DNA from: Diospyros lotus
Taxonomy: Eukaryota > Streptophyta > Magnoliopsida > Ericales > Ebenaceae
Direction of reading: 5' to 3'
DNA length: 64,000 nt
NCBI RefSeq assembly: GCF_014633365.1
Contig: NC_068344.1
Span: 8,323,669 to 8,387,668, forward strand
Below are positions 1-64,000 of this stretch, piece by piece (position 1 is the stretch's first letter; the number at the start of each line of letters is the position of its first letter). The translations under genes were made by a program, and so were the position numbers. Below the pieces are notes generated by a model. That model saw only the letters and a program-made list of their open reading frames with translations, had not been told where the DNA came from and did no database searches.

Positions 1-266
1 ATCTAACCAATCCCTATGGATACGACCTTGCTTATCACTATCACAATTCATATTTTTAAAAGCAAGAATTTATTATTTGTTGGATTCGACACCCATCACA
101 TTGGCATGAATTGCATGGGGTGTCATGGGAAGAGTCCTATCTTGAACCTATAACCTCCTTTCAAGAGCTTGCTGAGTCTCGCGACTCACGTTTGTTTTAC
201 ATCATTCTAGGTAAGAGAAACGCTTGTGATAGAAGTACGTTCAGCGGGGTTTGGGTACAGGCCGTC
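1..266 (+). repeat. Degenerate LTR-like flank of element A
   Basis: No gene is seen. The stretch around 170-235 contains gagtctcgcgactcac followed by a catcattctaggtaag-like block. Related blocks recur near 9590-9640 and 10750-10810, in DNA that I read as decayed LTRs. Element A therefore seems to have inserted into, or recombined with, an older LTR. This is inferred from internal similarity only. Confidence 0.35.
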
Positions 267-446
267 TGATTAGTGATCAATTTTATAAAAATTTTGTTAT
301 AATTTCACCCTTATTTTGATCTTAAAATGGTTTAAATTGAATATTATTATGCATTTTGTGATTTTGTGCATGTTTAAAAATATTAATATAAAAATATATA
401 TAAAATATAAAAAATAAATCTAATATATATAATATTATAATATTAT

Positions 447-612
447 GGATTCCAAGCCCAACACAAGGAAGGCCCAAGCACAACACAAGGAAGGCCCAAA
501 CCCAAAACAAGAAAGGCTCAAGCCCAAATCCAACATAAGGAAGGCCTAAGCCCAAAACAAAGAAGGCCAACACAAGGAAGGCCCAAACCCAAAAATATGA
601 AAAGCCCAAGTC
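447..612. repeat. Degenerate short tandem array in LTR (cccaagcccaacacaagg type)
   Basis: Short units built on cccaagcccaaMacaaggaagg follow one another for about 165 bp. The equivalent array in the right LTR is at about 7256-7426. Translated on the minus strand it gives a periodic F/W/A/L/G-rich peptide, which explains the open frames there. Confidence 0.75.
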
Positions 613-634
613 CAAAAAATTGCTCATATCATTG

Positions 635-711
635 CTTACATCATGAGTTGGAATGACATCATTGCTTATATCATGGGCTGGAATGATGTCATCGCTTACA
701 TCAAGTCACGA
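635..711. repeat. 30-bp tandem repeat, about 3 copies
   Basis: The unit is roughly catcatcgcttacatcatgg followed by gttggaatga, present about three times. The right LTR carries about four copies (7438-7546). Unit gain or loss has therefore occurred since insertion. Confidence 0.75.
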
Positions 712-861
712 AGTTTCAAGAACTACACTTTGGCCCAAACTTTTTAAGTAATTAAATATTTTATTTATCTTTGTATTTTTAAATTAGGTATTTTATTTTT
801 CTTTAAATATTTTGTATTATTAAATTATATAATTGAGTGGTCTCCATTGTATCTTTTAGCC

Positions 862-869
862 TATAAATA
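862..869 (+). promoter_or_regulatory. TATA box of element A LTR
   Basis: cctataaatagagcac is a canonical plant TATA box, repeated at 7705-7712 in the right LTR. Transcription should start about 30 bp downstream. The aataaaag a little further on could serve as polyadenylation signal in the 3' copy, but there it reads aatgaaag (around 7752). Confidence 0.6.
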
Positions 870-1043
870 GAGCACTTGGGATGCATTTGTAACCATTCAA
901 TTTTCTTATAATAAAAGTATAGTTGTGTTCTTAGGATTTCTCTCTCAAATTTTTCACTTTAGTTTCTATATAGTTTTGTTCTTAGAATTTCTCTCTCAAA
1001 TCTTCAACTTTTGTTTCCATATAGTTGTATTATGTTATTCATA

Positions 1044-1230
1044 TTGTCTTTTTATTATATACCGCCTATATGGTCGGTTGAATATTGTCTTTCAATTATA
1101 TACCGCCTATATGATCGGTTAAAAAATTGTCTTTCAATTATGTACCGCCTATATGGTCGGTTAAAAAATAGTCTTTCAATTATTGTCTTTTTATTATATA
1201 CCGCCTATATGGTCGGTTAAAAAATAATCT
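1044..1230. repeat. About 43-bp minisatellite with accg...cggt core, about 4 copies
   Basis: Units contain tataccgcctatatggtcgg followed by ttaaaaa and tgtctttcaatta. The core accgcctatatggtcggt has inverted ends (accg/cggt). A matching array is at about 7886-8075 in the right LTR. It lies downstream of the TATA box, so it should be in the transcribed leader. Confidence 0.8.
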
Positions 1231-2029
1231 TTTAAATACTATCTTTTAATTCCCGTCATTTAAATTCCTGTCAATTTATTTAAAAATAAAGATAAGTAGC
1301 TAAATCCAATCTTGGATTAAGGCAATGACAGTGTCCAACGCCAATGATTCCCAAAGAAAGCTACGCTTCAAGTATGTAATATTAATCTGATTTAATTTGA
1401 ACAGTGTGCGTATAGTGTATCTTTGAGTTTGGATTGGAGTATAAGCCTAACTTAGAATTTTCATGCCACGTATGGAGATTGCTAAACCTGAAAATGTTTT
1501 CATACCCAAGCCCAAATGATTAATCTGTATCTATAAATTCTGTCTATGGAATATAATTCAATTTATGATAATTGTTTAACTTAAAATTTTCATGCCATGT
1601 ATGGAGATTGTTTAAACAACAATTACCATTATCTTGAACTAAAATTACTGACAAATCTGTAAAACTCAAATCAGATGAATATTACTGATCTTTTCTATTA
1701 AATCGGGAATTAATTGGTTTTTGCACTGAAATTGTCTTGACCCAAGCTGCTTAAATTCAGTATTAGTTTAGTTTTAATTTTTACCTTTAAATCATCTTAA
1801 TCATGTCTTAAACTCAAATATTTTGTGATCTTTGTTTTCATCCATAAATAATCTCCTTGTGAATCGACTCGGACTCACCGAAATATAAATTTAAAATTGT
1901 ACTACACGCACACTCGCACACTGGCGAGTATAATCGCCCTACACCTGCTTTAATAAAAGGATTAACGTATGATGAATTTGGTTGTAGTTTTGATAAATAA
2001 ATGTGCATGGTAGCGTAGCAGTCAGTTTT

Positions 2030-2047
2030 TGGCGTCGTTGCCGAGGA
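2030..2047 (+). other. Primer binding site, tRNA-Asp type (two mismatches)
   Basis: tggcgtcgttgccgagga starts 5 bases after the LTR end. It matches the usual plant tRNA-Asp-complementary site (tggcgccgttgccgggga) at 16 of 18 positions. This supports the LTR boundary and the plus orientation. Confidence 0.7.
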
Positions 2048-2370
2048 GATTAAATTTGGTTGAATTTTGTTGTTGTTTTACTATTTTAAAAAAATTAAAA
2101 AATAATAATTAAAAAAATTATTTTCAAAAAATATATATATATAAAATATATATTTTAAAAAAACTAAAAAAATAATAAAATAATAAAAAATATAAATTAA
2201 AAAATAATTAAAAAATTAAATTTAAAAAAAATATTTAGATAACTTTTAGTTATTAAACAATGTAAGAGACTACGCTCAAGTATGATTATTGAAATATTAA
2301 TTGATTCATTACCACCATTATCTACCGTTGAGTTGTCATTTCCATATTCTCTATGTCTTAGTATTTTAGC

Positions 2371-3319
2371 ATGTCTGTGACTGCATTTGGCCATCCCAAT
2401 CCCAATGAGGGGAGGTTTTCTTTTAACCAGAGTCAGAGGGAAAATTCTTATCTGTCGGGTTACGACCCAGATCTTTACATTGATTACCCTAGTTCCTATG
2501 ACCATTGGAATTATTCTTGGAACATTGACTCTGTGTTCCAATCTCATGAGCCTTTTCCTCCACCACCTCACCAATTTGAGTTAGAAACAAGGGGTTAGAT
2601 CTGATGTTTATCAACCTCAGGATGAAAAATTTTTAGAGGACACCCTTCAGGAGTTTATAGAAGGTCAAATGAGTTTTAATGCACAAGTGATCGAACTTCA
2701 AGAACAAACCACTAGGGACATAGGTGACATTTTTGAACAATTGACCGAGTTTACACAGACCTTAAGCGTGAGTGAACCTGGTGAGTTTCCAAACCAACCC
2801 AGTCAAAATTCCGTTGGTCAATGTCTTAGGGAGGAATAATCATTCAATTCACCCATAGGTCAAGAGTCGGTCCAATCTATACCCATCCATAGGAATGATG
2901 AACCAATTGAGAGATTTGATGACCCTAGGATGGTATGAGCAATCATAGAAGAAAAATTAGACCAAAATGATGTGAGAATAGAAGAAGCCTGGAATGAAGA
3001 AGAGAATAAAACCCAAGAGCCCAAATGTGAAGATACCATAGGCCTAGCCAAACTTGAGCCTAAATTTATGTCTTTTAGGCTAGTCTATATTATTGGGGAT
3101 CAAATTAAACCAAACATGTGTAAGGTGTTTGTGCGAATTGATGTGCCGTACTCTGATGTAATAAAACCAACACCTTCGGATGACATATTTTCAAAATATG
3201 TATGTGCATTTATGAGAAAAATCAATTTACATAATTTTGAAAATAAGTTTAAAAGTGGTGTAATGAATGGGAGTTATTATACAAATAAGTGGGCAACCAC
3301 TTATTTGATCCTTAACTAG
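2371..3319 (+). pseudogene. Broken gag-like reading frame of element A
   Basis: A frame opens at ATG 2371 and runs 75 codons to TAG 2596-2598. A coding-like frame then continues one base over (from about 2591) to TAA 3317-3319, broken by TAA 2837-2839 and TGA 2936-2938. The first part is rich in Y, P, N and S and ends in a proline run. The middle is acidic and helix-prone (around FLEDTLQEFIEGQMSF), and the end has NKWATTYLILN. I see no CCHC knuckle and no protease motif. Its position just after the primer site is that of gag, so I infer a decayed gag-like protein of a non-autonomous family. The domain itself is not recognisable by eye. Confidence 0.45.
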
Positions 3320-3419
3320 AAGAAAAGAAAAAAACTCTAAAAAATATTTAAGAATATATATAATAAAATAAAATTTATTTTTTTTAATGAATATATATAT
3401 ATATATATATAAAGAAGAT

Positions 3420-3734
3420 AAAGAAAAGAGGGAGACAGATTTAACACCGATGACAACCATTTTTTTTTTTTTTGGCAAAGTAATCACACTGCCCTATAAA
3501 GGAAACGACACACTGTCCTATAAAGAAAAAGGAGACGCCGAACGTTGAAAAAGAAACGCCGAATGTTGAAAAAGGAGACCCCAGACGTGACCCTAGACTC
3601 GTGGCATGCCTCAAGCCAAGTGTGGTTGTTAGAATGGTGACTTTCACAGCTCTATAAGAGACTCTATATCTGCATGAGGCAAGCCACACTTCTTTGAGCT
3701 CAGTCTTCTCTCCTTTGTGTTGTTCTCCGATCAG
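3420..3734 (+). promoter_or_regulatory. Promoter-like and 5'UTR-like segment upstream of the LOG-like gene
   Basis: A TATA-like tctataagaga lies at 3651-3661. About 75 bp further, ccgatcag/gtactctc (junction 3734/3735) resembles a splice donor. A matching acceptor, ttctattttcag/gg, lies at 4513/4514, 24 bases before the LOG-like ATG. The inferred 5'UTR intron would be 3735-4513 (779 nt). Before the TATA box there are three near-repeats built on ggagacgccgaacgttgaaa (3530-3585). All of this is inference from motifs. Confidence 0.35.
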
Positions 3735-3805
3735 GTACTCTCTTTCCTTTTGTAAGGTTCATTATTTTGTTCTACTTTTCTCTTACTATACTTCTGATTT
3801 AAAAA

Positions 3806-4395
3806 ATGGATCTTCAGCTATTTAAAATTCGCAAGTACTATCCATCTCTCTAACAAAATGATTTACAAAAGATTTATGCCACTAGGTGTGAAAGACTTAG
3901 GATGTTGATGTATAAAAATATCCCTAAGGATATTTGCTGGTTGATTGAAGCAAAATTTTGATTTCTTGGCGAAACTTCACCTAGTTTTAAGCATTTTCCA
4001 GGATTGGGAAAGAATAGTTTTTTGAAAAAAAAGAAAAGCGAAAAGATTAAATGGTTGTCACAAATGTGCTCGATGGACTTGTAACACACGATGCAAATCT
4101 GTGGGGTTTACTTCCATAAATCGAGATGATAAAATTTGTTTCATAAAGGATGGGTTGAGTAAGGAGTCTTTGGATGATATCCGATTAACTCTTGAGACGC
4201 ATCCGTGTGGAATAGTGCAACGAGAAATTCTTGCTTTATGAACCCAATTTAGAAGTGACCACCAACGCTATAATCTTGGGAATCTGACTATAATTGACCC
4301 TGTTTGCCAATCTATAAGAAAATTGGATGGGAAGCCTATCCCCACTTCATAGAAGGTGTTTAAGTCATTTCTGGACGTAAAACTAGAGGAAGATG
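3806..4395 (+). pseudogene. Unrecognised coding-like relic between promoter-like segment and LOG-like frame
   Basis: From ATG 3806 a frame reads protein-like (for example QNDLQKIYATRCERLRML and SPSFKHFPGLGKNSF) with internal stops. After about 4083 coding character moves to another frame with INRDDKICFIKDGLSKESLD and VCQSIRKLDGKPIPTS, again with stops. I do not recognise the family. Its amino-acid texture (charged, no low complexity) suggests a once-coding sequence of roughly 195 codons. It also lies inside the putative 5'UTR intron, so it may be an older captured gene fragment or part of the element's own lost protein. Confidence 0.3.
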
Positions 4396-4537
4396 TGAGC
4401 CACAATCACAACTACTTGTATATACACATGATTTTTGTGTGTATTTATTTATTGTTGAATTTCTATGTAGTTACTTTTGATCGCCAAACTTCTTTAACCA
4501 GTTCTATTTTCAGGGCATACATAAAGAACTAACATAA

Positions 4538-5197
4538 ATGGATGGTCAGCTAGTTCGTCGAATCAATACCATATGTGTGCTATGTGGCTCTCAACTTAGG
4601 AGCGATATTTGTTACACACTTACAGCAAGCGAACTTGGCCTAAAATTGGGAGAGAGAAAAATTAATTTGGTCTATGGAGGGGGAAGTCATGGATTGAATG
4701 GATGTGTTTCACAGGCTGTACATCTTGGGCAATCATATGTGGTAGGTGTTATTCCAATCATTTTGGCTGATCCATAGATTTTCGAGTATACACGAGGTCA
4801 ACTTATGAGAACGACTTCTATGTCTAAGCGCATGGCTTGTAAGATTTATCAGTCAGACACCTTCATTGCTTTACCGGGAGGTTTTAGTACACTTGAAGAA
4901 ATCTTTTGTATAATCTCCTGGGCCAAGAGCAATCTCCATACCAAATCCATTGGACTTTTAAATATTAACCATTTTTTTGATGGGTTGCTCTCTTTTCTTG
5001 ATCAGGCTGTGGAACAAAAGTTCATTTCTCTTTCAGCAAGAAAGATTCTCATTTTCGCATCCACTATTGAGGAGCTATTAGAGAAATTACATGCTTATGT
5101 TCCACAGCACGATCCTTACGAACCTCGGATAGACTGGTCTAAGGCAATTGGAAGCAAGCGTCAAAGGGGTCCGATTAATTTAGATTTATCCCTCTAA
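4538..5197 (+). pseudogene. LOG: LOG-like cytokinin riboside 5'-monophosphate phosphoribohydrolase, one in-frame stop
   Basis: LOG enzymes release active cytokinin bases from their nucleotides in the cytosol. The frame is 219 codons plus stop, the usual length of the family. It is colinear throughout: Rossmann start TICVLCGSQ (residues 11-19), YGGGSHGLNG (46-55), VVGVIP (68-73), an Arg at 98 in the MSKR segment, LPGGFSTLEE (112-121), and a C-terminal helical part with KSIGLLNI. TAG at 4775-4777 (codon 80) splits it. The same frame resumes with no indel, so a single C-to-T change could explain it. The signature is altered: family PGGxGTxxE reads PGGFSTLEE here (Gly to Ser), while the Glu is kept. 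Plant LOG genes normally have several introns. This copy has none, so it is a retro-copied gene. It sits inside element A, same strand as the LTRs. The start is the first ATG of the frame, just after a good splice-acceptor-like site. The family call is firm; activity is doubtful. Confidence 0.9.
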
Positions 5198-5206
5198 GGG
5201 GGGGCA

Positions 5207-5420
5207 AGTCTATGATAAGATGGCTAAGTAAGGAGTACTTTTCTGTACTCTTGAGACGCATCTTTTTGTTTTGACTTGCATGAATTTATTTTATGTTATG
5301 TTTAAAAAAAAATTATGGAATGCTGTTAGGTAAGTCTATAATAAGATGGCTGAGTAAGGAGTACTTTTTGTACTCTTGAGACGCATCTCTTTATTATATG
5401 ACTTGCATGAATTTTTCTTA
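5207..5420. repeat. Tandem duplication with small hairpin, downstream of LOG-like gene
   Basis: Two copies (about 5207-5300 and 5331-5420) share ataagatggct, gagtaaggagtactttt, gtactcttgagacgcatct and gacttgcatgaattt. Within each, gagtac...gtactc can fold back. A third, earlier relative (ggttgagtaaggagt ... ctcttgagacgcatc) is at 4151-4204 on the other side of the LOG-like frame. Confidence 0.7.
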
Positions 5421-7060
5421 TTTCGGTGTGAAAAAAATATAAAAAAAATATTTAGGGTATTCTCACTTGTTTGTTGAAGATTTAGTTGTTCACAGTAAAC
5501 TTACAGGCTTATAGAGTTACAGGTATTCCTAACAACCCTATTTTATTACTGCAATTCAAGTTGGGGGGAAGTAAGGTATATTTATGAATTATCTGGTCCA
5601 TGTTTAACTGTGAATTTGCAATTGCATGTTTGTAGTTTTGTGTGAATTGTTTACTTTTATCAACTCCTATTAAAAAAATGTGTGTGCTTTAAATAATATT
5701 ATCCCTAAAGTTTTGGAGTTGTACACTGATAGCTAGTTGAATTTGCGGTATGAATTATGAATGCATTAATTTCTTATTTAAAAACGTAGATGTATGGGAT
5801 TAGAATAAGTGATTTGCATGCATCGGGTGTTCAATAATTAGAAATTGGTTTATCGGTCATAAAGTCAAAGGCAATGGTAATTAGCTAATTAGCACACTGC
5901 ATGATCCCTCAACAAAAGTGGAGACTATTACCCTAGTGAGTGTTTGAGCCTAATAATCATTAATTCTAAGTGAAATAAAACTTACTCTAAATGCGCTTTA
6001 TTGTTTATCTCATCTATTTAATAGCTTCAAAACATCAATTTGCTTTGAATGTCTAGTATGATAGTGGATGAATTTGGTTGGTTTCAAACTCTAAATTAGT
6101 TGATTAAGTAACATCATTTTGTAGAAGCATGATAGAGGGTCAATTTCTTTCAATTTGAGTCTATTAACCTTTTTCTTTCTTTACATTAACCTCCCTTGCT
6201 AGCTCATTTGAGCTGTTCTTAGCATAATTCCTTTCATTACTCTCGTCTAACCTATAACCATATGAAGTTTGTCCAAACCTGGTGTGTTTTTAGGAATCAA
6301 TCTATCTCGATATTTTCATATAAAAAAAAAAAGAAACAAAAAAGCAAAAAAGAAAGGAAAAAAGAAAAAAAAGAAAAAAAAAGGAAGTTCTCTTAGCTTT
6401 TCAACATGAGTGTTTCAAAATAAATGTTGAAGAAAACAATATGTCCAATTTGATATTAGTGTCAAAAAAAAAAAAAAAAATCCAGACACACCATTTGCAC
6501 ACTTTACCCTTTTCTTTAACAACTCGTATTAACCTCATAACCCCATTACAACCCAGTCTGGTCCCTCTTGATGCTATAAATCAGGTAATCTCAGGATTCG
6601 AGTTCGGAGTAGGGAATTTTTTTTAAATTCAAAAGTTATTTATCCATGGCATTATTCCAGTCATGAAACTATGTTAAATTCCCTGTTCTTTCATGAAAAT
6701 GCGTTCTTTGTATTTGGGATGACACCGAGTTTGAACTTGTTTTGCATTTACTCTTAAAACAGTGCACCCCTTTGTGCATACACCAGAGGAATCATTTTTT
6801 TTATTGGAGGAAAAATCCATAGTAAGGTTTGAAGTCGAAACTTCGAGAGAGTAAGATAGAATGATGGTCATCCTAATTGTCGTTCCTAAGATTGTATGAC
6901 CTTTGAGCGAAATCTGATTTAGAATATTCGACTGTATGTCAGATAAATTGTTCTGTTCTATGCATTTTGGTTTTGAATTTAAAATTTTTATATTCATGCG
7001 ATTATTGTGAATAAATCTGGCCAGTATGAAGTCTAATTGTTATGGGACTAGCAATGTTTA
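5421..7060 (+). other. Non-coding 3' interior of element A
   Basis: No coding frame is supported. The part near 5560 has caagttggggggaagtaagg, a second G-rich tract like the internal purine tracts of Athila/Tat elements. 6318-6385 and 6464-6480 are A/G-rich runs. The minus-strand frame at 6674-6997 has no recognisable content. The stretch resembles the long non-coding spacer between coding part and 3' LTR in this group of elements. Confidence 0.5.
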
Positions 7061-7070
7061 AATTGGGGGG
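7061..7070 (+). other. Polypurine tract of element A
   Basis: aattgggggg ends two bases before the TGATTAG start of the right LTR, the expected place for second-strand priming. Confidence 0.65.
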
Positions 7071-7072
7071 TG

Positions 7073-8866
7073 TGATTAGTGATCAATTTTGTAAAAATTT
7101 TGTTATAATTTCACCCTTATTTTGATCTTAAAATGGTTTAAATTGAATATTATTATGCATTTTGTGATTTTGTGCATGTTTAAAAATATTAATATAAAAA
7201 TATATATAAAATATAAAAAATAAATCTAATATATATAATATTATAATATTATGGATTCCAAGCCCAACACAAAGAAAGCCCAAGCCCAACACAAGGAAGG
7301 TCCAAGCCCAAAACAAGAAATGCCTAGGCCCAAGCCCAACACAAAGAAGGCCCAAGCCCAAAACAAAGAAAGCCCAAGCCCAACATATGGAAGGCCCAAG
7401 CCCAAAAATATGAAAAGCCCAAGTCTCACAAATTGCTGACATCATTGCTTACATCATGAGTTGGAATGACATCATCGCTTACATCATGGGTTGAAATGAC
7501 ATCATCGCTTACATCATGGGTTGGAATGATGTCATCGCTTACATCAAGTCACAAAGTTTCAAGAACTACACTTTGGCCCGAACTTTTTAAGTAATTAGAT
7601 ATTTTATTTATCTTTGTATTTTTAAATTAGGTATTTTATTTTTCTTTAGATATTTTGTATTATTAAATTATATAATTGAGTGGTCTCCATTGCATCTTTT
7701 AACCTATAAATAGAGCACTTGGGATGCATTTGTAACCATTCAATTTTCTTATAATGAAAGTATAGTTGTGTTCTTAGGATTTCTCTCTCAAATTTTTCAC
7801 TTTAATTTCTATATAGTTTTGTTCTTAGAATTTCTCTCTCAAATCTTCAAATTTTGTTTCCATATAGTTGTATTATGTTATTCATATTGTTTTTTTATTA
7901 TATACCGCCTATATGGTCGGTTGAATATTGTCTTTCAATTATATACCGCCTATATGGTCGGTTAAAAAATTGTTTTTCAATTATGTACTGCCTATATGGT
8001 CGGTTAAAAAATAGTCTTTCAATTATTGTCTTTTTATTATATATCGCCTATATGGTCGGTTAAAAAATAGTCTTTTAAATACTGTCTTTTAATTCCCGTC
8101 ATTTAAATTCATTCCAATTTATTTAAAAATGAAGATAAGTAGCTAAATCCAATCTTGGGTTAAGACAATAACAATGTCCAATGCAAATGATTCCCAAAGA
8201 AAGCTACGCTTCAAGTATGTAATATTAATCTGATTTAATTTGAACAATGTGCGTATAGTGTATCTTTGAGTTTGGATTGGAGTATAGGCCTAACTTAGAA
8301 TTTCCATGCCACGTATGGAGATTGCTAAACCTAGAAATGTTTTCATACCCAAACCCAAATGATTAATCTATATCTATAAATTCTGTCTGTGGAATATAAT
8401 TCAATTTATGATAATTGCTTAACTTAGAATTTTCATGCCATGTATGGAGATTGCTTAAACAAGAATTACCATTGTCTTGAACTAAAATTACTGACAGATC
8501 TGCAAAACTCAAATCAGATGAATATTACTGATCTTTTCTATTAAATCGAGAATTAATTGGTTTTGGCACTGAAATTGTCTTGACCCAAGCTGCTTAAATT
8601 CAGTATTAGTTTAGCTTTAATTTTTACCTTTAAATCATCTTAATCACGTCCCAAACTCAAATATTTTGTGATCTTTGTTTTCATCCATAAATAATCTCCC
8701 TGTGAATCAACTCGGACTCACCGAAATATAAATTTAAAATTCTACTATACGCACACTCACACACTGGCAAGTATAATCGCCCTACACCTGCTTTAATAAA
8801 AGGATAACGTCTGATGAATTTAGTTGTAGTTTTGATAAATAAATGTGCAGGGTAGCGTAGCAGTCA
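7073..8866 (+). repeat. 3' LTR of element A
   Basis: Direct repeat of 267-2024. Same internal arrays (7256-7426, 7438-7546, 7886-8075) and TATA box at 7705-7712. It has one more 30-bp unit than the left LTR. Frames at 7128-7445, 7251-7439 and 7768-8063 are array translations. Confidence 0.85.
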
Positions 8867-11127
8867 TTATCGTGTCATGGTAGCAAGTGCAGAGCTCTCC
8901 CGAAACTAGATCTTGGGTGTCATGGTGCCTGTTGTTAAGGTTAATGTTTACGTTTTTTTTAGATTGACGTATGTTATGTAAGCCCAGGTGGGCCCAAGCG
9001 GTGTAAACGCTTATGTAAAAATGATTATGAGATGCTAAGTGAATTAAAAAAAGGTATGGTTTAAATAAGGGTTGTTTGTGAGTTGTAGTTGTGTTGTTGT
9101 TCGATATCATTTTAGTAAGGACCTTCTCACGGATCCTCTATGCTAGCGGGGGCTCTGGGAGGCGAGCTGTTACAATCACATTAATGCTCACTACGCCATT
9201 GCATTTTTATGTGCATTGCATGGTTACTGGTAGTTATCAGTTCTCGGACGGGATGACCATTCCGAGGAAGCCTATGGCTTGGGTGTCGGGAGTATCGACA
9301 CGGACACATGGGTGATGGAAGTATCGACACGAACACACAGGTGACGAAAGTACCGACCCGGGACAGCGCGCGCAAGTTTATTGGAGATTTATGTTGCCTC
9401 TCAGGGCAGCGGCATGTTGGTATGGGACTTGGGTGCCGTGTGTCTTGTGTGGGCCTCAAGGACTGGTATGTGTTTTCCTTATGCTATGTTGTTGTGTTGT
9501 TAGTGTCTCATGGCTTGTGTGTATGTGTAGGACGGTGTTTGGGGTGACCTCCTCTATTTACTATATAGCCTTCATTTTCTTATAAACTTGTTGAGTCTTG
9601 CAACTCACCTTGCTTCCCATCATTCCAGGTAAGGGTAAAGCGAAAGTTGAGGGCGAGGATCGCGCCACCTAGTAGCCAGCCATATGGTAGGGTGTACAGA
9701 TTGCTTGCCCCCGTTGTCTCTGATATTTTGTTAGGACTTATGTCTCTTATTTTTTACTGTGCTGGGTTGTTCCTTGTATTTTTTATTTGTTGGCACAGGG
9801 TCTGTATATATTTATATACTCCATGACCGCTATTCCGACGGGGTACTTTTGGCCGTGCATGTGTATTAGCCTCGCTTCCGTTGTTTTATTTCTTGAATAT
9901 GCATGCCAGGGTAATTTTTGTCTTGTGTTTAATTCTCTTTCTTCCTCATTTCTTCACCAAATTCACTTTTTTTCCCTCTAGAACCTTCCTCTCACACCCA
10001 AAAAAATCTATTCCTCACTTCTAATCCCCTCAAACCAACCTAATTTTGCCTTAATTTTCTTTAGTTGCTTCAAGCTCCATTCTTGGCCAATTTATAGAAT
10101 TTTCCAGTCAATCCCATTTCACCACATGCTATGCGACCTTTTGCTTTGATTTGTGTGCCTTATGATTACTCTCAATCTCTAGTTTGGCCAGTTTGTTTCT
10201 CCGGCGAGTTCGTTTCAAGTTTTAAAAAATTACACTTGGCCCGAAACTTCATACCTTTGCACTTTGACCCCTATATCTTTTAGGATCTTGGCCATCCTTG
10301 AACATACTTTATTTTGGTCACCAAATTTCCTTTGGGAGAGGCTTCTCTCATCTCTCATTGGCCCCTAAAAAGTTTCCAATACTTTTAGTAAATTGCATTT
10401 TCTCCTAAATTTTTTATGAAACTACGCTTTTGCCCATAAACTTCTATGATCATTTGAAATGTTCATTTTCCTCAAATGTATAAGTTTTACAAAAATTTTG
10501 GGTATTACACTCAGGCTTATGTGGCTTATGTTAGCCAATTATGGTTACGACAGGTTTGTATGCCAGGATTTGGGTGTCAGGTTGTGCATTTCTTATGTAG
10601 GTCCCAAGGACTATTATGTGCATTAGTATTTATGTTGAGATTTGGATATCATGGTGCATGGTATGATGTGGCATTATCATTTATAGCACAACATTTTGTG
10701 GGGTGTATTTTGGGTGAGAGATCTGTTCCTAGCCTTATCATTATTTTTCCTACTATGCTTGTTGAGTCTTGTGGCTCACTTTGTTTTATCATCATTTCAA
10801 GTATGGGAGCTAATGTCAAGGATGGATCTTATGGTGTGTCGTTCCTTACATAGCTATGCGTACAGGACAATCCCGACCGAAAAGATCTTTGAGTGTGAGT
10901 TATAAATAGGGGCTTAAATATTAAGTCTTGTCAAATTTTGTATAATTGATGCTCTATTATGTAAGAAAAATCCTTGAAAGGTGTACTTATAATTAATTTG
11001 CTTTCGTTGTTGAAAACAAACATTTATCTACATTCGTTGTTGTATAGCTGCGGGGCAAAATTTCAGCCCATGTATTTGCGTTATTAATGTTTGAAAATAA
11101 AAACTGAGAGAATTTTGGGTCATTACA
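8867..11127 (+). repeat. Mosaic of decayed LTR fragments
   Basis: No gene is supported. Two segments (about 9370-9650 and 10510-10830) are diverged copies of each other, with caaggact, ttgagtctt and a g/cctcac block followed by catcatttca or catcattcca. Terminal signatures ttttgggtattaca (ending 10509) and ttttgggtcattaca (ending 11127) are LTR ends, and the second fits a plus-strand LTR. Segment 9960-10509 reads better as the start of a minus-strand LTR. I infer at least two overlapping insertions in the chromovirus-like LTR style, too decayed to bound. Confidence 0.4.
9282..9361. repeat. About 30-bp minisatellite, under 3 copies
   Basis: Units of the form ggtgtcgggagtatcgacac plus ggacacat repeat with substitutions (gtatcgacac, gtatcgacac, gtaccgaccc). 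Short and confined to this LTR fragment. Confidence 0.65.
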
Positions 11128-11219
11128 TTAAAAATTTTTGGAGTAAGCTTAATTCGCCCCACTCTTAAGCTAACTTGTTTAATAGGGAACTTACATAAGC
11201 AAAGGAAACAAAGAAAACA

Positions 11220-13787
11220 TGTAACGCCCCTCTTTTTCGGGCGCGTTATAACTTGAGACAATTCTGGGACAATAATTTTTTTTTTTTCCTTTCAAACTAA
11301 TCCTAAATCATATCATACCTCGAATCTATCCCAGAACTTCCAATCATTAATCTCAAAAGAGAATCATTATACACATCAAATGCGGAAGCAAGGATCGAAA
11401 CCTGATATCTTAACATTGATCATAAATCAATTCTTACATCTTCATTTCTTAACATAACTTAATACAAAACATAAGTTCTTAACTAATATTAACCCTAAAT
11501 AAGGTTATACATCCTCATGCTTTCAAAACATCCATAATTCAAAGTAGCAGAACTTAAATACAGGGACTACATTACATACATTTCATTTACCATGCACTCC
11601 GCTAAGTGTCATTTAATGTCTCATTCATCCTCTTATCTGCTACAATCTCCATCTGGAACGTTTGAATATTCTAGGGGCAAAGCCCAAGTTAGATGATGAA
11701 TCATATAAGTAAAGGTACAGAAAACATATTTCGTGCATGAATGCAATGTCTTACTTATCGTAGGTGTCAACTGCACCCCTCCTACTACCTACCATTTTTA
11801 CGGCCACCTTTTTCCAAGCCGGGGTGTATGGGGGCACCCTTGGTAAAGTAGCGGTGCTAGTTCGTACTCCCTACGGTCACGATACGTATGGTCAATGATA
11901 TCAACGTGTACATATGCATTTCATAGCATGTCATGTGTGCAGTCTACGTGATGGATACATATCGGAACATGTCAATATAATGAAAACATTCCCAAGAATC
12001 GGGTTTTTTTAAACATAAATCACTTACAAACGAAGCATTTTTCCATAAAACTAAATTTAATTTGGAAATACCACTTACCTCGATATTCGTGTCTTGCCTC
12101 GAAATACGTGCATCACCTCGATTTGCGTGCTAACATCAAAATTCACACAAGTCTCTTCAACTTTAGCCTCAAAGCATCCTAATCACCATATTTATTTAAG
12201 TAAGTATTAAAACTTATTTTTTCATAATTTCTTGCATTTTCTTTATTTTTCTTTCTATTTCTTCTTATTTTTTCTCAATAAATCCAAACTAAATATTTCT
12301 AAAATATTTTTCTCAAAAATCTTACTACGAAAATTTATAAAATAATATTTCTGAATTTTTAGAATTTTCTAAGAAATTTTACTTACCTTAACTTAGCCTC
12401 TCGGACTTCCTCGATATGCGTGCCACATCTTTGAAACGCGTGCCCGAACCATTTTCTCTCCCAAAATCTTTGAAATATTGCTAAATCTCCAAATCCTATT
12501 TTTCTAGAATTTTTTAAGATTTTTTCAGCATTTTTCTCTATTTTTTCTAAATTTTCTTTTTTTTTTCTTTTTCTTTTTCCATTTCTTTCTTCCTCTGCTA
12601 TTCATCTTCTTCCTCCTTTCTTTCTCCTCTGCGTGCAATCAGCAACTCCTCTCTTCTTCTTCTTTTTTCTTTTTCTTTTTTTTTCTTTTCTTCTTCTTCT
12701 TCTTCTTCTTCTTCCTCCCTCCTCTGGCTCCTGCACGCACACCACCTGCAATCGGCTCCTCCACCATGCCCAGCCGCCACCGCCTGCTGCTTCGCTCGCA
12801 TCGCTGCTGGCACCTCCACCGCTGTGAGCCGCAGCCTCCCCTGCCTCGCATCCTCGTACCTGTTGCTGCTCGTTGTGCGTTGGCCATGGCTGCCACGGTT
12901 ATGCGGCCATCTTCGACCGCCTTCGGCCTCCTTGTGCTCGCTGAGACCACCATGGACCACCCCTAGCCGCTGGCCGACCTCCGCTTCTGCCACACTCAAC
13001 CATTGCTTTCTCTCAAACTCTTTGCCATTGCTTCTCATTTCTTCCCCTCTCTTTATCCAATCCCCTCCTATTTATAGCCAATGCACCTGCCAACTCCTAT
13101 GCCTTTGCCATCCTCTTTTGAGTGAAAATCTCTCCAAATTATGGGTGAAAATCTCTCCAATTTTTGCAGGATATGGCATGAAGTTGCAGGGCATGATCTT
13201 TGAAGATGAGAGGCATGGCTGCCATCCACACACACAGCACGTGTATACGTATATATATATATATTACACTTAATTTATACATTTAAACCTCACATTTTAT
13301 CTTAAATTCATTAGAACAATTTCTTGATTGCAATAACATCCTCAAACATTGAATTTGATTGCATTCCGATACTGAAAATCCAAAATTAATAACTCAAAAC
13401 TTAGTAAAAAAGAACGATTCATCCCAGTCTCCTCACTGGGCTGTCGTTTCATCCCGAAACCACTGAAGGGTTGCTCATTATACAAAACCGGAGCCCCCCT
13501 AGGGTTCTGTTGATTTTTTGAGAGTCCCTTACGACAATTCGATTTTACAGCCTAATTAGCAATTGTATTTTAGCTGTATCGAAAACTGTTCCTGATTCGA
13601 TTTCTTTCGATATCATAAATCTTATCTCGGAATGCTCATCAAGATTATATCATTTTCCTTAGATAATTTCACTCTGAGACACTCCCTACAGTCGATTCGG
13701 TACTTATAACTGTTGTCAAGCCCATTTTTCGATATTCTAAATTTGCCTAAATTACGTGGCAATATTACGAAAATATGGGTTCTTACA
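11220..13787 (-). repeat. Solo LTR, chromovirus-like, with TSD AAACA
   Basis: The plus strand reads TGTAACGCCCC at 11220 and GGTTCTTACA ending 13787. The 5 bases on each side are identical (aaaca 11215-11219 and 13788-13792), so the ends are firm and this is one complete 2,568-bp LTR without interior. On the minus strand 13.5-13.7 kb resembles the start of the 29421 LTR (a caattgctaattaggc-like block) and a TATA box (tataaata) lies at 13069-13076, so orientation is minus. 12550-12730 is a C/T-rich run. Open frames there (12598-13038 and overlapping ones) are low-complexity products of that run, not genes. Confidence 0.85.
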
Positions 13788-13792
13788 AAACA

Positions 13793-14989
13793 AGCAACAA
13801 TAGTAGGAGAAAAAATTACCCTAATTCTCTTATAGTATACCATAGAATTGAAAACTAGCCTTATAAGGTATCATTTTCTTATCTATTATTACTTATGCTT
13901 GAATTGAACCAATGTGGCATTGAAAATAAATGTATGTGATTGTGTTGAAATTGTTGAGCAACTAGAGATAAGGCTAGATTTATTATGTTTGAAAGTAACT
14001 AAATAGCCATATGAGACCTAAATTGTGAATTAGGTTGCTCATTGGGCCATCAAGGTGTGAACAAAGATAAAAGGAGGCAAATTGCAATTAATGAAGAAAG
14101 TCGAGGTTAAGAAAGGTAAGATGTTGACCTTTAATTAGAGTAGTTATTTGCTCCATCTAGTAAAATGGACCACATGATCATTTTTGAATATAAATTAGGG
14201 TACATGAGCAACTTAGAGTTGAAAATGAGTAGTAAGTGACTTTGAATGAATGACAAATTCACTAGATTGAGCCTTAAATGAATTAAGAAGGGTAACTTAC
14301 TAACTTTTGAAGTTCATATGCTTTTAATAAGAGATTCAAGAAAGTCAAGAGACTAAGAGATAAGGTACAAAACCCTACATAACAATCCTAGCAAGATAGT
14401 GCATGTGGTCTAAGTTCCCTATATTTGGGGTTTCATATGTACCTGGTGTTGGAAAATAAAAGAGTACACAACTCTAACTTTACCACTCAAAGAAGAAGAA
14501 ACTCTTACAACAATAAGTTTTTGTTAATATTGTAAGGGTGGCCAGTGGGATCTGCCAGTGAGATCTCCTTCCTTGAGTTATTTATATTTTTGTTATTTTT
14601 TACAGAATATATATATATATATATTAGTGAATTAGAAACTTTGGTAATAGGTTATGGGTAATTAGGATTTTATCCATTCATTGGTTTGACAAAAGAAAAA
14701 AAAAATTATTCACCAACGGTAGGTAGGTATTGAGAGTAAATTCTGTGTTAGATCAGTGGTGGACAAATTAAAAAACTTTGGGAATATGTAGAGTAACATG
14801 TAAAGTAATATGTAGATAATTTATGTTTTATTATTATATATTCTCATATAATACTTTTTATTATCGGGCTAAATATGTGTAAGTATTTCAAATATTCTAT
14901 TTTTAAAATAGTATTTTAAATATTTGTTCTAGTGTACTTTAGAATATTGCAATTCCAAACTCAATTATTAATGTGGTAAACTATTTGAA
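13793..14989. other. Intergenic, nothing recognised
   Basis: No supported gene or element boundary. An (AT)n run is at about 14609-14625, and gatctgccagtgagatctcc (14559-14578) has inverted gatct/agatc arms. The rest is AT-rich DNA without long frames. Confidence 0.5.
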
Positions 14990-15391
14990 GAAAATGGATG
15001 GGTATTTTCTAAATGCTTGTGTTGCTTACAAAATTTTGCTGATTATATCGATTACAGTTGCATATGCAAAAATAAGTTTTTCCAAGTTGAAGTTGCTCAA
15101 GACTTATCTCTGCTCAACTATCATAAGACAGATTGAATAGATTGACTATATTGCTATTGAGAAAAAAAAATGTTCAAACAAATTGATTGATATTTTTGCC
15201 TCCAAAACTATAAGGATAGTAGTTTTTAATTGATTATTTTAAAAAAATTGATTTTATTCTTTGATACGATATGAATATTTGTTTATTTTTTTATATTTTA
15301 TTATAAAAAATAAAATTTGAATAACATTATAATTTAGGGGTCCATTTTTACATTTCGACTCAAGACCCCAAAATCTTAAGTACGACACTGA
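14990..15391 (+). pseudogene. hAT transposase C-terminal dimerisation-domain relic with 3' end
   Basis: A frame at about 15000-15232 reads like the end of plant hAT transposases: ACVAYKILLIISITVAYAK, then SFSKLKLLKTYLCST, then IAIEKKKCSNKLIDIFASK. An in-frame TAG follows the RQIE segment. The conserved pattern is A/S-E-R-S-F-S-K-L-K in the family; here the Glu-Arg pair is replaced. About 130 bp downstream, ccccaaaatcttaagtacgacactg (ending 15391) resembles the 3' inverted end of such elements. The 5' end was not found (cagtggtggac at 14755 is only a weak candidate). Only the C-terminal tail of the transposase survives. Confidence 0.6.
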
Positions 15392-16221
15392 ATGTTGGCA
15401 CATTGAGGTTTTTGTGTCCACAATGTTGAGACAAACACTTTGATCGAATACTTATCGCCCTACAATAAGTTTGATTCTTAAAGACATTTTTTATTTTTCC
15501 TCTTAAAAGGATATCTTTTATGCATTTAAATGTCTTTTGAGGAGAAAGAACAAACTACCTTTAACATAAAATGTTTAGAGGGAAAAGTCATTCGTCTTCA
15601 TAATTTACCTCTAAAATAATTAATGTCAAGACTACATCATTTAGTGGGGGAGAAAATTGAGGCTGCTGAGAACTCTGAGACCTCAGGATCACCAACTATT
15701 CCACTTAACACTTAGGCTACAAGCAATTAGTTGCCTTTTTATAAAATATTATGCATTTAATATAATATATATCTATACAAAGTCATGAATATATACAAAA
15801 AAAAATTAATAATTAAAAACGTACTGTATAATACAAATTGAAATGTGCCTCTACAAAATTGTGTCGAAAAATTTGTTATAAAGGAAAAAATATTTAAGTG
15901 CTACAAGTAACTATGTTTTAGATGCAAATAATATGCCTCTAATAGGAAAAAATAATAATAATAATGCCTTTTGGTATTCTCAATGTGCCACAATCATTGT
16001 TTTGATGTAGCAAAAACAACATGTTCTTCTAACAATAATAAATGATATTTTGCTTTGGGCAAAAGCAATTTTTTTATGAGTCATTATCTTTTGATTAAAC
16101 ATACTTATAACTTATTCATTGGAAAATTTTAAAATTGGACATATTTCAAGAAAACACATTCTAAGAAAGTTAGCAACAAGTGAAAAACTTATGATCGATG
16201 GAAGTTTGATAAAATATCATG
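15392..16221. other. Intergenic, nothing recognised
   Basis: AT-rich sequence with scattered stops in all frames. No repeats or motifs that I can assign. Confidence 0.5.
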
Positions 16222-16226
16222 TGTCT

Positions 16227-17508
16227 TGACGAATAAATTTAATTCTTGCAAGTGCACGAATCAATTGATACTATAATATGCAAGTATAAGAGAGCTATTT
16301 GTGATTAAAAGCCTAGGAATCCGATTTCAATAATACTTTGCAATTCTCTGTCTTTAATCCTATAAATCTCAATTTAATTCTAGGGTTCGTTATTCCTAAT
16401 TTATGATTATTCCGTTAGGCATACTGGCGCAATCAAATATTTTTAATCATCAAATTAATCATAATATTTAGTATAATGTGTGACCATTAAGATCAGAAAA
16501 ACATACATAAAGAATCAAATAAATATTTTTCCCTGGTGTTGCATCAAACATCTATTCATTCATTCATTCAAGAGAGCTATTTGTGGCTCAGCATATGGTG
16601 TTTACCACTAATATATCTCAAAAAATAAATTTATTTATATTAAAAATGACCAATCAATAACATAAATAAAAAGATTAAATTAATCACAGTGAATGAAACT
16701 GGAATTAATAATTGATTAAATAATAGTTCCAAACGATGTAAATTAAATTAGTTCATAGCTAAATTAATATAATCTTTAAAAAATAAATAAAAATTAAAGC
16801 TTCCCTGTCCAGATCTGGTTTGCCAACCAGATCTAATGGAACGGAAGCTTCACCACATGCGGCTCGCCTTTTGCGTGACCAAGCCCTGCCTTGCGTGCGC
16901 CCAACAGCTGCTTGCTTCAGCACTCCACTGCCTCCTTCAAATGCTGCCACAGCCTTGCGTGCCCTCCTTCACTGCTCAGCCACAGCATGCGTCCGCCGCT
17001 TGCTGCGTCTGCCTCGTCCCTTCCTTCTGCGGTTTGCTGGTTCACGCCTCTTGTTCTCCCCTTTTTCTCTTCTTTTCTCTTCCCTTTTATAGCCACGGCT
17101 TCCCCTTTTTTTATACCTTTTGATGTCTAGGATTTATTTTGATTTATTGAATTAATTTTTGGCCCTTGATTTATTAATTTTCGCATTGCAGCAGCGGGCT
17201 TCACTTGAGATGCAATTTTCACCCTCAAAATAACAGAACTTGCTCACGTCATAAACGTGAAAGTTGTAGCCATGTCTCTTGGCTTTCCGTAGCATCAAGA
17301 ATAGCGTTAATCCGATTTATATACAGAAAGTTATGCCCAAAATACTGCAGGGTTACTGTAATTTACACCATAAACTCTAAAATTTATCCTAAAATCATTT
17401 TTCCTGCAAAATACTCACCAAACACATCAAGAAACCAATTTAATAAAAAAATGTAGCATAAAATATAGGAAATAAAGCATAAATAACATCACAAATATGG
17501 TATTATCA
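16227..17508 (-). repeat. Solo LTR, Athila/Tat-like, with TSD TGTCT
   Basis: It runs from TGACGAATAAATT (16227) to GGTATTATCA (17508), flanked by identical tgtct at 16222-16226 and 17509-17513. That makes a complete 1,282-bp solo LTR. Its left end (cttgcaagtgcacgaatcaa) resembles the left end of the Athila-like LTRs at 43755 and 61317 (gcaagtgcaccctagtcaaa). Those are minus-strand, so this one is too. A TATA box on the minus strand (ctataaaag) lies at 17085-17093. Frames at 16820-17130 lie within the promoter-proximal part and show no protein family. Confidence 0.8.
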
Positions 17509-17789
17509 TGTCTATCTTATGTCAAGTTTGATTCACCATAGATAGTATCCTAATCAACCAAAATCTCATAAAATGTTTAACCAAAATTAACTACGAAGTT
17601 TAGTTAACCAAAGTTTACCTTGAGGTTAACCAAAGTGAGTCAAAATGCTCTCATTATTTTAAATTTTTAAGTTTTGCCGACTGAAGTTCATCTCCTAGTC
17701 AACATGAAACCTTCTATAATGCGCCATGTCTATTTTCAAACTAAATTTAATCGACCAAAGTCACCACTCTAGTCAATCGAAGTCTGTTA

Positions 17790-18724
17790 GGGCCTGTTCG
17801 GCTATTTTTTTTTTTTTTAAAGCTTTTAAGTGGTTTAAAACTTTTAAGTTAGATAATGTTTAAGTTGATAATGTATTTAGATAAATATGTTTTTAAATTA
17901 TCAGTTAATAGTTATGTGTTTGATTTGAAAGAATTGATAACCTATCAGAACTTGACAAAAAAGACGAAAATAGACATGTTAAATAATTCAAATGAAAGAT
18001 ATAAAAATATTAATTTCTAATGAAATTAAATTATAAATTAATGTCTAATGATAAAATTTTACCAAAATTATATATAATTATTAAAAAAATACTAATACAA
18101 TATTTATATATATGCGCTAAATATATATGTTACATATATACATATACATATATACACCTACAGAGAGGCGAGCACAGGCAATGGAAACAGCAAATTCAGG
18201 TGACAAACGATGGGTGATGGAAACTAGAGGTGGCAGACAATGGCTGATGGAGGAGGAAGTGGCGGACACAGGCGATAGAGGCTAGAGGCTGTAGCCAATG
18301 GTGATAGTAGAGCTGGAGGCTGTGGCCAATGGAGGTGGGGATGGTGACAGATGACAATGGGGAAGAAATGGACGGACAATGGGGGCGACAGCGATAGCGG
18401 ATGATGGGGGCGATGGTGATGGCCGATGGTGGCGACTAGAAAAGCTGGGGCGATTGGCAGCGAGAGACAAAGGTTGAAGAAGAAGGGCATAGTTGAAAAT
18501 TAATAAAAATGATTAGGGTAAAATGGTAAAATACTAATACAACGCAACTTATTTGATAGCAGCTTTTTGCTATCAGATTTTGCAAAACGCTAATGTAAGA
18601 GTGCTTAAGCTATATAGTTTAAACGTTCTTATTACAAGTCAAAACACTTTAGTCAAATATGTTAGGTAGCTTAAAAGTTACATGCCAGCTTATAAGCGAT
18701 CAAACTGCCTAGCCAAACAGGCCC
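17790..18724. mobile_element. 935-bp non-autonomous DNA transposon with terminal inverted repeats
   Basis: The ends read gggcctgttcggcta and, inverted, gggcctgtttggcta (one mismatch in 15). Subterminal blocks are also inverted copies (agcttttaagtggttt near the left, agcttaaaagttac near the right). The bases flanking both ends are ta...ta, so a TA-containing target duplication is possible but not certain. The gggcctgtttgg ends are common in plant PIF/Harbinger- or hAT-type MITEs, and I cannot decide between them. The middle (about 18165-18480) is a G/A-rich degenerate array of gatggNggcg-like words with no coding evidence. Confidence 0.75.
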
Positions 18725-19266
18725 TAGAATCTCAAGTACATTATTGACATGGTCTCTTTTTCAAGTGTTTTTAATCTAAAAAATTAATCAAAATAAACAG
18801 GTATTTATGCTAGTGAAAATGGAAAGTGAAACACATTACAATCTGATTCAAGTTGATATTCAAGGACTTGCTCGAAAAGTTTCTGCTACTCATTATTGTT
18901 TATACTTGTGAAAAGCTTGGTATGGATCATGAAACTAAATTTGTTGCATATATCCATTGTCATAATGGATTCAGAAAGGCAGTGCAGGGTAGCTTCAAAG
19001 CACACACAAAGACAAGTGCAAAACAGAGTACAACTCTCTGTCATTCAAAAGCTAAGCCAATATTATAAAATGGATATTGAAGTTGTCAACTAACAAGTGC
19101 TTGTTAAACAAAAATATGAGTGGGAAGAGATGCAAACTACACCAAACAGAAGTACGAAAGTGATCAATTATCCCAAGAGCTAAATGTGTTAAAGGAAATG
19201 GTAAAGATTAACAATATTAAAAGATCGAGCTCTTACAATGTCACCATTTCAACGTAAAGGAATAAA
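18725..19266 (+). other. Unassigned, weakly coding-like stretch
   Basis: Short frames at 18853-19093 and the lysine/glutamate-rich texture near 19085-19215 hint at a decayed exon. I recognise no family and the frames are broken. No claim of function. Confidence 0.25.
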
Positions 19267-21540
19267 TGTAATACCTCATATTATATGATATTGAAAATAA
19301 ATAATTTTTTATTATTTTAAAAGGGTCTCGGGTCGTCCGAGAAGCCCGAAAATCGATTTTAGGGAAATTAATTAATAAAATTGTTGAATTGGCAACAGGA
19401 AATGTCTCGGGACTTAGATGTCCAGCGAAAAGGGCAAGAGATTGGTGAGCGTCTCGAGATAAGGATAATGACACTGGAACCAGTCCGATAGGGAATAATT
19501 TTCGGAATAAATTTTGTATAAGCTCGAGTAGGTGCCAATACCGAATGGTCGTAGGGGATCTCCGGGAAGCTGAGAGGACCCTAGGGGTGGTCCGGTTTTG
19601 CGAATAAGGCAACCCTTAGGTGTTTCCGAGTGGAATAAAGGTCCCGTGTAGGTGCAGAGACAAAATCAATAATTTCGAGTGAAAGTTGGATATTAATTTT
19701 CGTAGAAATCGAGTTGAGAGTGGCTTGCTGTTAATTAATTTAAACCTTGGAGGGTCTAAGTGTAATTATAAGAATCCCCAAGTGCAATTAATGTTTCCCT
19801 AAGTGAAATTATGGAGTAATTGAGGGATTAATGTGTGTAATATATATATATATATGTATATTTATATATGTGTGTGTATGTGTGTGAGAAGCTTCCAAGA
19901 AACTTTCTTTGTCTCTGTAATTTTGAAATAAGAGAGCAGGGCCGAGAGAGAGCTTGTAGAAGGCTGAGATCATGAGAGAAAAAGAGTGAGAGTGATGAGG
20001 GATCAAGCGAGAGGGGCTGATCGGCCATGGCAGTGACTGCCATGGCCGATGATGGAAGAAGAAGGAGGCAGCGGCAAACCAGCGAGGGCGTGCGACGGAG
20101 CTCGTGGTGGCTGAAGTGGCTACCTAAGTGCGTCGCAGTGGCTGCCTAGATGCGTTGATGGCTGGCTTAGGCCAGTGGTGATGGCAGCGACGGTGCGTGC
20201 AAACTGCTCGGGGGAGGCTGCCATGGCAGCTCGAGATGGCAGCGGCCAAGGCAGGGGAGGTCGGTTCGAGTAGCGGCTGTATGACAGTTAGAGGTGGCTA
20301 GTGATGGCTGAGACGGCGGCAACGGGATGGCTCGCGGCTGTGCGAGGAAGCTGCTGGCCGAGAGGAAGGAGAAGTGCACGTGCAGGTCGACCGCGCGAAG
20401 AAGATGGTGAATAGTGCACGCTGGGGAGGTGCGGGGAAGAAGAAAATGTAGAGAATAAAGAAAAATAAGAAAAAAATAAATAAATAAGAAAAAAGGGAAA
20501 TAAAGGAGAAAATGGGGAAAAATTTCAAAAAATTCCAGAAGAATGTGGAAAAGTTCTGTAAATTAAATTGGGGCTTGAGGAGCGTGTCAGAAGCTCGAAA
20601 ATGAGATTTTGGATGTAAATGGCAGCTCGGGAGACAACGTCGGTGTGGGCGTTTTTTGAATTTCTCTCCAGATGAGTCGAGGTAAATTAATATTTCTTTT
20701 TCAAATGGTTTTTATTAAGCGAGTTAATGTAGAATAATTATTTGTTGGATTAAACCCTATGTCGGGATTGTTTGAAAATTTGTTGATTGATAGTTTGGGC
20801 GATGTGTGGCTAAGTTGAGGGGATTGATTTAATGTCGGATGATAATAGAGTTGGGTTTGTGTGTGTTTTCGTCTAAGTTTGACCGGGAATGGGTGATCCT
20901 AGATGAGTTCAAGTTTAGGCTGGAGTGCGTGCAAAAGTAGGGGAGGCATCGAGCCAGGTAAGAGATAGCCCCATGTGGAGGTGGCTTTGCAAGTCGCTAA
21001 ATATGTTTGATAATATTTTTATGTTGCATTTGCATGTAGTGGTTAACACTTACGTGATGCAAGATCTAGTGGACCTGTGGCAATGTGGAGGACTAGTGTT
21101 GTGGGGGCTGATAAATTGATGTCTTAAACCCTGGTGGGTTGTGAGAATAAGTGGGCCTAGCCTAATTTGCATGCATTTAGCATACATAAACATGGTTATA
21201 TTCATATTTACATGCATTGCACCCATACTGAGTCTTTATGACTCATGAGATTTTACCTCGTGTTGTAGATGATGCAAACCCAAATGCAAGCAGTGATGGT
21301 GCCGGGAGACTATTGTGGCAACTAGCATCGTTGCTCGAGATGTGGGGATATGTATTTTCTCGTATTTTCTTATATATATTCGTGTGTTTGAATATAAACG
21401 TTATTGAGCACTAGTGGTATTTAATTGTTGTAATTATCATAGTGTGATAGATGGTTGTGGGATTGCTTGTTATATGTGGCGTAGTTGGTGAAGCCAAGTT
21501 TCGGACTGAGTAAAGATCAGCGAGATATATTCTCATAAAT
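19267..21540 (+). repeat. Decayed chromovirus-like LTR
   Basis: It begins at an LTR-like start, tgtaatacctcatattat, and has the same order of features as the 29421 LTR: cgagaagcccg and tccgat blocks early, a G-rich region at 20,000-20,400, then gagtctttatgactcatg and gatgcaaacccaaatgc near 21,225-21,290. The right end cannot be fixed, and no matching partner LTR or primer site was seen. Minus-strand frames at 20167-20528 come from G/A-rich sequence and are not genes. Confidence 0.45.
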
Positions 21541-23343
21541 TGCCAATACTCAGCGAAGTGTTGTTATGTTAGTTTTGTCCCTGAGTCACCTTTGGCTTGC
21601 TATGAGGTGAGCTGAAGAGAGGTGAATCTCACTCAGGTTTTGAGTCTCAGTCTGTCGAGTTTTCTTATTTAAGTAAGGACCGATTCCTGAGTGGAGCGAA
21701 GGGAATGACGAAGCTTGGTTCCCATCTAAGGCGTTTCCTATTGAAACATAGTTCAACTCTTTAGTTGTGGTTTGTCGGGTGAGTAATCCGGTCGATTATT
21801 TACCAGTAACATCCATAAGTGGGAGTGAGTTGTTATAATAAAGGGAGCACAAGTGATTGTTGACTTTTTTAGGGTCATAATTAATGTTAAGTGTAAAGGG
21901 AAATGTTGGAAAACTAAATTTAACTATAAGTTGAAAGGGTTAAGACACGTGTGATTTTAGATACATTGAATGTAAAGAAAGGAGTCATATGTGGTCTTGA
22001 AAAGATCTTGGATACTTGTGAATAATGTTTCATCATATCTACTTGTGTTTACTTCATACCAAAATTCATGTATGTGAGAGTCTATAAGTACCTAGCTAAG
22101 TAGTCATGTTTAGTAAAACAAAGTAATGCTTGGTTTGCAATGAAATATACATTCCCATACTGCTTGTCCTCATAAGTCTTCAGTAGTAGTCTTGATGATA
22201 AAATTATTGTTTTATTTCAACTATCAACATTCGGAATTAACACAATCACTCATAATGTGATTGTAAGTTTGAGGAAAAGAATGATACTTTTACTCCGACA
22301 TTAAGAGCAGTTGAGCATGCAACAAGACACTTTTTAGAAGAAGATTATTATAGTTAAAGATTTGGGTTTATTTTTCAAAAAAAGAGAGTCGAATGCATTT
22401 ATAGCCTTTAAAAATTCCAAGGCTCTTAGTGTAAAGGAAAAGTGCCCATGTAGTTAAATCTTTGAGGTTCGATAGATAAGACAAATGCACATTACAAAAA
22501 TTCATTGAATTTTGTGAAACATGTGTAATTTGTCTCCTTATAATTATTTTGAGGTCTCCATAACAAAATTGTAATATCTAGAAATTTTTAAAAATATTCT
22601 AAAGAAATAGGAAAGTCAAAGAAATAAAGTCAAAGGGTTTATTAATAATCTTGTCAAAGACTATAACCTTTTAAGGGTATTTTGATAAGTTCCCTAAAAT
22701 TGAAACCTAAATAAGGACATTTTGGAAAAAATATTAAGGGTATAAATGTAAGAATTTTAAGAAAATAAGGTTGTAGTGTGATATTTCAAAGATCCTTGAG
22801 GTGCTAGTGTACTCAGAACTCTAGGATGAAATTGAGAACCAAACTTGAAAGGAGCTTAGTGACACTCTTTAAACCTCAAAAACTGACCAACAATGACCTA
22901 GATGAAAGAAGAAATAAAGATGAAGGGTCTTAAGTGTAATTTTTAAAAAAAAATTCTAAGACAATGGAAGTATAACTCAAATCTGAGCACGGAGCATGGT
23001 ACAAGGTGGGTGTTGGGGTATTAAAGTTGGGGAGTAAAACCCAACTCCTTCCCTAAGAGAATTATAAAATAAATCATTTAAGTAGAGTTTTATATACATG
23101 GAACACATCATTTAGTTTTGAACTTAATATTGCACTGCCTTGAAAAGCTAGCATAATATGTGATCTACCACAATATCTATTAAAATTATTTATAAGAAAT
23201 CAACTACCACAATATCTCATCTTTATAAGAATAAGTAGTTGCTAAGTTCTTTTTGCCGAGTTATAAATCATTATCATAATTGAGGTTTTGTTGTTAACCT
23301 AGTAATCAACAAAAACTTTTACAATTTACATGGGTAAATATTT
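21541..23343. other. Intergenic with LTR scraps
   Basis: No gene is supported. ttgtaatatctagaaattttta at about 22570 followed by ttaagggtataaatgtaaga (22736-22755) resembles the start of a chromovirus-like LTR, suggesting a short relic. 23100-23340 is AT-rich and leads into the kinase pseudogene. Confidence 0.4.
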
Positions 23344-25990
23344 TTGTACCTTGCTTTCCAAGGAATTCTGCATCCTCAACTCACATTGGATGAACATAAT
23401 GTGATGTCATCTGTGCCTGAACAATGTGTAATTATTGGTCCATTAATAGAAAACAAGACAGGTTTGGGTGGGACATGTAATGAATATAGGCTTCCTTACA
23501 ACATTTCCAACACTTTAGTCATTGATGGACGGTTTGAGGGATCGGTTTGTATGCACCACAAGCTAACCATAATCATCTTTCTTGCTTTTTCATTTTCTTC
23601 TTCACTTGTAATACAATGAGGCCCAATTTCTTGTTCCTTTTCAAGATGTTTGTAAATCCAATTTGGAAAATACATATCACTACTACAATCAACAGTTGAA
23701 TCATTCCAATTTTCTCTCCCTACAACCATGTCCAAAATCATTATCCCATAGTTATAAACATCTACTTTATAAGAGACCCCTCCGTAGTTTCTTGAAAATA
23801 GCTCAGAGGCTATATATCCAATCATCTCTCTTGTTCCAAACAATGATATGATACTTTGCTTGTGAAGACATTATTTAGCAAGTCCAAAATTAGATATTTT
23901 GGGACAAAAATTTTCATCTAGAAGAATGTTATAAGGCTTTATATCAAAGTGCAAAATCCTTGTCTTGCAACCTAAATTGAGGTACTCTAACCTTTTAGCA
24001 ACACCAACAACAATCTTATATAATTCTTCCAATCCCAATTCATGTTCTTTTGGCATATTTCTATCATGTATAAATTTGTCGAGAGATCCATTAGCCATAA
24101 ACTCATAAATTAGAGCTTTTTTTTCCATTCTCATAACAAAAACCCAATAAATTTACAATATTAACATGAGATGTCCGACTTATACTCGCAACCTCATTTA
24201 TAAATTGTTCTCCATCGCCTTTTGATTCCTTCAAAATTTTCACCACCACGAGGTGCCCATCATGTAACTTTCCTTTATAAACAGCACCAAACCCTCCTTC
24301 AACGAGTTTATTTTTGAAAGAGATGGTGATTTTCTTAATATCCAAATAGCTATATCTTTTAGAGGTAAGAGAACCAAAGCTCCTTAGAAAAGCCTCAACA
24401 TTTTGATCATCTATTTTCTTGAGATTTACAAAACAAAGAAATTTTTTTGACTTGTCTTTCCATGCAAAATAGTAGAACGGTATTACCAATGCCACAAATA
24501 CAGCAGTTCCAATACCTGTAATCAAGCATTCAATATGAAATAGCATGTAGAAAATATTAGACATATAAATTTCAAATTTATATAGGTTATATGTGCTACT
24601 TTTAAGTAAAACATATATCCACTTACAAATAATATTTAAATTGACTTGAAAAGATCAGTTTTGTGGGTTAATTAGTTTCCTAAAAATTACTTTCATCAAG
24701 TTACTTAAGCAACCCAAGAGTGGCTATATATGGCTGTGACCAACACTTCCTGACAAGTATAAACTAGGTTATAGGTTTAAATTAATCTTTCCAACCCCCT
24801 TTTCTGTAGACATTTATAATTATGTTTCATATAAAAAAAAATCCTTCTACTTCTTGCAACATAGCCAAATAGTTATAATAATTTTATAAGAATATTTGAC
24901 ATCTAAATACATTATTTCTAGCTTTTATACGTTTTGTATCTTGCTGGTTTTGATTTTTTATTTTATTTTTTATACTCATTGATCTCAAAACGTAACCAGA
25001 ATGGGTTTAATTGTTTGTTTTAATTTAAAATAAATTAATTTTTTTTGAAAAAATGAAAACAAGAAAAACATGTTTTTCGTTTCAATTTTATTCCACTTCC
25101 CTTATTATTGGAGGCAGAGGAGAAAAGAGAAATAATTAATTTATTTATTATTTCTAAAACAACAAAAAGTTGTTTGATTGTTTTCATCCAAAACAAATTT
25201 TAAACTCAAAACATATTTATTTATTTATTTATTCATATTTTATTATTGTAATAGAAAAAAATATTACAAAATTCATTAACTTTAAAATGTATATATTTTT
25301 TAATAATATATTAACATTAAATATTTATAATTTACTAAATAATCAAATTTATTGAATAAAATATTATTAAAAAATTATTTTCAAAATTTCAAAGAGAACG
25401 CGTTTTCTAATTTTATGTTTTAAGAAATAGTTTTTTAAAATGACAAAGAGAATGTCCTTTCAATTTTCTAAAAACTGACTACCAAAATAAAAAATTAAAA
25501 ATGAATTTAAAACTCGAAACTAAAAATTAAAAAATAAAAAGAACTCGGCCTAAATCTCTAATACTTGACTAACAGATACAAGGCGTTCGTTGTTGTTCAA
25601 ATTATAGTAGCTTATATGTTCTAGAGGTTTTATGCTTAGAATTTTTTTTTTTTTGGTTGTAAATTTTAAATTTTACAAGAAAATTTAAAAGTAATAGTCT
25701 AATACTTTTAGAGAAAGAAGCAGGGCAGAAACAGAACAATGAAAGAACAAATAGAGAAGTTAGTTTAGAAGGTTTTCTTTACCTAAGGGAAGGATCAGTT
25801 TGAGGTTTGGCCCTGCAATAAACAGCAGCAGGTTAAACGAATTGGGAAAAAGAGGATGGGAATTACAAATACAAGAATCGCTAAATATGCATGTTTGAAT
25901 TGAGATGATGAAATAATGAAGGAATTTGCAGCTCAAGCACGGCGGTGAATTGACCCCGAAGACTTCGTCCCAATCACCAGAAAGCATCCC
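23344..25990 (-). pseudogene. LRK10-like receptor kinase pseudogene A
   Basis: Parts in order on the minus strand: an ectodomain tail (25990-25920, GVNSPPCLSCK), a 30-nt mini-exon (25812-25783) with good splice sites, then a TM-plus-kinase exon from about 24515. The kinase part shows GTAVFVALVIPFYYFAW (membrane segment), GGFGAVYKGKL (glycine loop), VVVKILKE (lysine kept), [15 protein letters not shown] (catalytic loop of the LRK10L type), SNFGLAK (family DFG, Asp changed to Asn), YIASELF (family APE-like), and NRPSMTKVLEML. Breaks: a frameshift near 24105-24135 (around LLGFCYE), a stop after FGLAK (23871-23873) and a stop after LEML (23496-23498). Beyond the last stop, the PPKP tail typical of the family still reads on. 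Such kinases sit in the plasma membrane and are linked to defence. With the DFG Asp lost and three breaks, no active product is expected. The upstream ectodomain is missing. Confidence 0.85.
25712..25817 (-). repeat. 106-bp block identical to 39928-40033
   Basis: Contains the mini-exon of pseudogene A and its downstream intron start. Base-for-base identical with the block in pseudogene B 14.2 kb away. Divergence starts immediately outside it. Confidence 0.9.
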
Positions 25991-26882
25991 ATTGCCCAGC
26001 TACGCTAGAAAATCCAATCCAGTGGGGGAGGAGGAGTTTGAGTATTTTAAAGGTGAAATTCATACTAAAAAATATAAAAAGTTCAAGAAAAAATTTAGAA
26101 CAAAAAAGTAGTTAAGCTCAAAAGTGGAGAAAAATTTTCAATCATATCCTACAACCATCAGAGCAGTGGGAGAGAATAATCAATTATGGTCGAGGCACTT
26201 GAAAAAAATTGTGAGTGATCAAATCATTTGTCCCATAGTCAAGGCACGTGGAAAAAATTATGCGTGATCAAATCATTTGTCCTATAAAAAGCTTGGAAAG
26301 TAATTGAAGAAACTAAAAACTATCACGTGGAAAGCTTATCCTTTTTACTCCATCTTTTATTTTGATTTACTCAAAACATTGTCCTTTTGGGGGGGGTTTA
26401 GAGGAACCTAGAGTCTTATTAAAAGTAATGAAATTAAATATTATATGTGCTCTGTACTTTGATAGAACAAGTTCAACATATAAAATTAAGATAGTCTTTG
26501 TCTTTTTATTAATTTTACCAATTATACATCATTTTTAAGAGGCTAAATTTGAGAATTCCGACATAAAGTTATATCGTGACCACACCTTGGAACATATATA
26601 TCAATATCTTGTGATCAAATTCAAGATCAAGTTTAAATACTATATATGCTAAACCTTGCAAAACTGTAGCTGGGGCTTTGAAAAATAAGCCAGAAAGTAA
26701 AGATGAGAAGGACTGGGAATGACTTTTGACTAACACTTTCTGATTAAGAATTTTCATGTATGATATAATTTTAAAATATAAGTGCAAAATAGTTTTAATG
26801 TTGTGATTCTTTACTATTACATGTCTCAAATGATAATTATTTTTTGGTTCTTATATAGAAAATAATCTCTCAAGACTCTCAA
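25991..26882. other. Intergenic, nothing recognised
   Basis: Contains a near-duplicate pair at about 26185-26285 (caaatcatttgtcc...gaaaaaattNtgNgtgatc repeated with 55-60 bp spacing) and a G run at 26390. No gene is supported. Confidence 0.45.
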
Positions 26883-27546
26883 AATAGAGCTAAATCTTTA
26901 TTGCCTGATCGCACGAGTAGTAAGCCTCATGGAGAGATTATTTATGAAATTGTAATTTATTTATTTATGACGTTTATTGTCCAATATAATTTTCGTTTGA
27001 TGATTTTATATATAATTGCCAAAAGGGAGGGAAAAAAAAGTAATTCACATGATATGGGAAAGTTCTTTTTTGAAACTCGAAAGAAGAATAGAAAGTTGGT
27101 TCAACCTAAAATTGAATAAAAATATGTATGATCTAGTACTTTAACTTTTATTAAAGTTTCTTTGAGCAGTATTCTCTCATTCAATTTTAAGTCTTTAAAT
27201 TTTGCTGGATCAAATTGTAGAGACCATTCAAGCAAAGTCAATATTTTTTAATATTAAAGTAATTGAAAAATATTTTGGAGCGCAACGTCATAGCTATGTG
27301 TTTGGCTATGGGCGTGGAATCAAACAAAAAAACTTTAAAGATCCTAGTAAAAAGAGGATGGAAGAGTTTCAAACTAAACTTAATGATAAGTATGAAAAAA
27401 ATTGCGTCCTAAAAAGGTTCATTGTAGAGTTTGAAGAGAGATTGCAAAGGGTTAAATATTTCATGGAACAAAACTCAAATGCTTCAACAGAATTTCTCTC
27501 ATCTACTCTTGATGAAGATGTTCATGAGATTCTATTCACTTCATAG
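26883..27546 (+). pseudogene. CACTA-type (Transposase_24-like) ORF relic
   Basis: The first part reads SQNRAKSLLPDRTSSKPHGE, then KREGKKSNSHDMGKFFFETR. This is the arrangement seen in plant En/Spm-associated Transposase_24 proteins (N-K-A-N/R-x-x-x ... G-S-K, then an E/D-G-K-x-P ... F-x-x-T block). A last exon-like frame (27202-27546, 114 codons) has AQRHSYVFGYGRGIK and a Lys/Glu coiled-coil-like end. The pieces are in different frames with AT-rich spacers that may be introns. No CACTA termini were found, so this is a fragment. Confidence 0.5.
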
Positions 27547-29420
27547 TTTTGTAGGGATTTATTTATTTTTTCATGACTTTGATGTAAGACTATTTTTAAT
27601 TACATGATTACTTTTGATCCTAATTTTTTTTTTTCTTTTACTAAATGCTTTAAATTTTTGCAATACAATATTCAAAGCTAGACCATATGAAAGTTTTTTA
27701 ACAACTTTTTATTAAATAGGTATTATATTCTTAAACCTCCTACAAGAGATTCAAGGTGATGAACCTAATTAATTTCTAATAATATTGATTATTGATTAGA
27801 AATAGTGTTAATCATGCGATTAATCTATTCATATTTTTATGGAGTTTATTTTGTTTCTTTGTATATTTTTGTTTGTTGATATATTTTTTCATAATTCTTT
27901 TGTCACTTTTGGAGTGGTTATAGAGATTGACTAAATGAAAGAATTAGAGAATTGGAATTTTTAGTTAGTGATTGATTATTTTTTGTGAATGAGTTTGAAA
28001 TGAGATTTTGTACACAGTTCTTGCAACAAGTTGATGTAAAATGAGATATAAAATAAAAAAATTCTAAATCTTTGACCCACCATTGATGTTTGGTCTTTAA
28101 GAACAATGGATTCTAAATCTTTTTTGTGAATGGTTATTTTTGTTTAGTTGTTCGATTGATATTATGTTTGATTTTATCTATTTTGCCTTGTTTTGCTTTG
28201 GGATGATCGTCCTTGCATGATTCCCGATATTCGTACACTCGATTACGTTAAAAGAGGTAAATAGTAGGTTGGGCCTTTGACTCTTACGCAAAACAAGAAT
28301 CGAACTTGCAAACCATCAGATTGATACTGACATATTACTCATCTGACTGCTTAACCTATGAGCTAGGGGCTTGCCTTGTTTTACTTTGTTTCAAAGTTAG
28401 TTTGAGGGAGAAAAAGAAAAACATGTTTGAATCTATATATATATATATATGTTATGCACATTTTAATATGATTTTCTCTCTTTGCACATTGTAGGTATTT
28501 GAAGATAAAGTCCAGTTAGCAACACTTAATTGGTATTGATTGTAACTAATATATGGATTTTAGTGACACTTATAACAAAAAATTTTTTTTTTGATTATAG
28601 GGAGATATTAGGATAATATGAAACCCATCACTTTTTTTTTTCTCATTTTTTATGATTGTGGATTATATGGAAGCCCTTAAGATAATTGTAATTATTACAT
28701 AATCAATGTTAATGATCCTATTTTGCATATATCTTATTTTTACGAAATTAATTTAGAACTACATTTTTATTAATAGTATCTCTCTTGTCAAAATTAATAG
28801 GTACAAAATAAATTCTTAAATAATAGTAAAAATAGTCATTAAAATTTTAGTAATAGTAATAATAAAATAAAAATATAGATATAATGATAGAAATATTTAT
28901 TATTGATATTATATTTAGTGACCAATAAATATAGTTATAACGATGAGATTATTCGTCATTGAAATTATAATTAGTGACCGATAAATATTGCAATAACACC
29001 GAAAATATTTATTATTAACATTATATTTAATAATCAATAAATATTACAATAACGACAAGAATATGGTTACGAGTATTACGCCATAACTTATGTTATATTT
29101 ATCTTAAAAACTGCAACAAATTCGATCGGCATCCATCTCTAATCATGCTAGAAATTTACATATTATCATCGGAAAAATTTATGACTTCCCTTGGTATAAT
29201 GAATATTTTTTTTTATGAAAAATTCTATTAGTATCTTTATAGTGTTAGATTATCTTAAATTCAAATTGAAATAGGATTTTTGTATTCAATTCAAAATTCA
29301 GTTATAAGTTTAAGATTTTTAAATTATTTTATATATTATTTATCCCAAAAAATGAAATTGCATATCTAATTATCTGTCGACGTTCGATTTCAGCCGATCG
29401 TGATTCGTTTTGGGCCGCGG
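27547..29420. other. Intergenic AT-rich DNA
   Basis: No gene is supported. Short (AT)n run near 28434-28450 and a minisatellite at 28850-29065. The last 60 bp before 29421 form the left flank of the TR-GAG element. Confidence 0.5.
28850..29065. repeat. About 55-62-bp AT-rich minisatellite, 3-4 copies
   Basis: Units contain agtgaccaataaatat, ataacgatga and attattcgtcattgaaattata with substitutions (agtgaccgataaatatt, aataatcaataaatatt). Degenerate, plus-strand reading. Confidence 0.6.
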
Positions 29421-32076
29421 TGTAATACTTGGGAAGAATTTGAGGATAAAAATGATATTTGATAAAGGGCATAAATGAAATTTTGGAAAAAATAAGACTA
29501 TAGGGTACACTAACACAGTTTTGGACGACCGAATTAGTCAGAGGGAGTATCCTGGACCCTAGATAGCCAAGAAAAATAATATGGTATCGACAAGTGATTT
29601 AAATTATGATTTTTAGTGATAAAAGAAATGAGATCAGGAACAGTTTTCGGTACAGCAAAAATACAGCTGCTAGTTAGGTCGTATTACCGAATTGTTATAG
29701 ACGATGTCCAAAAAGTCAACAGAAAGTGTCAAGGACTAGTATTCGAGGTATAGAACAACCCTTAAGTGGTTTCAGGTGGAATCGAATGGATTTGAGGTCA
29801 AATCAATCAATCGGGCCTAAGTGTAATTTTCTAAAAATGCCCGAGGGAGGTCAAAACGGTAAATTTTCAGAAATTTCAAGGGAGAAATGAGAAGTTCTAA
29901 TCTTGAGGGTCTTATTGATGGTGCTCGAAAGATCATGGGCTTGAGGATAAGGGCCAAAATGCAAAAGAAAAATTTCAGGGGGCCAAACTGCAATTTTCGA
30001 AAAATTGCTCAAAGATGGCAGATTTGGCCGCGATTTGTGGCCGGAAAATCTGGCCATTTGGCAACCTAGGACTGTCAGGGAGTGGCCTAGGATGGTCTAG
30101 GAGGCGTGGGGAAGAAGTTTTGGCCAGAGATCGGCCACGTGGGGGGGTCGTTTTTGCCTATAAATACCGAGGGCTTTCGGCCGAATTTGAAGCACAAATC
30201 GACCACGATTTTGGATGATTTTGGGAGCTTTGATAAAGGGCTTTTGGTCTCTAGGCATCAAGGATCGTTTTGGGAGTGTTTTGAAGCATTTTGGTAAGCT
30301 TTTGAGAGTTGTTCGAGTTCGGCCGAGGGTTAGAGGCGGATGGCCACTACCGACCTGTAACCGGCCATTTGGAGGCCTTGCCGGTGTCCTTTCGGCCTGA
30401 AACCGGTGGGGCTAGGATCGATTCTTCAAGGGCTTTCAGACAGTACCGATTTTGTGGCCATCGGAGCAACTGCCGACGACTGGCTCGAGGTTGAAGACGG
30501 TGGCACGTGACTGCCACGAGCCAGCCTTTGCTTCCAGCCTACTCGCCCGCGCGTGGAGGCGCATGCTACATAGGTAATTTCTGATTTTTTTCGAAAATTC
30601 TTAGAAAATTATTTTATGAATTATTATGTAAAAATATTTGAGAAAATAGTTGTGTAGATATTTATTTTGAATTATTAGAGAAGAAAAATAGGAGAAAATA
30701 AGAAAATGTGAGAAAATTAAGGAGAAAATTATATTAATAATTATTGGGTGATTAGGGTATCTTGAGGCTTGAGGTGAAGTGACTCGTGCAAAGTGAGAAG
30801 AAGACACGCAAATCGAGGTAGGCACGCAAATCAAGGCAAATTGCGCTTGTCAATTTGAAATTTCATCTAAAGGTGAGTGGTTCTACCCGAAAAGACTTAT
30901 AGTAGCATATGAATGGTTTATTGTGAGTGTTCATTCCTATGGCTCGGTTTATTGTGATGGTTTATCCAAATGGTTATTTACACATGCATTGAATTTCGTA
31001 CGATTGCATACATCGAATTGTTGATTTTAAATTTTACATGTTATGATTTTCCAGCATTAGCATGTCGTGTTGTCCATGTGGGACGTGGGTTGTTAACCTG
31101 TGACGTAGCTCTCGAGTATCAGCATTTGGAATACGTGCCAAGGGTTAATGCTATGTGACCTACTTGGGACGGGGCTGAGACGGACTTCACCCTACGGTAC
31201 TCAAGTGGCGGGGCTGAGAGTGGACACCATCCCGATTGTTGGCTCAAGTGGCGGGGCTGAGAGTGGACACCACCCCAGGTTCTTTTGAGCAATAGCATTA
31301 AGGCCGAGGTGTCGAGGATTTTGGGGATAGTGCTGATGTGACACTCTTAGGGCTAGGGTTACGTTGGGTTTTGGGATGCTTTTGAGTTGGAGCGTAAAGC
31401 CTAACAATGACAATGGGGTGATTCCCGAGTTCATATGTCAAGGTTGTCCCTCTTAAGCAGGATTGTTTTGCCAATGGGCCGAAGTGGTCGTGTCGCCTTT
31501 AGAGAGATTGCATTTTCCCCGGTTAGGGTTAAGTGCTATGTGGGATTCTCTTAGGCTGGTGCATGTCGGGATTTATCGATTTTATATATGATTTTGCATA
31601 TCTCCATGAAAATGTTTTTGAACTCTCACTTAGATGATTCAACATCTAATTTGGACTATATCCCTGGAATATTCAAACGTTCTAGGTGAAAGCAGTGGTG
31701 CCAAGGGAAAGAATGTCATCGAGATGTAGCTGCTACGTTTAGTTTTCGTAGGTTTTGTATATGATTACGATGTTCAGAGGATATGTAATATTTTGATATT
31801 TTCATGTGAAACATCGATTTGATTATTGTAAAGGAATTGTCAGTTATATATCATTGAGGTTTCGATCTTGCTTCCGTTGATGTGATTGATAATGCCTGTC
31901 TTAGTCTATTAATTATTAAATTTTGATATGCTAAGAAGGTACGATCAGGATTTTCGGGAAATGATTATGATGAAGGTATGTGTGTCAAGAGGCTTATGTT
32001 GTATGATATTAAAAAAAAAAAAAAATATTCCCAAAATCTTGAGGTAATGCACGTTGTGAGAAAACGGAGCGTTACA
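29421..32076 (+). repeat. 5' LTR of TR-GAG
   Basis: 2,656 bp, TGTAATACTTGG to GGAGCGTTACA. A copy of 33920-36561 with scattered substitutions. Contains a TATA box and G-box (30136-30166) and a duplicated gtggcggggctgagagtgga block (about 31205-31275). Small frames at 29851-30494 and 30970-31434 are not genes. Confidence 0.9.
30136..30166 (+). promoter_or_regulatory. G-box plus TATA box in TR-GAG LTR
   Basis: cacgtg (30136-30141) lies 17 bp before tataaata (30159-30166). The right LTR has the same pair at 34634-34639 and 34657-34664. G-boxes bind plant bZIP and bHLH factors. About 30010-30130 upstream is dense in ggcc words. Confidence 0.55.
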
Positions 32077-32077
32077 A

Positions 32078-32090
32078 TTGGTATCAGAGC
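32078..32090 (+). other. Primer binding site, initiator tRNA-Met type
   Basis: ttggtatcagagc begins one base after the LTR end; tggtatcagagc is the standard plant Met site. Confidence 0.85.
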
Positions 32091-32265
32091 GAACTAGCAA
32101 AAACCTCGATTGGAGACTCAGGGGTACTAGTGGAAATTGAGAATAACTGAGTCAGTAATGGTTTAGCTATCAAGATAGGTTTGAATCATTGAGGTTCGAG
32201 TATTAGAATGGTTTGGTATTTATTAGAATCATTAAGGTTCAAGTATTGATGTTTGCCTTTTTCAG

Positions 32266-33561
32266 ATGGAGAGGACTCGAAGAATCTTGGATCTCAATGA
32301 GCGAGATGAGGAAAATGGTAGTAGCAGTCATCATGGTTGCTCAGTGAGTCGTGCCACAAGCAGTAGTCGTAGTCGCTCTACAAACTCTACTACGAGTAAT
32401 CACTATAGTCGTTCGACGAATCGCGCCACGAGCAGTAGACGACAAGGAGAGCAATCAGGTCCTAGTGAAAGTAGGCTTGATTGAATAGAGCGAATCTTAA
32501 AGGGCGTACTAACACATGTAACAAGGAACAAGCCGCCAAGGCATACCCCCCATGTGCTGGATCAGTATTGCCGGCAAAGACCCTCGGTGTTTAGAGGAAA
32601 AGCGGGAGATGACCCCAATGCAGCTGAGTACTGGATAGAGCAAACTGAGAAGCTGCTTCAACATCTGCAGTGCAGTGACAAAGATAAGGTTAACTGCGCT
32701 ACATTCATGCTAGAGGAAGAAGCTGCATGATGGTGGCAATCAGCCCAGCGGGCCCTACAAAGGACACCTAGGCAAACAGCGCAGGATCTAAGGCCGAGAC
32801 AAGCTCAACTGATAACCTGGGAAGCATTCAAGGAAGTATTCAATGCTAAGTACTTTCCCCAAAGCTGGAAGGAAGAAAAAACTTGGGAATTCATGAAGTT
32901 GAGGCAGACTGATGAGATGTCAGTAACTCAATACGATGTCAAGTTTACCCAACTAATCAGGTACGTGCCTATGTACGAAACTGACGAGAGGCAGAAGGCA
33001 CAGAAATTTGTGGGTGGATTGAAGGTAGATCTATAACAAGCTCTCAGCTCATATACTATCAACACTTACAACGAGGCACTGGACAGGGCTCTGACCACTG
33101 AGATGAACTTACTGCATGTAGGGCTAATAAGATCTGATGAAAAGAAAAGAGATTCAAAAGCCCTAGAGCATAAGTCAGGAGGGAAAAATTTCAAGGATAG
33201 CAAACCGTGTCCTCAATGCAATAAAGAACACCCAGGAAGAAATTGTTCGCAAGGGCATATCATGTGTTTTTCATGCGACGAAAAAGGACATAAGGAGAAT
33301 GACTGCCCTAAGAAGAAAGATGTACCTCCAATTGGGAATCGAACGGGGATCACATGCTACTCGTGTAATCAACCCGGTCATTACGCTAGTGAATGTCTAA
33401 AAAGACAAAAGATGGATCGACCCGGGAAGATAAACATGACGCCAGCACCTCGTACCGGAAGAGTCTATTGCCTAGAAAAAGAAAATGAAGAGGTCTACCC
33501 TCGTCTGGCGAGAGATGACGAAGAGACCCATCCGATAATGACCAAAGGTATGTCAGTTTAA
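32266..33561 (+). pseudogene. gag gene of TR-GAG with three internal stops
   Basis: One continuous frame of 431 codons. An N-terminal Ser/Arg/Thr-rich tail (to about residue 72) is followed by a retrotrans_gag domain (VFRGKAGDDPNAAEYWIEQ; WWQSAQRAL; FKEVFNAKYFP). Then come a linker and CCHC-type knuckles: CPQCNKEHPGRNC, CFSCDEKGHKENDC and CYSCNQPGHYASEC. Stops lie at 32482-32484 (TGA), 32728-32730 (TGA, just before WWQ) and 33034-33036 (TAA). Each can come from one C-to-T change at a CGA or CAA codon, and there is no frameshift in 1.3 kb. The protein would form the virus-like particle and bind element RNA. As it stands it cannot make a full product. Confidence 0.9.
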
Positions 33562-33905
33562 TTCAGGTTGATAGCAACCAAGTTAAGGTTCAATGTTATC
33601 AATTTCTGTGCAATCATGGCATATGCATTAGTATAGGAATGGGTTGGGAGAATTAATTGTCAAATAAAATAAGTTTCGAGGACACGATTGGGAATGATAT
33701 TGAGATTTGTGTAACTGCCGTTTAAAGCTACAACGGGATATTCTAGAAAATAAAAGACGTGTCTGGTAAGCTCGGATCATAAGGAGAAATAAGTTATGAA
33801 TAATTGCTAAGGATTATGAATGGTACTTAGAACATTTCAATTGGGAGTCATTAGCAATAGTAGTGATACAATTATCACGGACCAAATTTCGAGGATGAAA
33901 TTTCT

Positions 33906-33919
33906 TTAAGGGGGGAGAA
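33906..33919 (+). other. Polypurine tract of TR-GAG
   Basis: ttaaggggggagaa ends directly at the TG of the right LTR. Confidence 0.8.
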
Positions 33920-36561
33920 TGTAATACCCGAGAAGAATTTGAGGATAAAAATGATATTTGACAAAGGGCATAAATGGAATTTTGGAAAAAATAAGACTAT
34001 AGGGTACACTAACACAGTTTTGGATGACCGAATTAGTTAGAGGGAGTATCCCGGACCCTAGATAGTCAAGAAAAATGGTATGGTATCGACAAGTGATTTA
34101 AATTATGTTTTTAGAGATAAAAGAAATGAGATCGGGAACAGTTTTCGGTACAGCAAAAATACAGCTACTAGTTAGGTCGTATTACCGAATTGTTATAGAC
34201 GATGTCCAAAAAGTCAACAGAAAGTGTCAAGGACTTGTATTTGAGGTATAGAACAATCCTTAAGTGGTTTCAAGTGGAATCGAATGGATTTGAGGTCAAA
34301 TCAATCAATCGGGCCTAAGTGTAATTTTTTAAAAATGCCCGAGGGAGGTCAAAACGGTAAATTTTTAGAAATTTCAAGGGAGAAATGAGAAGTTATAATC
34401 TTGAGGGTCTTAGTGATGGTGCTAGAAAGATCATGGGCTTGAGGATAAGGGCCAAAATGCAAAAGAAAAATTTTAGGGGGCCAAACTGTAATTTTTGAAA
34501 AATTGCTTAGAGATGGCAGATTTGGCCGCGATTTGTGGCCAGAAAATCCGGCCATTTGGCAGCCTAGGACCATCAGGGAGTGGCCTAGGATGGTCTAGGA
34601 GGCGTGGGGAAGAAGTTTTGGCCGGAGATCGGCCACGTGGAGGGGTCGTTTTTGCCTATAAATATCGAGAGCTTTCGGCCAAATTTGAAGCACAAATCGA
34701 CCTCGATTTTGGGAGCTTTGATAGAGGGTTTTTGGTCTCTAGGCATCAAGGATCGTTTTGGGAGTGTTTTGAAGCATTTTGGTGAGCTTTTGAGAGTTGT
34801 TCGAGTTCGGCTGAGGGTTAGAGGCGGACCGCCACCGCCGACCTGTAACCGACCATTTGGAGGCCTTGTCGGTGTCCTTTCGGCCTAAAACCGGTGGGGC
34901 TAGGATCGATTCTTTAAGGACTTTCAGACGGTACCAATTTTGTGGCCATCGGAGCAACCGCCGGTGACCGGCTCGAGGTTGAAGACGGTGGCGCGTGACT
35001 GCCACGCACCAGCCTTTGCTTCTAGCCCACATGCCCGCGCGTGGAGGCGCGTGCCACATAGGTAATTTCTGATTTTTTTTCCAAAATTCTTAGAAAATTA
35101 TTTTATGAATTATTATGTAAAAATATTTGAGAAAATAGTTGTGTAGATATTTATTTTGAATTATTGAGAAGAAAAATAGGAGAAAATAAGAAAATGTGAG
35201 AAAATTAAGGAGAAAATTATATTAATAATTATTGGGTGATTAGGGTACCTTGAGGCTTGAGGTGAAGTGACTCGTGCAAAGTGAGAAGAGGGCACGCAAA
35301 TCGAGACAGGCACACAAATCGAGGCAAACTGCGCTTGTCAATTTGAAATTTCATCTAAAGGTGAGTGGTTCTACCTGAAAAGACTTATAGTAGCATATGA
35401 ATGGTTTATTGTGAGTGTTCATTCCTATGGCTCGATTTATTGTGATGGTTTGTCCAAATGGTTATTTACACATGCATTGAATTTCGTACGATTGCATACA
35501 TCGAACTGTTGATTTTAAGTTATGCATGTTATGATTTTCCGGCATTGGCATGTCGTGTTGTCCATGTGGGACGTGGGTTGTTAACCTATGACGTAGCTCT
35601 CGAGTGTCAGCACTCGGAATGCGTGCCAAGGGTTAATGTTATGTGACCTACTTGGGACGGGGCTGAGACGGACTTCACCCTACGGTACTCAAGTGGCGGG
35701 GCTGAGAGTGGACACCACCCCGATTATTGGCTCAAGTGGCGGGGTTGAGAGTGAACACCACCCCAGTTTCCTTTGAGCAATAGCATTAAGGCCGAGGTGT
35801 CGAGGATTTCGGGGATAGTGCTGATGTGACACTCTTGGGGCTAGGGTTACGTTGGGTTTTGGGATGCTTTTGAGTTGGAGCGTAAAACCTAACAATGACA
35901 ATGGGGTAATTCACAGGTTCATATGTCGAGGTTGTCCCTCTTAAGCAGGATTGTTTTGCCAATGGGCCGAAGTGGTCGTGTCGCCTTTAAAGAGATTGCA
36001 TTTTCCCTGGTTAGGGTTAAGTGCTATGTGGGATTCTCTTAGGCTGGTGCATATCGGGATTTATCGATTTTATATATGATTTTGCATATCTGCATGAAAA
36101 TTTTTTTGAACTCTCACTTAGATGATGCAACATCTAATTTGGATTTTGTCCTTGGAATATTCAAACGTTCCAGGTGAAAGCAGTGGTGCCAAGGGAAAGA
36201 ATGTCATCGAGATGTAGCTGCTACGTTTAGTTTTCGTAGGTTTTGTATATGATTACGATGTTTAGAGAATATGTAATATTTTGATATTTTCATGTGAAAC
36301 ATCGATTTGATTATTGTAAAGGAATTGTCAGTTATATATCATTGAGGTTTCGATCTTGCTTCCGCTGATGTGATTAATAATGCCTGTCTTAGTCTATTAA
36401 TTATTAAATTTTGATATGCTAAGAAGGTACGATTGGGATTGTCGGGAAATGATTATGATGAAGGTATGTGTGTCAAGAGGCTTATGTTGTATGATATTAA
36501 AAAAAAAAAATATTCCCGAAATCTCGAGGTAATGCACGTTGTGGGAAAACAAGGCGTTACA
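33920..36561 (+). repeat. 3' LTR of TR-GAG
   Basis: 2,642 bp, TGTAATACCCGAG to AAGGCGTTACA. Same TATA/G-box pair as the left LTR. Frames at 34349-35059, 35458-35901 and 36397-36588 are shadows within the LTR. Confidence 0.9.
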
Positions 36562-38700
36562 TGCGGTGAATAAGTCAAAAAATACCAAGAAGAAGTAAGA
36601 AACAAAGTTTCAGACGTGAGTCAACATCGAAATTTTTTACGTGGTTCGGCCAGAACGATGTCTACTCCACGACCGCCCTCTGATTATTTTCCTAGAATGG
36701 CGATATTTGATTATTTTCTCCCTTTTTTGTTCCTCTGACCCCTTATTTGTACTGAGGGGTCTTTAGAATTTAGATAATATATAGAAATATAAAGATTGCA
36801 TAATGGGGGACAAATTGCCCTTATCGTTTACACAAAATCGGGAGTGAGATCCCCATTACGAGGAGCATGGGCTGTTACAGGTAAAGTAACTAAACCCTAC
36901 CTTTGACTTCTTAGGAGCTTTGCTAGTTATACGAGTTGGGGGTTTTGAGCTAGTGACCTGGGTGGTTCAGCGAACTGAAAGATATTGTCGGGAGCTCGTT
37001 AGCCGATTGCTGGGAGCTTCTCGGAAGCTCACTTTACAAGTTTCGAATTTCGATGGTGGTTGGACTTTCCTTGGCGAGGTCGTCTGGGCCTTCTTGCCTT
37101 TAGGTGATTGGGCTGATCTATCGGATCGAGTCTGGCCCAAATGGAGTGATACAGGAAGTACACATAACATTATCTAATTAATTTGTGTGCACCTAAAGAG
37201 ATGTTGAGTCAGAATAAGATTGTGGATTGTGTTAAGTTGGAGGGTTAAACATGAGATGGTTCAATGTTTTAACTTTTTTATATCCATTATTTACCTAATG
37301 AACTTTGTTATAAAAAGCAATTTACCACATCAATTGGTATATTAATACCTAACCGGTGATATTACAATTGTTTACAATAATAGTATTTGCAAAGGGAACA
37401 CAACAAATGTGTATAAAAGAAAATTAAACCAAAGCATAATCTTTTGCAATGGAAATGCTGATTTTACCCCATTTGTCACTTCCACTAAGTTTGGGGACAC
37501 GATAGTTGACTTGAAATTCTATTCCAAAATGGACATTTTTACTCCTAAGTTATTCAATTAGGAGTGTCTAAATAATCGATTTGATAACTAATTAAATTGA
37601 ATTGAGGAATAAAAATTAAACTAAATTGATTAATTAAATTGAAAACTGAACTAATCAATAATTGAAAAAATTAAACTCAAACTGTATAAATCGAACTAAA
37701 CTATTTAAACTGAAAAAACACAAAAAATTGAAAAAAATGACATTGTTTTATAAACATCAAAACAATATCGTTTTAAAGTTTGGTTGGTTCGGTTTTTCAA
37801 ACTTTGTTTGGTTCTTCAAACCAAAAATAAAAAATCAAACTTTTGAAAAAAATTTAATCAAATCAAATAGATGCCAAAAAAAAAAAAAATCAAACCGAAT
37901 TAACAAATTCGGTCGGTTCCGTTTAGTTAGTTCGGGTAAACCAAACTTTTGCTTTCTCCTACATTCAATTACTTTAATTTTTGTGTGTTTATTTAATGTA
38001 TTTTATTTGTGAATTATTTGGTGTCTCCAATAAATAACCTAATATAGATAAAAACAAGTAGTAATTGCACATTCTCAAAAATATATATCTATGGAAATTA
38101 CAAAAAATGGATAAATTACACTGTTAGTTCTTAAATTTAGTAATTTAATTTTTGTTACCATAACTGTTAAAATTTAATTTTTCTTATAATTCAATTCTTC
38201 TTCTAATTTTTGTCAAATTCTTTTAACAAAAACTAACATGGTAAACATTAATATAAATTTAAAAATCGTTTGATTGTAAGATTTATGCTTAATTTTATCA
38301 TTAAGTGATTTTGGATCTATATTAATGTATATTACATTAGTTTTTATTAAAAGAATGTGATGAAAAATCAAAAATTGGACTGAATTACAACAAAAACTAT
38401 AGTTTAGTGGCTATGATGAGTACAACAAAAACGTAAGCTCTAAGTGCCACCAACACCATTCTTCATAAATTCTAAGGCCTCATTTTCTGTTCATCTTCTT
38501 CTAAGCTCTTATAGTACTTATTTGAACAGTAACCTTACAGGTGCCAAACCTTCGCAATTTTTTGGTTTCGCCTTGGGAATCAATTATTCACTGCAACATT
38601 CATATCAGTGTTTAAAAAATAAATCCAATTTCAGTGTTTTTCCCCTTCATTTTCATCTATTTCCCTTCGCCAGCAGGGAAGGGAAACGCAATCAAAGATG
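36562..38700. other. Intergenic with MITE-like AT stretch
   Basis: No gene is supported. 36625-36690 has tttacgtggttcggcc and gatgtctactccacgaccgcc, a motif pair I associate with repeated plant DNA, and gctgttaca at 36872-36880 could be an LTR end. 37555-37945 (taggagtgtctaaataatcg ... ttcggtcggttccgtttagt) resembles hAT-type MITEs rich in ttcggtt words, but its right end is unclear. The frame at 36920-37177 is unrecognised. Confidence 0.4.
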
Positions 38701-38919
38701 AGATAAAACTTCCGTAATCTTCAAACAAAACTCTGCATGTACAAATGGGAGCTCCATACTATATACATCAGCCAGTATAATTTCTTGATATCATATGTGT
38801 CAATATCAAACCAAGCAGATGTGGAGAAAAAAAAAATCAAACAACTCACTGGTGAACCACGAGCCCGATCCTTGTGCACTGGAGACATCTTTTTTCGGTG
38901 TTTGAAAAAGAAGCCTTGT

Positions 38920-40737
38920 CCACTGGAAATGGATGTGGTAGAGCCACTAACCCATCTGTGAGCATTGGCTACGGAATCGGGTGAAGGTGGCACCTTGCCA
39001 CTCTTCAACAACACAGCATCATCACCCTCAGGGGAAGGATGGCCATCTATGATTTAACGGCTCTGAATTGTCAGTTTGTTCCCCATTGTTCTCCTCGTCT
39101 TTGTAATCTTGAATTTCCTTCAAAGCCTCCAGAACTTCATTCATGCTTGGCCTCATTTCCTTTTCGACTGAACTTCATTCAGTCGAGTAGTATGTTGTCA
39201 GTCTTGACATCACGGTGGATGATATCTGTAGCGTGGAGGTAAGCCAATGCACTGGCAGTTTCCACGGCTACGCTCATCCGAATAGGTCATGTGAGCAAGC
39301 CATCCTTGGCTCGGTCGCCATGGATGTGATCGGCCAGAGTGCCATTAGGAATGTACTCACAAACAAGCAACAGTTCCCTGCTGTGGCGTGAAGTGCAGCC
39401 GTAAAGGGAAACAAGATTGGGATGGCGCAGCAGGTTAGGATTTCGACTTCATTCAGGAATGGCATCACGCGCCTCCAGTTGTGTTCGTATAGGCGTTTAA
39501 CTGCCACTTCCCTTCCATCCTGAAGTATCCCTGGTTGAGAAGAGATCAACAATTGTGATTAGACATAGTTCATATGCAGATTCTCAGATTTGATATTGTG
39601 AGTTTGGTGATGCGGTGACAAATATGAACAACTTTAAACCATCTTACCATGGTAGACAGTGCCAAAACCTACATCTCCGAGCTCATTGGAAGGATGGAAT
39701 TTGTCTATCGCTTGCTCAAGTTCAGCATATTTGATGACAGAAACTTCGAAGAAGACACCGCTAAATTCAATCTCAGCTGAAGGATCGGCGGAAATGTTCC
39801 TTGACAACAGATGTGAAGAGAAATACTTCCGTCTTTTGCATCGACGGATAATCAATACAATAGTCAAGCAAGTGGCAAGGACTCCGCCAGTGACTAAAAA
39901 ACAAACAGGTGGTGGTCATCACCAACAAGAAAGAAGCAGGGCAGAAACAGAACAATGAAAGAACAAATAGAGAAGTTAGTTTAGAAGGTTTTCTTTACCT
40001 AAGGGAAGGATCAGTTTGAGGTTTGGCCCTGCACTAAACAGCAGGTTAAACAAATGTAATTGACATTCTAAAACCTTAAAAATAGAAACATTATTAGGTA
40101 ATAGTCTGATACATATTATTACGGACTCTCCCTGATTAGCTCAAGCTTTTTGGGAGAAAGAGGCACCATGATACTGCTGAACAGCAGGCACAGCTGCAAG
40201 ATTCATGTGCAGGTGTAGCAGAGTACCCTTTTTTTTTGCTTTGCAGTGAAATTTTTTGTTGATGGTCCGGCATTGGCCTTCTCTCCCGTGACATTTGAGA
40301 CAATCCTCGGACGCTTGCAATTCGATATAAAAAAATCTTTTATATGGCCCCAAAGTCAAAGGCAGCTGAATGGTGTCGCAGCCATGAAAAGAATCGGCAG
40401 AAGCATAAACGCTGTGATGATCATCTAGCGGATGCTTGTGGTACAAATAGAAATCATGACAGCCTGTGTAGTTGAAATACTCATCATGTGCTGAAGGGCT
40501 AAGTTGATAGCTTTTCCAGCACTTGAAGAGGGTGAGATTGTGAGGGATAGTGAAGGAAATAGAAAAAAAATTGAATAAGCTGAAATTCCTGAAGCCACTG
40601 CAATCGCCGAGACGTAAATGATCTGCGAACCATGGGTCATGGACTTTAACACTGCCGTAACCGCGGGGCGTGGATAAGATGTCAATTATCTGAAATGCTT
40701 TTTCACTTCCAAAATGATTACTGATACAGGATGTTCG
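38920..40737 (-). pseudogene. LRK10-like receptor kinase pseudogene B
   Basis: Read on the minus strand. Ectodomain part (40737-40141): VKVHDPWFADHL, then after a frameshift near 40570 YHKHPLDDHHSVYA, CDTIQLPLTL and the cysteine block CLKCHGREGQC, typical of WAK-associated regions of LRK10L proteins. A 30-nt mini-exon follows (40028-39999). The TM/juxtamembrane exon (to 39634) has TIVLIIRRCKRRK and ELGDVGFGTVYHGKM. The next exon (from about 39540) has QDGREVAVKRLYEHNWRRV, with a frame break before EYIPNG-like sequence. The catalytic loop IIHRDVKTDNILLD (around 39180) is followed almost at once by the C-terminal RPSMNEVLEALKEIQ, so the activation segment to subdomain X is deleted. The tail has SGKVPPSPDSVANAHRWVS. 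Plasma-membrane kinase family linked to defence, but inactive here. The N-terminal signal and first half of the ectodomain are cut off by the LTR at 40738. Confidence 0.85.
39928..40033 (-). repeat. 106-bp block identical to 25712-25817
   Basis: Covers the mini-exon, its donor site and most of the next intron of pseudogene B. Identical to the block in pseudogene A. Confidence 0.9.
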
Positions 40738-43065
40738 TGATCAGAGACTCCACCCTCATCCCAACTTTTGCTCTTATACCAAACTATTAGGGCTACTCTA
40801 GATATACCCGTTAGCATAGAACATTTAAAAAAGAGTCATTCCATAGTGGAATACAGAAACAAACATAACCAAAGACTTCATATTATATACGGGCTCACTT
40901 CCACTAGGAGCAACAATCTTTCTTATAACATTTCTTTAGGTTTACAAGTCATACAATTCTAAAAATAAATAAAGGGTTCATAAACATACAAAAGAAATAA
41001 TTTTCGACACTGGCCCTCCTCACAAGTCCCAAAAATTTTTAAATCAAGAGAGATCTCTGTACACTATTGAACTCAATTTCAAGTTCTACTAGATTCCCTT
41101 TTTGCTATCGATTTTTCCATACCTGGAATGAGAACAAGCAAACAAGTGAGCAATAAGGCTTAGCAAGCATAAATATAGCAAAGGGAATAAAATAAATGGA
41201 TCCCCGAAGACATGTGTAAGATAAGAGTCAATGGAAAACTTCTACCTGACATTTAGAACAAAGCTTTAGATCATGCCTTCTACATTATTAATACCTTAAT
41301 AATTGGTATCTTTACTTAGCAACAAGGCACATATGCAACTCATAGAGTGATATTTGCACAATTTAATTGTTGGCATAAAATCCATTCTTTTCCATATGTG
41401 ACTCATAGCACAAGAAGCCACCAATTCTTGCTCATGCAATTTTTATATAATGATATAAATACATGTGCCACATTGGTCCTCTAGGCCTTCACATCTATAA
41501 TTAGAATGCATACATATATATATATATATCAAAATCCATCAGCCACCACAATATCAGGAGCATCACCTGTCGGGTTTATGACCACTTCACCCGTGCTAGG
41601 CGCTAAATGGGATATCTCGTCTCACACTTGCGGAACTTAGCCGCCGCACCAAAATAATAATAAAAGGCGAAAAGGTAATAATACCAATGCATCACACAAG
41701 ATAAGAGATTTTCGTAGACATGCCACCCAAAAACATTACTTAACAACTTCCCTAAACAAGCTCGTTATGGTTAGTATAGATTTAGGAAATCCTTAACTGA
41801 CTCAAACTATATCCAAAGTATATCATATTATATATCAAATTAAATCCCTCGAAGACTAATTTATAACTCTTCAAATAGATTGCAATTTCGAGTTTTACAT
41901 CAAAATTTATGGTCCAAATAGCGCAACATGCGCAGTGTTGAAAAAAAGTTGATTAGTCGACTTTTGGGGAGGGAATAGTCAACTAAAGCTTAGTCGATTG
42001 ATGAACCCCCATTAGTCGATTGGGCCGAGGCTAACACCAAAATAAGAGAAAACAGGCTTCCGTTGAGTCGACTAAACCCCAAAAATAGTCAACTCAACGC
42101 GCACAAACACACGAAATTATCCCAAAACACCTCAAAACAATCACCACTAGCTTTCTAACCCACAAATGCCATTCCTTGAATGAAAAATGGGGTGAACAAG
42201 CCTTATGTAGACCAAAAACAAGACTCCATGACCTCTTGAAGGAAACTCACATTTTTAGAAAAAGATGGAGACAAGCCATTTAACTCAAGTTTTCCAAAAC
42301 ACCATTTGGAAATATGAATATATCAATTTGACTAAACATAAAGATATAATCTTGCATCAAAAGAAAGGAGAAATGAAGAGGGATGCTTGCCTTTTTAATG
42401 AAAAACCTTCAAGAGAAGGAGGACACTCCAAGAGCTTCAAATTTCTCCACTTCAAAAGCTTGATCCTACCACACCCAAAGGAAGAAAAAAAGAAGAAGAA
42501 GATGAAGGAGAAGTTGCCGAGAGGAAGAAAGAAAGATAGAGAGAAGGAAAAGAAAAATGGAGAAGGAGCAAGAAGGCATGGTCTGCCTTCTCGCCATCCA
42601 CCAACCCACCAACTACACTCCCATTTTTTCACATTTACCCCTTACACCACACATACACAACACTACTTTAACAAGCCCCTTTTGGACTTTTGGCTCTATT
42701 TACATTTTCTTATCCCTTTTCTTTAATCACCCATTTACACACACAATATACATATATATAATTTATGCTAAGGCCCACTTTTATTCATGGCTTAAGCCCA
42801 CTCAAAAGCCCATCCATGTTAGGCCCATAAAACTATTCAACCCATCACTTCCTTTGGGCTACAAACCCTTGGTCCAAGCCCACTTCATAACACATTTTAT
42901 GCCTTAAATATCACACACACAATAATTTATTTTCAAGCAAAAATCTTAACCAAAAGTATTAATTAATTTTTTGTATTTAATTGCATCTAACAATTAAGGC
43001 TCACATAAAATGCACTATACCAAAAATATAATTATCATCTAAGATCCATTTAACGAGTCATTACA
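40738..43065 (-). repeat. 3' LTR of a split chromovirus
   Basis: The right end ...gagtcattaca (43065) is followed by gtttctctccttttaaaaaa, which on the minus strand is the purine tract before the LTR start TGTAATGACTC. The left end is read at tgatcagagactcc (40738), less certain, because the element's other LTR is outside the window. The LTR breaks into LRK10L pseudogene B. It contains a cluster of tagtcgactt-like words at 41950-42100. Frames at 42265-42907 are LTR sequence. Confidence 0.7.
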
Positions 43066-43094
43066 GTTTCTCTCCTTTTAAAAAAATTTGGTCC

Positions 43095-43754
43095 TCCAAA
43101 TTCATACCTGGTCAAGGAAATAGTTGTGGAAAGAGATGCTGCATCTCATCCTCATGCTCCCAATTGGCCTCATCTAGGGAGTGACTCTGCCACTGCACCT
43201 TCACGAAAGGAATCGACCGGTTCCTCAACACTTTTTTTTCTCCCTAAGATGCTAACTGGCATCTCCTCATATGCAACATCCTCCCCTATCTCAATGGTCT
43301 GATAGTCAATGATGTGCTGGGGATCCGGCACGTACTTCCTCAACATGGACATATGGAAAACATTATGAACGTTGGCTAACTGAGGTGGCAAGGCCAACCT
43401 ATAAGCCAAAGATCCAACCTACTCCAAAATCTCAAAAGGCCCAGCATATCTAGGACTGAGTTTCCCTGAAATCCCAAATCGGTGCATGCCTTTCATGGGC
43501 ATTACTCTCAGCCATACATGATCTCTTACTGAAAACTCTAAGTCACGCCTTCTCCTATTTGCGTAACTCTTTTGCCAATCTTGGGCTGCTTTCATTCGTG
43601 CCCTAATAGTCTTAATTTTCTCTGAAGTTTGCTCAATTATCTTCGGCCCCAATAATGCTCTATCCCCAGACTCTTCCCAACAAATAGGCGACTTACACGA
43701 CCAGCCATATAGTGCCTCATAAAGTGGCATACCAATATTGGAGTGATAGCTATT
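43095..43754 (-). pseudogene. C-terminal pol fragment of the chromovirus (integrase end, chromodomain)
   Basis: The minus-strand frame starts at SYHSNIGMPLYEALYG (integrase core end). It then shows SYANRRRRDLEF and YAGPFEILE (GPY/F module), a TAG at 43416-43418, and in the same frame YRLALPPQLANVHNVFHMS and MLRKYVPDP. A frameshift near 43220 moves the chromodomain (RNRSIPFVKVQW, WEHEDEMQHLFP) to another frame. A chromodomain behind integrase defines chromoviruses. The fragment is cut at 43754 by the Athila-like LTR; the rest of pol and gag must lie beyond the right edge of the nest. Confidence 0.85.
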
Positions 43755-45463
43755 TGATGTGTGATTTATGCACAATTAATTCGAGCAAGTGCACCCTAGT
43801 CAAATATGCATATAGTGATAAAAGGATTGTCAATCCCACGAGGACTAGATCACAATACCAAAATAATTTTAATTAGCCTAAGTTGAATTAATTAATTACT
43901 TGGATAAATAAAAAGAAAAATAAATAGAAAACTGAATTCTTTAGGAGAAAGATTAATTAATGAATGCACTAGGGTTTAGATTTCATTTAATCTGGATTAT
44001 CTAATTATCTATTTAACCCGATTCAAAATCACAAATACCTTTACAGTATTTTATAATTATTTGTATGTGATGGTGGATTTCCCTCAATTAATTAATAAGA
44101 TTTCTCAAGTCATATTAATATTTTATTAATTCAATTTCACTGTCAGATTTCTGAGCAGATATCAACAAAATAAATAAACATTAAGTTCTTTGGAAACCTC
44201 TAATCTCATAAGGGGATTTAACTCACTAAGCTTTCTCGATTCCCACACATAAGCTAATCATCTTTCGATCTCATAATCAAGCATGTGATTTATATTGCCT
44301 ATGGATCTAATTTATAACAATCCTTTAGTTAGTCATGCATAAATCATTGAATCATTAAAATGTGGCCAATCTTTTAAAGCATTAAACACAACAATATAAA
44401 TTCCTCACGCAAATAATAATCAGGTTTTGAATTGAACCAAACAAATATTCACAAAATTCTAGAATTAAAATCCATCCAAACCCTAGCTAAAATAATTTAG
44501 CTAGACATTATTAAAATAAAAATAAATATTAAAATTGAAAAAGAGAGAAAGATGCTTCTTGCTCAGATTTGAAACAGATCTGGGTCGCACTTGCACTAGC
44601 TCGAAATTGATTTGTGTGCGTGAGTCTTCCGCTTGCTATTTCGTTCTTTTCCCTATGTCCCACTATGCGCCGCAGAGAAGTCTCCAATCTCCCTCACTTC
44701 CCAATTCCTGCCTCCCTGACTCAATCCAATATAATAATATATATAGAGAGGATATGTGTGGCCGCCCTAGACTATGTTGCACGGAAACACCTCATAAGTG
44801 CCGTTTCCCCATTTTCGAAACATTTCGGAAACATTTCCTATTCCCGTTTCGGACCCTATTTATGCCTATTTTTTTTTATAAAAAAGTCCGTTTCCACGTT
44901 TCCATTTCCGTGCAACATAAGCCCTAGATTGAGTCCCCTAGCGCAGAAGCCTTCTTCCGTTTCAATCCTCCATCCATCCTCACATATTATTATATATATA
45001 TATATATGAGTGGCGCATGGATCCCTAAGGCGCTCCACATGCCACTGCCACCATTAATATATATATATAAAATAGTTATCTTATTATAATATTATATATA
45101 TATATATAAATAATATAAAATACAATATAATATATATAAATATTATAATTTAATATATAATATAAAATAATATTTAATATTTAATATTTAATATTTAATA
45201 TTTAATATACTATTAAATATAATAACTTTAATTATATTATAATATTAATTATTTAAAATATTAATTTATTTTAAAATTAATTTTATAATATATATATTTT
45301 TTCTTTTTATGCCCAAATCTTCAAATTAATTTCCTTTGTCGAGTCCCTACAAAAATAAATTAAAATAATATAAAATCTATATAAACACATATTTATGTAG
45401 GAAAATTAACACAAGGTTAAAATAAAAATTAGATAAAAATATATAAATAATTAAGCCCTATCA
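43755..45463 (-). repeat. 3' LTR of the Athila-like element
   Basis: 1,709 bp from TGATGTGTG to GCCCTATCA. Both ends show the tgat/atca inverted pair. It aligns with 61317-62404 up to the (TA)n run near 45005, apart from the 149-bp MITE. 45005-45463 is very AT-rich and has no counterpart on the right, because that LTR is interrupted at the same (TA)n run. Frames at 44535-45038 are not genes. Confidence 0.85.
44772..44920. mobile_element. 149-bp hAT-like MITE with 8-bp TSD
   Basis: Present in this LTR and absent from 62318-62345. Ends ctatgttgcacggaaa and, inverted, ttatgttgcacggaaa (15 of 16). Flanked by gccctaga on both sides (44764-44771, 44921-44928). An 8-bp target duplication fits hAT. 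The interior repeats the word gtttc/ggaaac several times. Confidence 0.85.
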
Positions 45464-45478
45464 AATACCCCCACGCTT
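45464..45478 (-). other. Polypurine tract of the Athila-like element
   Basis: On the minus strand aagcgtgggggtatt immediately precedes the LTR start TGATAGGGC. Confidence 0.7.
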
Positions 45479-46128
45479 AACATTTTGCTTATTAAACATT
45501 TCATTTTCATGCTAGGCCAAAATCAAGAATTCCAACAACATATCAACGCATAATTAATCTCGAAATTGGTTACCCTTCATATTATCAAATCAACTCTAAA
45601 TTCAAAAGCATTAATTGAAAGAATTAATCATACAAAATCGTCACTTTTGATGCCATACATACTTCAAAATTAATTCATGTAATTTTGCAACTAACACAAT
45701 TGAATCATGGAATAGTTTTCTTGCAATCACTTCTTTCCACTACTACAAACATAAGGAGTAACAAGGATAATGATTTTTTTTTTTAATTACTCTTTTCTAA
45801 GCATTACTTGGTTTTTGACACGAATATCGACATTTTGTGATGAAGACACCCGGTTACTTTCCTAAATAAATGCTTAGAATGCATTTGCATACTCATATTT
45901 TGAACTATCGTTTGACGTGAAAGATGATGCAGGAGCACACTGTCAACCCCCAGTTACTACTAAGCAACTCAAAACATAGGAGTAGATAAATAGCAATAAC
46001 AATTTTTTTTTCTTCTTCTTTTTTTTTTTGCTTTTTTTTTTTCATTATCCCATTTTACTTCAACTCTGTTTAGGCCTAGTTTTAAGAAGTAATCACAATA
46101 TTATTCTCACATAATCAATCATGCATAA
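45479..46128 (-). other. Non-coding interior next to the 3' LTR
   Basis: No gene. Pyrimidine-rich runs at 45770-45790 and 46000-46045 on the plus strand. It ends with the TSD copy cataa (46124-46128) of the next insertion. Confidence 0.55.
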
Positions 46129-48306
46129 TGTAGACACCCCCTTTCAGACCAAGGGAGGTGCTACATGAAATAAGGAATAAATGAATAACAACAAATAATA
46201 ACTCTCATAAATACTGAAAATATAAATCTCAATGTACTAGTCCCAAAATGGACAACATCGAACATAAATATCCCTCATAAAATAAATGACAACTGCGGAA
46301 TTAAATAACTAAATGTCAAATGACCAAAATACCAAATGACCCAAACATCTTTCAGGTTTTGAGTGGCTTCCACGTACACAATCTAACGCATCCCACTGCT
46401 AGAACCCAACTCGAGAACTCTTTTGCCGCTACCTGGAATGGTGAAGAATACAAGGTGAGTCACAAGACTCAGCAAGCAATAGGCATGAAAGAAATAATAG
46501 GCTGAGTCAAAATAAAACCTCGAACTCATAAAAAAAAAAACTCATCTCAATACCACAAGGTAACTCGATATAAACTGAAGGAAAACTAATCTCATAATTG
46601 AGGGATGTCTTAACTCTTCTTATAATCGAACTCATTAATGAAAGTTAATATATTTGAATAAACTGTTATGGTTGCACAGGTTCTCATATGATGATGCTCA
46701 GAATGAATATATCTCCTGCAGGTATGCACATAATGGCCTCATGTCTCACATAAATCTCAATGCACCTTAAATGCAACTCAAGGCACAAAGGCCTAAATAT
46801 AAACTCATACCTGCCTGTGGCTGAACCTGCAACCAAAAGAAATAAGCACATATACTCACTAGGGTTTTAAAACCCCTACTCCACAATAAGGAGTGTAAAT
46901 AATTATCTCGCTAGGGCCGTACGATGCCCCTAATTACCGATAATCAAATATCTCAAAATGAGCTCAAGGGATCCCATCTCGGACTAAGCCGCCTCAATGC
47001 AACAATGCACAAACAATATGCTAGCACACATTATGTAGTGCTCCACAATAAATAAAATGCCCAATGCTCACACAACATGAATGCTCATATTTCATAACAA
47101 ATCTCATCACAATCTCATGCAATGCATTTATCTTAATTCTCAATGTATTAGAGACTAAATATCTTGGAACGATTATAAGAATAGGGAATCTTTGACTCTT
47201 ATCTCAATTTAATTACTACTCCTCAACCAAGGCAATTAGCTTAGCATTCATTTAACTTGAAAAGCAATATTAAACTCCAATTACAAGTCTTAAGGATTTT
47301 AGAACATTAAAACTTTGAATATTTGATAAATTATTTTGGGGCAACCAATATTAGATCTCTTAAAAATTAATATCGTGTAATGGATCCAATAATGTTTATC
47401 TTAATTTCAACTCAATGATAAATAATACATCTCAAGTCTTATGGCATTAAGGATAAGCTAGATGTATAAAATTTGCTTAAGAATTATTTACGAAGTATAA
47501 GTGTTCATTAAATCTTATTAAACTTTATTAATAACTATTTTAAATTTAATTTTAAAACTTATTAAGAAGGAGTAATTAAATTATAAGAGAAAAATAATTA
47601 AATTAATTGAAATTAAATTCGAGTGCTACAGTGCCCCGCTAGCTACAGTGCAACCGCTACAGTAAATTGCTATAGTGAAATCTACTTGTTATTTGAAACT
47701 CCTACGAAGAACTCTCTACAACTTCATATAAATCATGCCTCTAATGGCCACAACCATGGATAAATTATTGAAACAACATTAAACTCCATTGAAAAGGATC
47801 AAATCTGGATTAAAACTCTCAAACTCAAAATCTCTGTAACAATGAATGATATATGTATATGCATATATATATATATGCTACTGCAACTATATAACTCAAC
47901 ATATATACATATACTTCAAATCCAATCAAACTCTAAATGCTAAACCATTCCAAAGGAAAGATTAGGATGATCAAATCCTAATAGAGCAGGATTGAAAACT
48001 CAGTTTATAAATCAAGAGATTCATACGTTGCTGTAAATAAAAGTTATACAAATCTCTATATATACATATGGATGGACTCAACAGAGAACCAATGGGACAA
48101 TAATGAATGTGGAGCCTCCAAGAAAATCATGGACTTAAGAGGTATAATCTAAGTAATGAAACAGAAGAGAAGAAGGATAAAGGAACTTGCATAGGAACAA
48201 GAGGGATTAGAACTTGCCTTAATAATCAAAGACCTCTCTGTAAATCTCCTCCACTCTATTTCTCCTTCTCTCAATCTCTCTCAGCTTCTCCTCCCTTCTC
48301 TGTTTT
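46129..48306 (-). repeat. Solo LTR (left part), chromovirus-like, TSD CATAA
   Basis: Starts TGTAGACACCCCC at 46129 and continues at 57626, ending GGGTCACTACA at 57992. cataa flanks both ends (46124-46128, 57993-57997). Joined length is about 2.54 kb, close to related LTRs here. Shares blocks with the 48307 LTR (caaggtgagNNacaa, actcagcaag). Contains five gctacagt-like words at 47628-47685. No interior of its own remains, hence a solo LTR. Confidence 0.85.
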
Positions 48307-49319
48307 TATAACACCCCATCTCCTAGAACTGCCCGAGAAGAGGTGCTACTCAGGAAAATAAAAATAAAACTAGCTGATAAACTGAAATCTGATACCATGA
48401 CTGAACATCTCAATCAACTGGAATAAAAACTCTGAGTCATTACAAACTGAAAAGCATAAACTCTAACTAAGGGACAATCCCTCAACTAAAATATAAAATA
48501 GATCTAAACTGAGAAAACACTATAAAACTCAACAAACTCCCAGACATCTTTTATCTTGAGCGGCTCCACGTACACACACTACTGAACACTGCTCCTAAGT
48601 CCCACATCTGATACTCCCCTGCTAGAACCTAGAGGGGTGAAGAGTACAAGGTGAGCTACAAAAGCTCAGCAAGTAATAAGGTGGAAAGAATACTGAAGCT
48701 GAATCGAAGAATATCAATACTGATAAATAACTCACTGAACTTGTACTGAATAATCACTGTCTGATTGCATTCATAAAAATGTAATGCACATAAACTGTAA
48801 ACTAAATGCAGGTATGCAACTTTGGCTCATAGGCCCACATAATCTGATAATACATACTTGTCTGATCTGAAACCTGTATACATAAAAACTGTAAGCACAT
48901 ACTGTGGGCAAAGCCCCTAGCCCCCTGGTTGCCACCAGGTGAGCAACTCATAAACTGAGCTGAAACTGAAACTGATGGGATCCCCGCGGACAAGCCACCT
49001 GGCGCGCATAATGCAATGCAATGCTCACATAAATGCTAGCACACGATATGTAGTGCTCCATATAAAGTCATGCTCAATGCTCATACCAAAATGTATGCAC
49101 ATAATCTCATAAAATAATGCTGATCATGTTATGATAATGCTGAACATGATATGATCTTCATCTATATATTAGAATACAAAGATTCAATGAACTATGATTT
49201 AAGGTATGGGTATGATTAACTTGTCATGTTCTGGCTTATGAATTCAATGTTGGAAGGTATTGAATACATTAACTGAATTAAACTTGAATTAGGACTCACT
49301 AGAAGCTAAATTGGATTTC

Positions 49320-49570
49320 TGGAAAAGTCATCCAGATATCAGGAAGGATATTCGAATATGATGAAAGACATCCGGATATGAAGAAAGCTCATCCGAATAC
49401 GGTGGCATTCAAAGAAGAAGCTTATTCGGATATGCTGGGATGTATTCGAACATGAACTAGGATATCCGGATATGATTCTAGTCATCCGGATATCTCACTG
49501 ATGCATTCGGATATAACTGGGGACTATTCGAATCAAAAATTCAACTTTTGAGGGAGGCATCCGGATATTA
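49320..49570. repeat. Cluster of palindromic atccggatat words
   Basis: About ten words of the type atccggatat, atccgaatac or attcgaacat occur in 250 bp at 15-35 bp spacing. Exact copies are perfect palindromes (atatccggatat). Confidence 0.8.
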
Positions 49571-49574
49571 GAAC

Positions 49575-50105
49575 TTAGAGTAATAGAACTTGCAATCCAA
49601 GATGGATAAGAACTTGCAATCCAAAATGGATAAGGATTAATAGAACTTGCAATCCAAAATGGATCAGGATTAATGGAACTTGCAATCCAAAATGGATCAG
49701 GATTAATGGAACTTGCAATTCAAAATGGATGAGGATTAATAGAACTTGCAATCCAAAATGGATAAGGATTAATGGAACTTGCAATCTAAAATGGATAAGG
49801 ATTAATAAAACTTGCAATCCAAAATGGATCAGGATTAATGGAATTTGCAATCCAAAATGAATGAGGATTAATAGAACTTGCAATCCAAAATGGATAAGGA
49901 TTAATGGAACTTGCAATCCAAAATGGATGAGGATTAATGGAACTTGCAATCCAAATTGGATAAGGATTAATGAAACTTGCAATCCAAAATGAATAAGGAT
50001 TAATGGAACTTGCAATCCAAAATGGATAAGGAGTAATAGAACTTGCAATCCAAAATGGATAAGGATTAATAGAACTTGCAATCCAAAATGGATAAGGATT
50101 AATAA
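49575..50105. repeat. 33-bp minisatellite, about 16 copies
   Basis: Unit aacttgcaatccaaaatgga plus taaggattaatag, with small variants. Because 33 is divisible by 3 and the unit lacks stops on the minus strand, it gives an open frame with an 11-residue period (LILIHFGLQVL). Confidence 0.9.
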
Positions 50106-50870
50106 AACTTGCTCATAACTTCACTGTTATACGCATATCTATATATATATACGTCTCTGTTTACTGATATAAAATCTGAGAACTCAATGAAGAACTGGAA
50201 TAATCTGAAAAACTGATATGAACCTGTAATGGAAGGGATTACAGGAAGAATACTTGCCTGATAGAACTCTTTAATCGAACCCTGGAGCGATCCTGAAAAC
50301 TTTAGCAAGCCTCTGCTATCTCTTGGCATTTCTGTTCTTCACACGGTGTGAAGAAAAGCTAAGCTAATAGGCTCTATATATAGACATAAAGTCCTAGATC
50401 TCTTTCCTTTTATAATTTGGAATCCCTCTCCCAATTGAACTTGAAGACTCTCAAAACCTTCTCCTATTGGGACTAGGAGACTCTTAATCCAATTCCATCT
50501 CATACATGGATTCTCATTCTTCTTTAAATACATAGTCCCACTTAATTAATAATAATACAAAAATTATTATTAAAACTCTCAAATAATAATAAAACTCGAA
50601 AATTACCTTCATGCCCTTGCATTTAATTTCTACAAAATAAATGCCATTTAAATGCTATTTAAATACTATTCTCTCAATTAAAAATCTAAATTGCCACCTT
50701 GGCAAATTCCTTTAACTCTAACATTAAAAAGAAATAAATGCTATTTTTTTCCTTCAAAATCTCTAAATTGCCACATTAAATAATTAATTGACAAAATCTC
50801 TTAATCAATGCTTTAATAATTAATTAAATAATTCCTGAATAAATACTGGGCCCTCTAATGGGTCGTTACA

Positions 50871-50890
50871 ATTTCTCTCCTCCTTAAAAG
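50871..50890 (-). other. Polypurine tract of the inner chromovirus
   Basis: On the minus strand aaggaggagagaaat lies directly before the LTR start TGTAACGACCC. Confidence 0.75.
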
Positions 50891-53800
50891 AATTTGGTCA
50901 TCCAAATTGGTACCTGGTTACTCAAACAATGAAGGGCAAAGCTCCTTATCTCTTCTTCTAATTCTCACGTCACCTTTTCCGACAAGTGACGTTGCCATTG
51001 CACTTTTACAAAAGGAATTGATCGATTTCTCAAAATCCTTTCTTTTCACTCTAGAATACTGATAGGCATCTCTTCATAAGACACATCTTCTCTAACTTCA
51101 AGAGTTTGAAAATCAATCACAAGCTGAGGATCTGACACATACTTCCTCAATATCGAAACATGAAACACGTTATGCACATGAGACAACTGAGGTGGCAAAG
51201 CTAACTCATATGCCAAAGTCCCTATCATCTCAACATTTCAAATGAACTGATGTAACGGGGACTGAGCTTCCCTGTTACGCCAAATCTACGAACTCCTTTA
51301 ATAGGCATGACCCTCAACCAAACATGGTCGCCTACCTCAAACTTGAGGTCTCGTCATCTCTTATCTGTATAGCTTTTCTATCTGTCTTGGGTTGTTTTCA
51401 TTATAACTTTGATCACTCGGATCTTTTCTGATGTCTACTCAATAATTTCAAGACATAATAAAACCCTATCACCAATCTCTTCCCAACATATGCGATCGAC
51501 ATATTCGCCCATACAAAGCCTCATAGGGTGACATTCCAATACTTGAGTGGAAACTATTATTGTAGACAAATTCTACCAAATGTGGATACTCATCCCAACT
51601 ACCTTGGAAATCTAGAATATAAGCTCTCAACTTGTTATCGAGAGTCCTAATAGTCCTTTCTGACTAGCTATCTGTTTGCGGATGAAATGCTATACTAAAC
51701 TTTATCTGAGATCCAAATGCATCATGCAAAGCTCCCTAAAAATGAGAAGTGAAACGAGGATCTTTATCTGATACAATGCTGGAAACACCGTGTAACTTCA
51801 CGATCTCTTCGATATAAATTCTAGCTAATCTATTCAATGGATAAGTCTTCTTAATAGGAAGAAAATAGGTTGATTTAGTCAAACGATCAACAATCACCCA
51901 TATAGCATCATAACCTCTAGTAGTCCTGGGTAAACCCATCACAAAAATCCATAGCAACATTATCCCACTTCTACTCTGGAATAGATAATGGAACTAATAA
52001 ACCTATAGGTTTCTGATGTTCCGCTTTTACTTGTTGGCATACTGAACACTATGAAACATATTTTGTACATCTTTCTTCATACCACTCCACCAATACTATC
52101 ACTTTAGGTTGTGGTATATCTTCGCAACACCTGGATAAATAGTATAACGACTTTTGTGTGCTTCATTCAAAATCTCGTGCTTAAGACTTCCATCATCAGG
52201 TATACAAATACATCCTTGAAATAAGAGTATACCATCACTCCGTATAGTATATCTCAAAGGAGAAAATTTCTCAATATCTGCTTAAATCTAAGCCAACTTC
52301 TTATCTTTTGATTGCTGGTCCTTGATTAAATCAAACAACTCGAGTTGCACCCTTATCCAAGCGCAACTCATCACTGATCTATCCTCTAGGGCTGAAATAA
52401 ATAAAGCACTTAATTTCTCCAATAACTTCCATTCTTGAAGCATCATCATAGCTATAGAAGCTTATCGCTGACTCAAAGCATTGGCTACTACATTAGCCTT
52501 TTCCTGGATGATATAGAATCTCACAGTCGAAGTCCTTGAATAACTCGACCCAACGTCTTTGCCTCATGTTCAATTCTTTCTAGGATAGAAGATATTGTAA
52601 ACTCTTATGATCTGTATAAATCTCAACCTTCTCACCATATAAATAGTGTCTCCATATCTTTAATGCAAATACTATCGTTGTTAACTCTAAATCATGTGTA
52701 GGGAAGTTCACCTCGTGTTTCTTCAATTGTCTTGAGGCATAAGCATTAACTCAACCTTCTTGCATCAATACGCAACCCAAACCTGAATGGGATGCATCGC
52801 TGTAGATGGTATATTTCTCTCCACTTCTTGGTATGGCTAAAATTGGTGTAGTAGTCAACTTCTACTTTAATTCTTGGAAAGCATGTTCACATGCGTCATT
52901 CCATTCCAACTTCTCTCATTTCCTTGTTATCTTAGTTATAGGGGAAGATAAACGAACAAATCCCTCAATGATTCGCCTATAATAGACTGCAAGACCTAGA
53001 AAATTACATATCTCTGTCATTGTCATCGGTCTCGGCTAAATCCATAACTGCTTTAGTCTTATCTGGATCCATTGAAATACTGTCTCCAGACACCACATGA
53101 CCTAGAAATCCAATATAAGTGAGCCAAAACTCACACTTGCTGAACTTAGCGTACAGTTGCTCTTCTCTGAGCCTCTATAGTTCCAAAGCAAGATGCTCTG
53201 TATGCTCCTCTACATTGGGTGAGTAACTGAAATATCATCTATGAAGACAATAATGAAGCAATCTAGGTACTCACGTAGAACTCGATTCATCAAATCCATG
53301 AAAACAACTAGAGCATTCGTTAACCCAAATGACATCGCCACAAACTCATAGTGTCCATAGCGAGTCCTAAATACTGTCTTCTGAATATTATCATCTCTGA
53401 CTCACCCTGATGATATCCTGATCTTAAATCTATATTCGTGAATACCTTAGCTTTTCGCAACTAGTCTAATATATAAGTCATCCACTAGAGGTAAAGGATA
53501 CTTATTTTTCATTGTCACCTGATTCAACTAGCAATAATCTATGCACAACCTTAAAGATCCATCTTTCTTCCTCACAAACCATTCTGGTGTGCCCCATAAG
53601 GATGAACTGGGTTGGATAAAAACCTTTTTCTATTAATTCTTCTAACTAGGCTTTCAATTCCTTTCGCTCATCAGGTGCCATTCGATATGGTGCCTCAGAA
53701 ATAGGCTGTATACTAGGCAATAACTCAATAGTAAACTCTGCTCCTCTCCGAGGAGGTAATCCTAGTAATTTATCAAGGAAAACATCTGAAAAATCTTGTA

Positions 53801-54900
53801 CAACTGGCACCTCAAACAACTTCTTATTAGTTCCCTCATCTAAGGTAACAAAAGCTAGCTAGGTAAGCTTCACATCTATCACACAACAACTTCTCTATTT
53901 TCATCACTGAGATCATAGGAATCGTAGCCATAGGCTTGACTCCTATATATATCTGAACCGGCTATCGAGGTAGATCAAAGTCAATAATCTTCTGTCGATG
54001 GTCAACTCTTGCATAATGCCGTAACAATCAATCCATGCCAAGGATCAAATCAAAATTCCTAACATCAAAAATTTCTAAGTCTCCAAATAACTTTTTATCA
54101 TGTACCTCGATCTAGCAATTCTCAAACATTTCTCTTGATAGCATATGCTTTCTGAACTGCTATGGCATAATCCACACTCTGAGCTCTTCCAAAAGCGTGG
54201 CAAATATCAGCACGCAATCCTATCTAAAATTTAGCAGCCTTCTTTGCTTCAGGGGATACTAACTCTGAGGCCTATTTAGTCAAGACTGTAAATTCTACCT
54301 CACCTTGGGCCACTGTCTTGGTACCTTACACCAACTCAACGAACTCAAAACCTTTCTGGTCCTTGACCCACGCTGGGTAATAAGCACCATTGAATACTTG
54401 TTGAAACTCGACCCATGTGGGTTCTTGATTACCAACCTCTGGCGGGTGGTCTTCCACCATCTCTCGGCATTGCCTCTAAACAAGAATGTGCTAAGTTGCA
54501 CTCGGCGATCGTCCGTACAATCAATAGCATCCAATTCTCAACCGCTGTTGCATCTGTGCCTCCATGGAATACTGATAGTCGGAAGGCCATGAAATTCTTT
54601 AATAGCTAACTCCCTGTATCTGCCTCCACAACTAGAGCTGTTGGAGTGACTAGCTTATTGCCACTACTACCTCCTACTTCTTGGGGAACTAGTGCTTGCC
54701 TAATTAATAACTAGGGTATCTACCACCTCATCAATCCTACTAACATACCTCACATCTCGGCCAATCCTGCCGTAGATTGCGACTGACACTCCTGGTGAGC
54801 CTGGTGTGGACACTGGAACTTCGTCCTGTATAGAAGCAGTCTGACTGCGAGTATGGGGTCATCCACCTCTATTACTCATCTTTCTGCATCACCACTTAGG
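50891..54900 (-). pseudogene. Broken gag-pol of the inner chromovirus
   Basis: Minus-strand remains in order. Gag near 54534-54295 (STFLFRGNAERWWKTTRQR). Post-protease FDLILGMD followed by a stop at about 54025. RT, with [14 protein letters not shown] at about 53275-53230 (the F-x-DD catalytic box) and [16 protein letters not shown] at about 53150-53105. RNase H region with [12 protein letters not shown] and RQRRWVELFKDFDCE (52630-52530). Integrase core at 51960-51736 (GLPRTTRGYDAIWVIVDRLT). GPY/F-region YELALPPQLSHVHNVFHVS at about 51210-51150. Chromodomain RNRSIPFVKVQWQ near 51030-50990, out of frame with the upstream part. Stops are numerous (for example the Trp after LGMD and the Trp after YLLS). 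A normal chromovirus would encode one 1,400-1,500-residue polyprotein. This copy is dead. Confidence 0.85.
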
Positions 54901-55000
54901 GTTAAAATACTGTTAATTGAGCTAACTTATCTAACTAACTGACACAAGTCCTAACTCTACCCAACATCCTATGTGTGTACGGGAGACTCCTTAAAACACC

Positions 55001-55012
55001 GCTCTAATACCA
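55001..55012 (-). other. Primer binding site, tRNA-Met type
   Basis: Minus strand tggtattagagc, one mismatch from tggtatcagagc, four bases from the LTR end. Confidence 0.75.
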
Positions 55013-56035
55013 ATACTATAACACCCCATCTCCTAGAACTGCCCGAGAAGAGGTGCTACTCAGGAAAATAAAAATAAAACTAGCTGATAAACTGAAATCT
55101 GATACCATGACTGAACATCTCAATCAACTGGAATAAAAACTCTGAGTCATTACAAACTGAAAAGCATAAACTCTGACTAAGGGATAATCCCTCAACTAAA
55201 ATATAAAATAGATCTAAACTGAGAAAACACTATAAAACTCAACAAACTCCCAGACATCTTTTATCTTGAGCGGCTCCACGTACACACACTACTGAACACT
55301 GCTGCTAAGCCCCACATCTGATACTCCCCTGCTAGAACCTGGAGGGGTGAAGAGTACAAGGTGAGCTACAAAAGCTCAGCAAGTAATAAGGTGGAAAGAA
55401 TATTGAAGCTGAATCGAAGAATATTGATACTAATAAATAACTCACTGAACTTGTACTGAATAATCACTGTCTGATTGCATTCATAAAAATGTAATGCGTA
55501 TAAACTGTAAACTAAATGCAGGTATGCAACTCTGGCTCATAAGCCCACATAATCTGATAATACATACTTGTCTGATCTGAAACATGCATACATAAAAATT
55601 GTAAGCACATACTGTGGGCAAAGCCTCTAGCCCCCTAGTTGCCACCAGGTGAGCAACTCATAAATTGAGCTGAAACTGAAACTGATGGGATCCCCGCGGA
55701 CAAGCCGCCTGGCGCGCATAATGCAATGCAATGCTCACATAAATGCTAGCACACGATATGTAGTGCTCCATATAAAGTCATGCTCAATGCTCATACCAAA
55801 ATGTATGCACATAATCTCATAAAATAATGCTGATCATGTTATAATAATGCTGAACATGATATGATCTTCATCTATATATTAGAATACAAAGATTCAATGA
55901 ACTATGATTTAAGGTATGGGTATGATTAACTTGTCATGTTCTGGCTTATGAATTCAATGTTGGAAGGTATTGAATACATTAATTGAATTAAACTTGAATT
56001 AGGACTCACTGGAAGCTAAATTGGATTTCTGGAAA

Positions 56036-56335
56036 AGTCATCTAGATATCAGGAAGGATATTCGGATATGATGAAAGACATCCGGATATGAAGAAGGCTC
56101 ATCCGGATACGCTGGCATTCAAAGAAGAAGCTTATTCGAATATGCTGGGATGTATTCGAACATGAACTAGGACATCCGGATATGATTCTGGTCATCCGGA
56201 TATCTCACTGATGCATTCAGATATAACTGGGGACTATTCGAATGAAAAATTTAACTTTTGAGGCAGGCATCCGGATATTAGGCGAGACATCCGGATATTA
56301 TCTTGACATTTCCGGATGTATCATATCCGGATATT
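56036..56335. repeat. atccggatat palindrome cluster, right LTR copy
   Basis: As at 49320-49570, plus a segment with three extra words (catccggatattatc, ttccggatgtatc, atatccggatatt) at 56280-56335. Confidence 0.8.
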
Positions 56336-56340
56336 AGAAC

Positions 56341-56875
56341 TTAGAGTAATAGAACTTGCAATCCAAGATGGATAAGAACTTGCAATCCAAAATGGATAAG
56401 AATTAATAGAACTTGCAATCCAAAAAGGATAAGGATTAATAGAACTTGCAATCCAAAATGGATCAGGATTAATGGAACTTGCAATCCAAAATGGATCAGG
56501 ATTAATAGAACTTGCAATCCAAAATGGATAAGGATTAATGGAACTTGCAATCCAAAATGGATAAAGATTAATAAAACTTGCAATCCAAAATAGATCAGGA
56601 TTAATGGAATTTGTAATCCAAAATGAATGAGGATTAATAGAACTTGCAATCCAAAATGGATAAGGATTAATGGAACTTGCAATATAAAATGGATGAGGAT
56701 TAATGGAACTTGCAATCCAAATTGGATAAGGATTAATGAAACTTGCAATCCAAAATGGATAAGGATTAATAGAACTTGCAATCCAAAATGGATAAGGATT
56801 AATAGAACTTGCAATCCAAAATGGATAAGGATTAATAGAACTTGCAATCCAAAATGGATAAGGATTAATAAAACT
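56341..56875. repeat. 33-bp minisatellite, right LTR copy
   Basis: As at 49575-50105, with several units gained, lost or changed. Frames on both strands here are array translations. Confidence 0.9.
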
Positions 56876-57625
56876 TGCTCATAACTTCACTGTTATACGC
56901 ATATATATATATATATACGTCTCTATTTACTGATATAAAATCTGAGAACTCAATGAAGAACTGGAATAATCTGAAAAACTGATATGAATCTGTAATGGAA
57001 GGGATTACAGGAAGAATACTTGCCTGATAGAACTCTTTGATTGAACCCTGGAGCGATCCTGAAGACTCTAGCAAGCCTCTGCTATCTCTTGGCATTTCTG
57101 TTCTTCACACGGTGTGAAGAAAAGCTAAGCTAATAGGCTCTATATATAGACATAAAGTCCTAGATCCCTTTCCTTTTATAACTTGGAATCCCTCTCCCAA
57201 TTGAACTTGGAGACTCTCAAAACCTTCTCCTATTGGGACTAGGAGACTCTTAATCCAATTCCATCTCATACATGGATTCTCATTCTTCTTTAAATACATA
57301 GTCCCACTTAATTAATAATAATATAAAAATTATTATTAAAACTCTCAAATAATAATAAAACTCCAAAATTACCTTCATGCCCTTGCATTTAATTTCCACA
57401 AAATAAATGTCATTTAAATACTATTCTCTCGATTAAAAATCTAAATTGCCATCTTGGCAAATTCCTTTAACTCCAACATTAAAAAGAAATAAATGCTATT
57501 TTTTTCCTTCAAAATCTCTAAATTGCCACATTAAATAATTAATTGGCAAAATATCTTAATCAATGCTTCAATAATTAATTAAATAATTTCTGAATAAATA
57601 CTGGGCCCTCTAATGGGTCGTTACA

Positions 57626-57664
57626 GTTTTATTCCCAACGACGTGAGATCTTCAAGCCTCAAAT

Positions 57665-57696
<32 letters not shown>

Positions 57697-57992
57697 AATA
57701 TAACATTGCCCCTTGAACCCTACGTGACTCCCTCTCCCAATATAACTTTCAATTTTCTCTTTAATTAAATGCTTAATTAATTTCTTCCAAAACTACCCTT
57801 AATTTAATTAACTCAAAATCTCCACAAAACTCAATTTCTTAAAATCTCAAAAATTCCTTTAAACCCTTTTTCCATAATTTAAATATCTCAAAATTCCAAC
57901 TTATTAATTTATCTCCAATTAATTTCCAAAAATTCCATTCTCAAAATAATTATTTTAATTAAAATTTCTAGGCCCTATAACGGGTCACTACA
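57626..57992 (-). repeat. Solo LTR (right part)
   Basis: Continuation of 46129-48306 after the inner chromovirus. Starts with the TSD copy gtttt, carries a (CA)n(TA)n run at about 57667-57695, ends GGGTCACTACA before cataa. Confidence 0.85.
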
Positions 57993-57997
57993 CATAA

Positions 57998-58878
57998 TCT
58001 CAAAATCTCATGAATTTTATCAAAAAGCATATATTTCAACAATTATGATAATCCGGCATAATCAATTCCTTTTCCTTAACACCGTTAAATCTAGAATCAA
58101 TAATCAAATAGAACAATTCCCAATTTTGAATTAACTATGCATTGAACCAAAGTTAATATAGGAAACATGAAATTGGCCTAAACATGAAAATAAAACATTT
58201 TTTTAAAGAAAATCATCATTCATGCACATTATATATTTCTTCTTCCCTTTTTTTTTTTCAATCAAAAAAAATTTGAGAATTATTAAATTTCCCACCCCCA
58301 CACTTAAATTAAACATTGTCCCCAATGTTTAAAAATAAGAAAAGAAGAAAAGAAAAGTAATATTCCCCTGATGTAAACCTTCTTGGGATGCTTGAAGATT
58401 GTTGCCCTTATTCTTTTGAAGAAGACGGGCCGGATTTCTTGATTCAACAAGTCCTAAAACGAAAACAAAATGAAATAAAAAATCAATCCAAGAATATTCT
58501 AAAAATTAAAAGAAATAAATAAATAAATAAATAATATTTCGAATGGGTTGCCTCCCATCAAGCGCTTCTTTATAGTCATTAGCTTGACTAGGTTTCCTTC
58601 TTCACGGAGGCTTGAATCCTTCTTCCATTAAAACTTTGTTTGTGCCAATTGATGGACTTATTCCTTGAATGCTAGCAACTCTCAATCCAATCCACTTCTT
58701 TTGCTCCCTCAACACCCTTATCAACCTTTCCTTTTCATGACCTGGTGGCCTGGCTTTTGAAGAAGAAGAAGAAACATCCAAAGGTAACAACTTGTCTCTT
58801 TTGGATGGACAACATTTTTGTTTTTTTTTTCAAATAGCCCACACCCACGACCTTGTTCTTGGCATTTAAAATTTGTTC
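57998..58878 (-). other. Athila-like interior after protease, non-coding
   Basis: On the minus strand it contains ttgatgggaggcaaccca (near 58540-58565) and gtgtgggggtggg (near 58291-58303, in ggggacaatgtt context). Both are recurrent in plant Athila/Tat elements to my knowledge. Apart from 58602-58790 nothing is coding. Confidence 0.6.
58602..58790 (-). pseudogene. Small pol remnant (start of RT region)
   Basis: A 62-codon frame with QKKWIGLRVASIQGISPSI and KVLMEEGFKPP. In Athila/Tat elements a closely similar pattern (IG..I..IKGISPSI ... ILLE) marks the beginning of the RT region. Here it stops at once and no RT core follows, so this looks like the joint of a large pol deletion. Confidence 0.5.
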
Positions 58879-60840
58879 CTACTCATCAAAAGAGTTAGCA
58901 ATACAATTTTTTATAGGCTCATCTATTCTCTCTACCAAATCATCAATGCCATTTATCCTAAAGACTTCTTTTTCATTGTTATTAGAATATTTTGTAGCCT
59001 TAAACACATTGAAAATAATTGTCTCATCATGAATTCTAAAGCTAAGTGTTCCTTGCTGGACATCAATCAAAGCCCTCCCTATGGCAAGAAAAGGTCTCCC
59101 TAAAATTAGGGGCATATCATAATCTTTTTTTATGTCCAAAACAATGAAATCAACAGGAAAAATAAATTTATCTACTTTTACCAAGACATCTTCCACTACT
59201 CCCCTTGGATATTTGATACTTCTATTAGCCAATTGAAGAAAAATAGTGGTGGGTGTTGGTTCTTGTAAGCCAAGCTTCCTAAAAACAGAAAAGGGCATCA
59301 AATTAATACTTGCACCAAGGTCACATAAAACTTTATCAAAATTAATTTCACCAATAGTGCAAGGAATAGAAAAGCTCCCTAGATCCTTGAGTTTTGGAGG
59401 CAATTTGTTTTGTAGAATTGCAGAACATTCTTCATTAAGTTTCACTATCTCAAATTCCTCCAACTTCCTTTTGTTTGAAATTATTTCTTTGAAAAATTTG
59501 GCATAACTTGGCATATGAGAAATAGCATCAAGAAGAGGGATGTTAATATGCAACCTTTTAAACACTTCTAAAAATTTAGCAAATTGTTTATCCAAGTTAG
59601 CCTTTAGAAATCTTTTAGGAAAAGGAAGATGAGGTTTGTAAGATTTTAAATTAAGTGAAAAAGAACTCCCATTTTTCTCCATTGATAAATCACGATCCTC
59701 TTCTTTGGCTTTAAGCCCTTGGCTTTCTTTTTCTTTTGAATGCTCTTCATCTTTTTCTTTATTTTCAAGTTCTTTTCTACTTCGCAAAGTGATGGCTTTT
59801 ACATGCTCCCTTGGATTCTTCTCAGTATTGCTAGGCAAGCCTCCTTGTGGTCTTTCTAAAATTGCCTGGGCAAGTTGTCCAATTTGAGTTTCCAAGCTTT
59901 GCACTCTTGCCTCTGTACTATTGATAAACTTTGCCATCATATCTTCCAAATTCGGCTTCTTCTCCTGTGGAATTTGATGTTGTTGTTGAAAGCCGGGGGG
60001 TACTCTTTGTTGATTATTACTCCAAGAAAGATTAGGATGGCTCCTCCGTCCTGGATTGTAAGTGTTAGAGTAGGGATTAAAATTTGACCTGTTGCCACCA
60101 TAAGAAATAAAATTAGCTTGTTCAGAAGAACCAAAAGAAAAATGATTTCCTACTTGACAATCTACACTAGCATGTCCCCCTCGCCCACAAAGCTCACAAG
60201 AAAGAAAATGGGGGCAAGAAGAAGAAGAAGCATTCATAGCTGAAACCCCCAGATTACCCAAATTTTTATTTAATTCAGCAATTTGAACAGATAAAGCAGT
60301 GATAGAATCAACATTATAAATTCCAACTCCCTTTTTATTTGCTCTCTCATTGTCCCATTGATAACTGTTGGTTGCCATCTCCTCCAAAAGTTCATATGCT
60401 TTCTCAGGAGTTTTTCTCATAAGGGTACCACCTGCAGTTGCATCTAACATCGAACGAGAAGATTGATTAATGCCACTATAAAAAGTTTGCACTTGCATCC
60501 AAATAGGTAGACCATGGTGAGGACATTTCCTAAGCATTTCTTTAAATCTCTCCCACGACTCATATAAGGATTCATTACCAAATTGTGAAAAAGTTGTTAT
60601 GTCATTCATTAATTTAGCCGTTTTAGAAGGTGGAAAATATTTAGATAAAAACTTTTGTGCCAAATCATTCCATGTAATAATAGAACCTGCTGGAAGAGAA
60701 TTAAGCCATTTTTTTACTCTATCTTTCAAGGAAAAGGGAAATAACCTAAGTCCAACTTCATCTTCACTAACTCCATTATGCCTAAAAGTATCACATATTT
60801 CAAGAAAATTAGCAATATGAGAGTTCGAATCATCATTGGG
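58879..60840 (-). CDS. Gag-protease open frame of the Athila-like element
   Basis: 653 codons open on the minus strand after an in-frame TAG (60841-60843); the first ATG of full gag lies upstream in another frame. Domains: capsid-like gag (SHIANFLEICDTF; DRVKKWLNSLPAGSI; KFLSKYFPPSKTAKL), a zinc-knuckle-like CELCGRGGHASVDC, an Asn/Pro/Gln-rich middle (SNFNPYSNTYNPGRR; HPNLSWSNNQQ), a helical segment (ARVQSLETQIGQLAQAI), a Lys/Glu-rich linker, then an aspartic protease (VLCDLGASINLMP; ILGRPFLAIGRALIDV). The frame ends NSFDE. Gag builds the particle and protease cuts the polyprotein. The length without a stop is striking beside the dead pol genes around it. RT, RNase H and integrase should follow but do not. 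Confidence 0.9.
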   Translation of the reverse strand, partial: PNDDSNSHIANFLEICDTFRHNGVSEDEVGLRLFPFSLKDRVKKWLNSLPAGSIITWNDLAQKFLSKYFPPSKTAKLMNDITTFSQFGNESLYESWERFKEMLRKCPHHGLPIWMQVQTFYSGINQSSRSMLDATAGGTLMRKTPEKAYELLEEMATNSYQWDNERANKKGVGIYNVDSITALSVQIAELNKNLGNLGVSAMNASSSSCPHFLSCELCGRGGHASVDCQVGNHFSFGSSEQANFISYGGNRSNFNPYSNTYNPGRRSHPNLSWSNNQQRVPPGFQQQHQIPQEKKPNLEDMMAKFINSTEARVQSLETQIGQLAQAILERPQGGLPSNTEKNPREHVKAITLRSRKELENKEKDEEHSKEKESQGLKAKEEDRDLSMEKNGSSFSLNLKSYKPHLPFPKRFLKANLDKQFAKFLEVFKRLHINIPLLDAISHMPSYAKFFKEIISNKRKLEEFEIVKLNEECSAILQNKLPPKLKDLGSFSIPCTIGEINFDKVLCDLGASINLMPFSVFRKLGLQEPTPTTIFLQLANRSIKYPRGVVEDVLVKVDKFIFPVDFIVLDIKKDYDMPLILGRPFLAIGRALIDVQQGTLSFRIHDETIIFNVFKATKYSNNNEKEVFRINGIDDLVERIDEPIKNCIANSFDE

Positions 60841-61010
60841 CTAGAAAATTGTACACTCTTCTGGATCATCTGAATAATTGCAAGCTTAATCTCGAAGTTG
60901 TTTGATTGCACATTGAGCCTCCTAATGCTTGATGTAGTGCCATCCAGAGTAGGTGTAGCATATGAGCTCAATGTCCTTGGATTATTTTGAGTCTGTTGTT
61001 CTTGCTCCAT
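60841..61010 (-). pseudogene. N-terminal gag piece, out of frame
   Basis: The frame from ATG 61010 (MEQEQQTQNNPRTLSSYATP) is the expected start of Athila-like gag. It is shifted relative to the main frame, and the overlap has a TAG at 60841-60843. One indel plus that stop separate it from the rest. Confidence 0.7.
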
Positions 61011-61292
61011 CTTGCTCTTTTTCTTCTTCTTTTGCTTTTTTAGAGTTTTTTCAATTTCTTAATCAAGGGGTATCAATTCTCCACCACTAATGCATGTCAT
61101 GCACTATTGAAACCTACAAAGAAAAAGAAAAATACTAAAAATTAAAAAAAATTAAAAATAAAATTTATAAAAGATGAAAAAAATAATAAATAATAAATAA
61201 TAAAATTAAATTAAAATTGCAAAACCTAAAAGAAAACAAAAAGATATTCAATCTAAGGCTAAATTATGTAGTTTTGATATGTAATAAACTAA

Positions 61293-61310
61293 TCCCCGGC
61301 AATGGCGCCA
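61293..61310 (-). other. Primer binding site, tRNA-Asp type
   Basis: Minus strand tggcgccattgccgggga differs at one base from tggcgccgttgccgggga and lies 6 bases from the LTR end. Confidence 0.85.
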
Positions 61311-61316
61311 AAAACT

Positions 61317-62404
61317 TGATATTTGATTTATGCACAATTAACTAAGGCAAGTGCACCCTAGTCAAATATGTATATAGTGATAAAAAGAGTGTCGATCCCA
61401 CGAGGACTAGATCACAATATCAAAACAATTTTAATTAGCCTAAGTTGAATTAATTATTAATTGGATAAATAAAAAGAAAAATAAATAGAAAACTGAATTC
61501 TTTGGGAGAGAGATTAATTAATGAATGCACTAGGGTTTAGATTTCATTTAATCTGGATTATCTAATTATCTATTCAACCTGATTCAAAACCACAAATACT
61601 TTTACATTATTTTATAATTATTTGCATGTGATGATGGATTTCCCTCAATTAATTAATAAGCTTTCTCAAGTCATATTAATCCTTTATTAATTCAATTTCA
61701 CTGTCAGATTTCTGAGCAGATATCAACGAAATAAATAAGCATTAAGTTATTTGGAAACCTCTAATCTCGGAAGGGAATTTAACTCACTAAGTTTTCTCGA
61801 TTCCCACACATGAGCTAATAATTTTTCGATCTCATAGTCAAGCATGTGATTTATATTACCTATGGATCTAATTTATAACAATTCTTTAGTCAGGCATGCA
61901 TAAATCATTGAATCATTAAAGGTGGCCAATTTTTTAAAGCATTAAATACAACAATATAAATTCCTCACGCAAATAATAATTGGGTTTTGAATTGAACCAA
62001 ACAAATATTCACATAATTTCAGAATTAAAATCCATCCAAACCCTAGCTAAAATAATTTAGCTAGACATTATTAAAATAAAAATAAATATTGAAATTGAAA
62101 AAGAGAGAAAGATGCTTCCTGCCCAAATTTGAAACAGATCTGGGTCGCAATTGCACTGGCTCGGAATTGACTTGCGTGCGTAAGTCTTCCGCTTGCTGTT
62201 CCGTTCTTCTCCCTGTGTCCCACTATGCGCTGCAGAGAAGTCTCCAATCTCCCTCGCTTCCCAATTCCTGCCTCCCTGACTCAATCCAATATAATAATAT
62301 ATATAGAGAAGATGTGTGTGGTCGCCCTAGATTTAGTCCCCTGGCATGGAAGCCTTCTTCCGTTTCAATCCTCCATCCATCCTCACATATTATTATATAT
62401 ATAT
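61317..62404 (-). repeat. 5' LTR of the Athila-like element, truncated by insertion
   Basis: Matches 43755-45005 without the MITE. At the (TA)n run near 62395-62404 a different sequence takes over, while the partner LTR continues for another 450 bp. The outer part of this LTR must lie beyond the inserted element, outside the window. Confidence 0.8.
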
Positions 62405-64000
62405 AGGCTAAAGTCATATCTAACCCCCTTACCTTTTCTCATTTAACCACTTAGCCCCCTCAACTTAAAGAGGTATCTATTACGTCCCTCAGCTTTTAAT
62501 TTAGAGTCTCTTAAATACTCTAGTGGGGGAATCTATGTGCGTGCAATATACGCGCTCATATTTCTATCAGACAAACCCCAAGTAAAAATCTCTTTCCCTA
62601 AAAAGAACTCTTGCCTTGCTGTTACTCTCGCCCATGCCATTGATATCGCACTCAACTTTGCCTACTCTGCCACTTTAACTCCCCCCTAGAGAGTTGGCCC
62701 ACTAGCCTAGCGCGACGAGGACGAGCAGCAATAATGACGGTTTCTTCATGGGTAGGAAGAGGGCGACGGAAGCAAGTAAGGCGATTGGGCCATCAGTTGA
62801 AGATGTCCTGAAGGCATTCAGTATTAAGCCGTCGGACAGAATACCGATGGGGTCTCGAGCGTCTGGTAAGGATATAGAACCTCAGGAGGCTTTGCTTCCT
62901 CAAGCGGAGAAGTTGAAGGAGAAGGAGATGAAGTAAAGTATGAAAAGAGGCTCTGTAAGGGAGTTCAAGAGTTTTCTTTAGCAAGACGGAGATGTGTCCA
63001 AGACACTAAGATCTAAGGCGAAGGGTAAGGAAGCTGGTTCACGGCCCTCTGTTTCCGTCAAAAACTCAGCTCGAGGGATTAATAGTAAAATCGAGGACTC
63101 TCTAGCGCATATCATGGATGATTCCTTAAACTCGGCCATCATGTCGAGCATGATAAGGGAGAAGATGAGCAAAGATGACAATTTGGTGGTGTCGGATGAC
63201 AGTTTGGTGGAGTCAGATACGCGAGATGCAGCGCTGGAAACAGGGGAGAAGAAAACAGGGGGTGTGGAAGTCCCTATTTTCTCACCTATTAAGGCCCAAC
63301 ATAGGAGCTTACAAGACAAGGGGATGAGCATTCGTGAGTCCCATGATCAAGTGGCACCTGGTTTAAATGGCAATCCAGTGGAGGGGATCTCGGTTTGTGC
63401 AGCAAAAACAGGGAAGAAGAAAACAGGGTCCTTGAATTTATGTCGTAGAATGGGCGACCCAGCTACTGTGGTGATGACCCAAGAGCATGCTTCAGTTCAA
63501 GTCCCTGAGGCGCATCTCCGGTCCTCAAATCCGCTCCAATTAATGGGTGTATGTCAAGGGGATGTTGAAAAGAAGCTGCTGTCGGATGTTGTTACAGGTA
63601 ATGAAAAACAGAAAATGGGGCTTCTGGAAGGAGAGAAGGCATGGATTGATTTTTTCTTAATAATCTAATATGTATAAGTTGATCTCCACGTTTATAATAT
63701 AAAATTAGATTAAAGTTTCTTAAGATATAATTTTTCACTTGACTTGAAAAGATATAACACTTATATTTTTTAAATATTGACATTCTAAAAAATTAAAATT
63801 ACAGTCAACGGAAAGAAAATAATAAGTATACAAGAAAATTATAGCAAACAACAATAATATAAACTATTAGCTTTCATTTCTCTTATTCACATGCTTCTCA
63901 GTGATGTTTACTTCGCGCGTATTGACTGAACTCGGAGGGGATTGATGGATTTTAAATTATAAGTTAGAGTGTCTAAGAGACTCTAGATTAAAAGTTGGGG
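62405..64000. mobile_element. Mutator-like inverted-repeat element, runs off the window
   Basis: 62486-62521 (ccctcagcttttaatttaga then gtctcttaaatactct) is an inverted copy of 63965-64000, with a few differences. The left end begins near ggctaaagtcatatctaacc (62405), inside the (TA)n of the Athila LTR. Repeated ccccct-aactt words at the end are typical of plant Mutator-like elements with long inverted repeats. The outer part of the right repeat and the target duplication lie outside the window. Confidence 0.55.
62748..63668 (+). pseudogene. Captured coding fragment, LINE ORF1-like
   Basis: One frame of 306 codons with stops at 62934-62936 and about 62980-62982. It starts MGRKRATEASKAIGPS, is rich in Ser, Lys and Glu, and ends GEKAWIDFFLII. 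Plant L1-type ORF1 proteins start with a basic low-complexity part and then have a W-V-x-L-F motif before their RNA-binding domain. The ending WIDFF is reminiscent of that point, after which the frame stops. No RNA-binding or zinc domain is present. It lies between the inverted repeats, so I read it as DNA captured by the Mutator-like element. An unrelated host gene fragment is possible. Confidence 0.4.

Follow-up and report, generated by a model that had tools for sequence, protein, structure and literature searches.

Whether a plant retrotransposon can carry a hormone-type gene as cargo, and whether such a gene is kept by selection or simply rides along, is the question raised by a 64,000-nucleotide stretch of the Diospyros lotus genome (hereafter the window), in which a frame resembling the LONELY GUY (LOG) enzymes lies between two LTRs. 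An earlier note on this DNA had described that frame as running in the sense of the LTRs, with one stop and no indel, and translation, together with the LTRs, the primer binding site (PBS) and the polypurine tract (PPT), confirmed the description.

An old, pol-less element with a LOG-like frame

The frame comprises 219 codons plus a stop, interrupted only by a TAG at codon 80 and free of frameshifts, and the placement of the PBS after the 5' LTR and of the PPT before the 3' LTR gives the LTRs the same sense as LOG (Table 1). We take the PBS to be of a tRNA-Asp-like type. The two LTRs have TG...CA ends and are 93% identical (blastn), with a K2P distance of 0.049; a 5-bp target duplication was looked for at the flanks of this copy and was absent, and on both counts the copy is old. 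It is an older, pol-less, non-autonomous and decayed member of its family. A region that the earlier note had called gag-like gave no gag match; it corresponds to ORF1, which is open over 347 codons in the sister copies L026, L022 and L020 and which, in the two sister copies compared with Pfam, matched no family above cut-off.

Table 1. Features of the retrotransposon copy in the window (window coordinates)
Feature	Position	Strand	Remark
5' LTR	267..2024	+	1758 bp, TGATTAGT...AGCAGTCA
Primer binding site, TGGCGYCGTTGCC-type	2030..2048	+	same position after the 5' LTR in 14/14 complete copies
ORF1 remnant, approximate	2353..3319	+	bounds by eye; ORF known from sister copies
TATA-like box CTATAAG, predicted promoter, 5' of cassette	3652..3658	+	CTATAAGAG in sister copies
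Predicted intron	3735..4513	+	CAG/GT donor 3734/3735, YAG/GG acceptor 4513/4514
NABP-like accessory ORF, decayed in the window	3806..4352	+	tblastn, and Pfam on 8/8 chosen sisters
LOG-like accessory ORF, 219 codons, TAG at codon 80	4538..5197	+	translation, Pfam, LOG3-type match
Polypurine tract AAATTGGGGGGTG preceding the 3' LTR	7059..7072	+	LTR-element comparison
3' LTR	7073..8866	+	1794 bp

Elsewhere in the window, a 616-codon open frame on the minus strand (58879-60729) has a gag/protease-like look, with a CCHC-like knuckle and DxGAS, and probably belongs to another Ty3/Gypsy element. Two 168-codon frames, also on the minus strand (49575-50081 and 56341-56847), carry the short repeated unit LILIHFGLQV in near-identical arrays lying about 6.8 kb apart.

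The LOG-like protein and its origin

The window frame matches PF03641 at 1e-27 (97.3 bits, with 111.5 bits for copy L016 and a cut-off of 27) and can be aligned over its full length to At2g37210, an Arabidopsis protein of solved structure (2.5e-49), so the likeness to LOG is not due to chance. We take At2g37210 to be LOG3. Across the tabulated LOG copies the catalytic Arg is present in 42 of 45 and the Glu in 44 of 45, and nearly all keep the Rossmann glycines. The usual element motifs are SMSERM and PGGFGTLEE; in the window the latter reads PGGFSTLEE, where the Glu named in the earlier note is present and the second Gly of the motif has become Ser. The element also departs from the MHxRK motif, invariant across five aligned PDB chains (four proteins): most copies read MSERM, with His and Lys replaced by Ser and Met, and neither His nor Lys occurs at these positions in any of the 45 tabulated copies. 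Because both residues are absent, we do not file the protein as proven cytokinin-activating; its cytokinin activity may have been lost or changed, and, judged from its motifs, the protein could be an active, an altered or a repurposed enzyme.

In the host LOG genes, represented by six stretches, introns interrupt ALPG/GGYG and DKPV/VGLL; both are missing from the element LOG, which for this reason appears to derive from cDNA. Its identity to Arabidopsis LOG3 is 47% (92/194), compared with 69% (133/193) between LOG3 and LOG8, and in a tree that included partial host sequences it fell outside the sampled plant LOGs (clade support 88.3/85) on a long branch, a position that may be a long-branch artefact. 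Recent capture from an extant host LOG was considered and rejected, since the six host stretches compared, a subset of the host genes seen, resemble Arabidopsis LOGs much more than they do the element LOG. No match to plasmid DNA was found.

A second accessory gene and the gene order of the family

The earlier note had treated LOG as a single-gene cargo and had missed the ORF directly 5' of it; the cassette in fact has two genes. In intact sister copies this ORF spans 181 codons; in the window it survives as two tblastn pieces (3806-4021 and 3963-4349), broken by stops and a frameshift. When matches were counted at E <= 0.1, both PF05515 (Viral_NABP; best 3.7e-09) and PF01623 (best 1.1e-05) matched all eight chosen copies, drawn from both copy types described below, and copy L016 scored 30.5 bits against PF05515 (cut-off 23) and 21.6 against PF01623 (cut-off 20.9). 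A basic stretch directly precedes four Cys, which are invariant in 8 of 8. The Cys spacing is C-X2-C-X4-C-X3-C and departs from the carlavirus finger pattern C-X2-C-X12-C-X4-C, and since it differs we speak of resemblance to carlavirus NABP and not of membership. One fetched LOG copy, L059, has no NABP-like ORF of at least 60 codons within its stretch, and a single scan of viral contigs for the NABP-like gene found none that carries it. On the 3' side of LOG, two near-tandem units (5204-5262 and 5330-5390; aagtctat..aagatggct..agtaaggagtactttt..actcttgagacgcatct) resemble by eye part of the NABP-like frame (gagtaaggagt...actcttgagacgcatcc; window 4151-4212) and look like duplicated fragments of it.

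Copies fall into two types named by their open frame, 219 (the kin of the window copy) and 232, although the protein from the usual ATG has 219 residues in both. Matches to pol were found in 5 of 20 ten-kb loci, upstream of LOG and in its sense in four (L011, L016, L019, and L029). In L029 a single uninterrupted pol frame encodes the RT, RNase H and integrase domains, and the Ty3/Gypsy order of these domains is present in the pol-bearing sisters L029 and L019 and absent from the window copy. In the 232 type, the integrase end lies directly 5' of the cassette in L055 (with L068 upstream), and ORF1 takes that place in L050. Both types therefore have pol-bearing and pol-less forms, the latter retaining three frames: ORF1, the NABP-like ORF, and LOG. 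The same two-gene order recurs in both subfamilies, with or without pol. The LTR features of Ty3/Gypsy elements (TG...CA LTRs, PBS, PPT, and a short target site duplication [TSD]) are found in the family, and in the window copy all but the TSD. The family of the window copy is thus Ty3/Gypsy, with an accessory cassette of two genes downstream of pol, in the env position. Motif likeness and PBS type presumably place it in the Athila/OTA lineage.

Copy number and recent mobility

A search of the host genome (630 Mb, 43 contigs) with the LOG DNA returned 894 first-look candidates. Each of the best 40 covers 660 of 660 bases; 39 do so at 94-95% identity, and the remaining one is the window copy itself. 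Taking the best-scored 40 of 894 biases this set toward close, full-length copies. A search with a piece of the LOG protein gave at least 150 scored matches spread over contigs, and 126 of 150 lie in a stop-free frame that is open for 212 codons or longer (hand tally). United with the matches of a further search, from lists compiled by hand, these make no fewer than 246 separate LOG places, distributed over 16 numbered contigs, some of the places being fragments. Among the 40 nearest copies (the best 40 of 894), LOG is intact in 31 and the NABP-like frame in 28. The codon-80 stop is common to 3 of the 40 (L013, L019, and the window copy) and may have been inherited from one ancestor or have arisen more than once by C-to-T change in a CAG codon.

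Two whole LTRs were present in 14 of 21 ten-kb stretches, and the seven stretches without them were left out of the dating. Exact 5-bp TSDs flank 10 of these 14 complete copies; among the 13 besides the window copy, LTR divergence ranges from a K2P of 0 to 0.012, and it is 0 in three copies. From the TSDs and the near-zero divergence it follows that movement of the family is ongoing or very recent. The family is multi-copy, LTR-bounded, and recently mobile, and the proposal of a mobile multi-copy carrier in the earlier note is borne out by the at least 246 places and the exact TSDs. That note had suggested looking for multiple copies between LTRs in which LOG keeps its position, some lacking the codon-80 stop, and for dN/dS among copies; such copies were found, and the dN/dS values are given below. 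Copies L023 and L024, two more of the 14 complete copies, lie head to tail with one LTR in common, TGGCC at both outer flanks and identical LTRs within each, an LTR-internal-LTR-internal-LTR tandem array that probably arose by recombination.

Purifying selection on both frames

Both accessory frames are under purifying selection between subfamilies. Across 14 between-lineage pairs, LOG dN/dS lies at 0.24-0.34, well below 1 (one-sided Fisher p from 8e-8 to 1e-4), and across 10 such pairs NABP dN/dS lies at 0.14-0.29 (p <= 0.0013); L059-L061 (LOG) and L056 (NABP) were left out of the between-subfamily pairs. Wrong-frame controls gave 1.32 and 1.00 in the shifted sense frames of one LOG pair, and 1.33 and 0.98 in those of one NABP pair, while the LOG antisense frame that shares the third codon position gave 0.30, as expected. 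Third positions hold 35 of 58 changes in LOG (L029-L055). A neutral, one-off capture of LOG was rejected on the copy number and the between-subfamily dN/dS.

Within the 219 type the signal is milder, with LOG dN/dS 0.43 among intact copies and 0.46 among all, and NABP dN/dS 0.33, after removal of the LOG copies that have an indel (4 of 40) and, for NABP, of those whose frame is not intact (12 of 40). One close LOG pair reached 1.19, and tests of singleton versus shared variants were not significant (LOG p = 0.15, NABP p = 0.56). Constraint on pol is far stronger (dN/dS 0.08; one pair, 153 codons).

Possible cassette exchange and predicted splicing

Divergence is uneven along the element. Between L016 and the L055 element, identity is 65-86% at the pol end and spacer and 81-84% where the NABP-like ORF begins; it rises to 87-96% from mid-NABP to the end of LOG and is 81% after LOG. 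Synonymous divergence is 0.93 at the pol end (L029-L068) versus 0.20 in LOG (L029-L055), and a 190-nt intergenic stretch of the cassette is likewise conserved. Because the cassette is less diverged than the pol end, the pattern suggests either exchange of the cassette among lineages of the element or constraint on its nucleotide sequence as such.

A donor AGGTA (CAG/GTAYTYTC) and an acceptor YAG/GG, the latter identified by eye, lie on either side of the NABP-like ORF in all 16 copies chosen from the two types, and among eight copies of the 219-codon type seven have the TATA-like CTATAAGAG upstream. We infer from these sites that splicing would excise the NABP-like ORF and put LOG near the 5' end of the mRNA.

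What the cassette may do for the element

The best explanation, to which we give an even chance, is a selected two-gene cassette in the env position of a Ty3/Gypsy element, with both proteins serving that element. Unspliced RNA would yield the NABP-like protein, whose target may be RNA or whose site of action may be the nucleus, where, as its relatives in viruses do, it would suppress silencing or regulate transcription, and RNA spliced between the two conserved sites would yield LOG. As a phosphoribohydrolase, LOG would release active cytokinin in cells transcribing the element, and that cytokinin might favor division or a meristematic state and so make new insertions heritable. In its fullest form, which we advance only tentatively, the proposal is of a virus-like element whose env position holds a modulator of silencing or transcription and a cytokinin-activating enzyme, alternately spliced, that together would keep transposing cells dividing and unsilenced, with the cassette passing between lineages.

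A possible, somewhat less probable reading is that the LOG fold has been kept for another activity, acting on a different nucleotide (for example, a host signaling nucleotide) or giving structural support to the NABP-like protein as its partner; the 47% identity to LOG3, the long branch outside the sampled plant LOGs and the loss of the invariant His and Lys despite continued constraint all speak for it, although the Rossmann glycines, the Arg, and the Glu of PGGxGTxxE, kept in nearly all tabulated copies, are what a phosphoribohydrolase would have. We consider it improbable that LOG is a passenger, captured once as cDNA and hitchhiking, with frames intact through the youth of most copies. Many copies are indeed young, so that intactness alone proves little, dN/dS inside the subfamily of the window is only 0.43-0.46, and the variant-class tests were not significant; yet between subfamilies dN/dS falls to 0.24-0.34 against wrong-frame values of 1.0 and 1.3, changes concentrate at third positions, and the two-gene order is shared by the two subfamilies, whether pol is present or absent.

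Template switching, gene conversion or nucleotide constraint, with protein function secondary, could likewise account for the 87-96% identity of the mid-NABP-to-LOG segment next to a pol end and spacer at 65-86%, for the gap in synonymous divergence (0.93 versus 0.20) and for the conserved intergenic stretch. As the main cause of the similarity we think this quite unlikely, as it leaves unexplained the excess of synonymous over nonsynonymous change in the LOG and NABP frames, and such exchange or constraint may act together with selection.

Extra ORFs are common in plant LTR elements and mostly lack a known domain. Here, two extra ORFs have recognizable relatives, both are selected, and both point to control of the host, through RNA or nuclear regulation and through cytokinin or nucleotide chemistry, so that the purpose of such ORFs becomes directly testable as enzyme and silencing activity. 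A single plant genome with hundreds of transposon-borne LOG-like frames also matters for the annotation of the cytokinin gene family, and derepressed elements are possibly relevant to hormone biology.

Comparison with known systems

The element LOG shares with the plant LOGs At2g37210 and At5g11950 the PF03641 fold family, the catalytic Arg and Glu and a full-length collinear match, and differs from them in identity (47%, 92/194, and 43%, 84/194, respectively), in being intronless next to intron-bearing host LOG genes, and in reading MSERM (most copies) in place of MHxRK. The NABP-like protein shares with carlavirus NABPs (PF05515, PF01623) profile scores above the curated cut-offs and the basic stretch before four Cys; its gene is borne by an LTR element and theirs by RNA viruses, and the spacing C-X2-C-X12-C-X4-C comes from the carlavirus finger as described in the relevant passages of PMC8839810. 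The same passages present carlavirus NABP-type proteins as silencing suppressors, with a link to cell proliferation in one virus. The literature searched on carlavirus NABP, retrotransposons and silencing yielded no NABP-like gene in LTR elements, and nothing was found there on selection acting on an LTR-element LOG-type domain.

A LOG-type domain inside Ty3/Gypsy elements of woody eudicots has been described before: section 12 of PMC9289625 reports that Ty3/Gypsy consensuses from Citrus sinensis and C. clementina and, with a looser filter, from Populus trichocarpa contain a YgdH/LONELY GUY domain, a result that it places in line with Steinbauerova et al. 2011. The earlier note had suggested that such a gene would be a new kind of retrotransposon cargo; in view of these Citrus and Populus elements it is not a wholly new one. 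For Citrus and Populus that section reports presence; the NABP-like partner, the cassette order, the non-autonomous carriers and the selection come from Diospyros lotus. Other plant LTR elements likewise carry an extra conserved protein with a supposed role in RNA or silencing: a 2-ODD (m6A demethylase) domain in Ty3/Gypsy elements of orchids, according to PMC9289625, and a DRBM-like extra ORF with a proposed silencing role in sunflower Tekay, according to PMC11728184. The proteins differ from those described here, and Diospyros lotus has two accessory genes together, one of them for a hormone-type enzyme. As far as these sources go, a LOG-type domain in Gypsy elements is known, and what is new is a selected two-gene cassette with a viral-type partner.
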